From positions 124,001 through 188,000 of the forward strand of contig NZ_FZPH01000011.1 of the NCBI RefSeq assembly GCF_900188485.1: a stretch of DNA of 64,000 bases, read 5' to 3'. The DNA comes from Asanoa hainanensis. GTDB taxonomy: Bacteria; Actinomycetota; Actinomycetes; Mycobacteriales; Micromonosporaceae. How positions within the stretch are numbered: the first letter of the stretch is position 1; every line of letters starts with the position of its first letter. Both the position numbers and the translations under genes were made by a program. This document shows, piece after piece, positions 1 through 64,000 of the stretch. Under the pieces are notes generated by a model. The model searched no databases. It saw nothing but the letters and a program-made list of their open reading frames with translations, and was not told the DNA's origin.

Positions 1-2227
1 GGTTGACCAGGATGCGCTCCAGCAGGCCCGGGTCGGCGGCGACGGCCGGCAGGTCGGCGGTGAGGTCGGAGCGGACCGCCAGGCCGTTCGGGCCGAGCTC
101 GTCGAGGGCCCGCGGCACCGCGTCCTCCAGGCCGATCTCCGCGAGGGTCACGCCGAGCGCGCCCGCCTGGAGCCGGCTCAGGTCGAGCAGGTTGTCGACC
201 AGGCGGCCCAGCCGCACGAGGGACTCGTTGGCGGCGGCGAGCAGCTCGTCGCGGTCGTCGTCGGAGAAGGCCACCTCCTCACCGCGCAGGCTGTCGACGG
301 CCGCCTTGGCAGAGGCCAACGGGGTACGCAGGTCGTGGCTGACGGCCGCGAGCAGGGCGGTCCGCATCCGGTCGGCCTCGGCCAGCGGGCGGGCCTGGGC
401 CGCCTGCTCGGCGAGCCGCTCGTGCCGCAGGGCGACGGCGGCCTGGGCCGCGAACGCCTCGATGAGCCGGCGGTCGGCGGCTGCGGGAGTGCGCCCGCGC
501 AGCGCGAGCACGAGGCTGTCGTCGACGGCGACCTCGGTCTGCGCCTCACCGGGCGCGCAGCACGGCGGCCCGCCGACGCTGGCGGCGACGTCCCAGGACA
601 GCGGGCTGCGCTGCCGGTCGGGGCGGTCGCCGGCGTCGGTGCGGCGCTCCAGCAGCGTCACCGTCTCGAGCCCGAACGTCTCCCGGAGCCGCTCCAGCAG
701 GGCTGTCAGCGGGCCGGTGCCGCGCAGCACGCTGCCCGCGACCGTGGCCAGGGTCTGCGCCTCCGCGCTGGCCTGCGCGGCCTCGCGGGTGCGCCGGGCC
801 GCGACGTCGACGATCCACGACACCGCGGCGGCGATCGCCACGAAGACGGCCAGCGCCAGGATGTTCTCGCGTTGGGCGATCGTCCACTGGTTGGTCGGCG
901 GGGTGAAGAAGTAGTTGAGCATCAGGGACGCGCCGACCGCGGCGAGCAGCGCCGGCCAGACGCCGCCGACGAGCGCGATGCCGACGACCGCGGCCAGGAA
1001 CAGCAGCATCTCGCTGGGCAGCGACAGGTCGGGACGCAGCGGCAGCAGCATGGCGGTGAGCGCGGGCAGGCCGGCGAGCACGAGCGCGAAGCCGATCAGG
1101 CGGCGCCGGGGCGAGAGTGCGGGCGCCGGCACGGCCAGGCGGCCACGGCCGACCTCGGGGTGCGGCACGAGGTGCACGTCGATCGCGTCCGAGCGGGCCG
1201 ACGTGGTGACGCCGACGCCCGCGGAGACGAGCTGGGCGAGCCGTCCGCGCCGGCTGACGCCGAGGACGAGCTGGGTGGCGTTGACGCCGCGGGCGAAGTC
1301 GAGCAGCGCCCGGGGGATGTCGCCGCCGACCACCTGGTGGAAGCTGCCGCCGAGGCTCTCGACCAGCAGCCGTTGCTTGGCCAGCAGGGCCGGGTCGGCG
1401 CCGGTCAGGCCGTCGGAGTTGGCGACGTGCACGGCCATCAGGTCGGTGCCCTTGCTGCGGGCGGCGATCCGGGCCGCGCGGCGGATCAGCGTGTCGCCCT
1501 CGGGCCCGCCGGTCACCGCGACCACGACCCGTTCCCGGGTCTCCCAGGTCTTGCCGATCCCGTGCGCGTCGCGGTAGCGCTCGAGCTGCTGGTCGACCTT
1601 GTCGGCCAGCCAGAGCAGGGCGAGCTCCCGCAGCGCGGTCAGGTTGCCGACCCGGAAGTAGTTGCCGAGCGCGGCGTCGATCTTGTCCTGGTGGTAGATG
1701 TTGCCGTGCGCCATCCGCCGGCGCAGGGCCTCCGGCGTCATGTCGACCAGCTCGACCTGGTCGGCGGCGCGCACGACGCTGTCGGGCACCGTCTCGCGCT
1801 GGACGATCCCGGTGATCTGCTCGACCACGTCGTTGAGCGACTCGAGATGCTGGACGTTCACCGTGGACAGCACGATGATGCCCGCGTCGAGCAGCTCCTG
1901 GACGTCCTGCCAGCGCTTCTCGTTGCGGGAGCCCGGCACGTTGGTGTGCGCGAGCTCGTCGACCAGCGCGACCTCGGGCCCGCGGGCCAGCAGCGCGTCG
2001 ACGTCGAGCTCGGTGAAGGTGGCGCCGCGGTACTCCGCCGTGCGGCGCGGCACCACCTCCAGGTCACCGATCATCCGGGCCGTGAAGGCCCGGCCGTGGG
2101 TCTCGACGAAGCCGACGACCACGTCGGTGCCCCGCTCGACCCGGCGTTGTGCCTCGTCGAGCATGGCCACCGTCTTGCCGACACCCGGGGCGGCCCCGAG
2201 ATAGATGCGCAGTTCTCCGCGTGCCAT
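1..2227 (-). CDS. kdpD: Sensor histidine kinase KdpD (C-terminus off the window)
   Basis: Membrane sensor kinase of the KdpDE system, which controls the potassium uptake operon in response to potassium limitation or osmotic stress. About 742 residues are visible from the ATG at 2227. A KdpD-type Walker A motif GAAPGVGKT lies at residues 11-19, followed by the KdpD and universal-stress-protein-like cytoplasmic region, a membrane block near residues 350-450, and the H-box SHDLRTP with the phosphorylatable histidine near residue 631 (positions 335-337). The window edge cuts the gene at the start of the N-box of the ATPase domain (LLERILVN), so about 100 residues are missing. It lies 22 bases after kdpC and is the last visible gene of the operon. 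The response regulator kdpE probably follows outside the window. Confidence 0.93.
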   Translation of the reverse strand, partial: MARGELRIYLGAAPGVGKTVAMLDEAQRRVERGTDVVVGFVETHGRAFTARMIGDLEVVPRRTAEYRGATFTELDVDALLARGPEVALVDELAHTNVPGSRNEKRWQDVQELLDAGIIVLSTVNVQHLESLNDVVEQITGIVQRETVPDSVVRAADQVELVDMTPEALRRRMAHGNIYHQDKIDAALGNYFRVGNLTALRELALLWLADKVDQQLERYRDAHGIGKTWETRERVVVAVTGGPEGDTLIRRAARIAARSKGTDLMAVHVANSDGLTGADPALLAKQRLLVESLGGSFHQVVGGDIPRALLDFARGVNATQLVLGVSRRGRLAQLVSAGVGVTTSARSDAIDVHLVPHPEVGRGRLAVPAPALSPRRRLIGFALVLAGLPALTAMLLPLRPDLSLPSEMLLFLAAVVGIALVGGVWPALLAAVGASLMLNYFFTPPTNQWTIAQRENILALAVFVAIAAAVSWIVDVAARRTREAAQASAEAQTLATVAGSVLRGTGPLTALLERLRETFGLETVTLLERRTDAGDRPDRQRSPLSWDVAASVGGPPCCAPGEAQTEVAVDDSLVLALRGRTPAAADRRLIEAFAAQAAVALRHERLAEQAAQARPLAEADRMRTALLAAVSHDLRTPLASAKAAVDSLRGEEVAFSDDDRDELLAAANESLVRLGRLVDNLLDLSRLQAGALGVTLAEIGLEDAVPRALDELGPNGLAVRSDLTADLPAVAADPGLLERILVN

Positions 2228-2249
2228 TCCCTGAACCGCCCCGCCCCCG

Positions 2250-3152
2250 TCAGCGAGCCGAGAGCTCGCGGTCGAGCGCCAGGTTGAGCTGGAGCACGTT
2301 CACCGCCGGCTCGCCCATGAAGCCCAGGGCCCGGCCCGTGGTGTTCTCGTCGACCAGCTTGCGCACCGCCGCCGGGTCCACGCCGCGCTCGCGCGCGACC
2401 CGGGCCACCTGGAGCCGCGCGTAGTCCTCGCTGATCTGCGGGTCGAGCCCGGAGCCGCTCGCGGTCACCGCGTCCGCCGGGACCCCGGGCTTGGCCGGCG
2501 CGTCGCCGCGGATCGGGACGAGCACGCCGCCCGAGTAGTCCTCGCCGGGCTTGCCCGCCTCGACCGTGACGCCCTGGTAGGTGCTGATGAACGGCGTCGC
2601 CGGTGCGGCCTGGTTGACGCTGACGGCCCGGGTGACGGTGCCGGTCAGGCCCTGCGAGTAGTAGACCCGCAGGACCGCGCCGACGCCGTCGGGCGTGCAG
2701 AACGGCCGGGCGCCGGAGACGCCCTCGCGCTCGCCGACCTCGACGCTGCGCGCGCAGACCTGGGTGAGCAGGCTCTGCGAGCCCTCGTCCGGGTTGCCCT
2801 CGTCGTCCACCGCGCCGGGAACCGGCAGGGTGTCCTCGATGCTCTCCGGGCCGAGGTTCGACGCGGCCGTCGAGGTCGGGTCGTAGCCGTCACCGGCGGC
2901 GGACGGCCGCGACTGGAAGTACTTCAGGACCGCGTTGCCGTCGGAGTCGGTGAACGACTGCCCGATCAGCGAGCTGCCGACGTCCTTGCCGTCCGCACCC
3001 TGCACGATCGAGCCGTTCGCCCTGTCGCGCAGGCCGGGGATCTGGGCGACGCCGAACATCACGAACGGGTAGGCGAGGCCCAGGATGACGGTGAACACCA
3101 GGACGGCGCGCAACGCCGCCAGATGCTGTGAGATCCAGGAAGGAAGGCGCAT
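2250..3152 (-). CDS. kdpC: Potassium-transporting ATPase subunit C, enlarged form
   Basis: Single-span subunit of the KdpFABC pump, thought to help ATP binding by KdpB. One N-terminal membrane helix lies at residues 12-36. The family core follows: SLIGQSF and [10 protein letters not shown] (residues 61-86), SNLGP, then [13 protein letters not shown] (226-238) and the C-terminal [11 protein letters not shown]. At 300 residues it is about 100 longer than usual. The extra length lies between SNLGP (98-102) and the VTASGSGLD motif, and contains two cysteines (133 and 152) that could form a disulfide outside the membrane. The start overlaps the kdpB stop in TGATG, so translation is probably coupled. 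Confidence 0.95.
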
Positions 3153-5284
3153 CAGAAGATCCCTTGGATGATCAGGTCGATGATCTTGATGCCCACGAAC
3201 GGGACGACGATCCCGCCGAGGCCGTAGATCCAGAGGTTCCGGGTCAGCAGCTTGGATGCGCTGCTGGGCCGGTAGCGCACGCCGCGCAGGGCCAGCGGGA
3301 TCAACGCGATGATGACCAGCGCGTTGAAGATGACCGCCGACAGGATCGCCGACTCCGGACTGCTCAGCTTCATGACGTTGAGCGCGTCCAGGCTCGGGTA
3401 GATCCCCCAGAACATGGCCGGGATGATCGCGAAGTACTTCGCGATGTCGTTGGCGATCGAGAAGGTGGTCAGCGCGCCCCGGGTGATCAGCAACTGCTTG
3501 CCGATCTCGACGATCTCGATCAGCTTCGTCGGGTCCGAGTCGAGGTCGACCATGTTGCCGGCCTCTTTCGCGGCCGACGTGCCGGTGTTCATCGCGACGC
3601 CGACGTCGGCCTGCGCGAGCGCGGGCGCGTCGTTGGTGCCGTCACCGGTCATGGCGACCAGGCGGCCGCCCTCCTGCTCCTTCTTGATCAGCGCCATCTT
3701 GTCTTCGGGCTTGGCCTCGGCGAGGAAGTCGTCGACGCCGGCCTCGTCCGCGATGGCCTTCGCGGTGCGCGGGTTGTCACCCGTGATCATGACGGTACGG
3801 ATGCCCATGCGGCGCATCTCGTCGAACCGCTCCCGCATGCCGGCCTTGACGACGTCCTTGAGGTGGACGACGCCGAGGGCGCGGGCCGGCTGGCCCTCGA
3901 CGTGCTCGGCCACGACCAGCGGGGTGCCGCCGGAGCCGGAGATCGCGTCGACGGTGTCGCCGACCTGCTCGGTCGGGTGGCCGCCGTTGTCGCGTACCCA
4001 CTTCATCACCGCGGAGGCGGCGCCCTTGCGGATCCGCCGGTCGGTGAGGTCCACACCGGACATCCGGGTCTCGGCGCTGAACGGCACGAACGTGGCGTTC
4101 GGCATCACGCCTTCCTCGCGCGCCCGCAGCCCGTAGTCCTGCTTGGCCAGCACCACGATCGAGCGGCCCTCGGGCGTCTCGTCGGCGAGGCTGGACAGCT
4201 GGGCCGCGTCCGCCAGGGTCTCCGGGGTGACGCCCTCGACGGGCAGGAACTCCGACGCCTGCCGGTTGCCGAGGGTGATCGTGCCGGTCTTGTCGAGCAG
4301 CAGGGTGTTGACGTCGCCGGCGGCCTCGACGGCGCGGCCCGACATGGCCAGTACGTTGCGCTGGACGAGGCGGTCCATGCCGGCGATGCCGGTCGCGGAG
4401 AGCAGCGCGCCGATGGTCGTCGGGATCAGGCAGACCAGCAGCGAGACCAGCACGATGCCGGAGATGCCGTCCGCGTTGAGTGACAACGTGTCGGGCGCCG
4501 CGCCCTGGAACGCCTTGGCGAAGATCGCCATCGGCTGGAGCGTGACCGTCGCGAACAGGAAGATGATGGTCAGCGCGGCCAGCAGGATGTTGAGCGCGAT
4601 CTCGTTTGGGGTCTTCTGGCGGGAGGCGCCCTCGACCAGGGCGATCATCCGGTCGATGAAGCTCTCGCCGGGCTTCTGGGTGATCTTGACGACGATCCGG
4701 TCGCTGAGGACGCGGGTGCCGCCGGTGACCGCGCTGCGGTCGCCGCCCGACTCCCGGATGACCGGGGCCGACTCGCCGGTGATCGCCGACTCGTCGACGC
4801 TGGCGATGCCCTCGACGACGTCCCCGTCGCCGGGGATGGTCTGGCCGGCCTCGACGTACACGATGTCGCCCAACCGCAGTGCCGACGCCGCGACGGACTC
4901 CTCGCGGTAGCGGGTGCGGTCCTGACCCGGCGTCCACTCGACCAGCCGCAGCGCGATGGTGTCGCGCTTGGCGGCCCGCAGCGAGGCCGCCTGGGCCTTG
5001 CCGCGACCCTCGGCCACGGCCTCCGCGAGGTTCGCGAAGACCACGGTGAGCCAGAGCCAGACGGTGATCAGCCAGGCGAACAGCGACGGGTCGCCGATGG
5101 CCAGCACGGTGGTGAACACCGCGCCGATCTCGACGATGAACATGACGGGGTTGCGCCACAGGGTGCGCGGGTTGAGCTTCAGAAGCGCGTCAGGCAACGA
5201 CTTCCAGAGCTGTTTGGGGTCGAGCAGGCCGCCGCCGATCCGGCGCGGCGCGGTCGCGCCGCCCGGCGTGCTAAGAACAGTCAT
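3152..5284 (-). CDS. kdpB: Potassium-transporting ATPase ATP-binding subunit KdpB
   Basis: P-type ATPase subunit that powers potassium uptake by KdpFABC. The 710 residues carry all the signature motifs: AITGES at 167-172 (the serine is the inhibitory phosphorylation site known in E. coli KdpB), the phosphorylation motif DKTGTIT with Asp331, the nucleotide-binding domain, and the hinge motif [11 protein letters not shown]. Membrane helices flank these domains. Length matches the family. It starts 27 bases after the kdpA stop and ends in a one-base overlap with kdpC. Confidence 0.98.
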
Positions 5285-5311
5285 CTCCGTGTTTCCTTTG
5301 TGGACGGCGAC

Positions 5312-6967
5312 TCAGAGGCCTTCGGCCAGCGGGCCGAGGGCGAGGGCGGGCAGGAAGGTCAGCGCGACCACGATCACCGTGACGCCGACGAGCATCGACA
5401 CGAACAGCGGTCGGTGCGTCGGCAGCGTGCCCTTGGACTCGGGCACCGGTTGCTGACTGGCCAGCGAGCCGGCCAGGCCGAGCACCATGATGATCGGCAG
5501 GAACCGCCCGAACAGCATCGCGAAGCCGAGCGCGCTGTCCCACCAGCCGGTGTTGACGGTGATGCCCGCGAACGCGGAACCGTTGTTGTTGGCCGCCGAG
5601 GTGAACGCGTAGAGCACCTCGGAGAAGCCGTGTGGTCCGACGTTCAGCATCGTGGTGTGGTTGCTCGTCGCCATGGCCGCGGCCACCCCGGTCAACACCA
5701 GCAACGGTGTGATCAGGATGTACAGCGACGCGAACTTGACCTCCCGCGCGCCGATCTTCTTGCCCAGGTACTCGGGCGTCCGACCGACCATCAGGCCGGC
5801 GATGAAGACCGTGATCACGGCGAGCACGAGCATGCCGTAGAGACCCGCGCCGACACCGCCGGGCGCCACCTCACCGAGCATCATGTTGAACATCGGCATC
5901 ATGCCGCCGAGCGCGGTGTACGAGTCGTGGAACGAGTTGACCGCACCGGTCGACGTCAGCGTGGTTATCGCGCCGAACGTCGCCGAGTTGGAGACGCCGA
6001 ACCGCATGTCCTTGCCCTCGAGCGCGGCACCGACCGCGTGCGGCACCGTGCCGGCGCCACCGATCTCGAACACGTTGGTCAGGGCGATGCTGGCGATCGC
6101 CAGGATGCCCATGACCGCGAGGATCGCGTACCCCTGGCGGTTCTGACCGACCATCCGGCCGAACACCCGCGGCATCGCCACCGGGATCAGCAGGATGAGG
6201 AACAGCTCGAACCAGTTGGTCCAGCTCGTCGGGTTCTCGAACGGGTGCGAGCTGTTGGCGTTCATGAAGCCGCCACCGTTGGTGCCGAGCTCCTTGATCG
6301 CCTCCTGGCTGGCCACCGGGCCCCCGGTGAGGGACTGCGTCCCGCCGGTCAGCGTCGTGACGTCGTGGCCGCCCGAGAAGTTCTGCACCACGCCGCCGAC
6401 GATCAGCACGATCGCGCCGACGACGGCGACGGGCAGCAGGATGCGCAGCGTGATGCGGGTCAGGTCGACCCAGAAGTTGCCGAGCTCGTTGGTCCGGCGC
6501 CGGGCGAAGCCGCGGACGAAGGCCACGGCCACCGCGATGCCCACGCTGGCGGAGACGAAGTTCTGCACCGCCAGGCCGGCCATCTGCGACAGGTGGGTCA
6601 TGGTCGACTCACCCGAGTACGCCTGCCAGTTCGTGTTGGTCACGAAGGAGACGGCGGTATTCCAGGCGACGTGGTTGGTGACGCCCGGGAAGTCCGGGTT
6701 CGGCCAGAGCACGCTCTGGAGGCGGAGCAGCCCGTAGAGGAACAGCAGCGAGATCGCGGAGAAGGCGAGCAGGCTGCCCGCGTACGCCTTCCAGCTCTGC
6801 TCGCCCTCGGGGTTGACCCGGAGCACTTTGTAGATGCCCCGCTCGGCCACCGAGTGCCGTCTGCCGACGACCACGCGGTACATGTAGTCGCCGAAGTACC
6901 TGTAGGCGACCGCCAGGACGGCGACCAGCGAGACGACGAACACCACGCCCGCGGCAGTCATGCTCAT
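5312..6967 (-). CDS. kdpA: Potassium-transporting ATPase potassium-binding subunit KdpA
   Basis: Channel-like subunit that binds and selects potassium, related to the SKT transporter superfamily. The 551 residues contain about ten hydrophobic segments and four P-loop-like filter segments, including [12 protein letters not shown] and [10 protein letters not shown]. Length and motifs match the family. The ATG at 6967 overlaps the kdpF stop in TGATG, giving tight coupling. Confidence 0.98.
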
Positions 6968-7056
6968 CAGAAACGCTCCGGGAACAGCAGGGCGGCGAAC
7001 AGGAAGACCGCCAGCGCGGCCGAAACGATCAGGCCGATGAGGTTGACGGCGCTCAC
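6967..7056 (-). CDS. kdpF: Potassium-transporting ATPase small subunit KdpF
   Basis: A 29-residue single-helix peptide starting at GTG 7056. Its hydrophobic core [19 protein letters not shown] is followed by the family ending FPERF, which matches the usual KdpF C-terminus. KdpF stabilises the KdpFABC complex in the membrane. The stop overlaps the kdpA start by one base, and its own start overlaps the stop of the upstream small ORF in GTGA. Confidence 0.9.
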
Positions 7057-7136
7057 AGCTTCGACACCCCCCGCACGACCAGTCCGAGGATGGCGAAGCA
7101 CGCCACCGTCACGAGTACCAGCAGCACGTCAATCAC
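7053..7136 (-). CDS. 27-residue membrane peptide at the head of the kdp operon
   Basis: Small ORF starting at GTG 7136 with a strong ribosome binding site (AGGAG, eight bases upstream). It encodes one hydrophobic helix ([19 protein letters not shown]) ending in a basic tail (RGVSKL), and its stop overlaps the kdpF start in GTGA. The ribosome site and exact coupling argue for a real gene, and it is probably the first translated cistron of the operon. Function unknown. It could be an extra small subunit or a coupling leader that feeds ribosomes to kdpF, which has only a weak site of its own. Confidence 0.7.
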
Positions 7137-7253
7137 GTGCGTAACTCCTATTCATCGAATCGAGGGCAGCCTGGACGTCGGGCAGGTGCCAGAAGGATGA
7201 AATCCGCTCCGATTCGACCGGGGAACTGGTACAGACGCGTTCGATACGCGGCC

Positions 7254-7270
7254 TGACGCTTTCTTGACGC
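7254..7270 (-). promoter_or_regulatory. Direct repeat in the kdp promoter region, candidate KdpE site
   Basis: Two copies of TGACGC (GCGTCA on the coding strand) sit 11 bases apart, 118-134 bases upstream of the first kdp ORF. Hexamer direct repeats at 10-11 bp spacing are the usual target form of OmpR-family regulators such as KdpE. Binding is inferred from form and position only. Confidence 0.4.
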
Positions 7271-7284
7271 CCTCGCTACGCAGG

Positions 7285-7300
7285 CGTGACCGCGGTCACG
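7285..7300. promoter_or_regulatory. Perfect 16-bp palindrome upstream of kdp
   Basis: CGTGACCGCGGTCACG reads the same on both strands. It lies between the treZ stop (7430) and the kdp genes, 15 bases from the direct repeat above. A related site (GTGAC-GGCA-GTCAC) lies at 43260-43273. It is probably an operator for a dimeric regulator that cannot be named from sequence alone. Confidence 0.4.
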
Positions 7301-7429
7301 ATCCGGGCCGTACGGGTTCCGTCAAGGCGCTTGGCGGGGCAGGCATCGCCGCGCTCACACAGGTCAGGCTCGCCCTCGCGCGCGTCCGGCGCTGGCCGAC
7401 GCGGCCGGCGGACCAGACGGTGCTGTAGC

Positions 7430-9175
7430 TCAGGCCAGCGAGACGACGACCGCGGACACGGCCGGGAGTTGGACACCGTCGCGCATGACCGTGGCGCCCG
7501 ACTCTGTGGACAGCAGGACCGAGCGGATGAAGCCCGGCAGGGTGATGCGTTGGGGCTTGCTCGCCAGGTTCGCGGCCACCGCTACCCCGCCCCGGTGCAT
7601 GACCAGCCACTGGTCGCCGTGGGTGACCTCGATCTTGTCCAAGCGCGGGTCCGACAGGTCCGGGTGGGATTTCCGCAGCGCGATCAGGCGCGTGTAGAAG
7701 GCCAGGATCTCCGCGTGTTCCGGCTTGTCGAGCTCGGCCCAGTCCAACCGCGAGCGCAGGTACGTGGCCGGGTCCTGCGGGTCCGGCACGTCGCCCTCGG
7801 GCCAGCCGTGCGCGCCGAACTCGCGGCGGCGGCCCGTCGCGACCGCGGCGGCCAGTTCCGGCTCCGGGTGGCTCGTGAAGAACTGCCACGGCGTGCTGGC
7901 GCCCCACTCCTCGCCCATGAACAGCATCGGCGTGAAGGGCGCCGTGAAGAGCAGGACCGCGCCCACGCGGAGCAGGCCCGGCGACAGGGTCGCGGTCAGG
8001 CGGTCGCCCAGGGCGCGGTTGCCGATCTGGTCATGGTTCTGCAGGTACGCCACGAAGCGGTAACCGGGGACTCGTGTCCGGTCGACCGGGCGGCCGTGCA
8101 CCCGCTGACGGAACGACGACCAGGTGCCGGCGTGGAAGAAGGCGCCGGTCAGCACGTCGGCCAAGGTCTGGAGCGAGCCGAAGTCGGCGTAGTAGCCCTG
8201 CCGCTCCCCCGTCAGCAGGGTGTGCAGGGCGTGGTGCGCGTCGTCGTCCCACTGCGCCGTCAGGCCGTAGCCGCCACCCTCCCGCGGGGTGATCAGGCGA
8301 GGGTCGTTGAGGTCCGACTCGGCGATCAGCGACAGCGGACGGCCGACGTGGGCCGACAGCGCGTCGACCGCGACCGCGAGCTCCTCGAGCAGGTGCACGG
8401 CACCCCGGTCGACCAGGGCGTGCACGGCGTCCAGGCGCAGCCCGTCGACGTGGTAGTCGCGGAGCCAGCCCACGACGCTGTCGACGATGTAGGACCTGAC
8501 CTCGCCGGACAGCGGGCCGTCGAGGTTGACGGAGGCGCCCCAGCTGTTGCCGGGGCCCTCGGACAGGTAGGGGCCGAACATCGGCGCGTAAGCCCCCGAA
8601 GGGCCGAAATGGTTGTAGACGACGTCGAGGACCACCCCCAGGCCGCGCTCGTGGCAGGCGTCGACGAAGCGCTTCAGACCGTCGGGGCCGCCGTACGACT
8701 CGTGCGGCGCGAACCAGCAGACCCCGTCGTACCCCCAGTTGTGCTCGCCGTTGAACGCGTTGACCGGCAGCAGCTCGACCAGGTCGACACCGAGGTCGAC
8801 GAGGTGATCGAGCCGGGTGATGGCCGAGTCGAACGTGCCGTCCGGGGTGAACGTCCCGATGTGCAGCTCGTAGAGCACGCTCCCGGGGAGCTGGCGGCCC
8901 TTCCAGGAGGAGTCGGACCAGGCGAAGGCGGACTGGTCGTAGACCCGGCTCGGGCCGTGCACCCCGGACGGTTGCCACGCCGAACGCGGATCCGGCAGCG
9001 CGAGATCGTCGTCGTCGCCGAGCAGGAACGCGTAGTCGGTGCCGGGCGCGGCGGACGGCACGTCGAGCGTCCACCAGCCCGCCCGCGCGGCGTCATGGGA
9101 CATCGGGAGGTCCGAGCCCGCCACGCGCAGGCGCACCCGCGACACGTCCGGAGCCCACACGGAGAACACAGTCAC
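7430..9175 (-). CDS. treZ: Malto-oligosyltrehalose trehalohydrolase
   Basis: Last step of the TreX-TreY-TreZ route: it cuts maltooligosyltrehalose to release free trehalose. This 581-residue GH13 enzyme has an N-terminal carbohydrate-binding-like domain (about 1-90), then the barrel with DVVYNHFGP (184-192), nucleophile Asp249 in GLRLDAVHA, acid/base Glu286 in IAESD and NHDQIGN (380-385). Its ATG overlaps the treY stop in ATGA, so the two are translationally coupled. Length is normal. Confidence 0.96.
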   Translation of the reverse strand: MTVFSVWAPDVSRVRLRVAGSDLPMSHDAARAGWWTLDVPSAAPGTDYAFLLGDDDDLALPDPRSAWQPSGVHGPSRVYDQSAFAWSDSSWKGRQLPGSVLYELHIGTFTPDGTFDSAITRLDHLVDLGVDLVELLPVNAFNGEHNWGYDGVCWFAPHESYGGPDGLKRFVDACHERGLGVVLDVVYNHFGPSGAYAPMFGPYLSEGPGNSWGASVNLDGPLSGEVRSYIVDSVVGWLRDYHVDGLRLDAVHALVDRGAVHLLEELAVAVDALSAHVGRPLSLIAESDLNDPRLITPREGGGYGLTAQWDDDAHHALHTLLTGERQGYYADFGSLQTLADVLTGAFFHAGTWSSFRQRVHGRPVDRTRVPGYRFVAYLQNHDQIGNRALGDRLTATLSPGLLRVGAVLLFTAPFTPMLFMGEEWGASTPWQFFTSHPEPELAAAVATGRRREFGAHGWPEGDVPDPQDPATYLRSRLDWAELDKPEHAEILAFYTRLIALRKSHPDLSDPRLDKIEVTHGDQWLVMHRGGVAVAANLASKPQRITLPGFIRSVLLSTESGATVMRDGVQLPAVSAVVVSLA

Positions 9176-11490
9176 GGCGCCACCACGGGTTCGGCGGGGG
9201 TCAACAAGGCCACCGGATAGCGGTCGAGCAGGCTCGACACCGGCACCCGTCGCCCACTGTAGACCCGGCCGGTGAACGAATCCGTAAAACGCCGCGAAGA
9301 CGCAGAGTCATCAGGAACGGAAGAATTGCCCGGAAGGGTCAGATACGTCTCACCCCAGCCGCCCCGCAGCGACAGCCCGACCGGCAGCCGGGTGGCGACC
9401 GCGATCGCCCCGCCCCGGTCGAAGGCCACCACGTGGTCGGCGGCCGGGCCGAACGCCGACACCTGCCGGTAGCCGGCGAACAGGTCGGGCCGGTCCCGGC
9501 GCAGCCGCAGCGTCCGGGACACCACTAGCAGCTTGGCCGCGCCGGTCTCGTCGACCGGTGGCTCCCACCCGCCGTCGAGGCGGGCCAGCAGCGCCGACCG
9601 CGCGGCGAAGTCGACCGGGCGCCGGTTGTCCGGGTCGACCAGCGAGTAGTCCCAGAGCTCGGTGCCCTGGTAGACGTCCGGCACGCCCGGCATGGCGAGC
9701 TGCACGAGCTTCTGCCCGAGCGAGTTGGACCACCCGGCCGGCGTGAGCTCGGCGGCGAAGGTCGACACCGACGCGGTCAGCGCCGGGTCGTCGAAGATCT
9801 GGTCCACCACCGCGTGCAGGGCGCGCTCGAACACCGGTGACGGGGAGACCCAGGACGTGGACACCGACGCCTCCCGGGCCGCCTTCTCCACGTACGCGTG
9901 CAGCCGTTCCCGGGTCAACGGCCAGGCACCCACCACGGTCTGCCAGAGCAGGTGGGCGAACGACGGGTCGGGCAGCGGCGCCGCCGCCAGCCATTCCCGC
10001 AGGACCCCGGTCCACCGGTCCGGCACCTCGGCCAGCACGGCCAGCCTGGCCCGCACGTCTTCGGAGCGCTTGGTGTCGTGGGTCGACAGCGCGGTCATCC
10101 CGAGCGGCCAGGTGCGCTGGCGCCGCGCGGCGGCCGCGTGGAACTCGCCCACCCCGACCCCGAACCGCTCCGGTGCGCCACCGACCTCGTTGAGGGCGAC
10201 GAACCGGGTCCAGCGGTAGTACGCGGTGTCCTCCACCCCCTTGGCCATCACGGCCCCGGTGAGCTGCGAGAACCGCTGCCCCAGCTCGTCGGCCGGGTCG
10301 CGCAGCCGGGCGGTCAGCGCGTCCAAGGTCGGGACCAGGTCGGGGCGCCGCCGGCCGGCTTCCGAGCGGGCCCGGGCGAGATGACGGAGGCCATCCGCAC
10401 CGTACGAGCGGTAGACCGGGAAGTTGGCCGCCAGCTCGGCGAGCCCGGCCGCGGCGTCCGGCAGCCCCGGCGCGAGCGTCGCCAGCCGGTGCAGCTCCGC
10501 CGGGAACATCCGGTGCGCCGCCTCGAGCTTGCAGGCGTGGGTCAGCTCCGGCCAGGACACCACGACCCCGGTCAGCGCGGCGTCGAGCACGCTGAACGCC
10601 GGCTCCCCCGCCGGGTCGACGAAGACGCCGCCGGCTTCGCGCAACGCGTCGTACCCCGTGGTCCCGTCGACCGGCCAGGCGGGCAGGTCCTCGCCGTACT
10701 CCAGGATCTTCTCGATCACCAGCCACACGCCCGGCGCGGCGTCGCGCAGCCGCGCCAGGTAGCCGACCGGGTCGCGCAGCCCGTCGGGGTGGTCGACGCG
10801 GATCCCGTCGACGTCGCCGGCCGCGACCCAGCGCAGCACCTCGGCGTGCGTCGCGTCGAACACCGCCGGGTCCTCGACCCGCAGCCCGGCCAGGCTGCTG
10901 ACCGCGAAGAACCGCCGGTAGTTGAGCTCGCTGTCGCCGCGCTGCCAGCCGACCAGCTCGTAGTGCTGGCGGGCGTGCACCTCGCGCGGCGTGCCCGCAC
11001 CGGTGCCGGGGGCGATCGGGTAGCGGTGCTCGTAGTAGTGCAGCTCGCCGTCACGCACGTGGAGGGGGTCGAGATCGCCGTCGTGGCCCAGCACCGGGAC
11101 CAGGATCCGGTCCCGGGACCAGTCGATGTCGAACCAGTCCGCGTACGCCGAGGAACGCCCGTTGCGCAGCACGTCCCACCAGGCCGGGTTGGCCTGCGGG
11201 ACGGCGATGCCAGCGTGGTTGGGCACGATGTCGACGACGAAGCCGAGCTTGGCGGCCCGCAGGGCGGTCACCAGCCGCTGCCGGCCGGGCTCGCCCCCGA
11301 GCTGGGGGTTGGCCGCCCGGTGGTCGACCACGTCGTAGTTGTGCGCCGAGCCCGGCGCGGCGGTCAGCAGCGGGGCGCTGTAGAGGTGGCTGGCGCCGAG
11401 GTCGGACAGGTAGCCGGCGAGGGCGGCCGTGTCGTCGAAGGTGAAGTCGGGGCGGATCTGGACGCGGTACGTGCCGGTCGGCGTCGCCAT
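9172..11490 (-). CDS. treY: Maltooligosyltrehalose synthase
   Basis: Isomerises the reducing-end alpha-1,4 bond of a maltodextrin to the alpha,alpha-1,1 bond of trehalose. The 772 residues show family hallmarks: the start TYRVQIRPDFTFDD, VDIVPNHAG (86-94), nucleophile Asp233 in GIRVDHPDGL and Glu260 in LVIEK. It lies ten bases after treX and overlaps treZ by four bases, within a compact three-gene operon. Confidence 0.96.
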   Translation of the reverse strand: MATPTGTYRVQIRPDFTFDDTAALAGYLSDLGASHLYSAPLLTAAPGSAHNYDVVDHRAANPQLGGEPGRQRLVTALRAAKLGFVVDIVPNHAGIAVPQANPAWWDVLRNGRSSAYADWFDIDWSRDRILVPVLGHDGDLDPLHVRDGELHYYEHRYPIAPGTGAGTPREVHARQHYELVGWQRGDSELNYRRFFAVSSLAGLRVEDPAVFDATHAEVLRWVAAGDVDGIRVDHPDGLRDPVGYLARLRDAAPGVWLVIEKILEYGEDLPAWPVDGTTGYDALREAGGVFVDPAGEPAFSVLDAALTGVVVSWPELTHACKLEAAHRMFPAELHRLATLAPGLPDAAAGLAELAANFPVYRSYGADGLRHLARARSEAGRRRPDLVPTLDALTARLRDPADELGQRFSQLTGAVMAKGVEDTAYYRWTRFVALNEVGGAPERFGVGVGEFHAAAARRQRTWPLGMTALSTHDTKRSEDVRARLAVLAEVPDRWTGVLREWLAAAPLPDPSFAHLLWQTVVGAWPLTRERLHAYVEKAAREASVSTSWVSPSPVFERALHAVVDQIFDDPALTASVSTFAAELTPAGWSNSLGQKLVQLAMPGVPDVYQGTELWDYSLVDPDNRRPVDFAARSALLARLDGGWEPPVDETGAAKLLVVSRTLRLRRDRPDLFAGYRQVSAFGPAADHVVAFDRGGAIAVATRLPVGLSLRGGWGETYLTLPGNSSVPDDSASSRRFTDSFTGRVYSGRRVPVSSLLDRYPVALLTPAEPVVAP

Positions 11491-11500
11491 CGCGCCGGCC

Positions 11501-13618
11501 TCAGACCGTGCGGTCGAGCACGACGAGAGATCGGTCGGGTACCACGATCGACGCGCCGGCCTCCACCACCTGCTGCCCCTCTCCCGGATATTCCGCCGTG
11601 CTGATCACGGCCTCCCATTTCTGGCCGTACTCGTGGCCGGGCGCGGTGAACCGCAGGCCCGCGTCGTGCGCGTTGAAGCAGAGCAGGAACGAGTCGTCGA
11701 CGTGCCGCTGCCCGTACTGGCCGCGCTCGCGGATGCCCTCGCCGTTGACGAAGAGCATCACCGCGCGGCCGAAGTGGTTGCCCCAGTCCTCGCGGGTCAT
11801 CTCGCGGCCCTCCGGGGTGAACCAGGCGAGGTCGGGCAACGGGGCGCCGGCGCTGTGGGTCTGCACCGGCAGGCCGCTGAAGAACCGGCGCCTGCGGAAC
11901 ACCCGGTGCCGGGCCCGGAACGCGGTCAGCTTGCGGACGAACCCCAGCAGGTGCTCGTCGACGTGCTCCCAGTCGACCCAGCTCAGGTCGTTGTCCTGGC
12001 AGTACGCGTTGTTGTTGCCGCGCTGCGTGCGGCCGAGCTCGTCACCGTGGCCGATCATCGGCACGCCCTGCGAGAGCAGCAGGGTGGCGAGGAAGTTGCG
12101 GCGCTGCCGGGCGCGCAGCGCGAGCACGCCCGGGTCCTCGCTCGGGCCCTCCACACCGCAGTTCCAGGACCGGTTGTGGCCCTCGCCGTCGCGGTTGTCC
12201 TCGCCGTTCGCCGCGTTGTGCTTGTCGTTGTAGGACACCAGGTCGTTGAGGGTGAACCCGTCGTGGCAGGTGACGAAGTTGATGCTGTGGAACGGGCGGC
12301 GGCCGTCGTCCTGGTAGAGGTCGGCCGAGCCGCTGATCCGGGACGCGAACTCGGCGAGCGTGGCCGGCTCGCCGCGCCAGAAGTCGCGTACCGTGTCGCG
12401 GTATTTGCCGTTCCACTCCGTCCACACCGGAGGGAAGTTGCCGACCTGGTAGCCGCCGGGCCCGATGTCCCACGGCTCGGCGATCAGCTTGACCTGGCTG
12501 ACCACCGGGTCCTGCTGCACGACCTCGAAGAACGTGGACAGCCGGTCGACCTCGTAGAACTCCCGGGCCAGGGTCGCGGCCAGGTCGAACCGGAAGCCGT
12601 CGACGTGCATCTCCTCGACCCAGTACCGCAGCGAATCCATGATCAGCTGCAGCGAGTGCGGGCTGCGCATGTTGAGGCTGTTGCCGGTGCCCGTGTAGTC
12701 GACGTAGTAGCGCCGGTCCTGTTCGGACAGCCGGTAGTAGCTGGGGTTGTCGATGCCCTTGAAGCCCAGCGTCGGACCCAGGTGGTTGCCCTCGGCGGTG
12801 TGGTTGTAGACGACGTCGAGGATCACCTCGATGCCGGCCGCGTGCAGGGTCTTCACCATGCCGCGGAACTCCTGCACCTGCTGGCCGAGGCGGCCCATCG
12901 CCGAGTAGCCGTGGTAGGGCGCGAAGAAGCCGATCGTGTTGTAGCCCCAGTAGTTGCGCATGCCCAGGTCGGCCAGCCGGTTGTCGTGCACGAACTGGTG
13001 CACCGGCATGAGCTCGATCGCGGTCACGCCCATCTTCTTGAGATGGTCGATGATCGCCGGATGACCGATGCCCGCGTACGTGCCGCGCAGCTCGTCCGGG
13101 ACGCCCGGGTGCCGCTTCGTCAGGCCCTTCACGTGGGCCTCGTAGATCACGGACTCGTGGTACGGAATGCGCGGTGACCGGTCGTTGCCCCAGTCGAAGT
13201 AGGGGTTGACGACAACGCCCTTCGGCACGAACGGGGCCGAGTCGGTGGTCGACATCCGGTTGGGGTCATGGAAGTCGTAGTCGTAGACCGCCGGGTCCCA
13301 GCGGACGTCGTCGTCGATCGCCTTCGCGTACGGGTCGAGCAGCAGCTTGTTGGGGTTGCAGCGCAAGCCGGCGCCGGGGTCGAACCGGCCGTGCACCCGG
13401 TAGCCGTAGCGCTGGCCGGGCTCCACACCGGGCAGGTAGGCGTGCCAGACGTAGGCGTCGACCTCCTGCATGGTGACCCGGCGTTCGTTGCCGAGCCCCC
13501 ACTCGTCGAACAGGCACAGCTCGACGCCCTCCGCGACCTCCGAGAAGATCGCGAAGTTCGTGCCGGTGCCGTCGTACGTGGCCCCGAGGGGATATCGCTG
13601 GCCAGGCCAGACCTGCAT
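11501..13618 (-). CDS. treX: Glycogen debranching enzyme (TreX/GlgX type)
   Basis: Hydrolyses alpha-1,6 branches of glycogen and so supplies linear maltodextrins for TreY. GH13 enzyme of 705 residues with an N-terminal CBM48-like domain (about 1-130), DVVYNHTAEG (268-277), nucleophile Asp345 in GFRFDLAATL, Glu381 in IAEPWD and the CHDGFTLNDL motif. The start at ATG 13618 is chosen because AGGAGG lies eight bases upstream. An in-frame start 39 bases further up (13657) has no such site. First gene of treXYZ. Confidence 0.95.
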   Translation of the reverse strand: MQVWPGQRYPLGATYDGTGTNFAIFSEVAEGVELCLFDEWGLGNERRVTMQEVDAYVWHAYLPGVEPGQRYGYRVHGRFDPGAGLRCNPNKLLLDPYAKAIDDDVRWDPAVYDYDFHDPNRMSTTDSAPFVPKGVVVNPYFDWGNDRSPRIPYHESVIYEAHVKGLTKRHPGVPDELRGTYAGIGHPAIIDHLKKMGVTAIELMPVHQFVHDNRLADLGMRNYWGYNTIGFFAPYHGYSAMGRLGQQVQEFRGMVKTLHAAGIEVILDVVYNHTAEGNHLGPTLGFKGIDNPSYYRLSEQDRRYYVDYTGTGNSLNMRSPHSLQLIMDSLRYWVEEMHVDGFRFDLAATLAREFYEVDRLSTFFEVVQQDPVVSQVKLIAEPWDIGPGGYQVGNFPPVWTEWNGKYRDTVRDFWRGEPATLAEFASRISGSADLYQDDGRRPFHSINFVTCHDGFTLNDLVSYNDKHNAANGEDNRDGEGHNRSWNCGVEGPSEDPGVLALRARQRRNFLATLLLSQGVPMIGHGDELGRTQRGNNNAYCQDNDLSWVDWEHVDEHLLGFVRKLTAFRARHRVFRRRRFFSGLPVQTHSAGAPLPDLAWFTPEGREMTREDWGNHFGRAVMLFVNGEGIRERGQYGQRHVDDSFLLCFNAHDAGLRFTAPGHEYGQKWEAVISTAEYPGEGQQVVEAGASIVVPDRSLVVLDRTV

Positions 13619-13651
13619 GGGGCGCGTGCCTCCTGTCGGCGGTGGTACGAG

Positions 13652-13680
13652 CGGCACCGGCCGGGTCTCGACCGGTGCCG
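13652..13680 (-). terminator. Hairpin between citrate synthase and treX
   Basis: Nine-base perfect stem (CGGCACCGG / CCGGTGCCG) with an 11-base loop, about 80 bases after the citrate synthase stop and 34 bases before the treX start. No T-run follows on the minus strand. It could end the citrate synthase transcript or act as a 5' structure of treXYZ mRNA. Confidence 0.45.
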
Positions 13681-13760
13681 CTAACTTCCCCCACCGACGG
13701 TAGCGTCAATCCGCCGGCGCGCCGTGACGACAAACACGCGCTTTTTGCCGGAATTTGCCG

Positions 13761-15044
<1,284 letters not shown>

Positions 15045-15163
15045 CTGGTCCTCGCTTTTGACGGGTGGGGGGATGTCACGTCGTTGTTACGCCTCAGTAC
15101 AACGGTAATCGTTCGACATGATCCGCCGGAATCGCGCCCTGGTCCCCAACGGCGAGGGATATG

Positions 15164-15193
15164 CCACACCTGGGGCCCGTCAGGGCCCTGTGG
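15164..15193 (-). terminator. Hairpin directly after the AlkP-superfamily gene
   Basis: Nested inverted repeat: inner GGGCCC / GGGCCC with a four-base loop, outer CCACA / TGTGG, with a four-base bulge on one side. It abuts the stop codon of the membrane AlkP gene at 15194 and is a likely transcription end. No T-run is present, as is common in high-GC actinobacteria. Confidence 0.5.
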
Positions 15194-17245
15194 TCAGGCG
15201 TTGGGCAGCCGGCGGAGCTCGTCGCCGGCTATCTCGTAGAGCTCGACGGTGTTGGCACCGGGCTTGAAGAGGCCCTCGTCGGACACCAGCGCCGCGAACC
15301 GTCTTCCCTGCTTGTCGGCCCAGGTCGCCTGGGTCGTGACGCCGATCCGGCCGTTGACGGCGATCGCCAGTGGCGTGCCGTCACGGATCGTGGACGGCAG
15401 GTGACCGTAGACGAGCGCGGGGAGCCGCCCGGTGTCGGGAGCGACGTCGGCGTACGCGGAGGCATTGTCGATTTTGACCCGCGGACCGCCTTTTTCGCTG
15501 ACCCGGAGCGTGCTTATCTGCTTACCGATCAGGTCGGGTCTGATCACCGGGGCCATGTGTGGACCGGCCTGGCCGCTGATTATTTTGGGAAAAGTGGTGG
15601 TATCGGGGATGTTGACCGGTTTTCCGGGTAGGTCGCTGTAGACGTGGTCGTGCGTGGTGCGCGGCGAGGCCGAGGCCGGGCGGCCGTCCACCTCCCACGG
15701 CACCGCGACGCCGGCCAGGTCGGCGACCGTCGGCAGCAGGTCGACGTGCTGCCAGTTGCGGTCGTCGACGGCGCCCTGCTGCTGCGCCGGCGTCTTGACG
15801 AACAGCGGCACCCAGAGCACCTCCTCCGGCGAGGCCTGCACCGGGCCCATCCCCCGGCCCTGGTGGTTCATGGTGAACGACACACCGTGGTCGGCGGTGA
15901 CGACCAGCGCGGCCTTGTCCCACAGGCCGGTCTGCTTCATCCGGTCGATCATCTTGCCGACCAGCAGGTCCGTGTAGCCGACCTGGGCCAGGTGCCGGTC
16001 CCGGGCGGTCTCCACCCAGCCGGGCCCGTCCAGCGGGAAGTCCTCGGGCGCCTCGTAGCGCGTGCCGGACGGCAGGTAGTTCCACGGCGTGTGCGGCATC
16101 AGCAGGTGCAGGAAGTGCAGCTTCGGCCGCGCGGTCGGGACCAGGCCGTCGAGGAACGTGGTGAACCGGGACGGCTGGTTGTCGTCGAGGGTGTCCCAGC
16201 GGAACTTCGGGTCGTCGGGCGCCACGCCGGAACGGGCCTCGGCGAGGGTGTTCTCCCGGTAGCTCGCCTCGGGGTCGCTGGCCGGCTCGTCCCGCGGCGA
16301 GGCGATCTGCCGGAGCAGGCCGGCCACCTCGCGCAGCAGCGCCGGCAGGCCGCCCTCGCGTCGCACGCCGTCGCCGCACTCGCTGGGTGGGCACAGCTCG
16401 GTGATGGTCTCCTGCACGTCCGTGTCGTACGTGCCGCCGAGCAGCGTGAACAGGTTGTCGGGGTAGGCGGCGTAGTGCGGTGCGACGGCCTTGCTCGGGT
16501 GGCGGCCGGTCAACATCGCGGGCATCGCGTACGGGGTCCAGCCGCTGACGCCGGTCGCGTTGCGGTACCAGGTGGTGCTGTTGGCCAGCTCGGCGATGTT
16601 GGGGTACTTGTTTTGGTCGATTTTGCCGTTTTTGTCGAGGATTGATACCAGGGGGAACTCGTCCAGCATCAGCATGACCACCGGAGGGTGGCTGGCCTTG
16701 GTCTGCGTGACGTCGGCGCGGGCCTTGAGGGCGGCCGAGGGCAGCACGACCGCCGAGGTCGGCGACGCGAAGGCGAACAGGGCCACGAAGACCAGCGGGC
16801 CGAGCGCCGCGATCCGCATGAGCTGGCCCGGGACGCGCCAGCGCCAATAGGCGTGCGCGATGCCGGCACCGACGGCGATCCCGATGGCGGCCAGCGGCCA
16901 GCCGCGCATCGGGAACAGCTGCTTGCCGAACTGGACCGCGATGGCGGCGACCAGCACGCCGACCGTCGTGGCGTGGGTGATCTTCCTGGTCCGTTGGCCG
17001 ACCAGGCCGGTGAGCGCGCCGACCGTCCAGAGCGCCAGGGTCGGCACGAGCGTGACGATGGCGACGAGCAGCAGGATCTCGCCCCGGCCGGCCCCGTAGA
17101 AGAGGAAGAAGTCGGGGCTCTGGCCGGTGACGTCGAGCAGGGGCTGGGTGATCGCGAGCCCGCAGAGGGCCAGGATCTCGAGCAGCGGGGCTGTCTCGCT
17201 CCTGGCCCAGATCTTGATCTTGTTTGTACGGGCTTGCTCAGGCAC
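15194..17245 (-). CDS. Membrane-bound alkaline phosphatase superfamily enzyme (sulfatase-like)
   Basis: Protein of 683 residues with four or five membrane helices (about 22-40, 55-80, 92-105, 117-133, 144-163) and a large extracytoplasmic domain from about 185. That domain begins PVVMLMLDEFP (Asp195 as first metal ligand), continues with GWTPYAMPAMLTGRHP carrying the likely nucleophile threonine or serine, and has LVVTADHGVSF as the second metal site. The layout resembles LTA-synthase or phosphoethanolamine-transferase type enzymes, which modify envelope polymers or lipids. Substrate unknown. The start overlaps the upstream methyltransferase gene by eight bases, so they form an operon. Confidence 0.8.
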   Translation of the reverse strand: MPEQARTNKIKIWARSETAPLLEILALCGLAITQPLLDVTGQSPDFFLFYGAGRGEILLLVAIVTLVPTLALWTVGALTGLVGQRTRKITHATTVGVLVAAIAVQFGKQLFPMRGWPLAAIGIAVGAGIAHAYWRWRVPGQLMRIAALGPLVFVALFAFASPTSAVVLPSAALKARADVTQTKASHPPVVMLMLDEFPLVSILDKNGKIDQNKYPNIAELANSTTWYRNATGVSGWTPYAMPAMLTGRHPSKAVAPHYAAYPDNLFTLLGGTYDTDVQETITELCPPSECGDGVRREGGLPALLREVAGLLRQIASPRDEPASDPEASYRENTLAEARSGVAPDDPKFRWDTLDDNQPSRFTTFLDGLVPTARPKLHFLHLLMPHTPWNYLPSGTRYEAPEDFPLDGPGWVETARDRHLAQVGYTDLLVGKMIDRMKQTGLWDKAALVVTADHGVSFTMNHQGRGMGPVQASPEEVLWVPLFVKTPAQQQGAVDDRNWQHVDLLPTVADLAGVAVPWEVDGRPASASPRTTHDHVYSDLPGKPVNIPDTTTFPKIISGQAGPHMAPVIRPDLIGKQISTLRVSEKGGPRVKIDNASAYADVAPDTGRLPALVYGHLPSTIRDGTPLAIAVNGRIGVTTQATWADKQGRRFAALVSDEGLFKPGANTVELYEIAGDELRRLPNA

Positions 17246-18662
17246 GACGGACGCCGGCGATCAGGGTGCGGGTGCCGCCCGGGAGGGTTTCCCGTTTTGC
17301 GATGTCGAAGCGCTCGCCGAGCTGCCTGACGAAGGTCTCGACGTGGTAGTCCGGGAACAGGCCGTCGGGCTTGTTGGCCAGCAGGCGTTGGGCCATCGGG
17401 TCCTCGGCGTGCACGAACTCGACGACGACGGTGTGTCCCATGCCGGCCAGCCAGTCGACGATTGCCGGCAGCGGCACGTTGCGGCCGATGGCCAGGTGGT
17501 GCACGAGGGCGAGGGCCAGCGTGACGTCCGCCTTGGCGGCGCGTTGGGCGAAGGACGCCCGCTCGTGGCTCGCCCAGCCGCCGCCCGGCGACGGGTCGGC
17601 GAGGTCCATGACGATCGGCAGGATCCGCCTCTCGCCCTCGGCCCGGAGCTGGCGGTAGAGGGTGTCGACGACCGCGGGATCGGCCTCGACGGCGACGACG
17701 TAGCCGGTCTTGGCCCTGGCCGCGGCCTGGCGGCTGAACACACCGTCGTTGGCGCCGAGGTCGAGGACGAGGTCTGTCTTGTCTGTTGCGTCCAGGGCGG
17801 CGTCGACGAACCGTTGCTTGGCGGCCCGGTCGTCGTCGGAGTAGCTGCAGGTCTCCCGGTAGTCGCCCCAGTGCGTGGCCGGCGGCGCCCAGTCGAGCTT
17901 GGTGACCAGCTTGGCCATCGCCTTCGCCGCCGCGAGCACGAGCTCGCTGTTGAAGCCGGCGTCGCGAAGCTGCTCGCGTACGGCGCCGGTGCTCCGGTCG
18001 GCGTTGCGGGACTGGATGCTGTCGTGCAGGTGGACGTGCTTGAGCACGCCGGCCGCGAGCCGCTTGGTGCCACCGAGCAGCCGGCGCATCTGGGCGGGCT
18101 CAACGCCGTCGATCTGCGACCGCAGCAGCGCCCGCGGGTCGAGGTCGAGGTGCGCCTGGAGCATCAGCGGGTACAGCAGCGTCTGGCAGAACTGCCGGTA
18201 GCCGGCCCACGGCTCACCGGGCTTCGCGGGCTCGAACGAGCCGACGTCGATGAACTCGGGTCGGGAACCGCGCCACTGCAGGTTGTACGCGGAGCCGTCC
18301 TTCATCGTGAAGCCGGCCCGGAGCGCCTGCTGGAGCAGGTCGAGGTGGAGCCGGGCGGCGTCCTGCCGCATCGTGTGCGACCACTCGTAGTGATAGGTCA
18401 CGAACGGCAGCGGCTCGTGGCGCAGGGTGGCGCTCCACGTGCCGGGCTCGCCCGGCAGCTCCCGATCGATCTCCTCGGTGGCGGTCACCGTGCCGTCGGC
18501 CTGGGCGCGGGCGAAGAACTCGCTGTCGCGCAGGGCCTTCCAGTCCTGGGCGGCCTGCGCCCCCAGCCCGCGCAACACCTCGCCGTCGGCGTGGAAGACG
18601 CGGGTCTGGGGGTCGCGGAAAGAACCCGGCTCCGCGACGGGCCGGGTGTGTTCTGGTGTCAC
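17238..18662 (-). CDS. Two-domain class I SAM-dependent methyltransferase
   Basis: Protein of 474 residues. The C-terminal half (from about 290) is a Rossmann methyltransferase with motif I LVLDLGANDGVFS near residue 301. The N-terminal half carries KDGSAYN (121-127) followed by FIDVGS (137-142), which resembles a kinase-type catalytic loop plus metal-binding DxG. This organisation recalls NoeA-type nodulation methyltransferases. Acceptor unknown. The tight operon with an envelope-type AlkP enzyme and a small membrane protein suggests a glycan or cell-surface role. No membrane segment seen. Confidence 0.7.
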   Translation of the reverse strand: MTPEHTRPVAEPGSFRDPQTRVFHADGEVLRGLGAQAAQDWKALRDSEFFARAQADGTVTATEEIDRELPGEPGTWSATLRHEPLPFVTYHYEWSHTMRQDAARLHLDLLQQALRAGFTMKDGSAYNLQWRGSRPEFIDVGSFEPAKPGEPWAGYRQFCQTLLYPLMLQAHLDLDPRALLRSQIDGVEPAQMRRLLGGTKRLAAGVLKHVHLHDSIQSRNADRSTGAVREQLRDAGFNSELVLAAAKAMAKLVTKLDWAPPATHWGDYRETCSYSDDDRAAKQRFVDAALDATDKTDLVLDLGANDGVFSRQAAARAKTGYVVAVEADPAVVDTLYRQLRAEGERRILPIVMDLADPSPGGGWASHERASFAQRAAKADVTLALALVHHLAIGRNVPLPAIVDWLAGMGHTVVVEFVHAEDPMAQRLLANKPDGLFPDYHVETFVRQLGERFDIAKRETLPGGTRTLIAGVRRA

Positions 18663-18669
18663 CGAGCGC

Positions 18670-18876
18670 TCAGTCCTTGTCGGCCGTCGCCGCCGCCGGC
18701 GTGGCGGTCTCCACTGGTGCTGCCGTCGCCTCGGCCGGCGTCTTACGTCGGAACACGCTGGTCACCCGCCGCCAGTACAACTTCGCGGCCACCACCACAC
18801 CGGCCGTGCCGGCAACCAGCGCCTGCACGATCAGGCTGCCGGATCCCGCGTCCAGATAGGCCAGATGCGATTCCAT
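18670..18876 (-). CDS. Small membrane protein (68 residues)
   Basis: Start at ATG 18876 is favoured by GGAGGAG nine bases upstream; an in-frame GTG at 18903 would lack a site. The sequence begins MESHLAYLDAGSGSL, then has one membrane helix (IVQALVAGTAGVVVAAKLYW), a basic stretch (RRVTSVFRRK) and an Ala/Pro/Thr tail. Small proteins with a LDxGSGS start are recurrent neighbours of envelope polysaccharide genes in bacteria (general knowledge, not tested here). First gene of the three-gene operon, seven bases before the methyltransferase gene. Confidence 0.7.
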   Translation of the reverse strand: MESHLAYLDAGSGSLIVQALVAGTAGVVVAAKLYWRRVTSVFRRKTPAEATAAPVETATPAAATADKD

Positions 18877-19160
18877 CCCGCCCTCTCCTCCCTCGTTCGC
18901 CACCCGCGCTCACGCGACCGCCCCCGCGGTCGGTGCAAGCAATCGGTGTTAACTGCCCCGTCCTCCCCGACACCGCGTCATCGCGCTGACACCACCCGTT
19001 TCCCACCCTGACGGTTGAATGTCATGTGCCGTGCCCCGACCCTACGCTTGAGATCGGATCCGCGCAGCGTCCGCAGCGTACCGTTCGACATGTTTTGTCC
19101 GACATGCACGGGTCCGATTCGTTCAAGACTTGACTTCCGCCCGCCGCCTACGGTGATCTC

Positions 19161-19556
19161 ATGACTGTTCGCATCGACCTTTTCGGGCTGGTCGTGGCCG
19201 ATATGGCCCGATCGCTCGCGTTCTACCGCGCGCTGGGCCTGTCGATCCCGGCCGACGCCGACAACGCGCCGCACGCCGAGGTGACGCTGCCCGGAGGCCT
19301 GCGGCTGGCCTTCGACACGGTGGAGACGATCCGCTCGTTCCACCCGGGCTGGCAGCCACCGACGGGCTCGGCCCGGATGGCCCTGGCCTTCGCCTGCGAC
19401 TCCCCGGCCGAGGTCGACGAGGTCTACACCCGAATGACCAAGGACGGCCACGCGGGAGAACTAGAACCCTTCGACGCGTTCTGGGGCCAGCGCTACGCCA
19501 CCCTGTCGGACCCAGACGGCAACGCGGTCGACCTGTTCGCGGCCCTACCGTCGTAG
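19161..19556 (+). CDS. VOC-family (glyoxalase / bleomycin-resistance fold) protein
   Basis: Protein of 131 residues with the two beta-alpha-beta-beta-beta repeats of the vicinal oxygen chelate fold. Starts RIDLFGLVVADMARSLAFYRALG and ends SDPDGNAVDLFAALP, the usual C-terminal metal-site strand. It could be a small dioxygenase, isomerase or drug-binding protein; the substrate cannot be told. It is divergent from the envelope cluster, with 284 bases between the start codons. Confidence 0.85.
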   Translation: MTVRIDLFGLVVADMARSLAFYRALGLSIPADADNAPHAEVTLPGGLRLAFDTVETIRSFHPGWQPPTGSARMALAFACDSPAEVDEVYTRMTKDGHAGELEPFDAFWGQRYATLSDPDGNAVDLFAALPS

Positions 19557-19604
19557 GGCCCGGCCCGGCCCGGCCCAGCTCGGCTCGGCCCGCCCAACGG
19601 CCGC

Positions 19605-19681
19605 CTGCCGCGCAGCTCGGGGGCCACTTGGCTCGGCTGCCGCGCGGCTCGCCTGCCGCAGCGAGCTAGCCGCGTAGCTCG
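19605..19681. repeat. Three short copies of the AraC-gene 3' end
   Basis: CTGCCGCGCAGCTCG at 19605, CTGCCGCGCGGCTCG at 19637 and CTAGCCGCGTAGCTCG at 19666 are near-identical and about 30 bases apart. The third is the end of the AraC-type gene and includes its stop codon, so the other two lie in its 3' untranslated region. The surrounding 19557-19665 holds no gene. Confidence 0.55.
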
Positions 19682-20364
19682 CTGAGGGGGACGCCGGCGA
19701 GGGCGCGCACGTCGCGCGACAGGTGCGGTTGGTCGGCGTAGCCGGACTCGGCCGCCGCGCGCGCCGCCGGCATGCCTAGTCGCACCAGGGTCAGCGCGCG
19801 CCGCATGCGCAGGATGCGGGCCAGGGTCTTCGGCCCGTAGCCGAACAGGTGGCGGCTGGCGCGGTGCAGGTGGCGCTCGGTCAGGCCGAGGCTGGCAGCG
19901 GTGCTGGCCACGGACTCGCCTGCGGCCAGGGCGCTGGTGATCTGTCGGCCCCGAGGGTCGGGGCCGCCGGCTTTCGTCAGTCGGGCCGCAGCGACCCGAT
20001 CGAGCACCTCGCCGTCGCCCTCGGCCATGCCCTCGGTCAGCTCGGCGACCGCCGTGGCCGGCCATAGGGCGCCGAGCGGCACGCGCTGGTCGGTGAGCTC
20101 GGTGGCCGGGACGCCGAACACCGCCGGGCCGGTGCCGGGCGGGAAGCGTAGGCCGACCACGTGGTCGCCGGCGGTCAGGTCGGCCAGGGCGGCGGTGGTG
20201 TCGGGGCCGGCGATCGTCAGGCCGGTGCGGCTGGACCAGATCAGGTCGGTGCAGCCGTCGGGCAGGATGCGGGCCTGCCGGGTCGTCGTGACCGCGCGCC
20301 GCCAGATGACCCCGCCGGTGCGGGGTGCGCGGGACTCGTGCGGGCTGCTCATGGACGGAAGCAT
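19666..20364 (-). CDS. AraC-family transcriptional regulator
   Basis: 232 residues. The N-terminal part (about 20-115) resembles the DUF6597-type domain common in AraC regulators (RILPDGCTDLIWS, HVVGLRFPPG). The C-terminal part is the double helix-turn-helix: ESVASTAASLGLTERHLHRASRHLFGYGPKTLARILRMRRAL and AAAESGYADQPHLSRDVRALAGVPLSEL. The start is uncertain; the internal methionine at residue 5 is equally possible. It faces the VOC gene tail to tail, and the target is unknown. Confidence 0.88.
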   Translation of the reverse strand: MLPSMSSPHESRAPRTGGVIWRRAVTTTRQARILPDGCTDLIWSSRTGLTIAGPDTTAALADLTAGDHVVGLRFPPGTGPAVFGVPATELTDQRVPLGALWPATAVAELTEGMAEGDGEVLDRVAAARLTKAGGPDPRGRQITSALAAGESVASTAASLGLTERHLHRASRHLFGYGPKTLARILRMRRALTLVRLGMPAARAAAESGYADQPHLSRDVRALAGVPLSELRG

Positions 20365-20382
20365 CGCATCGGGGTACGACAG

Positions 20383-20559
20383 TTATTCGTCCTTCTCTTC
20401 GGCCCCGTTGCCGGCCGTCAGCGCGATCCCGATCGCCAGCCCGATGCCGACGCCGGCGCCGATGCCGATCGCCATGTTGTCGAAGACGAACAGTCCGAAC
20501 ACGACCCCGATCACCAGACCGAGGGCGATTCCCGATCCCATGGTTCGACTCCGGGTCAT
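20383..20559 (-). CDS. Small glycine-rich membrane protein (58 residues)
   Basis: Starts at ATG 20559 with AAGGGAG five bases upstream. After MTRSRTMG come two hydrophobic glycine-rich segments (ALGLVIGVVFGLFVF and AIGIGAGVGIGLAIGIAL) and an acidic end (EEKDE). Glycine-zipper-like spacing suggests packed helices. Function unknown. It lies 18 bases before the AraC gene start and 67 bases after the histidine kinase stop. Confidence 0.65.
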   Translation of the reverse strand: MTRSRTMGSGIALGLVIGVVFGLFVFDNMAIGIGAGVGIGLAIGIALTAGNGAEEKDE

Positions 20560-20626
20560 GGTGGCTCCCTTCGATCCCGTGTACGCGCGTACCCGCTTGG
20601 CGTGTTTGACAAACCGGACTTTGCTG

Positions 20627-22459
20627 CTATTCGTCCGTTTTATCGGACTGATCGAACAGCGGCAGCCGTACGGTGAAGGCCGTTCGCCCCGGCTCGCTGG
20701 CGACGGTGACCTCGCCGCGGTGGGCGCCGACGACGGCGGAGACGATCGCCAGGCCCAGGCCGGTGCTCCCGGCGGCCCGCGACCGCGACGAGTCACCCCG
20801 GGCGAACCGGTCGAAGATCTCGCCCTGCAGCTCGCCGGGGATGCCCGGACCGTCGTCGGTGACGGTCAGGATCGCCACGCCGTCGCGCGCTTCGAGGCCG
20901 GCCACGACCGTGGTGCCCGGCGGGGTGTGGGTCCGGGCGTTGGCCAGGAGGTTCGCCAGCACCTGGTGCAGCCGCAGGTCGTCGCCGGCGACCACGATCG
21001 CCTCGGTCGGCAGCTCGATGCGCCAGTGGTGGCCCGGGCCGGCGACGTGCGCGTCACCGACGGCGTCGATCATCATCGCGGTCAGGTCGACGGCGCCGTC
21101 GGCGAGCGGGCGGCCGGCGTCGAGGCGGGCCAGCAGCAGGAGGTCCTCGACCAGGGAGGTCATCCGGGCGCTCTCCGACTCGACCCGGCGGATCGCGTGC
21201 GCGACGTCGGCCGGCACCGGGCCCGGGTTGCGGCGGGTCAGCTCGGCATAGCCACGGATCGCGGCCAGCGGGGTGCGCAGCTCGTGGCTGGCGTCGGCGA
21301 CGAACTGGCGTACCCGCGTCTCGCTGGCCTGCCGCGCGGCGAGCGCGTCGCTGACGTGGGTGAGCAGCCGGTTGAGCGCGGCGCCGACCCGGCCGACCTC
21401 GGTGGTCGGGTCGGTGTCCTCGTCGGGTACGCGCATCGGCAGCGCGACCTCGCCCTGGTGCAGCGGCAGGGCGGTCACCTCGGCGGCCGTGGCGGCGACC
21501 CGTTCGAGCGGGCGCAGCTCGCGGCGGACGATCAACGCCCCCGCGCCCCCGGCCAGCAGCAACGCGCCGAGCGCGAGGGCCGACTCGACGATGAGCAGGT
21601 CGCGGATCGTGTCGTTGGTCGGGTCCAGCGGGAGTCCGATCACGACGGTGTAGCCGTCGTCCGTCCGGGCAGCCAGCCGGTACGAGCCCAGCGTGGCCAG
21701 GTCGCGTGTGTGCGCGGCGCCGTCGGCGGGGACGCTGGCCAGGGCGGCGTGTGCCGCTGCGGGCACCTCGAGGATGTCGGTGGTCGAGTCCGGGTCGCGG
21801 CGGCCGGTCAGGGTGACGGTGCCGTTGTCGACCAGGGCCGCGACGGTGTCCGGGGCCTGGCCGTTGATGGCCGGACCGACGTCGGTCCAGACACTCGGCG
21901 GTGGCGGCGGAGGTGGACCACCGCGCGGCGGCGGGGGCGGCCGGTTTCCGCCGCTCTGCGTGCCGCTGCCACTCTGGCTGCCGTCACCACCCTGGGTCCC
22001 GTCGCCGCTTTGACTCCCGTCGCCGCCTTGACTCCCGTTGCCGCTGGCCTGAGCGCCATCGCTGGGCTGAGCCGCGTTGCTGGGCTGAGCGCCGCTGGTC
22101 GGCTGGGGTCCGTCGGTCGGCGAAGCCCCGTTGCTGGGCTGCGCGCCGTTGTCCGATTGAGTGCCGTCGGGCTGGCCGTCGCGGGGCTGGCCGCCGTCGG
22201 GTGGTGCGTCGCGGGGGCGCTCGCCCGCTGGCGGCAGGCCCGCCCGGGACTGGCTCGCGGCGAGCTGCCGGTCGACCTGCCCGACCAGCGACCGGTGGAG
22301 CGCGACCGTGGTGATCGCGCCGGTGGCGAGCAGGACGATCGCGAGCAGCGCGACGACCGTGAGCAGCAGTCGGGCGCGCATGGTGCGCCGTCGCCTACGA
22401 GGCGCCGGAGGCGCTGGGGAGAGCGCCTCCGGCGGCTCAGTCGGCGGGCTTGAGGACAT
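20627..22459 (-). CDS. Two-component sensor histidine kinase with a Gly/Ser/Gln repeat sensor region
   Basis: About 610 residues. Order: cytoplasmic Pro/Arg-rich start, membrane helix (RARLLLTVVALLAIVLLATGA), long low-complexity external segment with repeats such as GDGSQ, SGDGTQ and SGAQPSN and a polyproline stretch, a folded sensor part (about 195-285), second helix, HAMP linker, HisKA with DASHELRTP, then ATPase with NLLANA, DDGPGIP and GSTGLGL. Start uncertain: ATG 22459 overlaps the response regulator gene by 23 bases, whereas ATG 22381 lies just before the first helix and just after a strong hairpin. Partner of the OmpR-type regulator upstream. Confidence 0.9.
   Translation of the reverse strand: MSSSPPTEPPEALSPAPPAPRRRRRTMRARLLLTVVALLAIVLLATGAITTVALHRSLVGQVDRQLAASQSRAGLPPAGERPRDAPPDGGQPRDGQPDGTQSDNGAQPSNGASPTDGPQPTSGAQPSNAAQPSDGAQASGNGSQGGDGSQSGDGTQGGDGSQSGSGTQSGGNRPPPPPRGGPPPPPPPSVWTDVGPAINGQAPDTVAALVDNGTVTLTGRRDPDSTTDILEVPAAAHAALASVPADGAAHTRDLATLGSYRLAARTDDGYTVVIGLPLDPTNDTIRDLLIVESALALGALLLAGGAGALIVRRELRPLERVAATAAEVTALPLHQGEVALPMRVPDEDTDPTTEVGRVGAALNRLLTHVSDALAARQASETRVRQFVADASHELRTPLAAIRGYAELTRRNPGPVPADVAHAIRRVESESARMTSLVEDLLLLARLDAGRPLADGAVDLTAMMIDAVGDAHVAGPGHHWRIELPTEAIVVAGDDLRLHQVLANLLANARTHTPPGTTVVAGLEARDGVAILTVTDDGPGIPGELQGEIFDRFARGDSSRSRAAGSTGLGLAIVSAVVGAHRGEVTVASEPGRTAFTVRLPLFDQSDKTDE
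22403..22434 (-). other. Strong hairpin at the regulator-kinase gene junction
   Basis: Perfect 13-base stem (22403-22415 with 22422-22434) and six-base loop GGGGAG. It starts three bases after the response regulator stop codon and lies in the first codons of the kinase ORF. It could reduce kinase translation or transcription relative to the regulator, or mark the true gap between the two genes if the kinase starts at 22381. Confidence 0.55.
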
Positions 22460-23186
22460 ACCCCGCGCCACGCAGCGTGTGGATCATTGGTGCGTTTCCG
22501 GCGTCGATCTTCTTCCGGAGGTACGAGATGTAGAGCTCCACGACATTTGCCTGCCCGCCGAAGTCGTAGTTCCACACCCGGTCGAGGATCTGCGCCTTGC
22601 TGAGCACCCGCCGCGGGTTGCGCATCAGAAACCTGAGCAGCTCGAACTCCGTCGCGGTCAGTGCGATCAGGGTACCGGCTCGGCGTACCTCGTGCGAGTC
22701 CTCGTCGAGGGTCAGGTCACCGACCGTGATCACGGCCTCCTCGCGGGCGCTGACGCCGACCCCCGCGCGGCGCATCAACGCCCGCAGCCGGGCCACCACC
22801 TCTTCGAGGCTGAACGGCTTGGTCACGTAGTCGTCGCCGCCGGCGGTCAGCCCCGCGACCCGGTCCTCGACGGCGTCGCGTGCGGTGAGGAACAGGACGG
22901 GCACGTTGGGCGCGCTGACCCGCAGCCGCCGCATGACCTCGAGGCCGTCGAAGTCGGGCAGCATCACGTCGAGCACGACCACGTCGGGTTCGAACTGGCG
23001 GGCCTCCTGCACGGCGTCGGCGCCACTGCCGGCGGCCCGCACCTCCCAGCCCTCGTAGCGCAGGGCGAGCTGCAGCAGGTCGGTCAGCGTCGGCTCGTCG
23101 TCGACGACCAGCACTCTGATCGGCGCGCCGTCGAGCCGCCGGAAGTCCGCTATCCGCCCATCACCGATCGTGACCATGCTCCTCAT
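22437..23186 (-). CDS. OmpR/PhoB-family response regulator
   Basis: 249 residues from ATG 23186. Receiver domain: VLVVDDEPTLTDLL (acidic pair), phosphoacceptor aspartate in VVVLDVMLPDFDG, threonine in FLTARD and lysine in VTKPFS. Then the winged-helix DNA-binding domain with LTATEFELLRFLMRNPRRVLSK and the usual ending LRGAGYVLKPAD. It is cotranscribed with and overlaps the histidine kinase gene. The stimulus and regulon are not evident from neighbours. Confidence 0.93.
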   Translation of the reverse strand: MRSMVTIGDGRIADFRRLDGAPIRVLVVDDEPTLTDLLQLALRYEGWEVRAAGSGADAVQEARQFEPDVVVLDVMLPDFDGLEVMRRLRVSAPNVPVLFLTARDAVEDRVAGLTAGGDDYVTKPFSLEEVVARLRALMRRAGVGVSAREEAVITVGDLTLDEDSHEVRRAGTLIALTATEFELLRFLMRNPRRVLSKAQILDRVWNYDFGGQANVVELYISYLRKKIDAGNAPMIHTLRGAGYVLKPAD

Positions 23187-23271
23187 CGTGCCGGCGCTCC
23201 CTGTGCGCCGTTTAGCCGTTTCCTGTGCCCCACCTGTGAGCCGACTGTCGCGTTGCTGTCCCACGGCTGTC

Positions 23272-23871
23272 CTATGCGGACGGCCGCTCGGGCACGACGG
23301 CGGCGAAGAGCGCGACCACCGGCTCCCGCAGACCGGAGAAGTCGGCGCCGGGGTCACCCGACGCGCCGACGACGTCGAGCATGAGCTCGTTGATGCCCCC
23401 GCACAGCGCGAGCGCCATCGTCGGACTGAGCGCGTCGACCCGCGGGTTGGTGGCCCGGGCCCGCTCGACGACGTCGACCAGGGTCTGCGCGAACTCACGC
23501 TGGATGCGCTGCCGCATGCGGTACGCCCGTACGCCGGCGGCCTGCATCTCGACCACGATCGCCCGGTTGACCATCGCGTCCAGGGTGGCGAGGTAGGCAT
23601 CGGTCAGGGCGCGGATCTGGTCGGGCCAGGGCTGGTCCGGGTCGCCCGTCGCTCTCAGCACCGCCATGATCCGGGCGCAGGCGGCGTCGTACAACGCCAT
23701 CAGGCACGCTTCCTTGTCGGTGAAGTGCTCGTAGAAGGTGCGTTTCGAGACGCGCGCGCTCGCCACGATGTCCGCGATGGTGGTGGCGGCGTAGCCTTTC
23801 TCGGCAACGACGTTGGCGAGGGCGAGCTCCAGGCTCGCGCGGACGGCGGCCGCGGTGCGCGGGGCGGTCAT
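23272..23871 (-). CDS. TetR-family repressor
   Basis: 199 residues starting at ATG 23871 (GGAGG eight bases upstream). The N-terminal helix-turn-helix reads AATTIADIVASARVSKRTFYEHFTDKEACLMALYD, typical of TetR; the C-terminal part is an all-helical ligand domain. It is divergent from the monooxygenase operon with only 42 bases between start codons, so it very likely controls that operon in response to the substrate or product. Confidence 0.92.
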   Translation of the reverse strand: MTAPRTAAAVRASLELALANVVAEKGYAATTIADIVASARVSKRTFYEHFTDKEACLMALYDAACARIMAVLRATGDPDQPWPDQIRALTDAYLATLDAMVNRAIVVEMQAAGVRAYRMRQRIQREFAQTLVDVVERARATNPRVDALSPTMALALCGGINELMLDVVGASGDPGADFSGLREPVVALFAAVVPERPSA

Positions 23872-23913
23872 GGGTGTCGCCTCCGGATGGCTGCTTGTGG
23901 AGGTGAGCCGATC

Positions 23914-25386
23914 ATGGGCAGCGACGCCGCGCCGGCAGAACCCCGACACAGTCGGATCGCCGTCATCGGCGCGGGTTTCGGTGGCATCGCGGCCGGCCTG
24001 CGGCTGCGCCGGGCCGGGCACGAGGACTTTCTCGTCTTCGACCGGGGTACGGAGGTCGGCGGCACCTGGCGCGACAACACGTACCCGGGCTGCGCCTGCG
24101 ACGTTCCGTCCCACATGTATTCATTGTCGTTCATGCCGAACCCGGGATGGACCCGGAGCTTCTCCGGCCAGGCGGAGATCTGGGAGTACCTGCGGCGGTG
24201 CGCGCAGGACCTGCGCCCGCGGCTGCGGCTGGGCCACGAGGTGCGGGGTGCCGCCTGGGAGTCGGGGCGGTGGGTTATCGAGACATCGCAAGGTACGTAC
24301 ACCGCTGATTTTCTCGTCGCCGCCGGCGGACCGCTGTCCGCGCCGGTGGTGCCGGACCTGCCCGGTCTGGGCTCGTTCGCCGGCCCGGCGTTCCATTCCG
24401 CCCGGTGGGACCACGATCTCGACCTTGGCAGCCGGCGGGTGGCGGTGATCGGGACCGGGGCTTCGGCGGTGCAGTTCGTACCCAGGATCGCGCCGTCGGT
24501 CTCGAGCTTGACCTTGTTCCAGCGGACGGCGCCGTGGGTCGTGCCGCGCCGGGACCGGTCGTTCTCGGCCCGCGAGCTACGTGCCTTCGCCCGGGTCCCG
24601 GCGCTGCGGCGGCTGGCCCGGGCGGGCGTCTACTGGGGACGCGAGCTGGCGGCGCTGGGTTTCCTGCACCCGCCGGTCATGCGACTCGCCGAACGGACGG
24701 CGCGCCGCCATCTCGCGGCGTCGATCGCGGACCCCGAGCTGCGGCGGGCGCTGACCCCGGCGTACCGGATGGGCTGCAAGCGGGTCCTGCTCTCCGACGA
24801 CTTCTATCCGGCGCTGACCCGGCCGAACGTAGCGTTGGTGACGTCGCCGATCGCTTCCGTCACGCCGACGGGGCTGGCCACCGCGGACGGTGCGCTTCAC
24901 CCCGCCGACACGATCATCTTCGGCACCGGTTTCCAGGTGACCGATCCGCCGCTGGCCTCGCTGATTCGCGGCGCCGACGGGCGCACGCTGGCGGAGACCT
25001 GGGACGGCAGCATGCGGGCGTACCTGGGCTCGGGCGTCAGCGGCTTCCCGAACCTGTTCCTGCTGCTCGGCCCGAACACGGGGCTCGGCCACACGTCGGT
25101 GGTATTCATGATCGAATGCCAGCTGGACCACCTGCTGCGTCTGCTGGGCCACATCGACGCGGCCGGCGGCGGGGCGTGGGAGCCGACGCCGGCGGCGCAG
25201 GCCGGCTACGTCGCCTCCGTCGACCGCCGGATGGCCGGCACGGTGTGGCACTCGGGCGGCTGCCACAGCTGGTACCAGGACCGCAACGGCCGCGTCTCCG
25301 CCCTCTGGCCCGGCCACACCTGGTCGTACTGGCTGCGCACCCGCCGCTTCGTCCCGACCGCGTACCGCCGCGTGGCCCTGCCCTGA
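23914..25386 (+). CDS. Baeyer-Villiger type flavin monooxygenase
   Basis: 490 residues from ATG 23914 (GGAGGTGA seven bases upstream). First FAD-binding motif GAGFGG (19-24), GTWRDNTYPGCACD, the Baeyer-Villiger fingerprint FAGPAFHSARWD (155-166, F-x-G-x3-H-x3-W-D), and the NADPH motif GTGASAVQ (180-187). Uses NADPH and oxygen to turn ketones into esters or lactones, or acts as a related FMO. Followed by an SDR and an alpha/beta hydrolase, a typical alcohol-to-ketone-to-ester-to-acid set, comparable in content to the mycobacterial mymA region. The last 26 codons are duplicated downstream (see repeat). Confidence 0.93.
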   Translation: MGSDAAPAEPRHSRIAVIGAGFGGIAAGLRLRRAGHEDFLVFDRGTEVGGTWRDNTYPGCACDVPSHMYSLSFMPNPGWTRSFSGQAEIWEYLRRCAQDLRPRLRLGHEVRGAAWESGRWVIETSQGTYTADFLVAAGGPLSAPVVPDLPGLGSFAGPAFHSARWDHDLDLGSRRVAVIGTGASAVQFVPRIAPSVSSLTLFQRTAPWVVPRRDRSFSARELRAFARVPALRRLARAGVYWGRELAALGFLHPPVMRLAERTARRHLAASIADPELRRALTPAYRMGCKRVLLSDDFYPALTRPNVALVTSPIASVTPTGLATADGALHPADTIIFGTGFQVTDPPLASLIRGADGRTLAETWDGSMRAYLGSGVSGFPNLFLLLGPNTGLGHTSVVFMIECQLDHLLRLLGHIDAAGGGAWEPTPAAQAGYVASVDRRMAGTVWHSGGCHSWYQDRNGRVSALWPGHTWSYWLRTRRFVPTAYRRVALP

Positions 25387-25713
25387 CCGGGCCCCGCCTG
25401 GTCGAACTGACCGCGCACCCGCCGCTATACCCCGACCGCGTACCGCCGCATGGCCCCACCCTGACCGGGCTCCGCCTGGTCGAACTGACCGCGCACCCGC
25501 CGCTTCACCCCGACCGCGCACCGCCGCGTGGCCCCACCCTGACCCGGCCCCCGCCCGGTCGAACTGACCGCGCACCCACCGCCTCACCCCGACCGCGCAC
25601 CGCCGCGTGGCCCCACCCTGACCCGGGCCCCGCCTGGTCGAACTGACCGCGCACCCGCCGCCTCACCCCGACCGCGTACCGCCGCGTGGCCCTGCCCTGA
25701 CCGGGCCCCGCCA
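25321..25713 (+). repeat. Five tandem 78-79 bp units made from the end of the monooxygenase gene
   Basis: Units start at 25321, 25399, 25477, 25556 and 25635 (TGGTCG, or CGGTCG in the fourth). The first unit is the coding 3' end of the monooxygenase, including its stop. The other four lie after the stop and fill the gap to the SDR gene. The right halves of units 1 and 5 are identical over about 40 bases, while inner copies differ. Units 2-5 have no ribosome site and the copies shift frame (78 or 79 bases), so they do not look coding. Confidence 0.9.
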
Positions 25714-25753
25714 TGGCAGGCTTTTCGCACTTGACCATCACGGAGGTGATCGC

Positions 25754-26617
25754 GTGAAGGACACCGTCCTGTTCATCACGGGTGCCGCGCGCGGCATCGG
25801 CGCGCAGACGGCCCGGCTCGCCGTCGCCCGCGGTGCCCGGGTCGCCCTGGTCGGTCTCGAGCCCGACCGCCTGGCCGACCTGGCCGCCTCGCTGGGTGAC
25901 GCCGCGCGCTGGTTCGAGGCCGACGTCACCGACCAGGCCGCCCTCGACGCTGCGGTCCAAGGCACGGTCGACGCGTTCGGCGGCATCGACACCGTCGTCG
26001 CGAACGCCGGCATCGCCAACCGCGGCACGATCGCGGTCGGTGACCTGGAGGCGCTGGTCCGCACCATCGAGGTGAACCTCGTCGGCACCGTCCGCACGGT
26101 CGGCGCCACGGTGGCGGCGGTGTCCGCCCGCCGCGGGTACTACCTCCTCGTCTCGTCAGCCGCCGCCTTCGCGGCGCTGCCCGGCATGTCCGGCTACTGC
26201 GCGGCGAAGTCCGGCGTCGAACATTTCGGCAACGCGATCCGCCTCGAACTCGCCCACCGCGGCGTTGAGGTCGGCACCGCCCACATGAGCTGGGTCGACA
26301 CGGACATGGTCCGCGACGTCAAGGACGACCTGCCCACCTTCCGCGCCGCCCTCGATCGCCTCCCCGGCCCGTTCGGCCGGAGCGTGCCGGTGGAGAAGTG
26401 CGCCGCCGCGTTCGTGGACGCGGTGGACCGCCGCCGGCGCCGGGTCTATGTTCCTCGTTCGATCGCCATCGCCTCCGCCTTCCGCACTGTCGCCAACGGA
26501 GCCTTCGGTGGCTGGGTCAGCCGGCGCGCCGCCGCCACGTCCGTACCCGAGCTCGAAGCCCAACTCGCCGCCCTCGGCCGGGGCTACGGCCGCAACACCG
26601 CGCCCCAGTCCCGATGA
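25754..26617 (+). CDS. Short-chain dehydrogenase/reductase
   Basis: 287 residues from GTG 25754 with GGAGGTGA just upstream. Classical SDR marks: nucleotide motif GAARGIG (10-16), NAG (84-86), and catalytic Ser134/135, Tyr148 and Lys152 in GYCAAKSG. Probably oxidises an alcohol to the ketone used by the monooxygenase, or the reverse. The C-terminal extension (RRRRRVYVPRSIAIASAF) is basic and hydrophobic, as in lipid- or steroid-acting SDRs. The stop overlaps the hydrolase start in ATGA. Confidence 0.93.
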   Translation: MKDTVLFITGAARGIGAQTARLAVARGARVALVGLEPDRLADLAASLGDAARWFEADVTDQAALDAAVQGTVDAFGGIDTVVANAGIANRGTIAVGDLEALVRTIEVNLVGTVRTVGATVAAVSARRGYYLLVSSAAAFAALPGMSGYCAAKSGVEHFGNAIRLELAHRGVEVGTAHMSWVDTDMVRDVKDDLPTFRAALDRLPGPFGRSVPVEKCAAAFVDAVDRRRRRVYVPRSIAIASAFRTVANGAFGGWVSRRAAATSVPELEAQLAALGRGYGRNTAPQSR

Positions 26618-27414
26618 CCGACCTCGTCCACGAACGCCACGGTGCCGGCCCGCCGCTGGTGCTGCTGCACGGCATCGGCCACCACTGGCGCGCCTGGGAG
26701 CCGGTGCTCGACCGGCTGGCCGAACACCACGACGTGATCGCGGTCGACCTGCCCGGCTTCGGCCACTCGCCCGTGTCCGCCGCGGGTCCCGCCGGAATGC
26801 CCACCCTCGTAGCCGCCCTGACCTCGTTCCTCACCTCCCTCGGTTTCGGCCCTTCCCTCGGCGACCCGCGCCCGCACGTGGCCGGCAACAGCCTGGGCGG
26901 GGCTCTCGCGTTGGAGCTCGCCGCCGTCGGCCGGGTCGCCTCGGCCACGGCCCTGTCACCCGCGGGCTTCGCCAGCGCCGGCCAGCTCCGCTACGCGGTC
27001 TCGGTGCTCACCGCCCTCCGGGTCGTCTCTCACCTCCCTACTCCCGTCGTACGCACCGTGCTCCGCTCCCCTCGCCTCCGCGCCGCCGCGTTCAGCATGC
27101 TGCTGTCCCGACCTGGCCGGATCAGCCTCGAACGCGCCATGGCCGACACCGCCGCGCTGCGGGACGGCCCGGCCTTCCGGGCAATCGCCCGGGCCAGCCG
27201 CGGCTATGCCTTCACCGGTCAGCCGACCGTGCCCGTGACGGTCGCCTGGGGCACCCGGGACTTGATCCTGCGGCCCAGCCAAGCCGTGGTCGCCCGCCGC
27301 GGCCTGCCACACGCCCGGCACGTCGATCTCGTGGGCTGCGGACACGTACCCATGAGCGACGACCCAGACCTGGTCGCCGACCTCATCCTCACCACCACAG
27401 GCGCCAAGCCCTGA
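26614..27414 (+). CDS. Alpha/beta-fold hydrolase
   Basis: 266 residues from ATG 26614, overlapping the SDR gene by four bases. Oxyanion region LVLLHGIGHHW, nucleophile Ser93 in VAGNSLGGA, acid Asp216 in WGTRDLILRP and His244 in GCGHVPMSDDP form a full catalytic triad. In this operon it most likely hydrolyses the ester or lactone made by the monooxygenase. No signal peptide seen. Confidence 0.92.
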   Translation: MTDLVHERHGAGPPLVLLHGIGHHWRAWEPVLDRLAEHHDVIAVDLPGFGHSPVSAAGPAGMPTLVAALTSFLTSLGFGPSLGDPRPHVAGNSLGGALALELAAVGRVASATALSPAGFASAGQLRYAVSVLTALRVVSHLPTPVVRTVLRSPRLRAAAFSMLLSRPGRISLERAMADTAALRDGPAFRAIARASRGYAFTGQPTVPVTVAWGTRDLILRPSQAVVARRGLPHARHVDLVGCGHVPMSDDPDLVADLILTTTGAKP

Positions 27415-27494
27415 GAAGGGCCGCGACTCCCCTGGTGTCCCGGCCGCAACACCCACGACTGCGGCCGGACCGCGGCCGTCACCCGCCACCGCCG

Positions 27495-27690
27495 CCCACG
27501 GCCCGACCGGCCCGCTGCCGTCGCCCGCCACCGCCGCCCATGGCCCGACCGGCCCGCGGCCGCCGCCCGCCACTACCCACGGCCCGACCGGCCCGCGGCC
27601 ACCGCCGCTGCCCACGCCCGACCGGCCGGTGCCGCCGCAGCTGCCCACGGCACGGTCGGCCGGTGGCCGCCGCCGTCGCTACGTCCAGGA
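27495..27690. repeat. Degenerate GC-rich tandem repeats upstream of ltrA
   Basis: The gap 27415-27762 holds no gene. A motif close to CCCACGGCCCGACCGGCCCG recurs at 27495, 27537, 27576, 27611 and 27644, at spacings of 42, 39, 35 and 33 bases. Copies become shorter and more divergent toward ltrA. No relation to the upstream hydrolase end was evident. Confidence 0.6.
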
Positions 27691-27762
27691 CCGAACGCCA
27701 CACCGACTCGCCGCGTTTCTCGCACCACCCTCTTTCGCCGTGCGCTGTGAAAAGGTGCCTGC

Positions 27763-28953
27763 GTGACGACTGCCCCGCGCCGCACCTGGTACCGGCCCAT
27801 GCGGTCCCGGTCCTCGACCCAGGCCAACCGCGCGTCGACGCCGTTGGAGCTGTTCTTCGACCTGTGTTTCGTGGTGGCGGTCGCCCAGGCGGCCACCCTG
27901 CTCGAGCACGACGTCGCCGAGCACCACTTCGGTCACGGACTGCGCTCGTACGCCATGGTCTTCTTCGCGATCTGGTGGGCCTGGATGAACTTCACCTGGT
28001 TCTCCTCCGCCTACGACACCGACGACGACATTTACCGCCTCACCGTGCTGGTGGCGATCGTGGGCGCGCTGGTCATCGCGGCCGGCGTGCCACGCGCCTT
28101 CGAGAGTCAGGACTTCCTGATCGTCACCATCGGCTACTCGGTCATGCGGTTCGCCAACGTCGGCCAGTGGATCCGCGCCGCCGTGTCGGACCCGTCGCAT
28201 CGCCCGGCGGCCGTCCGCTACGCGGTCGGCACGGTGGTCGTGCAGATCGGTTGGTGGCTACTCCTGCTCGCGAGCGGGACCGCCGCGTACTGGACCTTCC
28301 TCGGGCTGGTCATCGCCGAGCTGCTGATCCCGATGTGGGCCGAGCGGACGGGGATGACCGCGTGGCACCCCGGCCACATCGCCGAACGGTATGGCCTGTT
28401 CACCCTGATCGTGCTGGGCGAGTCGGTGCTGGCCGCGTCGCTGGCGTTCGAGAGCGGGCTCGGCAGCGGCGCGGACGCGGACCTGATCTGGCTCGCGGCG
28501 GCCGGCATCGTCATCGTCTTCGCGATGTGGTGGATCTACTTCGACCGCGAGACACGACCGCAGCCCAAATGGGCTTTCGTCTGGAGCTACGGCCACTATC
28601 TGATCTTCAGCTCAGCCGCCGCGGTCGGGGCCGGCCTCGTGGTGAACGTCGTGCACCACATCGGCGAGGGCCATATCTCGGACACCGCCGCGGGTTATGC
28701 GGTCGCGATCCCGGTCGCGGTCTACACGCTGTCCGTGTGGGTGCTCCATTACGTGCCGCATGAGCGTGGCCTCCTTCTCCTGACGCCGCCGGTCGGCGTC
28801 GCGCTGATCCTGGTCGCACCGCTCGTGCCCGCCACCGTCCAGGTGGTCGCGGTGCTGTTCGCGATTCAGGTGGCAATCACGGTAGTCCTCACGCGCCGCG
28901 CCGCGACGTTATCCACAATCGAGAGTTATCCACAGGCCAATCCGCCCGCTTGA
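27763..28953 (+). CDS. Low temperature requirement protein A (LtrA) family membrane protein
   Basis: 396 residues with about ten to twelve membrane helices. Family start STPLELFFDLCFVVAVAQAATLL, then FFAIWWAWMNFTWFSSAYDTDD and the HIAERYGLFTLIVLGESVLA motif. The family name comes from Listeria cold growth; the molecular role is unknown. The last codons hold two DnaA-box sequences, and the first of these contains a rare TTA leucine codon. GTG start; no clear ribosome site. Confidence 0.9.
   Translation: MTTAPRRTWYRPMRSRSSTQANRASTPLELFFDLCFVVAVAQAATLLEHDVAEHHFGHGLRSYAMVFFAIWWAWMNFTWFSSAYDTDDDIYRLTVLVAIVGALVIAAGVPRAFESQDFLIVTIGYSVMRFANVGQWIRAAVSDPSHRPAAVRYAVGTVVVQIGWWLLLLASGTAAYWTFLGLVIAELLIPMWAERTGMTAWHPGHIAERYGLFTLIVLGESVLAASLAFESGLGSGADADLIWLAAAGIVIVFAMWWIYFDRETRPQPKWAFVWSYGHYLIFSSAAAVGAGLVVNVVHHIGEGHISDTAAGYAVAIPVAVYTLSVWVLHYVPHERGLLLLTPPVGVALILVAPLVPATVQVVAVLFAIQVAITVVLTRRAATLSTIESYPQANPPA
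28909..28934 (+). promoter_or_regulatory. Pair of perfect DnaA boxes
   Basis: TTATCCACA occurs at 28909-28917 and again at 28926-28934, same orientation, 17 bases start to start, inside a larger direct repeat GTTATCCACA. They lie at the 3' end of ltrA and 32-69 bases before the next gene, whichever of its starts is used. Two perfect copies in such GC-rich DNA are unlikely by chance. They may allow DnaA control of the downstream gene. Confidence 0.6.
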
Positions 28954-28977
28954 CCGATCGATGGCATGCTTTTCGCC

Positions 28978-30357
28978 GTGGCAGACCCCAAGCGCACCGA
29001 CGACCTTCGCGTGATGCCGTGGTGGTACGTGCTCGTCGGCGTGCTGCTCGCCATCGCCCTGGGCTGGTTGGTCCTCGACTGGCTGCTGGGCGAGGCCGAC
29101 CGGGCCACCAGCGTCGACACCCGTGCCACGCTCCGCGTCGACGCGATCCGCACCGGCCTGACAGTGGTCGCCGGCACGGGTGGCGGGCTGGCGCTGCTCC
29201 TGGCCGCACGGCGACAGCGGTTGAGCGAGCGGGCCCAACGCCACCAGGAGTTCGTCACCACCCGCGACCACTCGCACCGCGAACGCATCCAGGCACACAC
29301 CGAGCAGGTCGCCACCACAACCCAACGGCATCAGGAGGAGCAGACCCGCCTCGCGGAACACGACGCGACCCAGCGCCGCGTGACCGACCTGTTCACCAAG
29401 GCCGTCGACCTGCTGGGCAGCGACAAGGCGGCGGTACGGCTCGGCGGCCTCCACGCGCTCGAACGGTTGGCCCAGGACAACGCCGGCCAGCGGCAGACCG
29501 TGGTCGCGGTGGTCTGCGCCTACCTACGCATGAGCGACGAGAGCGATCGCGAGGACGACGGCGCCAGGACCCATGAAGACGAGGTACGCCGCAGCGCCCA
29601 GCGGCTGCTCACCCGGCACCTGCACGCGGACCTTGCGGACAGCTACTGGCCTGAGGTTCGGCTCGACCTGGCCGGCACCCGGCTGGTCGACTTCGACGCG
29701 AGCGGCTGCACGCTCGTCGACGCCGACTTCACGGGCGCCCGGCTCGTCGGCACCACGCGCCTGACCGGCGCGCACGCCGAGGGCCGGTTGGCGCTGACCC
29801 GCGCCACCTTCGAGAAAGCCGTCCTCGACGGGCTCACCACGTCGGGCGAGCTCGTCCTGGACGACGCCGTCTTCGGTGGAGAGGCAACGTTCGACGGTGC
29901 CCGATTCGGCGGGGAGGTCTCCGCCAAGCGTGCCCGCTTCGCGTCGGCCTCGTTCGACAAGGCGGCCTTCGACAACACGGTCACCCTCGACCGGGCCACC
30001 TTCACCGACACGGCCTCGTTCCGCAGCGCCGTCTTCCACAGTGGATTCTCGGTCGAGCGCGGCACGTTCGCCGCCTACGCCGGCTTCCGCGGTGCGACGT
30101 TCGAAGACATGGCGTTCTTCCGGTGGACCGTCTTCGAAGGCGACGCCTATTTCGAGAACGCCGTGTTCCAGGGCGCGGTCAACCTGGGCCGGGCCGAGTT
30201 CCACGCCCGCGCGAGCTTCGGCGGCGCGACGATGCGCCGCCGCCCCAACGTCGACCACGCCAGAGCCACCGCCAACCAGACCCACATCTGGCCGTCCGGC
30301 ACCACGACGGAAAAGGAGGACGACGACTGGATCATCCTCGTCGACGACCGCCCATGA
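28978..30357 (+). CDS. Membrane-anchored pentapeptide-repeat-like protein
   Basis: About 459 residues from GTG 28978 (an ATG at 28966 is the alternative; neither has a clear ribosome site). Two membrane helices (about 15-40 and 60-78), a charged coiled-coil-like stretch (RQRLSERAQRHQEFVTTRDHS onward), a conserved middle (DLFTKAVDLLGSDKAAVRLGGLHALERLA, as in many pentapeptide proteins), then repeats of the A(D/E/T)F type such as DADFTGARL, ATFDGARF, AVFHSGF and ATFEDMAFF forming a right-handed beta helix. Function unknown; perhaps a scaffold. DnaA boxes lie just upstream. Confidence 0.8.
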   Translation: MADPKRTDDLRVMPWWYVLVGVLLAIALGWLVLDWLLGEADRATSVDTRATLRVDAIRTGLTVVAGTGGGLALLLAARRQRLSERAQRHQEFVTTRDHSHRERIQAHTEQVATTTQRHQEEQTRLAEHDATQRRVTDLFTKAVDLLGSDKAAVRLGGLHALERLAQDNAGQRQTVVAVVCAYLRMSDESDREDDGARTHEDEVRRSAQRLLTRHLHADLADSYWPEVRLDLAGTRLVDFDASGCTLVDADFTGARLVGTTRLTGAHAEGRLALTRATFEKAVLDGLTTSGELVLDDAVFGGEATFDGARFGGEVSAKRARFASASFDKAAFDNTVTLDRATFTDTASFRSAVFHSGFSVERGTFAAYAGFRGATFEDMAFFRWTVFEGDAYFENAVFQGAVNLGRAEFHARASFGGATMRRRPNVDHARATANQTHIWPSGTTTEKEDDDWIILVDDRP

Positions 30358-30386
30358 CGACGCAGCCGCGATCGGATCGCGCCGCC

Positions 30387-30546
30387 GAGCCCCGTCAGAT
30401 CCGCAAACGCGAGCGGAGACCGAACCCGACGCACCAACACGAAGCCGGCCGCAACCAGAGACAGTCGAGCCCCGTCAGATCCGCAGACGCGAGCGCGGAC
30501 CGAAGCGACGCGCCAGCGCGAAGCCGCCCCCCGCCAGAGCGGCCAC
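30387..30546. repeat. 80-bp direct duplication of the end of the secreted Ig-like gene
   Basis: GAGCCCCGTCAGATCCGCA begins at 30387 and again at 30467. The next 50 or so bases are also similar. The copy at 30467-30546 includes the stop codon and last codons of the gene at 30475-31065 (minus strand); the other copy lies after that stop. It fills the gap to the upstream pentapeptide gene. Confidence 0.85.
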
Positions 30547-31065
30547 GATCGCGAACGAGGCCAGCAACGCAAGCGTGGTCCGGCGGCCGTCGGGTGTGGT
30601 CTCGGCCGCGGCGGCGGCCGGGAGTCCGACCACCAGCGTGGCGTCGCCGGCCAGCCCGTCGTTGCACTCGGCGGTCAGGTCGTAACGACCCGGAGTCGCG
30701 TCGGCCGGGACCAGGTAGGTGACGCGGAAGGCGCCCGGTCCGCCGGCCGGGTACGGGGCCAGCGGCAGCTCGGGTGGCCCGCCGAACGGACGCACGTCGA
30801 CGCTGGCCGTCGTCGCGCGGGCGCCGCACCACACGTCGATCACGGTGGTCCGGCCGGGCACCGCCTTGGGTGCGAACACGGTCGCGTCGGCGGCGGCCGG
30901 TGCGGCGCCGGCCAGCACGAACATCACCGTGAGCGGCGCGCCGAGCAGCGCCCGCCGACGGGAAGGGGTCAGCGGTCGCCCGGGCTTTCGCCGAACGAGC
31001 GACCTCACAACGCCGCGCCTACCGCGCCCCATCGCCATCAACCCCCGCCGGTCACCGGTAGCCAC
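30475..31065 (-). CDS. Secreted or membrane-anchored protein with an Ig-like domain
   Basis: Up to 196 residues; the start is uncertain (GTG 31065, or ATG 31038 or 31032). Basic N-terminus, hydrophobic signal core (ALLGAPLTVMFVLAGAAPAAAD), then a beta-rich domain of about 95 residues with two cysteines (WCGARAT and AECNDG) and the phrase DATPGRYDLTAECNDG, typical of small Ig-like surface domains, then a C-terminal membrane helix (TLALLASFAIVAALAGGGFAL) with a basic tail. Function unknown. Confidence 0.65.
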   Translation of the reverse strand: MATGDRRGLMAMGRGRRGVVRSLVRRKPGRPLTPSRRRALLGAPLTVMFVLAGAAPAAADATVFAPKAVPGRTTVIDVWCGARATTASVDVRPFGGPPELPLAPYPAGGPGAFRVTYLVPADATPGRYDLTAECNDGLAGDATLVVGLPAAAAAETTPDGRRTTLALLASFAIVAALAGGGFALARRFGPRSRLRI

Positions 31066-31427
31066 AGGACACCAGAAATTCGCGGCAAACTACCGGTTTC
31101 CGGCATTCAGCCCTCGTTAGGACAAGACTCCACTTAAGATCCCGGAGCGATCAAGTCCTCCCGGCGCCGAGACAAGGCCGATTCCAGCAGGCGCGGACCA
31201 TGGACAAAAACTGCCATGACCGGCGAAGCCCACTTAACGGCCTCATCGTTCATTACGGACAATGAGCCTCAGCTCGCGATGCGGTCCACGGATGAACGGG
31301 AAGCGGCGAACAGGCGACGACCGTACGCCGGGCCGACCCCGGACTCGTACCGACGGCGTCCACTAGTCCCCCATTCGGCCGAGGCAGCGGCTTCGGCCCC
31401 GATTGCGGGTGGACGCTTCCGAACTGC

Positions 31428-31468
31428 CCGGCTTGTCCGCGTGTGCATGGACTAAACGGACAAGCCGG
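31428..31468. repeat. Long perfect inverted repeat in a gene-free stretch
   Basis: CCGGCTTGTCCG (31428-31439) and its exact complement (31457-31468) flank a 17-base loop. It sits in the 31066-31718 gap, far from any gene end on the plus strand. It could be a terminator of an unseen small RNA or part of an upstream regulatory structure. The rest of 31066-31427 shows nothing convincing beyond promoter space for the minus-strand gene. Confidence 0.5.
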
Positions 31469-31534
31469 TATGGCACCTTGCCGGCCCGAGCCCTCCCACG
31501 GTCGTCCCGCCTGACTAGGTGGCCACTGTAGAAA

Positions 31535-31550
31535 TGTGGCGCAGGCCACA
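31535..31550. promoter_or_regulatory. CRP-like palindrome upstream of the lysozyme-like gene
   Basis: TGTGGCGCAGGCCACA is a perfect palindrome in its outer six bases, with TGTG and CACA separated by eight bases, the same geometry as the CRP site TGTGA-N6-TCACA. In mycobacteria CRP regulates the cell-wall gene rpfA. Here it lies 36 bases before the structured leader. It could also form a six-base hairpin. Confidence 0.4.
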
Positions 31551-31585
31551 AAAGTGCCTGGTCAAACTGGTGCGAGCCCCGTCTA

Positions 31586-31705
31586 ACCTCTCCGGGTGCC
31601 GCGCAAGGAAATCGGAAAACATCGACATGACGGAATACACCCGACTAGCCGTTCGGTTGAGGTCGCCCCAGGCGAACAGTCAACCGGGCGCCACAGACGA
31701 GAGGT
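31586..31705 (+). ncRNA. Predicted structured 5' leader with sequestered ribosome site
   Basis: Hand folding gives a junction. P1 pairs ACCTCTC (31586-31592) with GAGAGGT (31699-31705). P2 pairs CGGGTG (31593-31598) with CACCCG (31638-31643), stacking directly on P1. P3 pairs CGGTTGA (31654-31660) with TCAACCG (31680-31686), with an inner TCGCC/GGCGA hairpin. The 3' arm of P1 is the only Shine-Dalgarno-like sequence before the gene, so P1 would block translation. A riboswitch is possible. The c-di-AMP class is known upstream of actinobacterial cell-wall hydrolases, but its consensus was not recognised here. Confidence 0.45.
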
Positions 31706-31718
31706 CGAGTCGAATGAG

Positions 31719-32561
31719 CTGACCAAGCTGCGTAACCGGCTTCAACCGCTTTTCAAGACCCCCGCCGCGCGCGTCGGCCTGGTAGCCGGGCTCGCCTGCT
31801 GCCTCGGCCTCGCGGCCGCGGTCGAGACCCGCGACGCCAACCAGCCGGCCCGCGCCATCACCTCGGTGGCGGCGGCGGAGCAGGCGGCAGCGCAGGCCGC
31901 GGCGGAGCGCGACCTGACCGAGGCGCAGCAACGCGCGTCCCGGTCCAGCGCCCGTGAAGCCCTCACCCCCACCCAGTCCCCCACACCAACCCCCACGTCG
32001 ACGGCCACCACCCCCGCAAAGCCGGCCCCGACGAAGACCACCACCACCCGTAAGCCAACCCCCCGCAAGACCACGAAGGCGACCCCGGCCACCGAGGCCG
32101 CCACGCCCAAGCCGAAGCCGACCGTTGTCGCTCCGGTGGCCGGTCTGACGCAGGCGCAGATGAACAACGCCGCCACGATCGTCAAGACCGGTGTCAGCAT
32201 GGGCATCCCGGAACGGGGTCTGATCGTCGCGATCGCGACCTCGATGCAGGAGAGCCGGCTCCTCAACCTGGCCAACACCGGGCTGCCGGAGTCGCTGAAC
32301 TACCCGAACGAAGGCACTGGCTACGACCACGACTCGGTCGGGCTGTTCCAGCAGCGCACCAGCACCGGCTGGGGCACGGTCCAGGAGCTCATGACGCCGT
32401 CGATCTCGGCGTCGAAGTTCTTCGCCGCGCTCGAGCAGGTGTACGGCTGGCAGAACATGTCCATCGCCGGTGCCGCCCAGGCGGTACAGGTGTCCGCGTT
32501 CCCCGACGCGTACGCCCAGCACGAGGCCAACGCCACCGCGGTGGTCGAGGCGCTCACCTGA
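31719..32561 (+). CDS. Secreted lysozyme-like (transglycosylase-fold) protein
   Basis: About 280 residues: basic start (TKLRNRLQPLFKTP), signal or membrane segment (ARVGLVAGLACCLGLAAAVE), Ala-rich helix, a long Thr/Pro/Lys linker, then a lysozyme-superfamily domain (AATIVKTGVSMGIPERGLIVAIATSMQESRL, with the putative catalytic glutamate in MQES, and DSVGLFQQR). Probably acts on or binds cell-wall glycan. Start problem: the frame has no ATG, GTG or TTG between GTG 31596, which lies inside the leader, and the signal peptide. CTG 31719 fits the expected N-terminus. ATG 31714 has the best spacing to GAGAGG but is out of frame and stops after two codons. Confidence 0.75.
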   Translation: MTKLRNRLQPLFKTPAARVGLVAGLACCLGLAAAVETRDANQPARAITSVAAAEQAAAQAAAERDLTEAQQRASRSSAREALTPTQSPTPTPTSTATTPAKPAPTKTTTTRKPTPRKTTKATPATEAATPKPKPTVVAPVAGLTQAQMNNAATIVKTGVSMGIPERGLIVAIATSMQESRLLNLANTGLPESLNYPNEGTGYDHDSVGLFQQRTSTGWGTVQELMTPSISASKFFAALEQVYGWQNMSIAGAAQAVQVSAFPDAYAQHEANATAVVEALT

Positions 32562-32577
32562 TCTCGGGTACGGGCAG

Positions 32578-32611
32578 ACGACCCGGACGGCCACCTGGCC
32601 GCCCGGGTCGT
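32578..32611. terminator. Bidirectional terminator
   Basis: A 15-base stem with one mismatch (ACGACCCGG-A-CGGCC against GGCCG-C-CCGGGTCGT) and loop ACCT, followed by TTTCGT on the plus strand. It lies exactly between the convergent lysozyme-like gene and the DivIVA-like gene, so it can end both transcripts. Confidence 0.8.
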
Positions 32612-32617
32612 TTCGTC

Positions 32618-35600
32618 TCAACGGATGACGGACGTCCGCCGCCCACGGAGCCGAGGCCACTTGCCCTTGCCCTGCTTGCCATCACCGTCCTTGCCGTCAC
32701 CGCCGCCGTTCTCGCCGCTGCCGTCCTTGCCGTTGCCGTCCTTGCGGTTGCCGTCCGCGCCGTCCGCACCGCCCGACGTGTCCTGGCCATCAGGGTCAAC
32801 GGCAGCAGACCCATTCCCGGGTACGGCTGACCGCGGCGCCTTGGGCTCCCCAGGCGTGCTGGGCCGAGGACCCGCCGCCGTCCCTGCGCCACCGTCCGGT
32901 GCGCCGGACCGCAGCTTGGGCAGCGATCCCCCGTCGCCCACCAGACCGTTGTCACCGACGTCGGCCTGCGCGGACAGCCCCGCCGGCCGCGGCGGATCGT
33001 CGGCCCTACCAGCCCCGTCGCCGCTTGTTGCGCTTCGCTGTGGGTTTCCGTCTCTTACCGGTAGCTCCGAAGCCCGTAGGGCGCTCGTATGGCCAGAGGG
33101 GCTGTTATCCGCGCTCTCCGCCGACTTCCCGGTGTCGGACCCGCCGCCGGTCGGCTTGCCACTGGCACCACCCGAACCCGCGGCGCCCTGACCGCCGGCC
33201 GCCGAACCGCTGTCACCCTGGCGCCCGCCGTTCTCGGACGGCCGCCCACCGCCGCTGTGCGCGGGCCGGCCGTTACGCCCGTCACCGTTGGCCGGACGCC
33301 CTGCGGTCGCACCCCGCCCACCGCCACCACCGGCAGTCGCACGAGAGCCACCGGCCCGGCCGGCCTGTCCGCCCTGCGCAGCCGCGCCGGTCGATGCACC
33401 TGTGGTGCTTCCGCCACCCGGCGCCGCCGACCGATCAGCTGTCTCCTGGCCCGCGGCACCGCCCGCCCGAGCGGACGCGCCGCCACTGCCCAGGGCACCG
33501 TCCGCCTTCCTGGAACGGTCCCGCGCCACACCGGCGTCAGCCCGGTCGCCAGCGGCAGGTGCCGACGCACCAGAGGCACCGTTGCCGGCAACAGCACCCG
33601 CGCCCGAAGCGCTGCTCCCTCCAGGGGCGCCGTTGCCGTCGGACGCGGGCCGCCCGACATAGCCGTTCGAGCCGGCCTGCCCGCTGGAGGTCGCCGCAGC
33701 CGAGCCCGCCGCCGGCGCCTTACCCGACGCGGGGCTGGCCACGGGCGCGGCGCCGTTCCCGTTCGAACCCGCCTGCCCAGCCGACGCCCCAGCAGCCGGC
33801 CCCTTGCCCGACGCGGGGCTGACCGCAGGACGGGAGCCATTCCCATTCGAGCCCGCCTGCCCGGCGGACGCCCCAGCAGCCGGGCCGGCAGCCGACGTCC
33901 CGCCAGACACCGGGCCGACCGCGGAAGCGGCGCCGTTCCCGTTCGAACCAGCCGGCCCAGCCGACGCCCCAGCAGCCGGCGGCTTGTCCGACACGGGGCC
34001 GGCCACGGAGCCAGAGCCATTCCCATTCGAACCCGCCTGCCCAGTCGCCGAGCCCGCCGCTGGCGCCTTGCCCGCCGCCGGGCCGACGACGGAGGCCCCG
34101 CCGTTCCCGTTCGGACCCGCCTGCCCAGCCGACGCACCAGCAGCCGCGCCCTTGCCCGCCGCCGGACCGGCCACGGACGCGGCGCCGTTCCCGTTCGAAC
34201 CCGCCTGCCCAGCCGATGCACCAGCAGCCGAGCCCTTGCCCGCCGCCGGGCCGACCACGGAGGCCCCGCCGTTCCCGTTCGAACCTGTCTGCCCGCTCGA
34301 CCTACCAGCAGCCGAGTCCGCCGCCGCGGTCTTGCCCGCACCGGGACTGGCGGCACGAGCGGACCCAGTGCCGCTCGAACCCGCCTGCCCGGCGGCGGCC
34401 GCCGGCCGGGCCGAGCCGGCAAGCGGAGCCTTGCCCGCACCGGCATCGGCGGCAGGACCGGACGCATCGCCGCTCGAGCCGGTCTGCCCGCGAACCGCAG
34501 CCCCCGAGCCGGCCGCCGGAGCCTCGCCCGCGCCAGGACGGGCAGACGGAGCGGACGCGTTCCCGTTCGAAGCCCGCTGCCCACCAGCGGCCGAGCCGGC
34601 TGCTGGGGCTTTGCTCGACGCGGAGCCAGCGGGCGTGGATCCCGATGCCGCTGGGGCGTTGCCGTTCGACCCGTTGCCGGCCGCCGAGCCGGGCACCTGC
34701 GCCTTGCCTGCGACAGGGCCGGTAGCCGGAGCGGAGCCGCTCCCAGTCGCCGGGCCAGCCGCGGGCGCCTTGCCAGAGCCAATGGGAGGGTTCGAGCCGG
34801 CCTGCCCGCTCGGGGCCGCCGGTGCCTTCGACGGATCCGCTGGCGCGGTCCCAGTAGGTGCGGCCGCGCCGGAGGGGGCCTTCGCCGCTCCACTGCGGGC
34901 GGTCGACCCAGCGGCACCGGGGGCGATGCCGCCAGGTACGCCGGCCCGGCCCGTCGCCTTGGGCTTGGCGGTGCCGGTCGATTCTGGCGCTTCGGCTGGC
35001 GCGGAGCCCTTCGCCTTCTTGGTCGACGCACCCTTGGCGCGGCCCTTGCCCAGGAGGCCGTTCTTGCCGAACAGGCCACCCTTGCCTGGCTTCGCCGGCG
35101 GCTCGGCGGGGGGCGCGTCATGCACAGAGCCCATCTCGCCGTTGACCGGCGTCGGGGACGGGCGCGCGGCGTCGTGTCGACCACTGGCGGAGTTGCCCTT
35201 GACCGCGGCCTGGCTGGAGTCGTGCAGCCGGCCGCCATCGTTGCGCTGCGGACCGGCCGCGGCCACCGCGGACCCGGCACCCGCCGCCGCAGAACCGGCA
35301 CCCGCCACCGCGGACCCGCCGCCCGCCACAGCAGAACCGGCACCCGCCACCGCAGACCCGCCACCCGCCACCGCAGAACCGGCACCCGCCGCCACAGACC
35401 CGGCACCCGCCGCCGCGGACCCGGCACCCGCCGCCGCGCCAGCGGCAGCATCCTTCGCCACCGCCGCTGATGCGGTTGCCCGGACGCTGGCTGCCTTCGC
35501 GCTCCCGGGGGCGGAGCCTACGACGGAGGCAGCGGCAACCGGTGCCGGCTCGAACGAGATCGTGGAGAGGACCTTGTCCGCCGCGTCCTCGCGGCGGCGG

Positions 35601-35971
35601 CGCGCGGCCAGGGCGAGCTCGAAGTCACGGCGGGCCTTGACGGCGTCGTTGTACGCCTCCGCCCGGATGCGTTGCGCGTCCTCGCGGGCCTTGGCCAGCA
35701 CCTCGCGCGCCTCGGAGACGATCTCGGTGGCCTCTTCCTCGGCCAGGGCGACCATCTGCTGCACCCGGTGCGTGTTGCGGTAGACGGCGGGGCGGGCCCG
35801 GAGCATCTCGTGCAGGCGTTCCGCTTCGGCGCGGACCATTCCGAGCTCCACCCGCATGGTGGCGGCGCCCTCGGCGGCTGCGGTCGCCGCCGCTAGCTGC
35901 TCGCCCAGGTCCATGAGGCAACTTTCGACCTCGTCGCGGTCGTAGCCGGATTCGACGATGGAGAAGTCCAT
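32618..35971 (-). CDS. Giant DivIVA-like protein with silk-like repeats
   Basis: About 1117 residues from ATG 35971 (GGGGGCGAG upstream). The N-terminus MDFSIVESGYDRDEVESCLMDLGEQL resembles the DivIVA membrane-binding start, followed by a coiled coil to about residue 140 (AEEEATEIVSEAREVLAKAREDAQRIRAEA). The rest is low complexity: seven-residue repeats (AGAGSAV type), then at least a dozen repeats of about 28-33 residues containing GQAGSNGNG and PAAGK, and a Gly/Asp/Lys tail ending in a basic patch. DivIVA proteins recruit polar growth machinery; the tail may be a flexible spacer or phase-separating segment. No membrane helix. Confidence 0.8.
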   Translation of the reverse strand: MDFSIVESGYDRDEVESCLMDLGEQLAAATAAAEGAATMRVELGMVRAEAERLHEMLRARPAVYRNTHRVQQMVALAEEEATEIVSEAREVLAKAREDAQRIRAEAYNDAVKARRDFELALAARRRREDAADKVLSTISFEPAPVAAASVVGSAPGSAKAASVRATASAAVAKDAAAGAAAGAGSAAAGAGSVAAGAGSAVAGGGSAVAGAGSAVAGGGSAVAGAGSAAAGAGSAVAAAGPQRNDGGRLHDSSQAAVKGNSASGRHDAARPSPTPVNGEMGSVHDAPPAEPPAKPGKGGLFGKNGLLGKGRAKGASTKKAKGSAPAEAPESTGTAKPKATGRAGVPGGIAPGAAGSTARSGAAKAPSGAAAPTGTAPADPSKAPAAPSGQAGSNPPIGSGKAPAAGPATGSGSAPATGPVAGKAQVPGSAAGNGSNGNAPAASGSTPAGSASSKAPAAGSAAGGQRASNGNASAPSARPGAGEAPAAGSGAAVRGQTGSSGDASGPAADAGAGKAPLAGSARPAAAAGQAGSSGTGSARAASPGAGKTAAADSAAGRSSGQTGSNGNGGASVVGPAAGKGSAAGASAGQAGSNGNGAASVAGPAAGKGAAAGASAGQAGPNGNGGASVVGPAAGKAPAAGSATGQAGSNGNGSGSVAGPVSDKPPAAGASAGPAGSNGNGAASAVGPVSGGTSAAGPAAGASAGQAGSNGNGSRPAVSPASGKGPAAGASAGQAGSNGNGAAPVASPASGKAPAAGSAAATSSGQAGSNGYVGRPASDGNGAPGGSSASGAGAVAGNGASGASAPAAGDRADAGVARDRSRKADGALGSGGASARAGGAAGQETADRSAAPGGGSTTGASTGAAAQGGQAGRAGGSRATAGGGGGRGATAGRPANGDGRNGRPAHSGGGRPSENGGRQGDSGSAAGGQGAAGSGGASGKPTGGGSDTGKSAESADNSPSGHTSALRASELPVRDGNPQRSATSGDGAGRADDPPRPAGLSAQADVGDNGLVGDGGSLPKLRSGAPDGGAGTAAGPRPSTPGEPKAPRSAVPGNGSAAVDPDGQDTSGGADGADGNRKDGNGKDGSGENGGGDGKDGDGKQGKGKWPRLRGRRTSVIR
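33665..34760 (-). repeat. Tandem 84-99 bp coding repeats in the DivIVA-like gene
   Basis: The marker (G/A)TTCGA or GCTCGA recurs at 33665, 33761, 33845, 33941, 34025, 34109 (GTTCGG), 34193, 34277, 34373, 34472, 34565 and 34664. Spacings are 84 (most common), 93, 96 or 99 bases, all multiples of three, so frame is kept. Each unit encodes about 28 residues around GQAGSNGNG. Copies in the centre are most alike, pointing to recent expansion. Confidence 0.85.
35261..35440 (-). repeat. 21-bp coding repeats (seven-residue AGAGSAV type)
   Basis: About eight units of 21 bases around CGGCACCCGCC and CCGCAGAAC, with a 42-base higher order made by alternating AGAGSAV and AGGGSAV. They lie just after the coiled coil of the DivIVA-like protein. 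Confidence 0.8.
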
Positions 35972-36088
35972 TAGCTCGCCCCCAAGCAGCCAGTCGTTTC
36001 CCCTCCCGGCCATCCTCCCGAGGCATTACCGCGTTTCGGGGCGTTTTGCGGAATTAAATCCACATTGGCCCGTACGCGGCAGGGCGTG

Positions 36089-36424
36089 TCAGGTGTCGTC
36101 GCTCAGCAGCGTGTCCAGACCACTGATCTTGAGTACGCGGGCGACGACCCCGCGGGCGCCGGTCAGGCGCAGCGAGCCTCCGGCGGCGGAGCTCAGGTGG
36201 TGGCCGCGGATGAAGGCCGACATTCCGGTCGAGTCACAGAAGGTCACGTCTTGAAGATCGATGACGAGGTGGGTACGCCCGTCGCCGATCACCTCGTCGA
36301 TGCGTTCGCTGAGGTGCGGGGCGGTGCTCAGGTCGAGCTCCCCGGCGAGGCGCAACACCACCACATCCGGCCGGTCCACCCGGCTGACCGTCAATGTGAC
36401 GGAGGCGTCGTCAATCGTTGCCAC
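36089..36424 (-). CDS. STAS-domain anti-sigma factor antagonist
   Basis: 111 residues, the length of a single STAS domain. The loop CDSTGMSAF has Ser65, the usual site phosphorylated by an anti-sigma kinase. When unphosphorylated such proteins bind the anti-sigma factor and release a sigma factor. No partner kinase or sigma gene is next to it. It lies alone between the DivIVA-like and polyphosphate glucokinase genes, with 117 bases to the former. Confidence 0.92.
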   Translation of the reverse strand: MATIDDASVTLTVSRVDRPDVVVLRLAGELDLSTAPHLSERIDEVIGDGRTHLVIDLQDVTFCDSTGMSAFIRGHHLSSAAGGSLRLTGARGVVARVLKISGLDTLLSDDT

Positions 36425-36502
36425 TTAGCAAGGATATAGCCCATCCCCACCCGCGGCGCCCCGGGTACGACCTCCGTTATCAGCAGGTTACGCGGTCAGC
36501 GC

Positions 36503-36531
36503 CCGGGGTGTCGGCTGAGCCCACACCCCGG
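36503..36531 (-). terminator. Hairpin after polyphosphate glucokinase
   Basis: Perfect nine-base stem CCGGGGTGT / ACACCCCGG with an 11-base loop, 15-43 bases after the ppgK stop. No T-run follows. It probably ends ppgK transcription before the STAS gene. Confidence 0.55.
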
Positions 36532-36545
36532 CGCCGCCGGAACAC

Positions 36546-38099
36546 CTACCGACTGGACCGCGAGCCGCTCTTCCGCGCCGCCGACTTGCGGATCGGGCTG
36601 GTCGCCCGCGCCGTCGAGCTCGTCCGGCGCGCCGCACTCGTGGTCTTCCGCGCCGCCGATGTGGACCTGCGGGCCGCCGATGTGGAACTCCGCGCCGCGG
36701 ATGTGGACCTGCGCGCCGAGGTGGACCTGCGGCCCGCGGTCGACGCCTTGCGGGCGGTGCCGGCCCGGCTCGTGCTGGCCTTGCGCGCCGTGCCGGACCG
36801 GCGGGCCGGACCCGTGGAAGCCTTGCGGGGCGCGGTCGCCTTCCGGGCGGTCGTCGACTTGCGCGTGGCCGGTGCCTTGCGCGCCGTCGTCGACTTCCGG
36901 GCGGTCGTCGCCTTTCGGCCCGCGGTCGACTTCCGCGCCGTCGTAGCCTTGCGGGCCGCCGACTTCCGCGCCGTCGTCGCCTTGGCCGCCGTCGACTTGC
37001 TGGGCGTCGCCGCCTTGCTCGCCGTCGTGGACTTACGCCCCGCCGTCGACTTACGCGCGGTTGTGGACTTACCCGCCGTCGTCGACTTACGCGCAGTTGT
37101 CGACTTGCGCGCCGTCGAAGACTTCCGCGCCGTCGAGGACTGCCGCGCCGTCGACGACTTCCGCGCCGTCGAGGACTTGGTGGCCTTGCGCGGCGTGGCC
37201 GACTTGGTCGCCTTCCGGGCGGCCGGAGCCGCCTTGCGCGTGCCCCCGGCCGACGCGGTCTTACGCGCGGGAGCCGCCTTCCGCGTGCCCCCGGCCGAAG
37301 CCGTCTTGCGCGCGGGAGCCGCCTTCCGGGCCCCACCCGTAGCGGTCATCGAACGGCCGTCGCGGGCCTGCGGCGACGCGAGGACCGCGCCGATGATGCC
37401 GGCGTTGTTGAGCAGCATCGCCGGTACGACCTCGGTCTCGATGTCGAGCCGGTCGAGGAAGTTGTCGGACTTGCGGCTCACCCCGCCACCGACGATGAAC
37501 AGGTCGGGGCTCAGCAGTTGCTCGAGGTGCTGGAGGTACTTGCGGACCCGCTTCGACCACGCGCCCCAGCCGAGGTCCTCGTCGGTGCGCACCCGGGCCG
37601 CCGCGCGCTTCTCCGCGTCGACGCCGTGCATCTTGATGTGGCCGAACTCGGTGTTCGGCACGAGCATGCCGTCGATGAAGACCGCGCTGCCGATGCCCGT
37701 ACCGAAGGTCAGCATCACGACCTTGCCCTTGCGGCCCTTGCCCGCACCGAACTCCATCTCCGCCATGCCGGCGGCGTCGGCGTCGTTGATGAGCGCGACC
37801 GGGAGGTGCAGCTCGCGCGAGAAGAGCTTGGCCCCCTCGGTGTTCATCCACGACTTGTCGACGTTGGCCGTGGTGCGGACGACGCCGTTCTGGATCACGC
37901 CGGGGAAGGTGATGCCGACACGCTGGGGCCGGGTCTTGAAGTGGCGAACCACCTCGCCGACCGCCGCGACGACACTCTTCACGTTGGAAGGCTGCGGCGT
38001 GTCCACCCGGAAGCGTTCACCGGTCAGCTCGCCACGCCTCATGTCGACCAGCGCGCCCTTGATGCCCGAGCCGCCGATGTCAATGCCGATAACCGCCAT
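36546..38099 (-). CDS. ppgK: Polyphosphate glucokinase with a histone-H1-like tail
   Basis: 517 residues. Residues 1-250 form a ROK-family polyphosphate glucokinase: phosphate motif GIDIGGSGIKG (5-15), catalytic Asp107 in LINDADAAGMAE, GTGIGSAVF (133-141), GHIKMHG, GGGVSRK. It phosphorylates glucose with polyphosphate or ATP. Typical family members end near 250-270. Here about 267 further residues are almost only Lys, Arg, Ser, Thr and Ala, with no Asp or Glu seen, in repeats such as ARKSTT, ARKSS and RKAAPARKTASAGGT. Such a tail should bind polyanions, either polyphosphate (the substrate) or DNA. Upstream gene ends 53 bases away. Confidence 0.92.
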   Translation of the reverse strand: MAVIGIDIGGSGIKGALVDMRRGELTGERFRVDTPQPSNVKSVVAAVGEVVRHFKTRPQRVGITFPGVIQNGVVRTTANVDKSWMNTEGAKLFSRELHLPVALINDADAAGMAEMEFGAGKGRKGKVVMLTFGTGIGSAVFIDGMLVPNTEFGHIKMHGVDAEKRAAARVRTDEDLGWGAWSKRVRKYLQHLEQLLSPDLFIVGGGVSRKSDNFLDRLDIETEVVPAMLLNNAGIIGAVLASPQARDGRSMTATGGARKAAPARKTASAGGTRKAAPARKTASAGGTRKAAPAARKATKSATPRKATKSSTARKSSTARQSSTARKSSTARKSTTARKSTTAGKSTTARKSTAGRKSTTASKAATPSKSTAAKATTARKSAARKATTARKSTAGRKATTARKSTTARKAPATRKSTTARKATAPRKASTGPARRSGTARKASTSRAGTARKASTAGRRSTSARRSTSAARSSTSAARRSTSAARKTTSAARRTSSTARATSPIRKSAARKSGSRSSR

Positions 38100-38151
38100 G
38101 GGCTCACGGTACGTCCGAGGCGTTTGGCGCGCAGGATAACGCGAAAAACCT

Positions 38152-40143
38152 TTACGACAAAGGCGGCGGGGTCACCTTCGACCGATCTTCCACAGTGGAT
38201 TCGCGGGGACCTTCGTAGCGCTTCGAACCGGCGTTGCTGCGCCGGTCGCCGACCCAGGTGGCCGCCGGCGGCTGCCCGCCGACACTCCGCGGCGACCGGC
38301 CCACGTCGTCGTCAGACACAGGGTCGAACGTGGGTACGACGTCATGGTCGCCGGACCGCCCGTCGTCGAGCACCTCGCCCACGATCTCGTCCGCGTCGGC
38401 CGCGCTGCCGGAAGAAGTGGCCGCTGCGGACCTGGTCGACATGCCCGCCACCAGGCCGCCCGCGAACGCGCCGCAGCCGGCCGCCATCGCTCCCCCGACC
38501 ACGCCGCCGTGCGAGTGGCAGCCGCCGAAGTCCGAAGACCCGGATGAAGCCGGCACGTCAGGCCCCGCCGACCCGCCCGCCGCGGCGAAAGCCCTGGCCC
38601 CGCCGAACGCCCGCCCGACACCGGAACCCGCCGACGCCGAGGCGACCGGAAGGGACGCGAAGTACGGACCCGGTCCACCGACCGCGGGCGCGCCCGGCAC
38701 CACCACCGGCGCGGACGCCGGCCCACCGAGGGCGGGTGGCTCCGCCGGCAGCGGTTGGCCGGCCGGCGACGGCTCCGCCACGACCCCGGACGGCGGACCG
38801 ACCGGCGAGGGAGCCGCGATCGGCATCGCGTACCCGGGCGCCGGCCCGGACGAGGCGACGACCGGCCCGGGATAGACACCCGGCCCGAGATCGTCGACGC
38901 CCGAGGGAAGAGCGGACCCGGCGTCGAGCGAAGCGGCCCCGGCGAGCGCCGGGGAGCCGGCACCCACAGAGGGGCCGGGCCAGGACCGTGACCGGGTCGT
39001 CGCCGCCGTGGCCGTGCCGAGCGCCGCCGCCACCCCCGCCGTCGCCGCGGTGCGCGCCGGCGACCAGCGCCCGGCCTCCTCCGCCTCGGCCGTGGCGTCG
39101 TCCACCGCCGCCTCGGCGCGGACGGCGTCGCGGATGGCGAACTCCAGCGCCGCCAGCAGCAGCAGGTCGACCACCAGCGCCGGAATGGCCGCGAACTGGT
39201 ACGTGGCGAACTCGAACACCCGGGTCAACAGCAGGTCGATCAGGACCGCGCGCTGCATCCACCGGAAACCGGTCACCCGTCGCCCCTGCCGCAGGCGCAC
39301 CAGGCCGTACACCACGCAGGCGGCCGCGACGATCGAGCTCGCGCCGCCGATCGCGGTCGGCACCGGGTCGTCGAACACGAGCACGGCGTTGGCGCCGGCC
39401 TCCCGCGCGAGAAACGTCGACAGGATCAGCAGCGCGATGCCGAGCGTCGACACGGCCTGGATCAGCAGCAGCACGATGGTCGTGATCATCGCGGGCCGGG
39501 TACGCAGCACCCTGGCGATCCGGGCGGCGACGCGCGACCCCGCCTGGCTTACGTCGTACCTCTCGTCCCGTCCCCGCGGGATCTGTTGCACCAGGGCGGC
39601 CGCGGCGGGGGCGCCCGGCAGGTCCCCGGCCGCGTTGATGCGGCGCAGGGCCATCTTCCGCGAGTGGTCGGTCATCCCGTTGGTCACGCCGGCCGCCGCC
39701 GAGGTCAGCGCGGCCGCGTACAACTCACGTGGGCTCAGGGGTCGCCGACCGTGCACGGCGTGGATCGTGAGCACCAGCAGCACGATCACCACGTACATGA
39801 TCGCGATGCTCGGGGTGAAGAAGTAGTCGTTGTCGCTGGTCAGGAACTTGCCGACTTCGTCGATGAAGAGCCCGAAGCCCACGCCGGCGATGAAGGCGCC
39901 GACGGGTCTGATCACCCTCCCGTTGAACGAGAGGAGCCCCATCACGCCGACCGCCATCGCCAGGCCGCCCCAGAGGACGTGCGCGATGTGCAGGCCGTTG
40001 CCGCCGAGTTGGGGATAGCCGGTGATGAACAGGGCGAGCCGGATGGACAGCACCGTCGCCACGGCGACGACGACGAACTCCATCAGCAGGGGCACGGCAT
40101 TGGCGGCTCGTGGGAGCCCCCAGCGCACCAGGCGATCGCCCAC
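38152..40143 (-). CDS. Multi-pass membrane protein with a Pro/Gly/Ser-rich tail
   Basis: About 663 residues if it starts at GTG 40143 (GTG 40128 also possible; the open frame upstream belongs to a broken CPBP gene). Eight or so membrane helices in two groups (about 17-150 and 225-345), with motifs FGLFIDEVGKFLTSDNDYFF and EFATYQFAAIPALVVDLLLL. Residues after about 385 are proline-, glycine- and serine-rich with a His-containing patch (GGCHSHGG) and a charged end. Family not recognised; no function proposed. Confidence 0.65.
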   Translation of the reverse strand: MGDRLVRWGLPRAANAVPLLMEFVVVAVATVLSIRLALFITGYPQLGGNGLHIAHVLWGGLAMAVGVMGLLSFNGRVIRPVGAFIAGVGFGLFIDEVGKFLTSDNDYFFTPSIAIMYVVIVLLVLTIHAVHGRRPLSPRELYAAALTSAAAGVTNGMTDHSRKMALRRINAAGDLPGAPAAAALVQQIPRGRDERYDVSQAGSRVAARIARVLRTRPAMITTIVLLLIQAVSTLGIALLILSTFLAREAGANAVLVFDDPVPTAIGGASSIVAAACVVYGLVRLRQGRRVTGFRWMQRAVLIDLLLTRVFEFATYQFAAIPALVVDLLLLAALEFAIRDAVRAEAAVDDATAEAEEAGRWSPARTAATAGVAAALGTATAATTRSRSWPGPSVGAGSPALAGAASLDAGSALPSGVDDLGPGVYPGPVVASSGPAPGYAMPIAAPSPVGPPSGVVAEPSPAGQPLPAEPPALGGPASAPVVVPGAPAVGGPGPYFASLPVASASAGSGVGRAFGGARAFAAAGGSAGPDVPASSGSSDFGGCHSHGGVVGGAMAAGCGAFAGGLVAGMSTRSAAATSSGSAADADEIVGEVLDDGRSGDHDVVPTFDPVSDDDVGRSPRSVGGQPPAATWVGDRRSNAGSKRYEGPRESTVEDRSKVTPPPLS

Positions 40144-40172
40144 GACTTCTTCGTACCAAATGTGAAACAGAA

Positions 40173-40670
40173 TTAACCGGAAACAGCCCAGATCGCGGCG
40201 CCGGCGAGGTAGCCCAGCGCGTTCGTGGCCCAGTGCAGGCCGATCGGCGCGAGCAGGCTCCCGGAGCGCCGGCGCAGCAGCGCGAGCACGACTCCGGCGA
40301 GCACGGTGGCGAGCACCGCCGAGGCGGTCAGAGCGAGACCGGCGGCCGTTCCGTACACCGAACCGACGATCTGGTTGTTCCGGCCGAGTCCCAGCGAGGG
40401 CAACACATGCCACAGCCCGAACAAAACGGACGAAACTCCAGTTGCCCATGCCGGCCCACGCGACCGCGCGACCAGGCCCCAGACCACGCCGCCACGTCGA
40501 GCGGGCCAAACCTAGATCAGCGACAGCCAGCCCGGCCGCCCGGGCCAGCAGGAGCAGCACCAGGACCCAGACCACCGAGATCCACGGTACGCCCAGCGGA
40601 GCGCGGTGTTGTCGAGATAGTTCGCGATGACCAGCACCGCGACCACCGCCACGAACCACCGAACCCGCAC
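40173..40670 (-). pseudogene. CPBP-family intramembrane protease remnant
   Basis: Three frames must be joined to read the protein. A GTG at 40670 begins VRVRWFVAVVAVLVIANYLDNTA; the frame then changes near 40600 to GVPWISVVWVLVLLLLARAAGLAVADLGLARSTWRRG; then another frame from about 40487 gives GLVARSRGPAWATGVSSVLFGLWHVLPSLG and the C-terminal helices to AIWAVSG. The join after STWRRG skips the middle of the family, including the EExxxR catalytic motif and a helix or two. A frameshift plus an internal deletion makes it inactive. Confidence 0.75.
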
Positions 40671-40744
40671 GCAGACCAGTGTCGGGGGGTTGGCACAGGT
40701 CGCGCGCGGGTTCGGCGTCCAAGGGTAGGGGTGCTACCTGAGGC

Positions 40745-41233
40745 TTACTTCGATTCGTGACCGCCCGGGCCACCGCGGAAGCCGTGCCAGCCACCGCCCC
40801 AGCCGCCGGCACCGCCGCCGGGGAAGACGCCCTTCTCGGCGGCAGCGATGATCGCGTCGGCCTGGGCCTGGGTCAGCTTGCCGTCCTTGACCGCCTTCGC
40901 GAGCCGATCCTTCAGCTGGTCGGCGCGGTCCGACTTGGCGTCGGCGGCGAGGTCCTTCTGCACCTTGGTCAGGGCGTCCGACACCTTCTTCTGATCGATG
41001 CCGAGCTCCTTGGCCAGGGCCGCGGCCAGCTTCTCCTGCCGGTCGGCCTGCGCCTTCTTCGCCTTGTCCTGCCAGTCCTTGCCCGAGTCCTTGTGAGCCG
41101 GGGCCGACGAAGACGTGGACGGCGCCGGTGACGGGCTGTCATTGGTCGCCGCGAAGGCCGGGACGCTGATCCCGACCGCCAGCAGGCCGGCAGCACCGGC
41201 ACCGACCAGCGCGATCTTCTTCGGTCGTCGCAT
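40745..41233 (-). CDS. Secreted small Lys/Ala-rich protein
   Basis: 162 residues from ATG 41233 (GGAGAG six bases upstream). Signal peptide 1-30 (RRPKKIALVGAGAAGLLAVGISVPAFAA), Ser/Pro linker, then a highly charged helical region (DWQDKAKKAQADRQEKLAAALAKELGIDQKKVSDAL) and DGKLTQAQADAIIAAAEKG, a motif pair common in actinobacterial secreted proteins of unknown role, then a Gly/Trp/His-rich tail (GGGWHGFRGGPGGHESK) that might bind metal. Function unknown. Confidence 0.75.
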   Translation of the reverse strand: MRRPKKIALVGAGAAGLLAVGISVPAFAATNDSPSPAPSTSSSAPAHKDSGKDWQDKAKKAQADRQEKLAAALAKELGIDQKKVSDALTKVQKDLAADAKSDRADQLKDRLAKAVKDGKLTQAQADAIIAAAEKGVFPGGGAGGWGGGWHGFRGGPGGHESK

Positions 41234-41335
41234 GAGTTTCTCTCCAAGCCAGTAGGGGACCTGGAGCACTCTGCGTTATCTCGCTGGGGGAAACATGAGG
41301 ACCGGCTATGAACTTCCTGGCAAATATGGACGAAC

Positions 41336-43210
41336 TTACGTACCTACGGTGATCTCGATCCGCCAGCGGTCGAGCGTGCCGGCATCGTCCTGTGAAAAGT
41401 CGGTCACGCGGAGCAACCATGGCCCGGCGACCGGCTGCCCGACCATCGGGGCCAGCGCCGACGGTGGCTCGCTGTCGAGCTCCACGTGCAGGTTGCGCCC
41501 GGTGCGCACCCGGTCGTGCAGCACCGCCCGGCGCCCGGTCGGCGACAGCAGCACGATCCGCAGGTCGCCCGCGAACGGGTGGGTGACGTCGGCCTCGAAG
41601 GTCATCGACCGCACGGTGCCCGGCGAGTCGAACGTGATCGTGTCGGCGACCCCGTTGGCGTCGCCGTCGGGGATGGCCACCCGCGGCTCGGACTTGCCCA
41701 CCACCGTGGCGCCGGCGTCACCGACCTCGCCGACCAGGAACGAGATCACCTCGCCGGGCGCGCTCACGTCGGAGATGGTCAGGCCCGACTCGGTGCCGTC
41801 CCAGCGGCGGGTCGCCGGCCTGGTGGAGTGCGAGACCGCCGTGCCCTCGACCCGGCCGAACAGGTCGCCGCCGTCGCCCTGGTTGGCGTTGGCCTCCAGG
41901 TCGAGGTGGCCGTCGGCCTGGAGCACCGCGCACTGGTAGTGCTGCTCGCGGGTGCCCTGCTGGAACTCGTTGGAGCCCCGGATGTCGCAGTGGTAGACGG
42001 CCAGCCCGCTGGACGGCAGGTGCGTGTCGAAGCCGGCCCGCGAGCGGTTCTCCACCAGGAAGTACTCGTTCTCGAGGTCGGTCCGGTAGCGCAGCACGGT
42101 GTCGTAGTCGCCCTGCTTGGCCTCGAACCGGCCGCCCGCGTTGAGGTCGACCTCGGTGCCCGTCCAGCCGACCAGGTGCCGCAGGTAAGCGCTGATCGGC
42201 GCCGGCGTCTTGCCGCGGTCGAGGTGGTTGCCGGCGCCCATCACGCAGTACATGCCGACGCCCGCGCTCTTGAAGTCGTCACCCTCGCGCTCGGCGAGCC
42301 CGTAGTCGTAGAGGTCCGGGAAGCGGCAGAGCATGTGCCCCGCCTCGTGGCAGAACGTGCCGATGCTCAGGTCCTCGGCCCGCCGCCCGGCGCTCGTGAC
42401 GATGTAGAGCTCGGTGCGCACGCCGTTGTATTCCTTGCGGTGCACGAAGTTGTGCGGCCACAGGTCGCCTTTGTATTCCGTCTGGCCCGCGTACATGATG
42501 CACAGCGAGTCGACGATGCCCTCGTCGCACGAGTCGAAGCGGGACAGGTCGACCCCGGCGTCGACGGCGAGCTGGATCGCCTCCGGGACCAGCAGCCCCT
42601 CGGTGTTCGCGTAGGCGAGCCGGGGACGGCTCATCCGGTACGGACCAACCACCACGTTGCCGAAGTCGAGCCGGCCGGTCGACATGGTCTGGAAGTAGCC
42701 GCGCACCGAGCCCGCGTTGCCGCCACCGGTGTAGCCGGACCCGTTGAGCAGGCCGTCGACCTCCGCCATGCCCACCGCGGCCGGGGTGTCCGGAAAGTCC
42801 ACCAGAATGGTCAGACCGGTCACCGTGCCGGAACTGAGCCGCCGCCCGGGCAGCAGCCCGCCGCTCGGGCCGAACGTCAGGAACTTCTCGCGACCGCCGG
42901 CCACCTCCCCCGGCGGCACCATGGCCTCGTGGCGAGCCTTTACCCGACCGTTACGAACGGCCGTGGCCTCGTGCAGGTGCCGCTGGACGCCGCTCGGCGG
43001 CGGCCCGGCGTCCACCCGCCGGCCGGTCGAGGCGAAGCTGCCCGAGTCGAGGTCGGCGTAGCAGTAGGCGCCTGCCTCGTGGTCGTAGACGGCGGTGTAG
43101 CCCTCCGGGGTCTCGTACCGCGCGTACATCTCGTCACCCAGCACGACCAGCGCGACATCGTCGCCGTCGCGCTGCTGGAACCGCAGGGTCTCACCGAAGA
43201 TCGCACTCAC
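41336..43210 (-). CDS. M6-family zinc metalloprotease with C-terminal P-domain
   Basis: 624 residues from GTG 43210. Propeptide-like N-terminal part (about 1-120), peptidase M6 domain with zinc motif HEAGH (288-292) and the following RFPDLYDYG, then a C-terminal beta domain of proprotein-convertase P type (about 520-624: FDSPGTVRSMTFEADVTHPFAGDLRIVLLSPTG). Related to immune inhibitor A. No signal peptide is visible at the chosen start and no better upstream start was seen, so export is unclear. Divergent from the kinase gene. Confidence 0.85.
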   Translation of the reverse strand: MSAIFGETLRFQQRDGDDVALVVLGDEMYARYETPEGYTAVYDHEAGAYCYADLDSGSFASTGRRVDAGPPPSGVQRHLHEATAVRNGRVKARHEAMVPPGEVAGGREKFLTFGPSGGLLPGRRLSSGTVTGLTILVDFPDTPAAVGMAEVDGLLNGSGYTGGGNAGSVRGYFQTMSTGRLDFGNVVVGPYRMSRPRLAYANTEGLLVPEAIQLAVDAGVDLSRFDSCDEGIVDSLCIMYAGQTEYKGDLWPHNFVHRKEYNGVRTELYIVTSAGRRAEDLSIGTFCHEAGHMLCRFPDLYDYGLAEREGDDFKSAGVGMYCVMGAGNHLDRGKTPAPISAYLRHLVGWTGTEVDLNAGGRFEAKQGDYDTVLRYRTDLENEYFLVENRSRAGFDTHLPSSGLAVYHCDIRGSNEFQQGTREQHYQCAVLQADGHLDLEANANQGDGGDLFGRVEGTAVSHSTRPATRRWDGTESGLTISDVSAPGEVISFLVGEVGDAGATVVGKSEPRVAIPDGDANGVADTITFDSPGTVRSMTFEADVTHPFAGDLRIVLLSPTGRRAVLHDRVRTGRNLHVELDSEPPSALAPMVGQPVAGPWLLRVTDFSQDDAGTLDRWRIEITVGT

Positions 43211-43259
43211 CGGACACCGCCTTCGCCTGTGGACGGACCGACGCTAGTCGGGCGCGGAG

Positions 43260-43273
43260 GTGACGGCAGTCAC
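43260..43273. promoter_or_regulatory. Inverted repeat GTGAC-N4-GTCAC
   Basis: GTGACGGCAGTCAC lies in the 230-base divergent region between the M6 protease and the Ser/Thr kinase gene. It has the same arms and spacing as the palindrome upstream of kdp at 7286-7299. A shared regulator is possible. Confidence 0.35.
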
Positions 43274-43440
43274 GGATCGGACATCGATCGTGACACCGCC
43301 CGGTCGGGTAACGCTGTCCGTTCGGACGGACCCCCGCGCCCCGCGTCGAGTCGCCCCGGGCCGCTAAGGTTGCGCGGGGGGAGGGCACAGGCTTGCCCTG
43401 GCGGGGCGTAACACCTCGCAACACGGGGTACGGAGGCATG

Positions 43441-44877
43441 ATGCTCAATCCCGGAGACGCGCTTGGCGGGCGCTACCGGCTGGACGAGCCCATCGCCAGC
43501 GGCGGCATGGGTGAGGTCTGGCGTGCCCGCGACGAGGTTCTCGGCCGCACCGTCGCCGTCAAGGTGCTGCACCCCCGTGCCGTCGGCGACCCCGGCTTCA
43601 GCGCCCGGTTCCGCGGCGAGGCACGCACCATGGCCACCCTCCGCCATCCCGGTGTGGTCGACGTCTACGACTTCGGCGAGGACACCGACCCCGACGGCAA
43701 GACCGTCGTCTACCTGGTCATGGGCTTCGTCGATGGTGAGTCCCTGGCGCAGCGGATCAAGACGGTCGAGCGGCTCAGCCCCGCCGAGACGATGGCCATC
43801 GTGGCGCAGACCGCGCACGCCCTGCAGGCCGCGCACGACGCCGGTGTCGTGCACCGCGACGTCAAGCCCGGCAACCTGATCGTCCGCCCGGACGGCCAGG
43901 TCGTGCTGGTCGACTTCGGTGTCGCGCGGTCGGCCGAGGCGGCCGAGCTGACCGGGGTCAACGAGCTCGTCGGCACCGCGCTCTACATGGCACCCGAGCA
44001 GGTCGCCAAGCGGCCGATCACCCCGGCCACCGACATCTACGCGCTCGGCGCGGTCGCGTACCACTGCCTGTCCGGGCACCCGCCCTTCATGGGCGACAAC
44101 GCGCTGACCATCGCGCTGTCCCATCTCGACGAGGAACCGCCGCCACTGCCGGACGAGGTGCCGCAGGCGGTGCGCACGGTGATCGCGACCGCGATGGCCA
44201 AGGACCCCGAGGACCGGTTCAAGAACGCCTCGGCCATGGCCCAGATCGCCGAGGCCGCGATGGGGACCCGGACCTCCGACACCGCGGTCGCGCTGACCCG
44301 GGCGGGCGCGACGGCGCTGCTCGCCGGCGGGCCGGCCACGACCCGACCCCGCCCGGGGTACGCGCCGGGATCGGCGGGAGTGGGCCGAGGAACCGGCGAC
44401 ACGTTCGCCGGCAGCGATCCCCGCACGACCGGCAGCCGGACGGGCATCGGCACCGCGCCGGGCGGCCCCGGCGGGCTGCCGCCCGGCCGGCGCAAGCGCC
44501 TGAGCGCCACCCACCGGGCCGGCATCATCGCGACGGCGGTGATCGGGGTCGCCGCGGTGGTCATGGCGGTCGCGCTGGCCAACATGGGCGACAACAAGAA
44601 GGACGGCAGCCCGACGCCGACGCAGCCGGCCGAGCAGTCCGTCGACCCGACCTTCGTGGACCCGACGGTGACCAGCAAGCCGTCGGACGTCGAGCCGACG
44701 AAGCCGCGCAACACCAACTCGCCGAAGAACAACAACCCTCCGGCGACCACCAAGCCGACCGCGACGGCCACCGCACCACCGGACGACGAGCCGACCGAAG
44801 ACCCGCCGACCACGCAGCCGACGTCACCGCCGGCCTCCGATCCACCGAGCGAACCGCCGGCGGGCGGCAACCCCTGA
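43441..44877 (+). CDS. Membrane Ser/Thr protein kinase (PknB type without PASTA domains)
   Basis: 478 residues. Start ATG 43441 is favoured (GGAGG four bases upstream; ATG 43438 is too close). Kinase domain: IASGGMGEVW (glycine loop), Lys41 in VAVKVL, HRDVKPGN with Asp140, DFG at 158-160, MAPEQ activation segment end. A juxtamembrane Gly/Pro/Arg segment is followed by one helix (about 360-382) and an external Thr/Pro/Asp-rich tail of about 95 residues that lacks recognisable PASTA repeats. Signals and targets unknown. Confidence 0.93.
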   Translation: MLNPGDALGGRYRLDEPIASGGMGEVWRARDEVLGRTVAVKVLHPRAVGDPGFSARFRGEARTMATLRHPGVVDVYDFGEDTDPDGKTVVYLVMGFVDGESLAQRIKTVERLSPAETMAIVAQTAHALQAAHDAGVVHRDVKPGNLIVRPDGQVVLVDFGVARSAEAAELTGVNELVGTALYMAPEQVAKRPITPATDIYALGAVAYHCLSGHPPFMGDNALTIALSHLDEEPPPLPDEVPQAVRTVIATAMAKDPEDRFKNASAMAQIAEAAMGTRTSDTAVALTRAGATALLAGGPATTRPRPGYAPGSAGVGRGTGDTFAGSDPRTTGSRTGIGTAPGGPGGLPPGRRKRLSATHRAGIIATAVIGVAAVVMAVALANMGDNKKDGSPTPTQPAEQSVDPTFVDPTVTSKPSDVEPTKPRNTNSPKNNNPPATTKPTATATAPPDDEPTEDPPTTQPTSPPASDPPSEPPAGGNP

Positions 44878-45048
44878 GCAAGTCGCGCACGGCATTGGCA
44901 ATCTGCAAGTTGCGCCTGGTCAGGCACCCGATCGGGATCGTTTGATCGGCGTACGCCATGGGCCGTGCGGACGCGATCGGCCGCCGGAGTGGCATGGGTG
45001 CGGCGTCCCACTGTGACGGTGAACACCCGGTGAATAACCTGGTGACCA

Positions 45049-45414
45049 ATGGGAACCGAAAACGCGCAGGAGCCCGCGGTCGCCCGCGGGCTCTGCAATG
45101 GCCTTGTCCACTGCGGCACCTGTGGCGCCGACATGACCGCCGAGACGATCCGAGGTCTCCGGCGGTACATCTGCCGGTGCAGCCGGGCCGTACCCGCCGA
45201 CGAGCTCGACGTGCTGGTGCTGGGCCGGCTGTACGACCGCAGACGGTCGTCGGGCCAGGTCGACCCGGTGCGCCTCTGCGACGAGGCCCACCTGGTCGAC
45301 ACCTACCTGCGCGGCGTCACGGTCGGCGCGGACTGGACGCGTCCGGCGATCCGCTGGGCCGAGCCGGCCGCTACTTCGACGGCTGCGGAAGGGCGCAGTC
45401 GAGCTTCGGGTTGA
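45049..45414 (+). CDS. Stand-alone zinc-ribbon protein resembling a recombinase C-terminal module
   Basis: 121 residues from ATG 45049 with GGTGA just upstream. Cysteines 22, 25, 42 and 44 in GLVHCGTCGADMT and RYICRCSRAVPADELD match the zinc beta-ribbon that serine recombinases carry after the catalytic domain, but no catalytic domain is present. It may be a domesticated or decayed piece of an integrase, or an independent zinc-ribbon protein. Its 3' end overlaps a gene on the other strand by 44 bases. Confidence 0.6.
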   Translation: MGTENAQEPAVARGLCNGLVHCGTCGADMTAETIRGLRRYICRCSRAVPADELDVLVLGRLYDRRRSSGQVDPVRLCDEAHLVDTYLRGVTVGADWTRPAIRWAEPAATSTAAEGRSRASG

Positions 45415-45577
45415 TGCCGAAGTAGTTGAGCGGGCCCGCGACGATCGTCACGATGGTGTTGCCGGCCTCGGCGCAGTTCGTGTCCTCGTTGCTGAAGTAG
45501 CCGCGCTGTCCTGCCGCGATCGCGCCGATGATCAGCCAGATCACGACGATCAACCCACCGATTCCCGTGGTGCGCAC
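45371..45577 (-). CDS. Small membrane protein (68 residues)
   Basis: Starts at GTG 45577 with GGGAGG four bases upstream. One helix (GIGGLIVVIWLIIGAIAA), then QRGYFSNEDTNCAEAGNTIVTIVAGPLNYFGINPKLDC, with two cysteines (35 and 61) in a short external part. Small proteins of this shape recur in actinobacteria, but no function is known to me. Tail-to-tail overlap with the zinc-ribbon gene. Confidence 0.7.
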   Translation of the reverse strand: MRTTGIGGLIVVIWLIIGAIAAGQRGYFSNEDTNCAEAGNTIVTIVAGPLNYFGINPKLDCALPQPSK

Positions 45578-45651
45578 AGTTCCTCCCAGGTCCACTGTTC
45601 CCGCGTTGCGCGGGTGTGGCCTGATACCCGGTCTGTGCGACCCGGCAAACC

Positions 45652-47226
45652 CTAGAGAATCTCGTATGCGTCGGTCGTGAGGAACTCGGGCATCGTGTCG
45701 CCGAGCGTCACCGCGGTGAAGACGGCCCTGGTCTCGTCGGGGCGGCCCTTGTGCCAGACGTCGTCGCCGACCTCGGCCCGGATCGTCGCCATCTCCTCGT
45801 CGAGCACCTGGGCGACCAGCTCCCGGGTGACCTGCCGGCCGTCGTCGAGGGTGACGCCGTGCCGGATCCACTGCCAGAGCTGGCTGCGGGCGATCTCGGC
45901 GGTGGCCGCGTCCTCCATCATGTTGTTGATGCCGGCCGCGCCGCGACCCGACAGCCAGAACGAGATGTAGCGGAAGCCGACGTTGACGTCGTTGCGCAGC
46001 CCGGCCTCGGTGATCGCGCCCGGTGTCGCGGCCGCGTCGAGCAGGTCGGCGGCCTTGGTCGCGACGTCGTCGCGCTGCCGGTCGATCTGGTTCGCGCGCT
46101 CCCCCAGCACGGCGTCGAACTCCACGGTCGCGACCGGCACGAGGTCGGGGTGGGCGACCCAGGTGCCGTCGAACCCGGCGCCCGCCTCGCGCCGCTTGTC
46201 GGCCCGCACCGCGTCGATCGCGCGCTCGTTGGCCGCCGCGTCGGTGCGCGACGGGATCAGCGCCGCCATGCCGCCCATCGCGAACGCTCCGCGCCGGTGG
46301 CAGGTGGCCACGAGCAGCTCCGTGTACGCGCGCATGAACGGCGCCGTCATCGTCACCGAGAGGCGGTCGGGCAGGACGAACGCCGGGTTGTCGCGATAGG
46401 ACTTGATCATCGAGAAGATGTAGTCCCAGCGGCCCGCGTTCAGCCCGTACGAGTGGTCGCGCAGCTCGAAGAGGATCTCCTCCATCTGGAACGCGGCCGG
46501 CAACGTCTCGATCAGCACGGTGGCGCGGAAGGTGCCGTGCGGCAGGCCGAGCGCCTCCTGGGTGAAGCCGAACACCTCGTTCCACAGCCGGGCCTCGAGG
46601 TGGTGCTCCATCTTCGGCAGGTAGAGGTAGGGCGCCTTGCCCCGGTCGAGTAGCGCCTGCGCGTTGTGGAACGCGAAGAGCCCGAAGTCGACCAGCGAGC
46701 CGGACGCGGTGGTGCCGTTGTCGGCCACCAGGTGCTTCTCCGGCAGGTGCCAGCCGCGCGGCCGCACCAACAGGGTCGCGACCTGCTCGCGCAGCGCGTA
46801 GTGCCGGCCGTCGGACGAGTCGTAGGTGATCGTCCCGCGTACCGCGTCCATCAGGTTGGCCTGCCCCTCGACCTGGTTGCTCCAGGTCGGGCTGTTGGCG
46901 TCCTCGAAGTCGGCCATGAAGCCCTTGGCGCCCGAGTTCAGCGCGTTGATGACCAGCTTGCGGTCCGTCGGGCCGGTGATCTCGACCCGGCGGTCGGCGT
47001 AGTCCGGCCGCGGCGGCACGACCCGCCAGTCGCCGCCGCGCACGTCGGCGGTCTCCGGCAGGAAGTCGGCCGGCGCGGCCCGGTCCCGGCGGGCGTTGAC
47101 CAGCTCGCGGCGGCGGGCGTCGAAGCGGTCGTGCAGCGCGCCGAGGAAGTCGACCGCCTCGGCGGAGAGGATTTCGGCGCGGCCGCGCTCGCTCAGGTCG
47201 GGGTGGTCGACGGCGCGCAGCGTCAT
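45652..47226 (-). CDS. aceB: Malate synthase A
   Basis: Joins glyoxylate and acetyl-CoA to malate. 524 residues from ATG 47226. Family motifs: GAKGFMADFEDANSPTW, TITYDSSDGRHYALREQ, ATVLIETLPAAFQMEEILFELRDHSYGLNAGRWDYIFS (catalytic acid region), ALIPSRTDAAANERA. It overlaps the glcF stop in ATGA and ends the glcDEF-aceB operon, so it consumes the glyoxylate made by glycolate oxidase. No isocitrate lyase is in the window. Confidence 0.97.
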   Translation of the reverse strand: MTLRAVDHPDLSERGRAEILSAEAVDFLGALHDRFDARRRELVNARRDRAAPADFLPETADVRGGDWRVVPPRPDYADRRVEITGPTDRKLVINALNSGAKGFMADFEDANSPTWSNQVEGQANLMDAVRGTITYDSSDGRHYALREQVATLLVRPRGWHLPEKHLVADNGTTASGSLVDFGLFAFHNAQALLDRGKAPYLYLPKMEHHLEARLWNEVFGFTQEALGLPHGTFRATVLIETLPAAFQMEEILFELRDHSYGLNAGRWDYIFSMIKSYRDNPAFVLPDRLSVTMTAPFMRAYTELLVATCHRRGAFAMGGMAALIPSRTDAAANERAIDAVRADKRREAGAGFDGTWVAHPDLVPVATVEFDAVLGERANQIDRQRDDVATKAADLLDAAATPGAITEAGLRNDVNVGFRYISFWLSGRGAAGINNMMEDAATAEIARSQLWQWIRHGVTLDDGRQVTRELVAQVLDEEMATIRAEVGDDVWHKGRPDETRAVFTAVTLGDTMPEFLTTDAYEIL

Positions 47227-48500
47227 GGCGCGACTCCTCGGATGGATGCGTCCAACAGGGTCATCGGATGGTAGATCGGAACGGCCCGGTCGCGGCCCAG
47301 GTGGGCGGTGATCTGCAACGCACAGCCGGGGTTGGCGGCCGCGATCGCGTCGGCGCCGGTGGCGGCCAGGTTGTCGGCCTTGCGCTTGCCGAGCTTCGCC
47401 GCCGCGTCGGGCTGGAGCAGGTTGTAGATGCCGGCCGAGCCGCAGCACAGCTCCCACTCCTTGGGCTCGACCAGGGTGATCCCCGGGATCCCGCGCAGCA
47501 GCGCCCGCGGCGGGATCCGCACGCCCTGGGCGTGCGCCAGGTGACAGGCGTCGTGGTACGCCAGCTTCAGCGTCACCGGATGCCGGGCGGCCTGGGCCGG
47601 GTGGGCGTCGAGCAGCTCGTGCACGTCCCGCACCTTGGCCGAGAACGCTGTCGCCCGCGCGGCCCACGCGGGGTCGTCGGCCAGCAGGTGCCCGTAGTCC
47701 TTCATCGCCGAGCCGCAGCCGGCGACGTTGACGGCGATGGCGTCGAAGCCCTCGTACGCGGCGATCGTCTGCCGGGCCAGCGCGAGCGACTCGGGTTCGA
47801 GGCCCGAGTGGAGCTGGAGGGCGCCGCAGCAGCGCGGCTTGCGGGGCGCGTGCACCTCCCAGCCCTCGGCGGCCAGCACGCGCACGGTGGCCGCGTTGAC
47901 GTCGCCGTACAGCACGCGCTGGACGCAGCCCTGCATGAACGCGACCCGGCCGCGCTGCTCGACGCCCGTGTCCGCCGGTGTGACCATGGCGAGGCGCTGG
48001 GTCGCGGCCCGGACCGGCACCTTGGGGGCGAGGGACAACAGCGCGCCGATCCGGGTACGCAGGGCGCGGTCACCGAACATCCGCGCGAGCCCCAGCCGGC
48101 CCTGGGCGGCGATCGCCGGCACCATGGCGCGCAGCCGGCCGGGGTGGGTGAACAGGGCGAAGATGGCCTTTCGGTGGAGCCGCTCTTTGCGCGAGCGCAG
48201 TGGGCTGCGCTCGACCTGCGGGCGGACCTGCTCGATCAGCCGGTCGTACTGGACGCCGGACGGGCACGCGGTGACGCAGGCCATGCAGCCCAGGCAGCGG
48301 TCGAAGTGCTCCACCATGGACGATGACAGCGGGTCCTCGTGGCCCACCCGCATCAGCAGGATCCGGCCGCGCGGCGAGTCCATCTCGTTCTCGAACACCG
48401 CGTAGCTCGGGCAGGTGGGCAGGCAGAAGCCACAGTGGACGCAGTCCTTGATGAGCTCCGGGTCCGGCGGCCGGCGCCCGTCCCACGCGGTGTCGGTCAT
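47223..48500 (-). CDS. glcF: Glycolate oxidase iron-sulfur subunit
   Basis: 425 residues from ATG 48500. Two ferredoxin-type 4Fe-4S motifs: C20, C23, C26, C30 and C69, C72, C75, C79. Two CCG-type domains follow (PRKPRCCGALQLHSG and WELCCGSAGIYN, with CGSAMKDYGH and YHDACHLAHAQG). It passes electrons from the FAD subunits to the quinone pool. It overlaps glcE by one base and malate synthase by four. Confidence 0.95.
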   Translation of the reverse strand: MTDTAWDGRRPPDPELIKDCVHCGFCLPTCPSYAVFENEMDSPRGRILLMRVGHEDPLSSSMVEHFDRCLGCMACVTACPSGVQYDRLIEQVRPQVERSPLRSRKERLHRKAIFALFTHPGRLRAMVPAIAAQGRLGLARMFGDRALRTRIGALLSLAPKVPVRAATQRLAMVTPADTGVEQRGRVAFMQGCVQRVLYGDVNAATVRVLAAEGWEVHAPRKPRCCGALQLHSGLEPESLALARQTIAAYEGFDAIAVNVAGCGSAMKDYGHLLADDPAWAARATAFSAKVRDVHELLDAHPAQAARHPVTLKLAYHDACHLAHAQGVRIPPRALLRGIPGITLVEPKEWELCCGSAGIYNLLQPDAAAKLGKRKADNLAATGADAIAAANPGCALQITAHLGRDRAVPIYHPMTLLDASIRGVAP

Positions 48501-49648
48501 CAGATGCCTCCCACGTACGTGCCGGGGCGGAACGTGCCGGTCGGGTCGAAGCGGGCCTTCACCCGGCGCATCAGGGCCAGCGTGCCCGGGTCCGGCTCGG
48601 GCCAGGGCGCATCGACCAGGCGGGCGCCGTCGAGCACCGCGGCCTGGTGGGGGCTTAGGGCTTCGCGGGTGGCCTCGACCCGGTCGGCGAGGTCGTCGCT
48701 CTCCGGGAAGGACAGCCAGGAGACGCCGAGGGCTGCCCGGGAGACGACGGTGGCGGCGCCGGCCGCGGCGATGACCGCGGGAAGGTCGGTCGGGAGCGCG
48801 GACACCTTGACCACGGCGGCGCCGCGTTGGGCGGCGCGCTGGGCGGCCCAGATCGACTCGTCGTCGAGCACGACGTCGGTGTCCACGGCGTTGTCCGCCA
48901 GGTGCTTCGCGGCGTGGGCGGCCCGTTCGGGCGCGGTGACGCCGCCGAACCGGACGAGGAGGCGACCGGCGTCTTTGCGCCAGGAGACGTCGAGGGACAT
49001 CGCCTCCAGGGGGTGGCGGGACATCGCGAGCACGGCTCGGGTGAGCACGGCCGGGTCTTCCGTGCCGGCGACCAGGGTGGCGGTGCGGGCCGGCAGCGGG
49101 TGCAGGCGGAGGGCGACCTGGGTGACGAGGCCGAGCGTGCCGTACGAGCCGGCGAACAGCTTGCCCAGGTCGTACCCGGCGACGTTCTTGATGACCGTGC
49201 CGCCGGAGCGGGCGACCGAGCCGTCGGAGAGCACCACGGTGATGCCGATGACCAGGTCGCGGACGCCGCCGTAGCGGTGCCGGGCCGGGCCCGAGTCGGC
49301 GGTGGCCACGAGGCCGCCGACCGTGCCGCCGCGGTCGGGCGGGTCTAGCGCCAGCCACTGGCCCTCCCGGCCCAGGTGGCGTTGCAGGTCGGCCAGTGGC
49401 ACGCCGGCCTGGACGATCGCGGTGAAGTCGCCGGGGTTGTGGGCGACGATCCGGTTCAACCCTCCGGTGTGGACGGTCACGGTGCCGGCGGCGTCGTCGC
49501 CACCCCAATCCTTGCGACTGTCCTGGCCGGCCGGGCGTATCGTGGCGCCTTGGCTCGAAAGCTCTTTGATCGTGGCCGCGGCTTCCTCGATGCTGTTAGG
49601 CGTCGTCATGGCCCGCTTCGCGGGCACCGGACCTCCAGGCTGTGCCAT
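48500..49648 (-). CDS. glcE: Glycolate oxidase FAD-binding subunit GlcE
   Basis: 382 residues, start ATG 49648, one base after the glcD stop (an ATG 39 bases inside is less likely). FAD-binding PCMH type: RPAGQDSRKDW, GDFTAIVQAGVPLADLQ, DRGGTVGGLVATADSGPARHRYGG, GGTVIKNVAGYDLGKLFAGSYGTLG. Works with GlcD and GlcF to oxidise glycolate to glyoxylate at the membrane. Confidence 0.93.
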   Translation of the reverse strand: MAQPGGPVPAKRAMTTPNSIEEAAATIKELSSQGATIRPAGQDSRKDWGGDDAAGTVTVHTGGLNRIVAHNPGDFTAIVQAGVPLADLQRHLGREGQWLALDPPDRGGTVGGLVATADSGPARHRYGGVRDLVIGITVVLSDGSVARSGGTVIKNVAGYDLGKLFAGSYGTLGLVTQVALRLHPLPARTATLVAGTEDPAVLTRAVLAMSRHPLEAMSLDVSWRKDAGRLLVRFGGVTAPERAAHAAKHLADNAVDTDVVLDDESIWAAQRAAQRGAAVVKVSALPTDLPAVIAAAGAATVVSRAALGVSWLSFPESDDLADRVEATREALSPHQAAVLDGARLVDAPWPEPDPGTLALMRRVKARFDPTGTFRPGTYVGGI

Positions 49649-49649
49649 C

Positions 49650-51101
49650 TCAGAATCGCTCCGCGATTCCGGCCGCTTCGAGAGGATGCTGCCGGTACAC
49701 GCCGGGGACCTCGCCGCAGAGCCGGGGTGTCGGCATCACCTTGCCGGGGTTGGCCCGGCCGTCCGGGTCGAAGGCGCAGCGCAGGCGTTGGAACGCGGCC
49801 AGGTCGTCCTCGCCGAACATCTTGGCCATGTGCTTGCGCTTGTCGACGCCGACGCCGTGCTCGCCAGTGATCGAGCCGCCGGCCTCCAGGCACACGTCGA
49901 GGATCCGTCCGGCCAGCTCCTCCGCCTGGGCGGCCTGCCCTTCCACGGCGGCGTCGAAGCAGACCAGCGGGTGCAGGTTGCCGTCGCCGGCGTGGAAGAC
50001 GTTGGCCACGGTCAGCCCGTACTCCGCGGCCAGCTCGTCGATCCGGACCAGCACGTCGGGCAGGGTGGTGCGGGGCACGACGCCGTCCTGCACGAAGTAG
50101 TTGGGCGAGATCCGGCCCATCGCGGGGAAGGCTGCCTTGCGGGTCTTCCAGAACAGCTGGCGTTCGGCCTCGTCGCGGCTGACGCGCACGTCATCCGAGC
50201 CCTGTGCCGCGCAGATGGTGGTGACCTCCGCGAACTGGGCGTCGCACTCGGCCTCGGCGCCGTCGAGCTCGACCAGCAGCGCCGCGCCCCGGCCCACCGG
50301 GTAGCCGGCGTGGGCCATCGCCTCGGTCGCCTTGATCGTGGTGGCGTCCATCATCTCGATCGCACCGGGCACGATGCCGGCCTGGACGATCGCCGAGACC
50401 GCCTCCCCCGCCTGCCGGGTCGAGTCGAAGAACGCGACGAGGGTACGGGTCGCCTCCGGCACCGGCACCACCCGCAGCCAGATCTTCGTGGCCACCCCGA
50501 GCGTGCCCTCGGAGCCGACGAACGCGCCGAGCAGGTCGTACCCGGGCGGGTCGAGCTCCTTGCCCCCGATGGTGACCAGCTCGCCGTCGGGCAGCACCAC
50601 CTCGAGCCCGGTCACGTAGTTGGTGGTGAAGCCGTACTTGAAGCAGTGCGCGCCGCCCGAGTTCTCCGCGACGTTGCCGCCGATCGTGCAGACGATCTGG
50701 CTGGACGGGTCGGGCGGGTAGAAGAAGTCCGGACCGACGGCGGCGGAGACGGCCGCGTTGGTGACGCCCGGCTCGACGCAGACGCGGCCGTTGTCGAGGT
50801 CGATCTCGAGGATGCGGGTGAGCCGGGACAGCACGATCAGCACGCCGTCCTTGACCGGCAGCGCGCCTCCGGACAGGCCGGAGCCGGCGCCGCGAGCGAC
50901 CCAGGGGACCTTTTCTTGTGCGCAGATCTCGACGCAGGCGCGCACCTCCTCGGCGGTGCCGGGCAGCACCGCCAGGCGCGGGACCTGCTGGTATTGCAGG
51001 AGGCCGTCGGACTCGTACGTGCGCAGATCATGTTCGTCGAGCAGCAGCCAACGATCGCCGACCACCCGGCGGAGCCGCTCGACCAGTTCACGCCCGTCCA
51101 T
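49650..51101 (-). CDS. glcD: Glycolate oxidase catalytic FAD subunit GlcD
   Basis: 483 residues from ATG 51101. FAD PCMH domain: VARGAGSGLSGGALP, CVEPGVTNAAVSAAV, DPSSQIVCTIGGNVAENSGGAHCFKYG, GAFVGSEGTLGVAT. C-terminal oxidase domain with NVFHAGDGNLHPLVCFD and GGSITGEHGVGVDKR, the usual active-site histidine region. Oxidises glycolate (or D-lactate) to glyoxylate (or pyruvate); the adjoining malate synthase argues for glycolate. First gene of the operon, divergent from an Nramp-like carrier. Confidence 0.94.
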   Translation of the reverse strand: MDGRELVERLRRVVGDRWLLLDEHDLRTYESDGLLQYQQVPRLAVLPGTAEEVRACVEICAQEKVPWVARGAGSGLSGGALPVKDGVLIVLSRLTRILEIDLDNGRVCVEPGVTNAAVSAAVGPDFFYPPDPSSQIVCTIGGNVAENSGGAHCFKYGFTTNYVTGLEVVLPDGELVTIGGKELDPPGYDLLGAFVGSEGTLGVATKIWLRVVPVPEATRTLVAFFDSTRQAGEAVSAIVQAGIVPGAIEMMDATTIKATEAMAHAGYPVGRGAALLVELDGAEAECDAQFAEVTTICAAQGSDDVRVSRDEAERQLFWKTRKAAFPAMGRISPNYFVQDGVVPRTTLPDVLVRIDELAAEYGLTVANVFHAGDGNLHPLVCFDAAVEGQAAQAEELAGRILDVCLEAGGSITGEHGVGVDKRKHMAKMFGEDDLAAFQRLRCAFDPDGRANPGKVMPTPRLCGEVPGVYRQHPLEAAGIAERF

Positions 51102-51209
51102 CCCCCTGACCTTACGCCCGCACGACGCCTGTCGCGCCTGTTGCCTTGACCGCCATTCATATACGACTATGGATCTCTGCCCGGGGGCACTCCCACGCGA
51201 GGAGGCGCC

Positions 51210-52724
51210 ATGGACCAAGCGTTCGACGTCCGTCCCTCATCTGACGACACGAGGCCGCTCGGCGTGAGCCGGCCGCCGCTGGCCGTCGCCGACCTGCCCG
51301 ATCCCGAGGAGGTGTTCGGGGTCCGTCGGATCGGGCCCCGAGAGCTGTTCCAGTACGCGTTGGGGCCGAGCCTGATCGCGCTCGGCATCTCGATCGGCAG
51401 CGGCGAGTGGCTGCTCGGCCCGCAGGCGGTGGGCCAGTACGGCTTCGTCGGCGTCGGCTGGGTCATCCTCATCTCGGCCGTGCTGCAGACGTTCTACAAC
51501 GTGGAGTGTTCGCGCTATGTGCTGGCTACCGGCGAGGCGCCGGTGGTCGGCTGGGGCCGGGTGCCGCCCGGCTTCAAGCTCTGGGTGCCGGTCTCCGTCT
51601 TCGTGATCATCTTCGCGTTCATCGCGGGCGGCTGGGCGGCTGCGGCGGGCCAGGGCGTCTACGCGCTCGTGCACGGCGCGATCCCGCCGTCCGGCGCCGA
51701 GGAACCGCGCCTGTGGGCGATCGGCCTGCTGGTGCTGGTCTTCCTGATCACGGTGGCGGCCAAGCGAATCAGTCGCGCGCTGGAACTGGCCAACTGGATC
51801 ATGGTCGGCTCGGTCCTCGTCGGCCTGGTGCTGATCGACCTGTTCGTGGTGCCGTTCGAGCTGTGGTGGGAAGGCATCCGCGGCTTCTTCACGCCGGCGG
51901 CCCCGCCGGCGGGCATCACGGCCACCCAGCTCGGCGGCCTGGCCGGCTTCACGGCGTTGGCCTCCGGCCTCAACTGGTACGTGATGGGCCACTACCGCGA
52001 CAAGGGCTACGGCATGGGTTTCCGCACGGGCTACATCTCGGGCCTGCGCGGCGACCGCAAGGAGCTGCTGGCCAGCGGCGTCACGTTCCCCGACGACGCG
52101 GCCAACACGGCGCGCTGGAAGCGCTGGTACCGCCTGCTGCTCACGGACATGTGGGGCATCTTCTTCGTCGGCGCGATGCTCGGCATGCTGCTACCGACGA
52201 TCCTGATGGCCCACGCGGTCGAGATCTCGGGAAACCGGCCGACGGCGGCGTCGGTCCCGACCTTCGTGGCGTCGGCCCTGGACGCGGAGTACGGGCGGTG
52301 GATGTTCTATCTGGCGCTGGTCCTTGGCGTGCTGGTGTTGTTCTCGACCCAGCTCGGCATCTTCGAGGGAATGGTGCGGGTGGTCACCGACGCGGCGCAC
52401 GCCACCAGCCCCAGGCTGCGCCGCCTGCTCGAAGGAGACCCGCGCCGCTTCTACTACCCGTTCATGTTGCTGCTGCTGGTCGTGATCGGGGTGGTGCTGC
52501 ACCTGGCGGTCCCGGTCAACCTGGTCCAGTGGTCGGCGAACATGTCGAACTTCGGGGCGCTGATCTACCCGTTCATGCTCATGTACCTCAACGCCCGCCT
52601 ACCGAAGGCCGCCCGACCCCGGCCGTGGCACTACGTCCTGCTGGGCATCAACGTGGTCTTCTTCGGCTTCTTCTTCATCAACTTCATCGCCGACTTCTTC
52701 GGCGACCCACTGGTCGTCTTCTGA
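51210..52724 (+). CDS. Nramp-like membrane carrier of unknown substrate
   Basis: 504 residues with eleven or so membrane helices. The opening GPSLIALGISIGSGEWLLGP aligns with helix 1 of the Nramp family but lacks its DPGN metal-binding motif, and the helix 6 metal motif is not seen either. It is therefore unlikely to carry manganese or iron in the usual way. The divergent neighbour is the glycolate oxidation operon (108 bases between starts), so an organic acid is a possible cargo, but only by position. Ends before a strong terminator. Confidence 0.75.
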   Translation: MDQAFDVRPSSDDTRPLGVSRPPLAVADLPDPEEVFGVRRIGPRELFQYALGPSLIALGISIGSGEWLLGPQAVGQYGFVGVGWVILISAVLQTFYNVECSRYVLATGEAPVVGWGRVPPGFKLWVPVSVFVIIFAFIAGGWAAAAGQGVYALVHGAIPPSGAEEPRLWAIGLLVLVFLITVAAKRISRALELANWIMVGSVLVGLVLIDLFVVPFELWWEGIRGFFTPAAPPAGITATQLGGLAGFTALASGLNWYVMGHYRDKGYGMGFRTGYISGLRGDRKELLASGVTFPDDAANTARWKRWYRLLLTDMWGIFFVGAMLGMLLPTILMAHAVEISGNRPTAASVPTFVASALDAEYGRWMFYLALVLGVLVLFSTQLGIFEGMVRVVTDAAHATSPRLRRLLEGDPRRFYYPFMLLLLVVIGVVLHLAVPVNLVQWSANMSNFGALIYPFMLMYLNARLPKAARPRPWHYVLLGINVVFFGFFFINFIADFFGDPLVVF

Positions 52725-52745
52725 TCCGTCTCCACCCCCGGGGAG

Positions 52746-52776
52746 AGGTCCGCCGGCCTTCGCGGCCGGCGGACCT
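52746..52776. terminator. Strong bidirectional terminator
   Basis: Perfect 13-base stem AGGTCCGCCGGCC / GGCCGGCGGACCT with loop TTCGC, between the convergent carrier gene (stop 52724) and selB (stop 52777). It abuts the selB stop codon. No T-run follows on either strand. Confidence 0.8.
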
Positions 52777-54759
52777 TCACGAACCACCGGCGACTGACCG
52801 GCGGTCGTCGGAGTCACGGACGGTCGCGCCTCGGCGGTCGAGCAGTTCCAGCAGGGGTACGGCGACGCGACGCGTGGTGTCGAGGGCCTGTCGGGCGGCG
52901 CTGAGCGTGAAGGGCTGCGGTATGCCGCGCAACACGTCGACAGCGCGCGCCACCGACTCCGGCGGCAGGACGATACCGTCGGCGATCTTCACCAGGGCTC
53001 CGGCCCGGACGGCGACGGCCAGCTCGCGCGGACCAAGACCGACCGCCCGCAGCCGATTGGCGTCCGGTGCATGGAACGGCCTGTCCGCGAGCTCTGCGGC
53101 AAGCTGGTCCAGCGCGCCCTGGATAGGCGCCGGCAGACCGGGCCCACGCGGCCGCCCGACCCGGCCGTCGCGCGTGGTCAACGGCTCGACGACCAGTGCC
53201 TCCACCAGCGCCCGATCGGGCAGCGCGAGCACCCGCCGAAGAGCGTCGAGAGGCATGCCGGCTTCGAGCGGATGCGCCGCCGCGTAGCGATCAACCTCCT
53301 GGACCAGGCGCCCACCGAGCCGCTCCCAGAGCACCGGGTCGACATACCAGTCACCGGCGATCGGTCCCACCGGCCCGGGCGTCGAGTCCGCCTCGGACGG
53401 GGTCGTCTGGTCGGCGAGCCGGTCGCCATCACCCAGCGCGGTCGCGGGCGCCGCAACCCGGCTATCGTCACCCCGCGCAGCCGCAGGCCCGCCAAACCCT
53501 CCACCACCACCCCGCGCGACCGCAGGCCCGCCAAGCCGTCCGCCGACCCCGGACGCGGCAGCCGGGTCGCGGCGCTGCTCGCCGGCCGTGGGCGGTGGCG
53601 GCACGGGGACGCCCAGGGTGCGTAGTTCGGCGCCCGTCAGGAGGCCGCGCCGGCGGAGCTCGCTGGCCGCGTCCGGGCGACCGTCCATGGTGGCCAGTTC
53701 AATGCCCCGGGCCGCCGCCGCTCCCCTGCGGCGCAGCGCAGGTGGTAGCGGGTCCAGCACCGTGACGCCGCCCGCGACGTGGTGGCGGCCCGGATCGCGG
53801 AGCAGGGCTCGGTCGCCGATCCGGAGCGGCAGTGGCCTGCCCAGGCGCAGGCGCGCCGTGTCCTTGCCCAGCGGGCGGACGGTGGCGGCCACCGCCGCCG
53901 AACCGACGTGGAGCACCAGGCTGGCCGGCAGGTCGGCTACCGGGTCGCCGTGTACCCGCACGTCGACCAGGTCGGTGTGCCGGAACGCGCCCGGGGTGAG
54001 CAGCGCGTCGCCGCGGCCGACCGCTTCCTTCGGCACGTTGCGCAGGTTGACCGCCACCCGCGCCACCGCCGAGACCTGGTCGGCCGGGCGACCCAGCGAG
54101 TGCAGGCCCTTGACCCGCACCGTCCGGTCGCCCAGAGCCAGCGTGTCGCCGGCGCGCAGGGTGCCGGCGCCGAGCGTGCCCGTGACGACCGTGCCGCTGC
54201 CCTGGATGGTGAACGCGCGGTCGACCCAGAGCCGCACGGGCGCGACCGGGTCAGCCGGTGGCAGCGCGGCGGCCAGGCGGTCGAGCGCGGCCCGCAGGTC
54301 GTCGAGGCCCGCACCGGTCGCACCGCTGACCGCGACCGACTCCACCGCGCCCAGCGACGTCTTCGCCAGCTCCTCGGCGGCCTGCCGGCGCGCCGGCTCC
54401 GGGTCGGCGAGGTCGGCCCGGGTGACCACGAGCAGGCCGTGCGTGACACCGAGAGCGTCGAGGGCCGCGAGGTGCTCGGCCGACTGCGGCATCCAGCCCT
54501 CGTCGGCCGCGACCACCAGCATGGCGGCCGGGACGGGTCCGACGCCGGCCAGCATGTTCGGCACGAACCGTTCGTGGCCGGGGACGTCGACGAACGCGAG
54601 CGTGGCGCCGGACGGCAGGTCGGTCCACGCGTACCCGAGGTCGATCGTCATCCCCCGCCGCCGCTCCTCTGCCCAGCGGTCGGGCTCCATCCCGGTGAGC
54701 GCGCGGACCAGCGTCGACTTGCCGTGGTCGACGTGACCCGCCGTGGCGACGACGTGCAC
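52777..54759 (-). CDS. selB: Selenocysteine-specific elongation factor SelB
   Basis: Delivers selenocysteyl-tRNA to UGA codons marked by a SECIS element. 660 residues from GTG 54759. GTPase motifs AGHVDHGKST (7-16), DVPGHERFV, TRADLAD; elongation-factor beta domains; then C-terminal winged helices that read the SECIS RNA. Between them lies a Gly/Ala/Arg-rich linker (about residues 400-465) with two near copies of GGPAxARG, longer than usual. Divergent from selD with only 36 bases between start codons. selA and the selenocysteine tRNA were not found in the window. Confidence 0.96.
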   Translation of the reverse strand: MHVVATAGHVDHGKSTLVRALTGMEPDRWAEERRRGMTIDLGYAWTDLPSGATLAFVDVPGHERFVPNMLAGVGPVPAAMLVVAADEGWMPQSAEHLAALDALGVTHGLLVVTRADLADPEPARRQAAEELAKTSLGAVESVAVSGATGAGLDDLRAALDRLAAALPPADPVAPVRLWVDRAFTIQGSGTVVTGTLGAGTLRAGDTLALGDRTVRVKGLHSLGRPADQVSAVARVAVNLRNVPKEAVGRGDALLTPGAFRHTDLVDVRVHGDPVADLPASLVLHVGSAAVAATVRPLGKDTARLRLGRPLPLRIGDRALLRDPGRHHVAGGVTVLDPLPPALRRRGAAAARGIELATMDGRPDAASELRRRGLLTGAELRTLGVPVPPPPTAGEQRRDPAAASGVGGRLGGPAVARGGGGGFGGPAAARGDDSRVAAPATALGDGDRLADQTTPSEADSTPGPVGPIAGDWYVDPVLWERLGGRLVQEVDRYAAAHPLEAGMPLDALRRVLALPDRALVEALVVEPLTTRDGRVGRPRGPGLPAPIQGALDQLAAELADRPFHAPDANRLRAVGLGPRELAVAVRAGALVKIADGIVLPPESVARAVDVLRGIPQPFTLSAARQALDTTRRVAVPLLELLDRRGATVRDSDDRRSVAGGS

Positions 54760-54795
54760 CCCGCAACTCTGCCACCGTCGGGGCAGGATTGACGC

Positions 54796-55794
54796 ATGAC
54801 CTACCGGCTGACCCAGTACGCGCACGGCGGTGGCTGTGCCTGCAAGATCCCGCCAGGCGAGCTCGAGTCCGTCGTCGCCGGCCTCGTGGGCGGCACTCCC
54901 CCGGACGGCCCGGGCGAGTTGCTGGTCGGACTCGACGACGGCGACGACGCGGCGGTGGTCCGGATCAACGGCGACACCGCCGTGGTCGCCACCGCCGACT
55001 TCTTCACGCCGGTGCTGGACGACGCCTACGACTGGGGCCGCGTCGCGGCGGCCAACGCACTATCCGATGTGTACGCGATGGGCGGCACCCCCCTCGTGGC
55101 CGTCAACCTGCTCGGCTGGCCGCGCGACGTGCTGCCGATGGAGCTCGCGGCCCAGGCCCTGGCCGGCGGCCTCGACGTGGCCCGCGAGGCCGGCTGCCAC
55201 GTCGCCGGCGGGCACAGCGTCGACGACCCTGAGCCGAAATATGGCATGGCGGTCACCGGCATCGCCGACCCGGCGAAGCTGCTGCGCAACGACCGCGGCG
55301 CCGCCGGGATGCCGCTCACCCTGACCAAGCCCCTCGGCATCGGGGTGCTCAACAGCCGCCACAAGCAGACCGGCGAGGTCTTCCCGGAGGCGGTCACGGC
55401 GATGACCACCCTCAACCGCGACGCCTCGGCGGCGGCGTTGAAGGCCGGCGCCGTCTGCGCCACGGACGTGACGGGCTTCGGGCTGCTCGGCCACCTGCAC
55501 AAGATGGCGCGCGCCAGCCGCGTCACCGCCCGCGTCGACGCGGCCGCCGTGCCGTATCTGGCCGGCGCCCGCGACGCGCTCGCCGCCGGCTATGTCAGCG
55601 GCGGCTCGAAGCGCAACCTCGACTGGGTGCGCCCCCACCTCGACCCAGGCTCGATCTCGGAAGACGACCTCCTCCTGCTCGCCGACGCCCAGACCTCGGG
55701 CGGCCTCTTGGTCGCCGGCGAACTGCCGGGCTATCCCGTGATCGGCGAACTCCTGCCACCCCGTCCCGACGGCGTGACGCTGGAGGTGCGCTAG
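54796..55794 (+). CDS. selD: Selenide, water dikinase (selenophosphate synthetase)
   Basis: Makes selenophosphate from selenide and ATP for selenocysteine synthesis. 332 residues. The N-terminal catalytic loop HGGGCACKIPP has Cys14 (Cys17 in E. coli) and Lys17, so this is the Cys form, not a selenoprotein. Further motifs: VVATADFFTPVLDDAYDWGRVAAANALSDVYAMGG, GGHSVDDPEPKYG, CATDVTGFGLLGH, DAQTSGGLL. Divergent from selB. Confidence 0.97.
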   Translation: MTYRLTQYAHGGGCACKIPPGELESVVAGLVGGTPPDGPGELLVGLDDGDDAAVVRINGDTAVVATADFFTPVLDDAYDWGRVAAANALSDVYAMGGTPLVAVNLLGWPRDVLPMELAAQALAGGLDVAREAGCHVAGGHSVDDPEPKYGMAVTGIADPAKLLRNDRGAAGMPLTLTKPLGIGVLNSRHKQTGEVFPEAVTAMTTLNRDASAAALKAGAVCATDVTGFGLLGHLHKMARASRVTARVDAAAVPYLAGARDALAAGYVSGGSKRNLDWVRPHLDPGSISEDDLLLLADAQTSGGLLVAGELPGYPVIGELLPPRPDGVTLEVR

Positions 55795-55812
55795 CGGGCG
55801 GCGGACCAGATT

Positions 55813-55928
55813 GACGCTCATGGTGATGAGTACCGGCCGGACGCCCGAAGGTTCACCGAACGTAGAGATAAACGCGGGACGCGGTCGACGCTCGCGGTAA
55901 TGAGTAAGGTTCGTCGAACCTTAGAGAT
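55813..55928. repeat. Echo of the dehydratase gene end
   Basis: The block GACGCTC-N6-ATGAGTA ... AAGGTTC-GAAC ... AGAGAT occurs twice: 55813-55869 and 55887-55928. The second includes the dehydratase stop codon (minus strand) and its hairpin. Spacing differs because one copy has about 15 extra bases. The gap 55795-55920 has no gene. Confidence 0.65.
55905..55923 (-). terminator. Palindromic terminator at the dehydratase stop codon
   Basis: TAAGGTTCGTCGAACCTTA: seven-base stem with five-base loop, starting inside the stop codon of the dehydratase gene (coding strand read). A degenerate copy lies at about 55848-55860. Confidence 0.55.
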
Positions 55929-56862
55929 CGACTGCGGTCGTGTTGGCGCCGCTCAGGACGAAGACGGGGACCTCGTCGGGGGCCGGTGAGTAGCGGCCGC
56001 TGAGGAGGGCGGCGAAGGCCGTCGCGCCTCCCGGTTCGACCACCACCCGCAGCGTCTCCCACAGGGCCCGCTGCGCCGCGCGGATCTCGTCGTCCGAGAC
56101 CAGCAGGACGTCGCGGACCCCGGCGGCGATCACCGGGTACGTGTTGACGCCGATCCGCAACGGCGCCAGCGAGTCGATCGCCACGCTGCCCACCGGCGCG
56201 TCCACCGGCGACCCGGCATCGAGGGCGGCCCGCAGCGTCGGCGCGCCGGTCGGCTCGACCCCGTAGACCGGGCCGGGGTGGCCGGCGACCAGGCCCGCGA
56301 GCAGTCCGCCACCGCCGACCGCGGCCAGCAGGGTGGTCGGGCCCGGCACTTGACGGGCGACCTCGACCGCGATCGTCCCCGTGCCGAGCATCGTCTCGAT
56401 CTCGTCGAACGCGTGCAGCCGCAGCGCGCCCGACGTGGCCCGGAAGCGCTCGCTCGCCGCCAGCGCGTCGTTGTAGCTGGCGCCCTCCACGACGAGCTCC
56501 GCCCCGTATCGCCGGATCCGTTCGATCTTGGCCGGTGACGAGACGGTCGGCACGAAGACGTGGACCGGAACGCCCAGGGCGCGGGCCGCGTACGCCGCCG
56601 CGGCGCCGTGGTTGCCCCCGGACGCCGCGACGACGCCGGCCGGCGGCACCGGCCGCAGCAGCAGGTTGGCGAACGCGCCGCGGGCCTTGAAGGAGCCCGA
56701 GTGCTGGAGGTACTCCAGCTTGAAGACGAGCGGGCCGGGCGACAGGCCGAAGTCGGCCCGGTCGACGGTCAGAACGGGAGTTTCCCGGACGTACGGACGG
56801 ATCAGGTCGGCGACCCGCGCGATCTCCGCGCCGGTCACCAGCTCGAGCGCGGTGCTGGTCAC
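55921..56862 (-). CDS. PLP-dependent threonine/serine dehydratase-like enzyme
   Basis: 313 residues of fold type II. PLP lysine in GSFKARGAFANLLL, substrate loop ASGGNHGAAAAYAA, glycine-rich phosphate loop VGGGGLLAG and the C-terminal SGANTTAVDL. Likely deaminates threonine or serine to the 2-keto acid; it lacks a regulatory ACT domain and so resembles the catabolic form or a serine racemase. Start codons of this gene and the divergent ankyrin gene are 29 bases apart. Confidence 0.9.
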   Translation of the reverse strand: MTSTALELVTGAEIARVADLIRPYVRETPVLTVDRADFGLSPGPLVFKLEYLQHSGSFKARGAFANLLLRPVPPAGVVAASGGNHGAAAAYAARALGVPVHVFVPTVSSPAKIERIRRYGAELVVEGASYNDALAASERFRATSGALRLHAFDEIETMLGTGTIAVEVARQVPGPTTLLAAVGGGGLLAGLVAGHPGPVYGVEPTGAPTLRAALDAGSPVDAPVGSVAIDSLAPLRIGVNTYPVIAAGVRDVLLVSDDEIRAAQRALWETLRVVVEPGGATAFAALLSGRYSPAPDEVPVFVLSGANTTAVDL

Positions 56863-56891
56863 CCGCCCGACCTTAGACCGGCTAGGTTGGG

Positions 56892-58046
56892 GTGGTGCAG
56901 CCGCCCGGTGCCGCGTACCTCCGACTGGCCTGCCTCTCCTACGACGAGGTCGACGACCAGGCGCCCCAGCGCGCCGCGGCCGCTGCCCGGATCCTGGCCG
57001 ACCAGCCGGACCTGGCGCGCACCGACCCGCACGTCGCGGCGGCCGCGTCCGATGTGGACTCCCTGCGGGCGCTGCTCGACGCCGACCCGGCGGCCGCGAG
57101 CCGGGCGGGCGGCCCGTACGACTGGCCGCCGTTGCTCTATCTCTGTTTCGCCCGGCACGACCCCGCGCTGGACGAGGCGGCCGTGCTGGCCACCGCCAGG
57201 CTGCTGCTGGACGCCGGCGCCGACCCGAACGCGCGCTTCCTCTGGCGCGGCCTTGACCCGCCGTTCACGGCCCTGACCGGTGCGTTCGGCGGCGGCGAGC
57301 GGGGCCAGCCACCCCACCCGCACGCGACGGCGTTGGCCCGCGTGCTGCTCGACGCGGGCGCGGACCCCGACGACGGCCAAGCCCTCTACAACCGGATGTT
57401 CACCGCGGACGACAGCCACCTGGAACTGCTTTTCGCGTACGGCCTGGGCGACCCGGCCCTGCTGCGCTACCAGCTGAAGTGGGCGGTGACGCATGGCATG
57501 ACCGCACGGGTACGGCTGCTCGCCGCACACCACGTCGACGTCACCACGCCGTTCGAGGGCGGGCCGACCCCGGCGGTGCTGGCGCTGACGTCCGGCTACC
57601 CGGAGGTGGTCGCCGCCCTGGGGGTGCCGGCGCCGGAGCTCGCGCCGGCCGACGCGTACGTGGCAGCGGCCCTGGCCGCCGACCGCGCGGCCTGCGCGGC
57701 GACCGACCCGGCGCTGGTGGCGACGCTGCGGGCCGACCGGCCCGGCCTGGCGGTCTGGGCCGCCACCCATGGCCGCCCCGGCGCGGTCGGCCTGCTGCTC
57801 GACGCGGGTTGGCCGATCGACGCGCTGGGCCGCAACGACGTACCGAGCGACGACCCGTGGCAGACGGCGCTGCACGCGGCCGCGGAGGCCGGCGACGTGG
57901 CGCTGGCCCGCGACCTGCTGGCCCGCGGCGCCGACCAGACCGTCCGCGACGCCCGCTTCCGCGCGACGCCGGGCGACTGGGCCCGGTTCTTCGGCCACAC
58001 GGAGGTGGCCGCTCTCCTGACCCCCACCGACCCGGACGGGTCTTGA
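56892..58046 (+). CDS. Ankyrin-repeat protein
   Basis: 384 residues from GTG (56892 or 56895). Ankyrin units are visible as ATARLLLDAGADPNARF, ALARVLLDAGADPDDGQ, GAVGLLLDAGWPIDALG, TALHAAAEAGDVALARDLLARGADQTVRD and GHTEVAALL. No signal peptide or catalytic domain. Such proteins serve as protein-binding scaffolds; the partner is unknown. Confidence 0.88.
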   Translation: MVQPPGAAYLRLACLSYDEVDDQAPQRAAAAARILADQPDLARTDPHVAAAASDVDSLRALLDADPAAASRAGGPYDWPPLLYLCFARHDPALDEAAVLATARLLLDAGADPNARFLWRGLDPPFTALTGAFGGGERGQPPHPHATALARVLLDAGADPDDGQALYNRMFTADDSHLELLFAYGLGDPALLRYQLKWAVTHGMTARVRLLAAHHVDVTTPFEGGPTPAVLALTSGYPEVVAALGVPAPELAPADAYVAAALAADRAACAATDPALVATLRADRPGLAVWAATHGRPGAVGLLLDAGWPIDALGRNDVPSDDPWQTALHAAAEAGDVALARDLLARGADQTVRDARFRATPGDWARFFGHTEVAALLTPTDPDGS

Positions 58047-58071
58047 ATCAAATTCCTTTTTGTGGTACGAT
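58043..58071 (+). promoter_or_regulatory. Sigma-70 type promoter of the PPM methyltransferase gene
   Basis: TTGAAT (58043-58048) and TACGAT (58066-58071) are separated by exactly 17 bases, in an AT-rich patch unusual for this DNA. Transcription should begin near 58076-58079, only a few bases before GTG 58083, giving a nearly leaderless mRNA. Confidence 0.6.
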
Positions 58072-58082
58072 GTCCATTCTTG

Positions 58083-58919
58083 GTGGCTAGCCTTCGCTCC
58101 GTGCAGACCGCCCTTCTCGCAGCCGCCGCCCGCGCCGCCCACCGCCTCGTCGACGGCGCACCCCGGATCCTCGACGACCACCTGGCCGAGCCGTTGCTCG
58201 GCGACCGGGCCGACGAACTGATCGATTACCACCGCCGGCATGGCGACCACCCGATCCTGGCCGGCGCCCGCGCACAGACGGTGCTGCGCAGCGCGTTCGC
58301 GGAGGCCGCCCTGGGTGTCTTCGTCCATCGTGGACCGTCGCGGTACGTGCTCCTCGGCGCGGGCCTCGACAGCTCTCCGTACCGGCTGGACCTGACCGGG
58401 ACGCCGGTCGTCGAGCTCGACCACCCGGATAGCCAGTCCGCGAAACGGGCGGCTCTGTCGGCGGCGGGCGTCGACGCCCGCCACGTGACGTTCGCGCCGG
58501 TCGACCTGGCAGCCGGCGAGCCGCTGCCGGCCCTGGACCGCTCCCGACCGACGTTCGTGAGCTGGCTCGGCGTGGTGATGTACCTGTCGCCGACCGAGGT
58601 GGACCACATGGTCGCCCGGCTCACCAGGGCGCTGGCGCCAGGCTCGGAGCTGGTCTTCGACCACATGCTCCCGCCGGCGTTGCGGGATGCGGACGGCAAC
58701 CTCTACGCGGAGCAGGTCAGCGCCGTGGCGGCCGCCGGCGGCGAACCGTGGCGCTCCACCTGGTCGCCCACGGAGGCGGCCGCCCTGCTGGCACGGCACG
58801 GCTGGCAGGTGCTGGCCCAACCGGACGCCCGCGCCGCCGTCCGGGCCTCGATGTGGTCCCGCACCGACTCGCTGCGCCCGCTCGGCCTAGCGGCCCTCAC
58901 CCATGCCCGACTCACCTGA
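58083..58919 (+). CDS. SAM-dependent methyltransferase of the leucine carboxyl methyltransferase (PPM) family
   Basis: 278 residues from GTG 58083, chosen because the promoter above rules out GTG 58062; GTG 58101 is possible. Features: ILDDHLAEPLLG, ARAQTVLRSAFAEAA, SAM motif LLGAGLDSSPYRLD, VVELDHPDSQSAKRAAL, VSWLGVVMYLSPTEVDHM and the C-terminal GWQVL. Such enzymes are numerous in mycobacteria and related genera and often methylate polyketide- or lipid-type carboxyls. Substrate unknown. Confidence 0.88.
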   Translation: MASLRSVQTALLAAAARAAHRLVDGAPRILDDHLAEPLLGDRADELIDYHRRHGDHPILAGARAQTVLRSAFAEAALGVFVHRGPSRYVLLGAGLDSSPYRLDLTGTPVVELDHPDSQSAKRAALSAAGVDARHVTFAPVDLAAGEPLPALDRSRPTFVSWLGVVMYLSPTEVDHMVARLTRALAPGSELVFDHMLPPALRDADGNLYAEQVSAVAAAGGEPWRSTWSPTEAAALLARHGWQVLAQPDARAAVRASMWSRTDSLRPLGLAALTHARLT

Positions 58920-59102
58920 CCGCAGGCCCGCGACGCCGACTCGAAGTCGCTCCGGAGCCAGCGCGGACGTTGCCGCCAACCGTCCGGTACGGCCCCCAAC
59001 AGGACCCACGCGGAAGCCGCTGGGTCGGCGGGGTCCGACTACGTCAGGTCGTCGGCGAGCCCGCTGCGGAAGGCCGTCCGCCAGATGCCGCGACCCGGCC
59101 GT

Positions 59103-59310
59103 TCAGTCGGCTTGGCCGGGCTCCAACCGGGTCGATCACGCGTTGGCCGATCGGCCTGGCCGGCCACGTTTCGACCCGAACCGACCGCACCCGGATCAGT
59201 CCCGGCTGGCCCGCCCTCGACCCAGACCAACCACACCTCGGCCACCACCTCTGGCCAGGCAGTCAGGCCAGGCCGGCTGGGCTCCGGCCCGAGCGATCAG
59301 CCCCGTCGGC
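59103..59310. repeat. Probable echo of the ROK gene end
   Basis: The block CAGTC-GGC-TTGGCCGGGCTCC ... CGATCA near 59105-59138 resembles CAGTCAGGCCAGGCCGGCTGGGCTCC ... CGATCAG at 59261-59300, which contains the ROK gene stop. Divergence is high. The rest of the 58920-59262 gap shows no gene, only GC-rich fragments of similar composition. Confidence 0.4.
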
Positions 59311-60135
59311 CAACAGCCGCTCGGCGAGGTCCAAGGCGCCCAACACGACGATGTTGCCTCCGTCCTCGGACTGTCGGACGGTGCAGGCCCGCCAGAGTTG
59401 CGGCAGCGCGTGCTCCTCGGCGGTCGTCAACGCTGCCCGCAGGTAGCCCGGGAAGTCGAGCGTGCCGCCTGCCAGCAGGACCGACTGCGGGTTCAGCAGG
59501 TTCACGACCGTTGCGATGGCTCGGCCCAGTGCCTCGCCGGCCACGCGGACCGTCATGACGACCTGGGGATCGGCGGCGCGCAGGGCGGCGTGGATGTACG
59601 TCGGTGTCAGCCCGGTCGCGGACAGGATCGCGGCGCCGCCGGCTACCTCGTCGAGTCGGCACGTGCCGCCGCCCGGTGCCTGGACCGGGATGCTGCCCAA
59701 CTCGCCCGCCCAGCCGCTGACGCCGTTGACGACGCGGCCGTCCGCCATCCAGGCCATCCCGATCGCCGTGCCGGCGACGACGACCGCCGCTGTGGCGTTG
59801 GTCGGCAGCGTCCGGCTCGTGTGGGCGAGGGCGGCGCGGATGTCGTTGACCAGAATCTGGGGCACACCGAGCAGGTCGAGCGGCCGCCAGCCGGACAGGT
59901 GCGGCAGCACGTCCGAGATTTCGACGCGATCCGCGTCGACCAGGCCGGGCACCGCCACGCCGAGTGCCGACGGCGCCTCCGGCAGCGCACCCGCGAACGC
60001 CCGGATGTACGCCTCGATCTGGTCGGGAGAGGCTGAGGGTCCGGTCGGGACCCGCATCGAGCGCACGAGCGATCCGTCCGGGCCGCGGGCCGCCAGGAGC
60101 ATCTTCGTGCCGCCGAGGTCGACGCCGACGATCAT
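59263..60135 (-). CDS. ROK-family sugar kinase or regulator-like protein
   Basis: 290 residues from ATG 60135, overlapping the HxlR stop in ATGA. Phosphate motif GVDLGGTKMLLAA (4-16), VAVPGLVD, catalytic-loop VNDIRAA (Asp in place), VAGTAIGMAWMADGRVVNGVSGWAGELG. The usual CxCGxxGCxE zinc motif is reduced to GGGTCRLDEVAGG, with one cysteine. It could be a sugar kinase with altered zinc site or a sugar-sensing protein. Coupled to an HxlR regulator gene. Confidence 0.82.
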   Translation of the reverse strand: MIVGVDLGGTKMLLAARGPDGSLVRSMRVPTGPSASPDQIEAYIRAFAGALPEAPSALGVAVPGLVDADRVEISDVLPHLSGWRPLDLLGVPQILVNDIRAALAHTSRTLPTNATAAVVVAGTAIGMAWMADGRVVNGVSGWAGELGSIPVQAPGGGTCRLDEVAGGAAILSATGLTPTYIHAALRAADPQVVMTVRVAGEALGRAIATVVNLLNPQSVLLAGGTLDFPGYLRAALTTAEEHALPQLWRACTVRQSEDGGNIVVLGALDLAERLLADGADRSGRSPAGLA

Positions 60136-60473
60136 GTCGCGCGGGCCTCGAGCACCGCCGGCTGGTGGGCCGCTGTCCAGGCGCAGATGGCGGCCAGCGG
60201 TTCCAGCAGGGTACGGCCGAGCGGGGTGAGTGCGTACTCGACTCTTGGCGGATTCGTGTCGTACGCGGTGCGGGTGATCAGGCCGTCGCGTTCCATCGCG
60301 CGTAGCGACTCCGTGAGGACCTTCGCCGTGATGCGCAACGGCACGATCAGCTCGCCGAAGCGGCGTGGGCCGTCGCGCAGGCACACGATGATCTTCGTCG
60401 TCCACTTGTCACCGATGCGGATCAGCGGGCGGCCGGGTAGGCAGTCGCTGAAGAGGTCGGGATCGAGGGTCAC
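60132..60473 (-). CDS. HxlR-family transcriptional regulator
   Basis: 113 residues if it starts at GTG 60473, giving the typical short lead before the DNA-binding domain; ATG 60512 or 60548 would run into the divergent promoter or gene. Winged helix: RIGDKWTTKIIVCLRDGPRRFGELIVPLRITAKVLTESLRAMERDGLITRTAYDTNPPRVEYALTPLG is characteristic (RF-GEL, ITxKxL, EYxLTPLG). Likely controls itself, the ROK gene and the divergent NAD(P)-binding gene. Confidence 0.88.
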   Translation of the reverse strand: MTLDPDLFSDCLPGRPLIRIGDKWTTKIIVCLRDGPRRFGELIVPLRITAKVLTESLRAMERDGLITRTAYDTNPPRVEYALTPLGRTLLEPLAAICAWTAAHQPAVLEARAT

Positions 60474-60476
60474 ACC

Positions 60477-60501
60477 CGCAACCGTAGCCAGTTTCGTTGC
60501 G
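60477..60501. promoter_or_regulatory. Inverted repeat, candidate HxlR operator
   Basis: CGCAAC (60477-60482) and GTTGCG (60496-60501) with 13 bases between, in the 61-base divergent region of the HxlR gene and the NAD(P)-binding gene. The position suits autorepression. Confidence 0.4.
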
Positions 60502-60534
60502 GTAACCGGCATACCGGGGGCTAGCGTCCGCGCC

Positions 60535-61176
60535 ATGAAGAGCATCATCGTGTTCGGTGCCGGTGGGCGGGCCGGGCGTCGCGTCGTCGCCGAAGCCCGC
60601 AGCCGCGGTCACCACGTCACCGCCGTCGTCCGCGAGACCGCGCGCCATCCCGACCTCGAACACGCCATCGCCGGCGACGTGACCGACGCCCGCCGGGTGG
60701 CCGAGCTGAGCGAGGGGCACGACGCCGCCGTGCACGCCGCCGCCCGGCTCGACGTGCCCGCCGCCGAGTTCTTCCCCGACGCGGCAAACGCGCTCGCAAA
60801 AGGCCTGGCGCAGGCCGGCGTGCCACGCCTCGTTGCGATCGGCATCGGCACCACCCTGGAAACCGCGCCCGGCCGGCCAGTCCACGACGCGACCGACTTC
60901 CCGGCCGAACACCGCGCGTTCTCCCTGGGCCACGCCCAACAGATCGACGTGCTGCGCGCGGCCGGCGAAACCCTCGACTGGGTTCTGCTCGTGCCACCGC
61001 CGACCCTGCTCGACGACACGACGAACGGGACCGGCACCTACCGGACCAGCACGAACAACCAGGTCCTACCGACGAGCGACACCCTGTTCGCGTACGCCGA
61101 CCTGGCGCGTGCCGTGGTCGACGAGATCGACCGGCCGAAGCACCATCGTGCGACGGTCACGGTCGGAAAGATCTAG
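60535..61176 (+). CDS. NAD(P)-binding (NmrA/SDR-like) protein
   Basis: 213 residues from ATG 60535. N-terminal Rossmann motif IVFGAGGRAGRRVVAEARSRGHHVTAVVRE, then LEHAIAGDVTDARRV, RLVAIGIGTTLE, DWVLLVPPPTLL and FAYADLARAVVDEID. This atypical SDR shape covers NADPH-dependent reductases and redox sensors. Paired with an HxlR regulator, it may respond to aldehydes, quinones or redox stress. It ends ten bases from the convergent YibE/F gene. Confidence 0.87.
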   Translation: MKSIIVFGAGGRAGRRVVAEARSRGHHVTAVVRETARHPDLEHAIAGDVTDARRVAELSEGHDAAVHAAARLDVPAAEFFPDAANALAKGLAQAGVPRLVAIGIGTTLETAPGRPVHDATDFPAEHRAFSLGHAQQIDVLRAAGETLDWVLLVPPPTLLDDTTNGTGTYRTSTNNQVLPTSDTLFAYADLARAVVDEIDRPKHHRATVTVGKI

Positions 61177-61186
61177 ACGAACCCGA

Positions 61187-62449
61187 TCACGGGTCCACCC
61201 GCTCCTCAGGGGCTAACGCGGCGAGCACCTCAGACCGATCCGTCCGCTGCCGAGGAGCGCGAGGAGCCCGCGGAGCCCGAGGCGGCCGGTTGCCGGCCGT
61301 AGCCACGAACGCGGCCAGCGCGGTGGTGATCGGCACCGCCGCCACCAGACCGAGCGTGCCCACGATGCTGCGCACGATCTCCTGCGCGATGAACTCCGCG
61401 GTCAGCACCTCGCGGACCCCGGTCCCACCCGCGATCACCAACAGCAGAACCGGAAGAGACGCACCCGCGTACGCCAGGACGATGGTGTTGACCGTCGACG
61501 CGATGTGCGCCCGGCCGACCCGGGTGCCGCCCCGGTAGAGCTCGCGCCGGCTCAGCGACGGGTTGGCCCGGGCCAGCTCGCCGACCGTGGCCGCCTGGGT
61601 GACCGTGACGTCGTCCAGCACCCCGAGCGAGCCGATGATGATGCCGGCCAGCAGCAGGCCGTGCAGGTCCACGTCGCCGTGCAGCAGGGAGAGCGTGATC
61701 GCGTTCTCGTCCCCGTACCCCGTCAGGTGGGTGAACGCGATCGCCAGCGTGCCGACGCCGCCGGCGAGCACGAGGCTGGCCAGGGTGCCGAGCACGGCGA
61801 CCGAGGTCTGCGCGCTGAGGCCGTGGGTCAGGTAGAGCACCACGAACATGATCAACGCGGCGCCGGTGACCGCGACCAGCAGCGGCGAGCCGCCGCCGAG
61901 GATGGCCGGGAGGACGAAGCCGAGCAGCACCGCGAAGCTGACGGCGAGGCCGGCCAGCGCGGCGAGACCTCGCCACCGCCCGAACGCGATGATCGCCGCC
62001 GCGAACGCGGCCACCAGCCAGAGCAGCGACGGACCCCGCTGGTGGTCGGCGATCGTGTAGACCGTGGCCGTCGGGTCGTCCGCGGAGGTCAGCGGGGTGA
62101 CGATCACCGCGTCGCCGACGTCGACGCTGGGCGCGCCCGGGCCGTTCGGCAGGTCCGTCTCCCGGGTCTGGCCCTTGTCGGGGCCGGAGTCGAGCGTGAC
62201 CGTGGCGGTGCCGCACGGGCCGGGCTCCGTCTCGCCGGACGGCGTCGCCGGGCAGATCGACTCCACGATCGTGGTGACCGTGGCGTGGAAGCGCGGCACC
62301 GGGTCGGCCCGGTCGGGCTGCGGCAGGTCGCCCGGCCAGAGCAGCGCGGTGGCGATCCCGGTGGCCAGGAAGGCGGGCACCAGGATGGCGGCGAGGATGA
62401 TCCGCAGGCGGCGTGGGGCCCGCGGCGCGGGCTGGTGGTCGTGACCCAT
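61187..62449 (-). CDS. YibE/F-family membrane protein
   Basis: 420 residues from ATG 62449. One N-terminal helix, an external beta domain (about 50-135: ATVTTIVESICPATPSG ... VDVGDAVIVTP), then about seven helices with the family motifs YGDENAITLSLLHGDVDLHGLLLAGIIIGSLGVLDDVTVTQAATVGELARANP. Pro/Arg-rich tail (PRAPRAPRAPRQ). Function of the family unknown. Lies four bases after the NrfD-type gene and so may be cotranscribed with it. Confidence 0.9.
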   Translation of the reverse strand: MGHDHQPAPRAPRRLRIILAAILVPAFLATGIATALLWPGDLPQPDRADPVPRFHATVTTIVESICPATPSGETEPGPCGTATVTLDSGPDKGQTRETDLPNGPGAPSVDVGDAVIVTPLTSADDPTATVYTIADHQRGPSLLWLVAAFAAAIIAFGRWRGLAALAGLAVSFAVLLGFVLPAILGGGSPLLVAVTGAALIMFVVLYLTHGLSAQTSVAVLGTLASLVLAGGVGTLAIAFTHLTGYGDENAITLSLLHGDVDLHGLLLAGIIIGSLGVLDDVTVTQAATVGELARANPSLSRRELYRGGTRVGRAHIASTVNTIVLAYAGASLPVLLLVIAGGTGVREVLTAEFIAQEIVRSIVGTLGLVAAVPITTALAAFVATAGNRPPRAPRAPRAPRQRTDRSEVLAALAPEERVDP

Positions 62450-62453
62450 CGGG

Positions 62454-63434
62454 TCAGAGGGTACCGAGGCGCTCCCGCTGCGGAACCACCGTGTACTTCG
62501 GGTCCTCCGCCGACGCCTTGCCCGCCTCGAAGACGCCGAGGCGGGTGGCCAGCGAGCCGGCCAGCAGCGCGCCGCCGGCCAGCGCCGACACCGTGCGGCT
62601 CCGCGAGCCGAGCAACGCACCGACGGCGCCGGCCGCGGTCAGCACCCGGGCCGCGCGCAGCAGCGTGCCCGCCCGGCCCGTGCGGTAGGGCTCGCTGAGC
62701 AGGCCCATCCGGTGCTCGACGCCGTGGGTCGCGGCCAGCTCCAGGGCGGCGCCGGCCACCGCGAGGGTGCGGGCCGGGCCGGCCTGGGCGGTCGGCGCGC
62801 CGATCATCCCGGCTGCGCCGCCGCTGGCCAGCGCGCTGCCGGCGAAGACGAAGGGCATTCGGGGGTACGCCGCATGCCAGGAGGGCGTCGCGGTGTCAGA
62901 GATCAACACGGCGGTGTACGTCGCCATGGCGGGCGCCAGGGCGGCGGCGGCCAGCCCACCCGCCCGGCCGGCGACCGGCAGCGCCCGGGCGGCCAGCCCG
63001 ACGGCGCCCCGGCGCGGCAACAGCGGCGCGGCCTCGGCGACCGCCGCCAGGCCCGCGGCCGCGCTGAAACCGCTGAAGATCCAGGTGCCCATCGACATGG
63101 GTGAGGTCGGCTTGGCCACGCGGAGCATGTTGAGGAAGCGGCTCGGCCGGCCCAGGTCGACGACGAGGAAGTACGTGCTGGCGAGGATCGCACCCAGCCC
63201 AGTGAGCCGGGCGGTGGTGCGCAGCGCGGCGCGCCCGGTCAGGTCGGCTCCGGCGGCGACGAGCGCGGACCCGGCCGCGAGCCCACCAGTGAAGAAGTAG
63301 GCGGCGATGTCGTGCGTCCAGACCGGCTTCTTGACGATCGGCCGGCCGTAGTAGGAGCGGAACTCGGCCGGCGGCACCATGACCCGGTCGCCCTTGCCAC
63401 CACCGCGCCGGCCCGCGCGTACCCGATCGGTCAC
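62454..63434 (-). CDS. NrfD/PsrC-type membrane subunit
   Basis: 326 residues from GTG 63434, overlapping the iron-sulfur subunit stop in GTGA with GGGGAGAAGG upstream. About eight helices. Starts PAEFRSYYGRPIVKKPVWTHDIAAYFFTGGLAAGSAL, then STYFLVVDLGRPSRFLNMLRVAKPTSPMSMGTWIF, the standard NrfD signature for quinone-facing membrane subunits. Probably the membrane anchor of a formate dehydrogenase whose catalytic subunit lies beyond the right edge. Confidence 0.88.
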   Translation of the reverse strand: MTDRVRAGRRGGGKGDRVMVPPAEFRSYYGRPIVKKPVWTHDIAAYFFTGGLAAGSALVAAGADLTGRAALRTTARLTGLGAILASTYFLVVDLGRPSRFLNMLRVAKPTSPMSMGTWIFSGFSAAAGLAAVAEAAPLLPRRGAVGLAARALPVAGRAGGLAAAALAPAMATYTAVLISDTATPSWHAAYPRMPFVFAGSALASGGAAGMIGAPTAQAGPARTLAVAGAALELAATHGVEHRMGLLSEPYRTGRAGTLLRAARVLTAAGAVGALLGSRSRTVSALAGGALLAGSLATRLGVFEAGKASAEDPKYTVVPQRERLGTL

Positions 63435-64000
63435 GGCCTTCTCCCCAGGAACGCCACGACGGCCGCGGCCGCCATGCCCAACGCTGCCACGCCCGCATGC
63501 TTCCACATGCTCGGCAGGTCGCGGGTGGTGACCACGGGATCCGGCGGCAGGCCGTACACCTCGGGCTCGTCGAGCAGCAGGAAGAACGCGCCGTCACCGC
63601 CGACGCCGTCGTCGGGGTCATGGCCGTAGAGCTTGGCCTCGGTGACGCCGCGCTGGTGCAGCACCTCGACCCGCTGCGCGGCACGCTCCCGGAGCTCGTC
63701 GAGCTCACCGTACTGAATGGACTGGGTCGGGCAGGCCTGCGCGCAGGCGGGGGTCATGCCCTCGCCGATCCGGTCGTAGCAGAGCGTGCACTTCCACGCC
63801 CGCCCGTCGTCCTCGCGCCGGTCGATCACGCCGTACGGGCAGGCCGCGACGCAGTAGCCGCAGCCGTTGCAGATGTCCTCCTGCACGACGACGGTGCCGT
63901 ACTCGGTGCGGAACAGCGACCCCGTCGGGCACACGTCGAGGCAGCCGGCGTGCGTGCAGTGCTTGCACACGTTCGACATCATCAGCCAGCGCAGGTCGCG
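63431..64000 (-). CDS. 4Fe-4S ferredoxin-type electron transfer subunit (N-terminus off the window)
   Basis: About 189 residues visible; the frame stays open through the window edge. Cysteine motifs for several 4Fe-4S clusters: CKHCTHAGCLDVCP, CNGCGYCVAACP, CTLCYDRIGEG with CAQACP. The C-terminus has one helix (HAGVAALGMAAAAVVAFLG), as in FdhB/HybA-type subunits. It carries electrons from the molybdenum catalytic subunit to the NrfD-type partner. With selB and selD 8-10 kb away, a selenocysteine formate dehydrogenase is the likely enzyme. Confidence 0.85.
   Translation of the reverse strand, partial: RDLRWLMMSNVCKHCTHAGCLDVCPTGSLFRTEYGTVVVQEDICNGCGYCVAACPYGVIDRREDDGRAWKCTLCYDRIGEGMTPACAQACPTQSIQYGELDELRERAAQRVEVLHQRGVTEAKLYGHDPDDGVGGDGAFFLLLDEPEVYGLPPDPVVTTRDLPSMWKHAGVAALGMAAAAVVAFLGRRP

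Follow-up and report, generated by a model that had tools for sequence, protein, structure and literature searches.

The open reading frame at positions 36546-38099 (minus strand, ATG start) of the window, the 64,000-nucleotide stretch of the Asanoa hainanensis genome analysed here, encodes a polyphosphate glucokinase (PPGK) of 517 aa, more than half of which is an acid-free tail rich in lysine and arginine. The locus raises the question of what a long polycation is doing on an enzyme whose own substrate, polyphosphate (polyP), is a polyanion. The source genome comprises 8.64 Mb in 44 contigs, and the gene contains the following features:

37350..38099, minus strand: ROK-family polyphosphate glucokinase domain, residues 1-250 (NF045942, Pfam ROK and 1woq match)
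36549..37349, minus strand (stop codon 36546-36548): polycationic Ala/Thr/Ser/Arg/Lys tail, residues 251-517 (composition, conservation, dN/dS)
37225-37328, within the tail: 45-nt tandem array, 2.3 copies, 93% matches (Tandem Repeats Finder)
36835..37171, minus strand: 18-nt tandem array (6-aa period), 19.1 copies, 72% matches (Tandem Repeats Finder)
36783..36890, minus strand: best-conserved tail element (residues 404-439), TTARKAPATRKSTTARKATAPRKASTGPARRSGTAR (identity, dN/dS)

The enzyme domain and its C-terminal extension

The NCBIfam equivalog model NF045942 (PolPhglucPhase) matches residues 4-242 with 331.9 bits against a curated cut-off of 250, Pfam ROK matches the same domain, and the nearest PDB sequence is 1woq, an inorganic polyphosphate/ATP-glucomannokinase (E 1.4e-79, residues 3-240); the ATP-type ROK_glcA model reaches merely 77.1 bits against a cut-off of 260.35. 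Residues G9, G10, G12, K14, N105, D106, D108, T131, G133, T134, G135 and G137 are invariant across 55 aligned enzymes, and the motifs that they form, the glycine-rich phosphate motifs of ROK proteins and the NDADAAG region with the catalytic Asp, are intact. We identify the enzyme with confidence as a PPGK, predicted from these matches to phosphorylate glucose with polyP. Its enzyme domain is 97% identical to that of A. ishikariensis and 91% identical to those of A. iriomotensis and A. siamensis. Because exactly one match exceeds the PPGK cut-off in each of the six Asanoa genomes, the tailed enzyme is the sole PPGK encoded by them.

The last acidic residue of the protein is D247. The tail that follows consists of 68 Ala, 51 Thr, 46 Ser, 43 Arg, 33 Lys, 14 Gly and 9 Pro, with one each of Met, Gln and Ile, so that 76 of its 267 residues (28%) are Lys or Arg, 97 are Ser or Thr, none is Asp or Glu, and the net charge is +76. 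The initial annotation had described a PPGK fused to a long tail that lacks Asp and Glu and is built of K/R-S/T-T-A-R repeats, and our counts bear out this description, including the repeats (7 [KR]S[ST]TAR, 19 ARK[SAT] and 13 [ST][ST]AR). In 176 untailed relatives, no stretch of the enzyme domain without Asp and Glu exceeds 40 residues, so the tail lies far beyond what chance would give in a real protein.

The label "histone-H1-like", proposed in the same annotation, holds for composition and not for homology: the tail is a long, basic, Ala-rich and acid-free region of low complexity, as in H1-like and AlgP-type tails, and no Pfam model or PDB sequence matched it. It is not of the KPAA or proline-rich kind, having 9 Pro in 267 residues and K/R-S/T-x-A-R as its repeat. 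The domain search suggested for residues 251-517 returned no known domain from Pfam or from PDB sequences at E values up to 10, in a search that composition bias weakens, and we reject the tail as a known domain. A PDB sequence search with the most conserved element, which surrounds ARKAPATRKSTTARKSTAPRKASTGPAR, was likewise without match. By eye, its ARKS and APRK units resemble the N-terminal tail of eukaryotic histone H3, which is probably a convergence of composition. An AlphaFold run on 4 close sequences gave a mean pLDDT of 34.8, low over the enzyme domain too; from the composition, we infer that the tail is disordered.

Two neighbouring genes lie on the same strand. The nearer one, downstream of PPGK at a distance of 121 bases from its stop codon, encodes a STAS-domain anti-sigma-factor antagonist (window 36089-36424, minus strand). 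It is followed by a 1131-aa open reading frame (window 32618-36013, minus strand) with a coiled-coil N terminus, which resembles DivIVA, and a long Ala/Gly/Ser/Pro region of low complexity with GSNGNG repeats; neither Pfam nor NCBIfam models match it at E 0.001.

Conservation, distribution and origin of the tail

The tail is present in the same frame in all six Asanoa genomes analysed, where its length, measured from a fixed position behind the enzyme domain, is 272, 293, 282, 290, 392 and 606 residues, with 25.8-29.0% Lys and Arg and 0-4 acidic residues. Its charge is thus kept while its length drifts. A sequencing frameshift combined with untailed close relatives, which the initial annotation had named as grounds for giving up the fusion, is not what we found: frameshift or misassembly is rejected by the six assemblies, and a wrong reading frame by the concentration of substitutions at third codon positions (30, 11 and 72 at positions 1, 2 and 3 of the tail in one Asanoa pair, compared to 4, 4 and 23 in the core). 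Over the 15 pairs of Asanoa genomes, dN/dS is 0.12-0.17 for the core and 0.22-0.59 for the tail, values that are rough for the tail because its alignment is repetitive, but that lie below 1 in every pair. Purifying selection acts on the tail protein. The 36-residue element has 83-97% amino acid identity and a dN/dS of 0.05-0.17 over the same pairs, a low value that partly reflects selection by eye, as the element was picked for looking conserved.

Outside Asanoa, the long tail is rare. A PPGK match over the cut-off was present in 119 of the 354 genomes of the window's family, all of which were inspected: the six Asanoa genomes have the tail and the remaining 113 lack it. Measured from where the AGIIGA-type motif ends, the longest extension among the latter has 47 residues, of which 1 is basic and 4 are acidic. 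Sampling across the class covered 394 genomes, of which 231 had a PPGK over the cut-off, and inspection of all 24 entries with an open frame of at least 400 aa among the matches listed yielded a tail solely in G647. This genome belongs to g177, a genus of another order, in which all seven genomes carry a different cationic PPGK tail. In the family to which g177 belongs, a PPGK over the cut-off occurred in 293 of 341 genomes, and of the 74 inspected, 7 were tailed (all g177) and 67 untailed. Overall, 236 PPGK loci were inspected (a few genomes twice), comprising 13 long-tailed ones from two genera and 223 untailed ones with at most 66 residues beyond the core. No third tailed genus was found among these loci, which include 28 from genus g198 (PPGK in 60 of 65 genomes; longest extension 66 aa), or among the long-frame matches listed for the class sample; further tailed lineages may exist among the entries outside those inspected.

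The g177 tails are 169-401 residues long, have no acidic residues and contain 18.7-23.1% Lys and Arg, nearly all of it Arg, with merely 2-10 Lys each; they are composed of Arg, Ser, Thr and Gly in units such as RSTTG and RATTG. Taken together, the 13 tailed PPGKs of both genera have 18.7-29.0% Lys and Arg and 0-4 acidic residues over 169-606 aa. In a tree of 187 distinct enzyme domains, made with a quick method without bootstrap, the six Asanoa and seven g177 sequences form two clades with support 100 each, and each sits among the untailed enzymes of its own family. As the tree sets the tailed clades apart, two independent gains are strongly suggested as the likeliest and simplest reading, although a single gain followed by many losses is formally possible.

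The net charge of the core seemed at first sight a strong correlate of the tail, ranging from -2 to +5 in tailed enzymes with a mean of -8.9 in untailed ones (n=176), but it is not a clean one, because many untailed g198 cores also come close to neutral (from -10 to +1 over 21 loci, +4 in L236). Two g198 PPGKs, L298 (genome G1011) and L236 (genome G984), have short, mildly basic extensions that measure 66 and 30 aa from the fixed position, with net charges of +5 and +6, which is possibly what an early tail gain looks like. In one family member (G096:C97:14962-15616), the PPGK matches as two pieces in different frames, reflecting either a broken gene or an assembly error.

Candidate roles of the tail

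We propose, with moderate confidence, that the tail binds the polyP substrate and keeps the predicted PPGK on it, perhaps making the enzyme more processive. The disordered polycation would bind the polyanion on which the enzyme acts and hold the glucokinase on chains or granules of polyP, with which the tailed enzyme may form a coacervate; binding would raise the local substrate concentration, and the enzyme may remain on one chain through many transfers. Because the tail retains its charge although its sequence and length change, it would act as a polyelectrolyte rather than as a folded site. The kept composition, together with the second genus's tail, which was probably gained separately, favours a generic polyanion-binding role, and the conserved 36-residue element hints at an additional, specific one. 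We infer polyP binding, granule localisation and processivity partly from other systems, insofar as the published accounts consulted describe them. In Pseudomonas aeruginosa, AlgP has a KPAA tail and a net charge of +55, and removal of its C terminus leads to fewer, larger polyP granules (PMC9239181). The disordered C terminus of Hfq mediates its interaction with polyP and droplet formation with DNA (PMC10954037), and in bacteria polyP has been reported to interact strongly and non-covalently with Lys-rich sequences (PMC12077175). Through its Lys repeats, Streptomyces TopA stays on its polymer and becomes more processive (PMC7398561), and a PPGK of Propionibacterium has been reported to act in processive as well as nonprocessive reactions (Pepin & Wood 1986). 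Counting against polyP binding as the role, a long tail is missing in 223 of the 236 PPGK loci, the basic repeat tails described for actinobacteria belong to DNA binders, and A. hainanensis has a tail on its HU protein, while the polyP-related PPK1 and two CHAD-domain proteins of the same genome are without one.

The sole HU found in the source genome (L238), which we take to be of the HupS/HupB type, has a 105-aa tail with 29 Lys and Arg (25 Lys, 4 Arg), 42 Ala, 29 Ser and Thr and no acidic residues. Since the organism's HU has a tail of similar style, a link to the nucleoid is possible, and the PPGK tail could be an anchor for DNA (or RNA) of the HU or TopA type that holds the enzyme and any polyP bound to it on the nucleoid, so that polyP granules would be tethered to the chromosome. 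We keep DNA binding as a strong rival, tentative in itself, because Lys repeats also occur in HupS, Ku and HrdB: as far as the available part of that account goes, basic repeat tails of actinobacteria are described for the DNA-binding proteins HupS, Ku, HrdB and TopA (PMC7398561). The authors of the AlgP study likewise speculate, in the part available, that granules are tethered to the chromosome (PMC9239181). On the other side, the catalytic domain of PPGK uses polyP and there is no known reason for targeting it to DNA. The local similarity between the PPGK and HU tails (z 6.0 over composition shuffles) is one of style and no proof of common descent; the g177 tail, although different, reaches z 4.0 and a real orthologue z 21.2. 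Descent of the PPGK tail from the HU tail is unsupported, as the g177 tail also beats the shuffles, and the similarity reflects a common short-period style. Binding of polyP and of DNA are compatible, and both readings may hold. Their combination, an enzyme-substrate condensate of tailed PPGK and polyP on the nucleoid that would physically couple glucose phosphorylation to the state of the polyP store and to chromosome organisation, and would have arisen independently in two lineages, seems to us doubtful.

The genes for PPK1, one CHAD protein and the tailed HU lie within about 7 kb (G000:C44:61139-67935; L238, L239, L240), so that a polyP synthesis gene lies beside the gene of a tailed chromatin protein. 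A ppk1-hupB neighbourhood also occurs in mycobacteria, and the CHAD domain has been reported on polyP granules. Among 32 loci of other ROK genes of Asanoa, 26 passed a motif filter and were inspected (two genes twice), and no basic tail was found in them. We also screened 864 kb of Asanoa DNA, namely the window and 40 stretches of 20 kb from a second genome (G003), one of which was placed deliberately on its PPGK. A filter for Lys-bearing tails, which the HU tail used as control passes, matched the two PPGK genes and one Arg/Lys-rich open reading frame in L252 that is apparently off-frame; Arg-only tails are indistinguishable from off-frame noise, and looser filters were swamped by off-frame Arg-rich frames. 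By these results, together with those for PPK1, CHAD proteins and HU, the tail is a rare feature whose style also occurs on an Asanoa chromatin protein.

A largely neutral origin, in which a GC-rich tandem repeat expanded after loss of an old stop codon and the resulting hydrophilic extension was tolerated as harmless, is improbable. The dN/dS below 1 in all 15 Asanoa pairs speaks against such an origin, as does a composition kept in two genera, although the tail is repetitive, varies more than two-fold in length within Asanoa and evolves faster than the core, and tandem duplication could likewise homogenise its composition. Random change at 30% of positions gave the PPGK tail of the window 17.2 residues of other kinds (FWYLIVMCHNQ), with a minimum of 8 over 300 runs, compared to the 2 observed, and lowered Lys and Arg from 76 to 63.8, whereas the count of acidic residues alone was not decisive (mean 3.9, minimum 0). 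With 10% change, the null model does not distinguish the Asanoa tail from drift; the g177 tail L218 is not clearly distinguished even at 30%.

A regulatory platform, in which phosphorylation of RKS/RKT sites by Ser/Thr kinases, or acetylation or polyP modification of Lys, switches polyanion binding, is likewise improbable: such sites are dense among the 97 Ser and Thr of the tail, and unpublished data on Lys acetylation in the TopA repeats are discussed in the accessible part of one account (PMC7398561), but a Lys-based switch cannot be general because g177 tails have merely 2-10 Lys.

Relation to known proteins and significance

According to the available portion of the AlgP study, a functional interaction with polyP is known for only a few proteins of bacteria (PMC9239181), and among the matches listed from titles and abstract openings of open-licence PubMed Central papers, no tailed PPGK is described. 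A natural polycation tail that is separable, with untailed relatives as controls and an apparently independent second gain, makes enzyme access to polyP directly testable. The tailed PPGK is a natural candidate for enzyme-substrate coacervation, and its tail a possible module for polyP-driven, ATP-free biocatalysis.

PPGKs of the 1woq type have the enzyme domain and motifs in common with the Asanoa enzyme, but in the untailed loci (n=223) no more than 66 residues follow the core. The tail of the organism's own HU is, like that of PPGK, rich in Ala, Thr and Lys and acid-free; it is about 105 aa long, has 25 Lys to 4 Arg and belongs to a DNA-binding family. The remaining comparisons are limited to the parts of the published accounts that were available. 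Topoisomerase I of Streptomyces is also an actinobacterial enzyme acting on a polyanion and has C-terminal basic repeats, which raise the processivity of TopA, but its substrate is DNA and its repeats are Lys-rich with terminal acidic residues (PMC7398561). The phasin PhaF also belongs to storage granules, and its tail, a homologue of the AlgP tail, is thought to bind DNA; however, the granules consist of polyhydroxyalkanoate, to which PhaF is reputedly bound through an amphipathic helix, and it is no kinase (PMC9239181). The nearest studied parallel is AlgP of P. aeruginosa, which like the Asanoa PPGK combines an N-terminal part with a cationic repeat tail. Its N-terminal part is predicted to be helical, and its 154-aa repeat region, predicted to be disordered, is histone H1-like; the protein is associated with polyP granules. 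AlgP differs in its KPAA repeat, compared to K/R-S/T-x-A-R with little proline in Asanoa, and is described there as determining granule number and spacing, not as an enzyme (PMC9239181).
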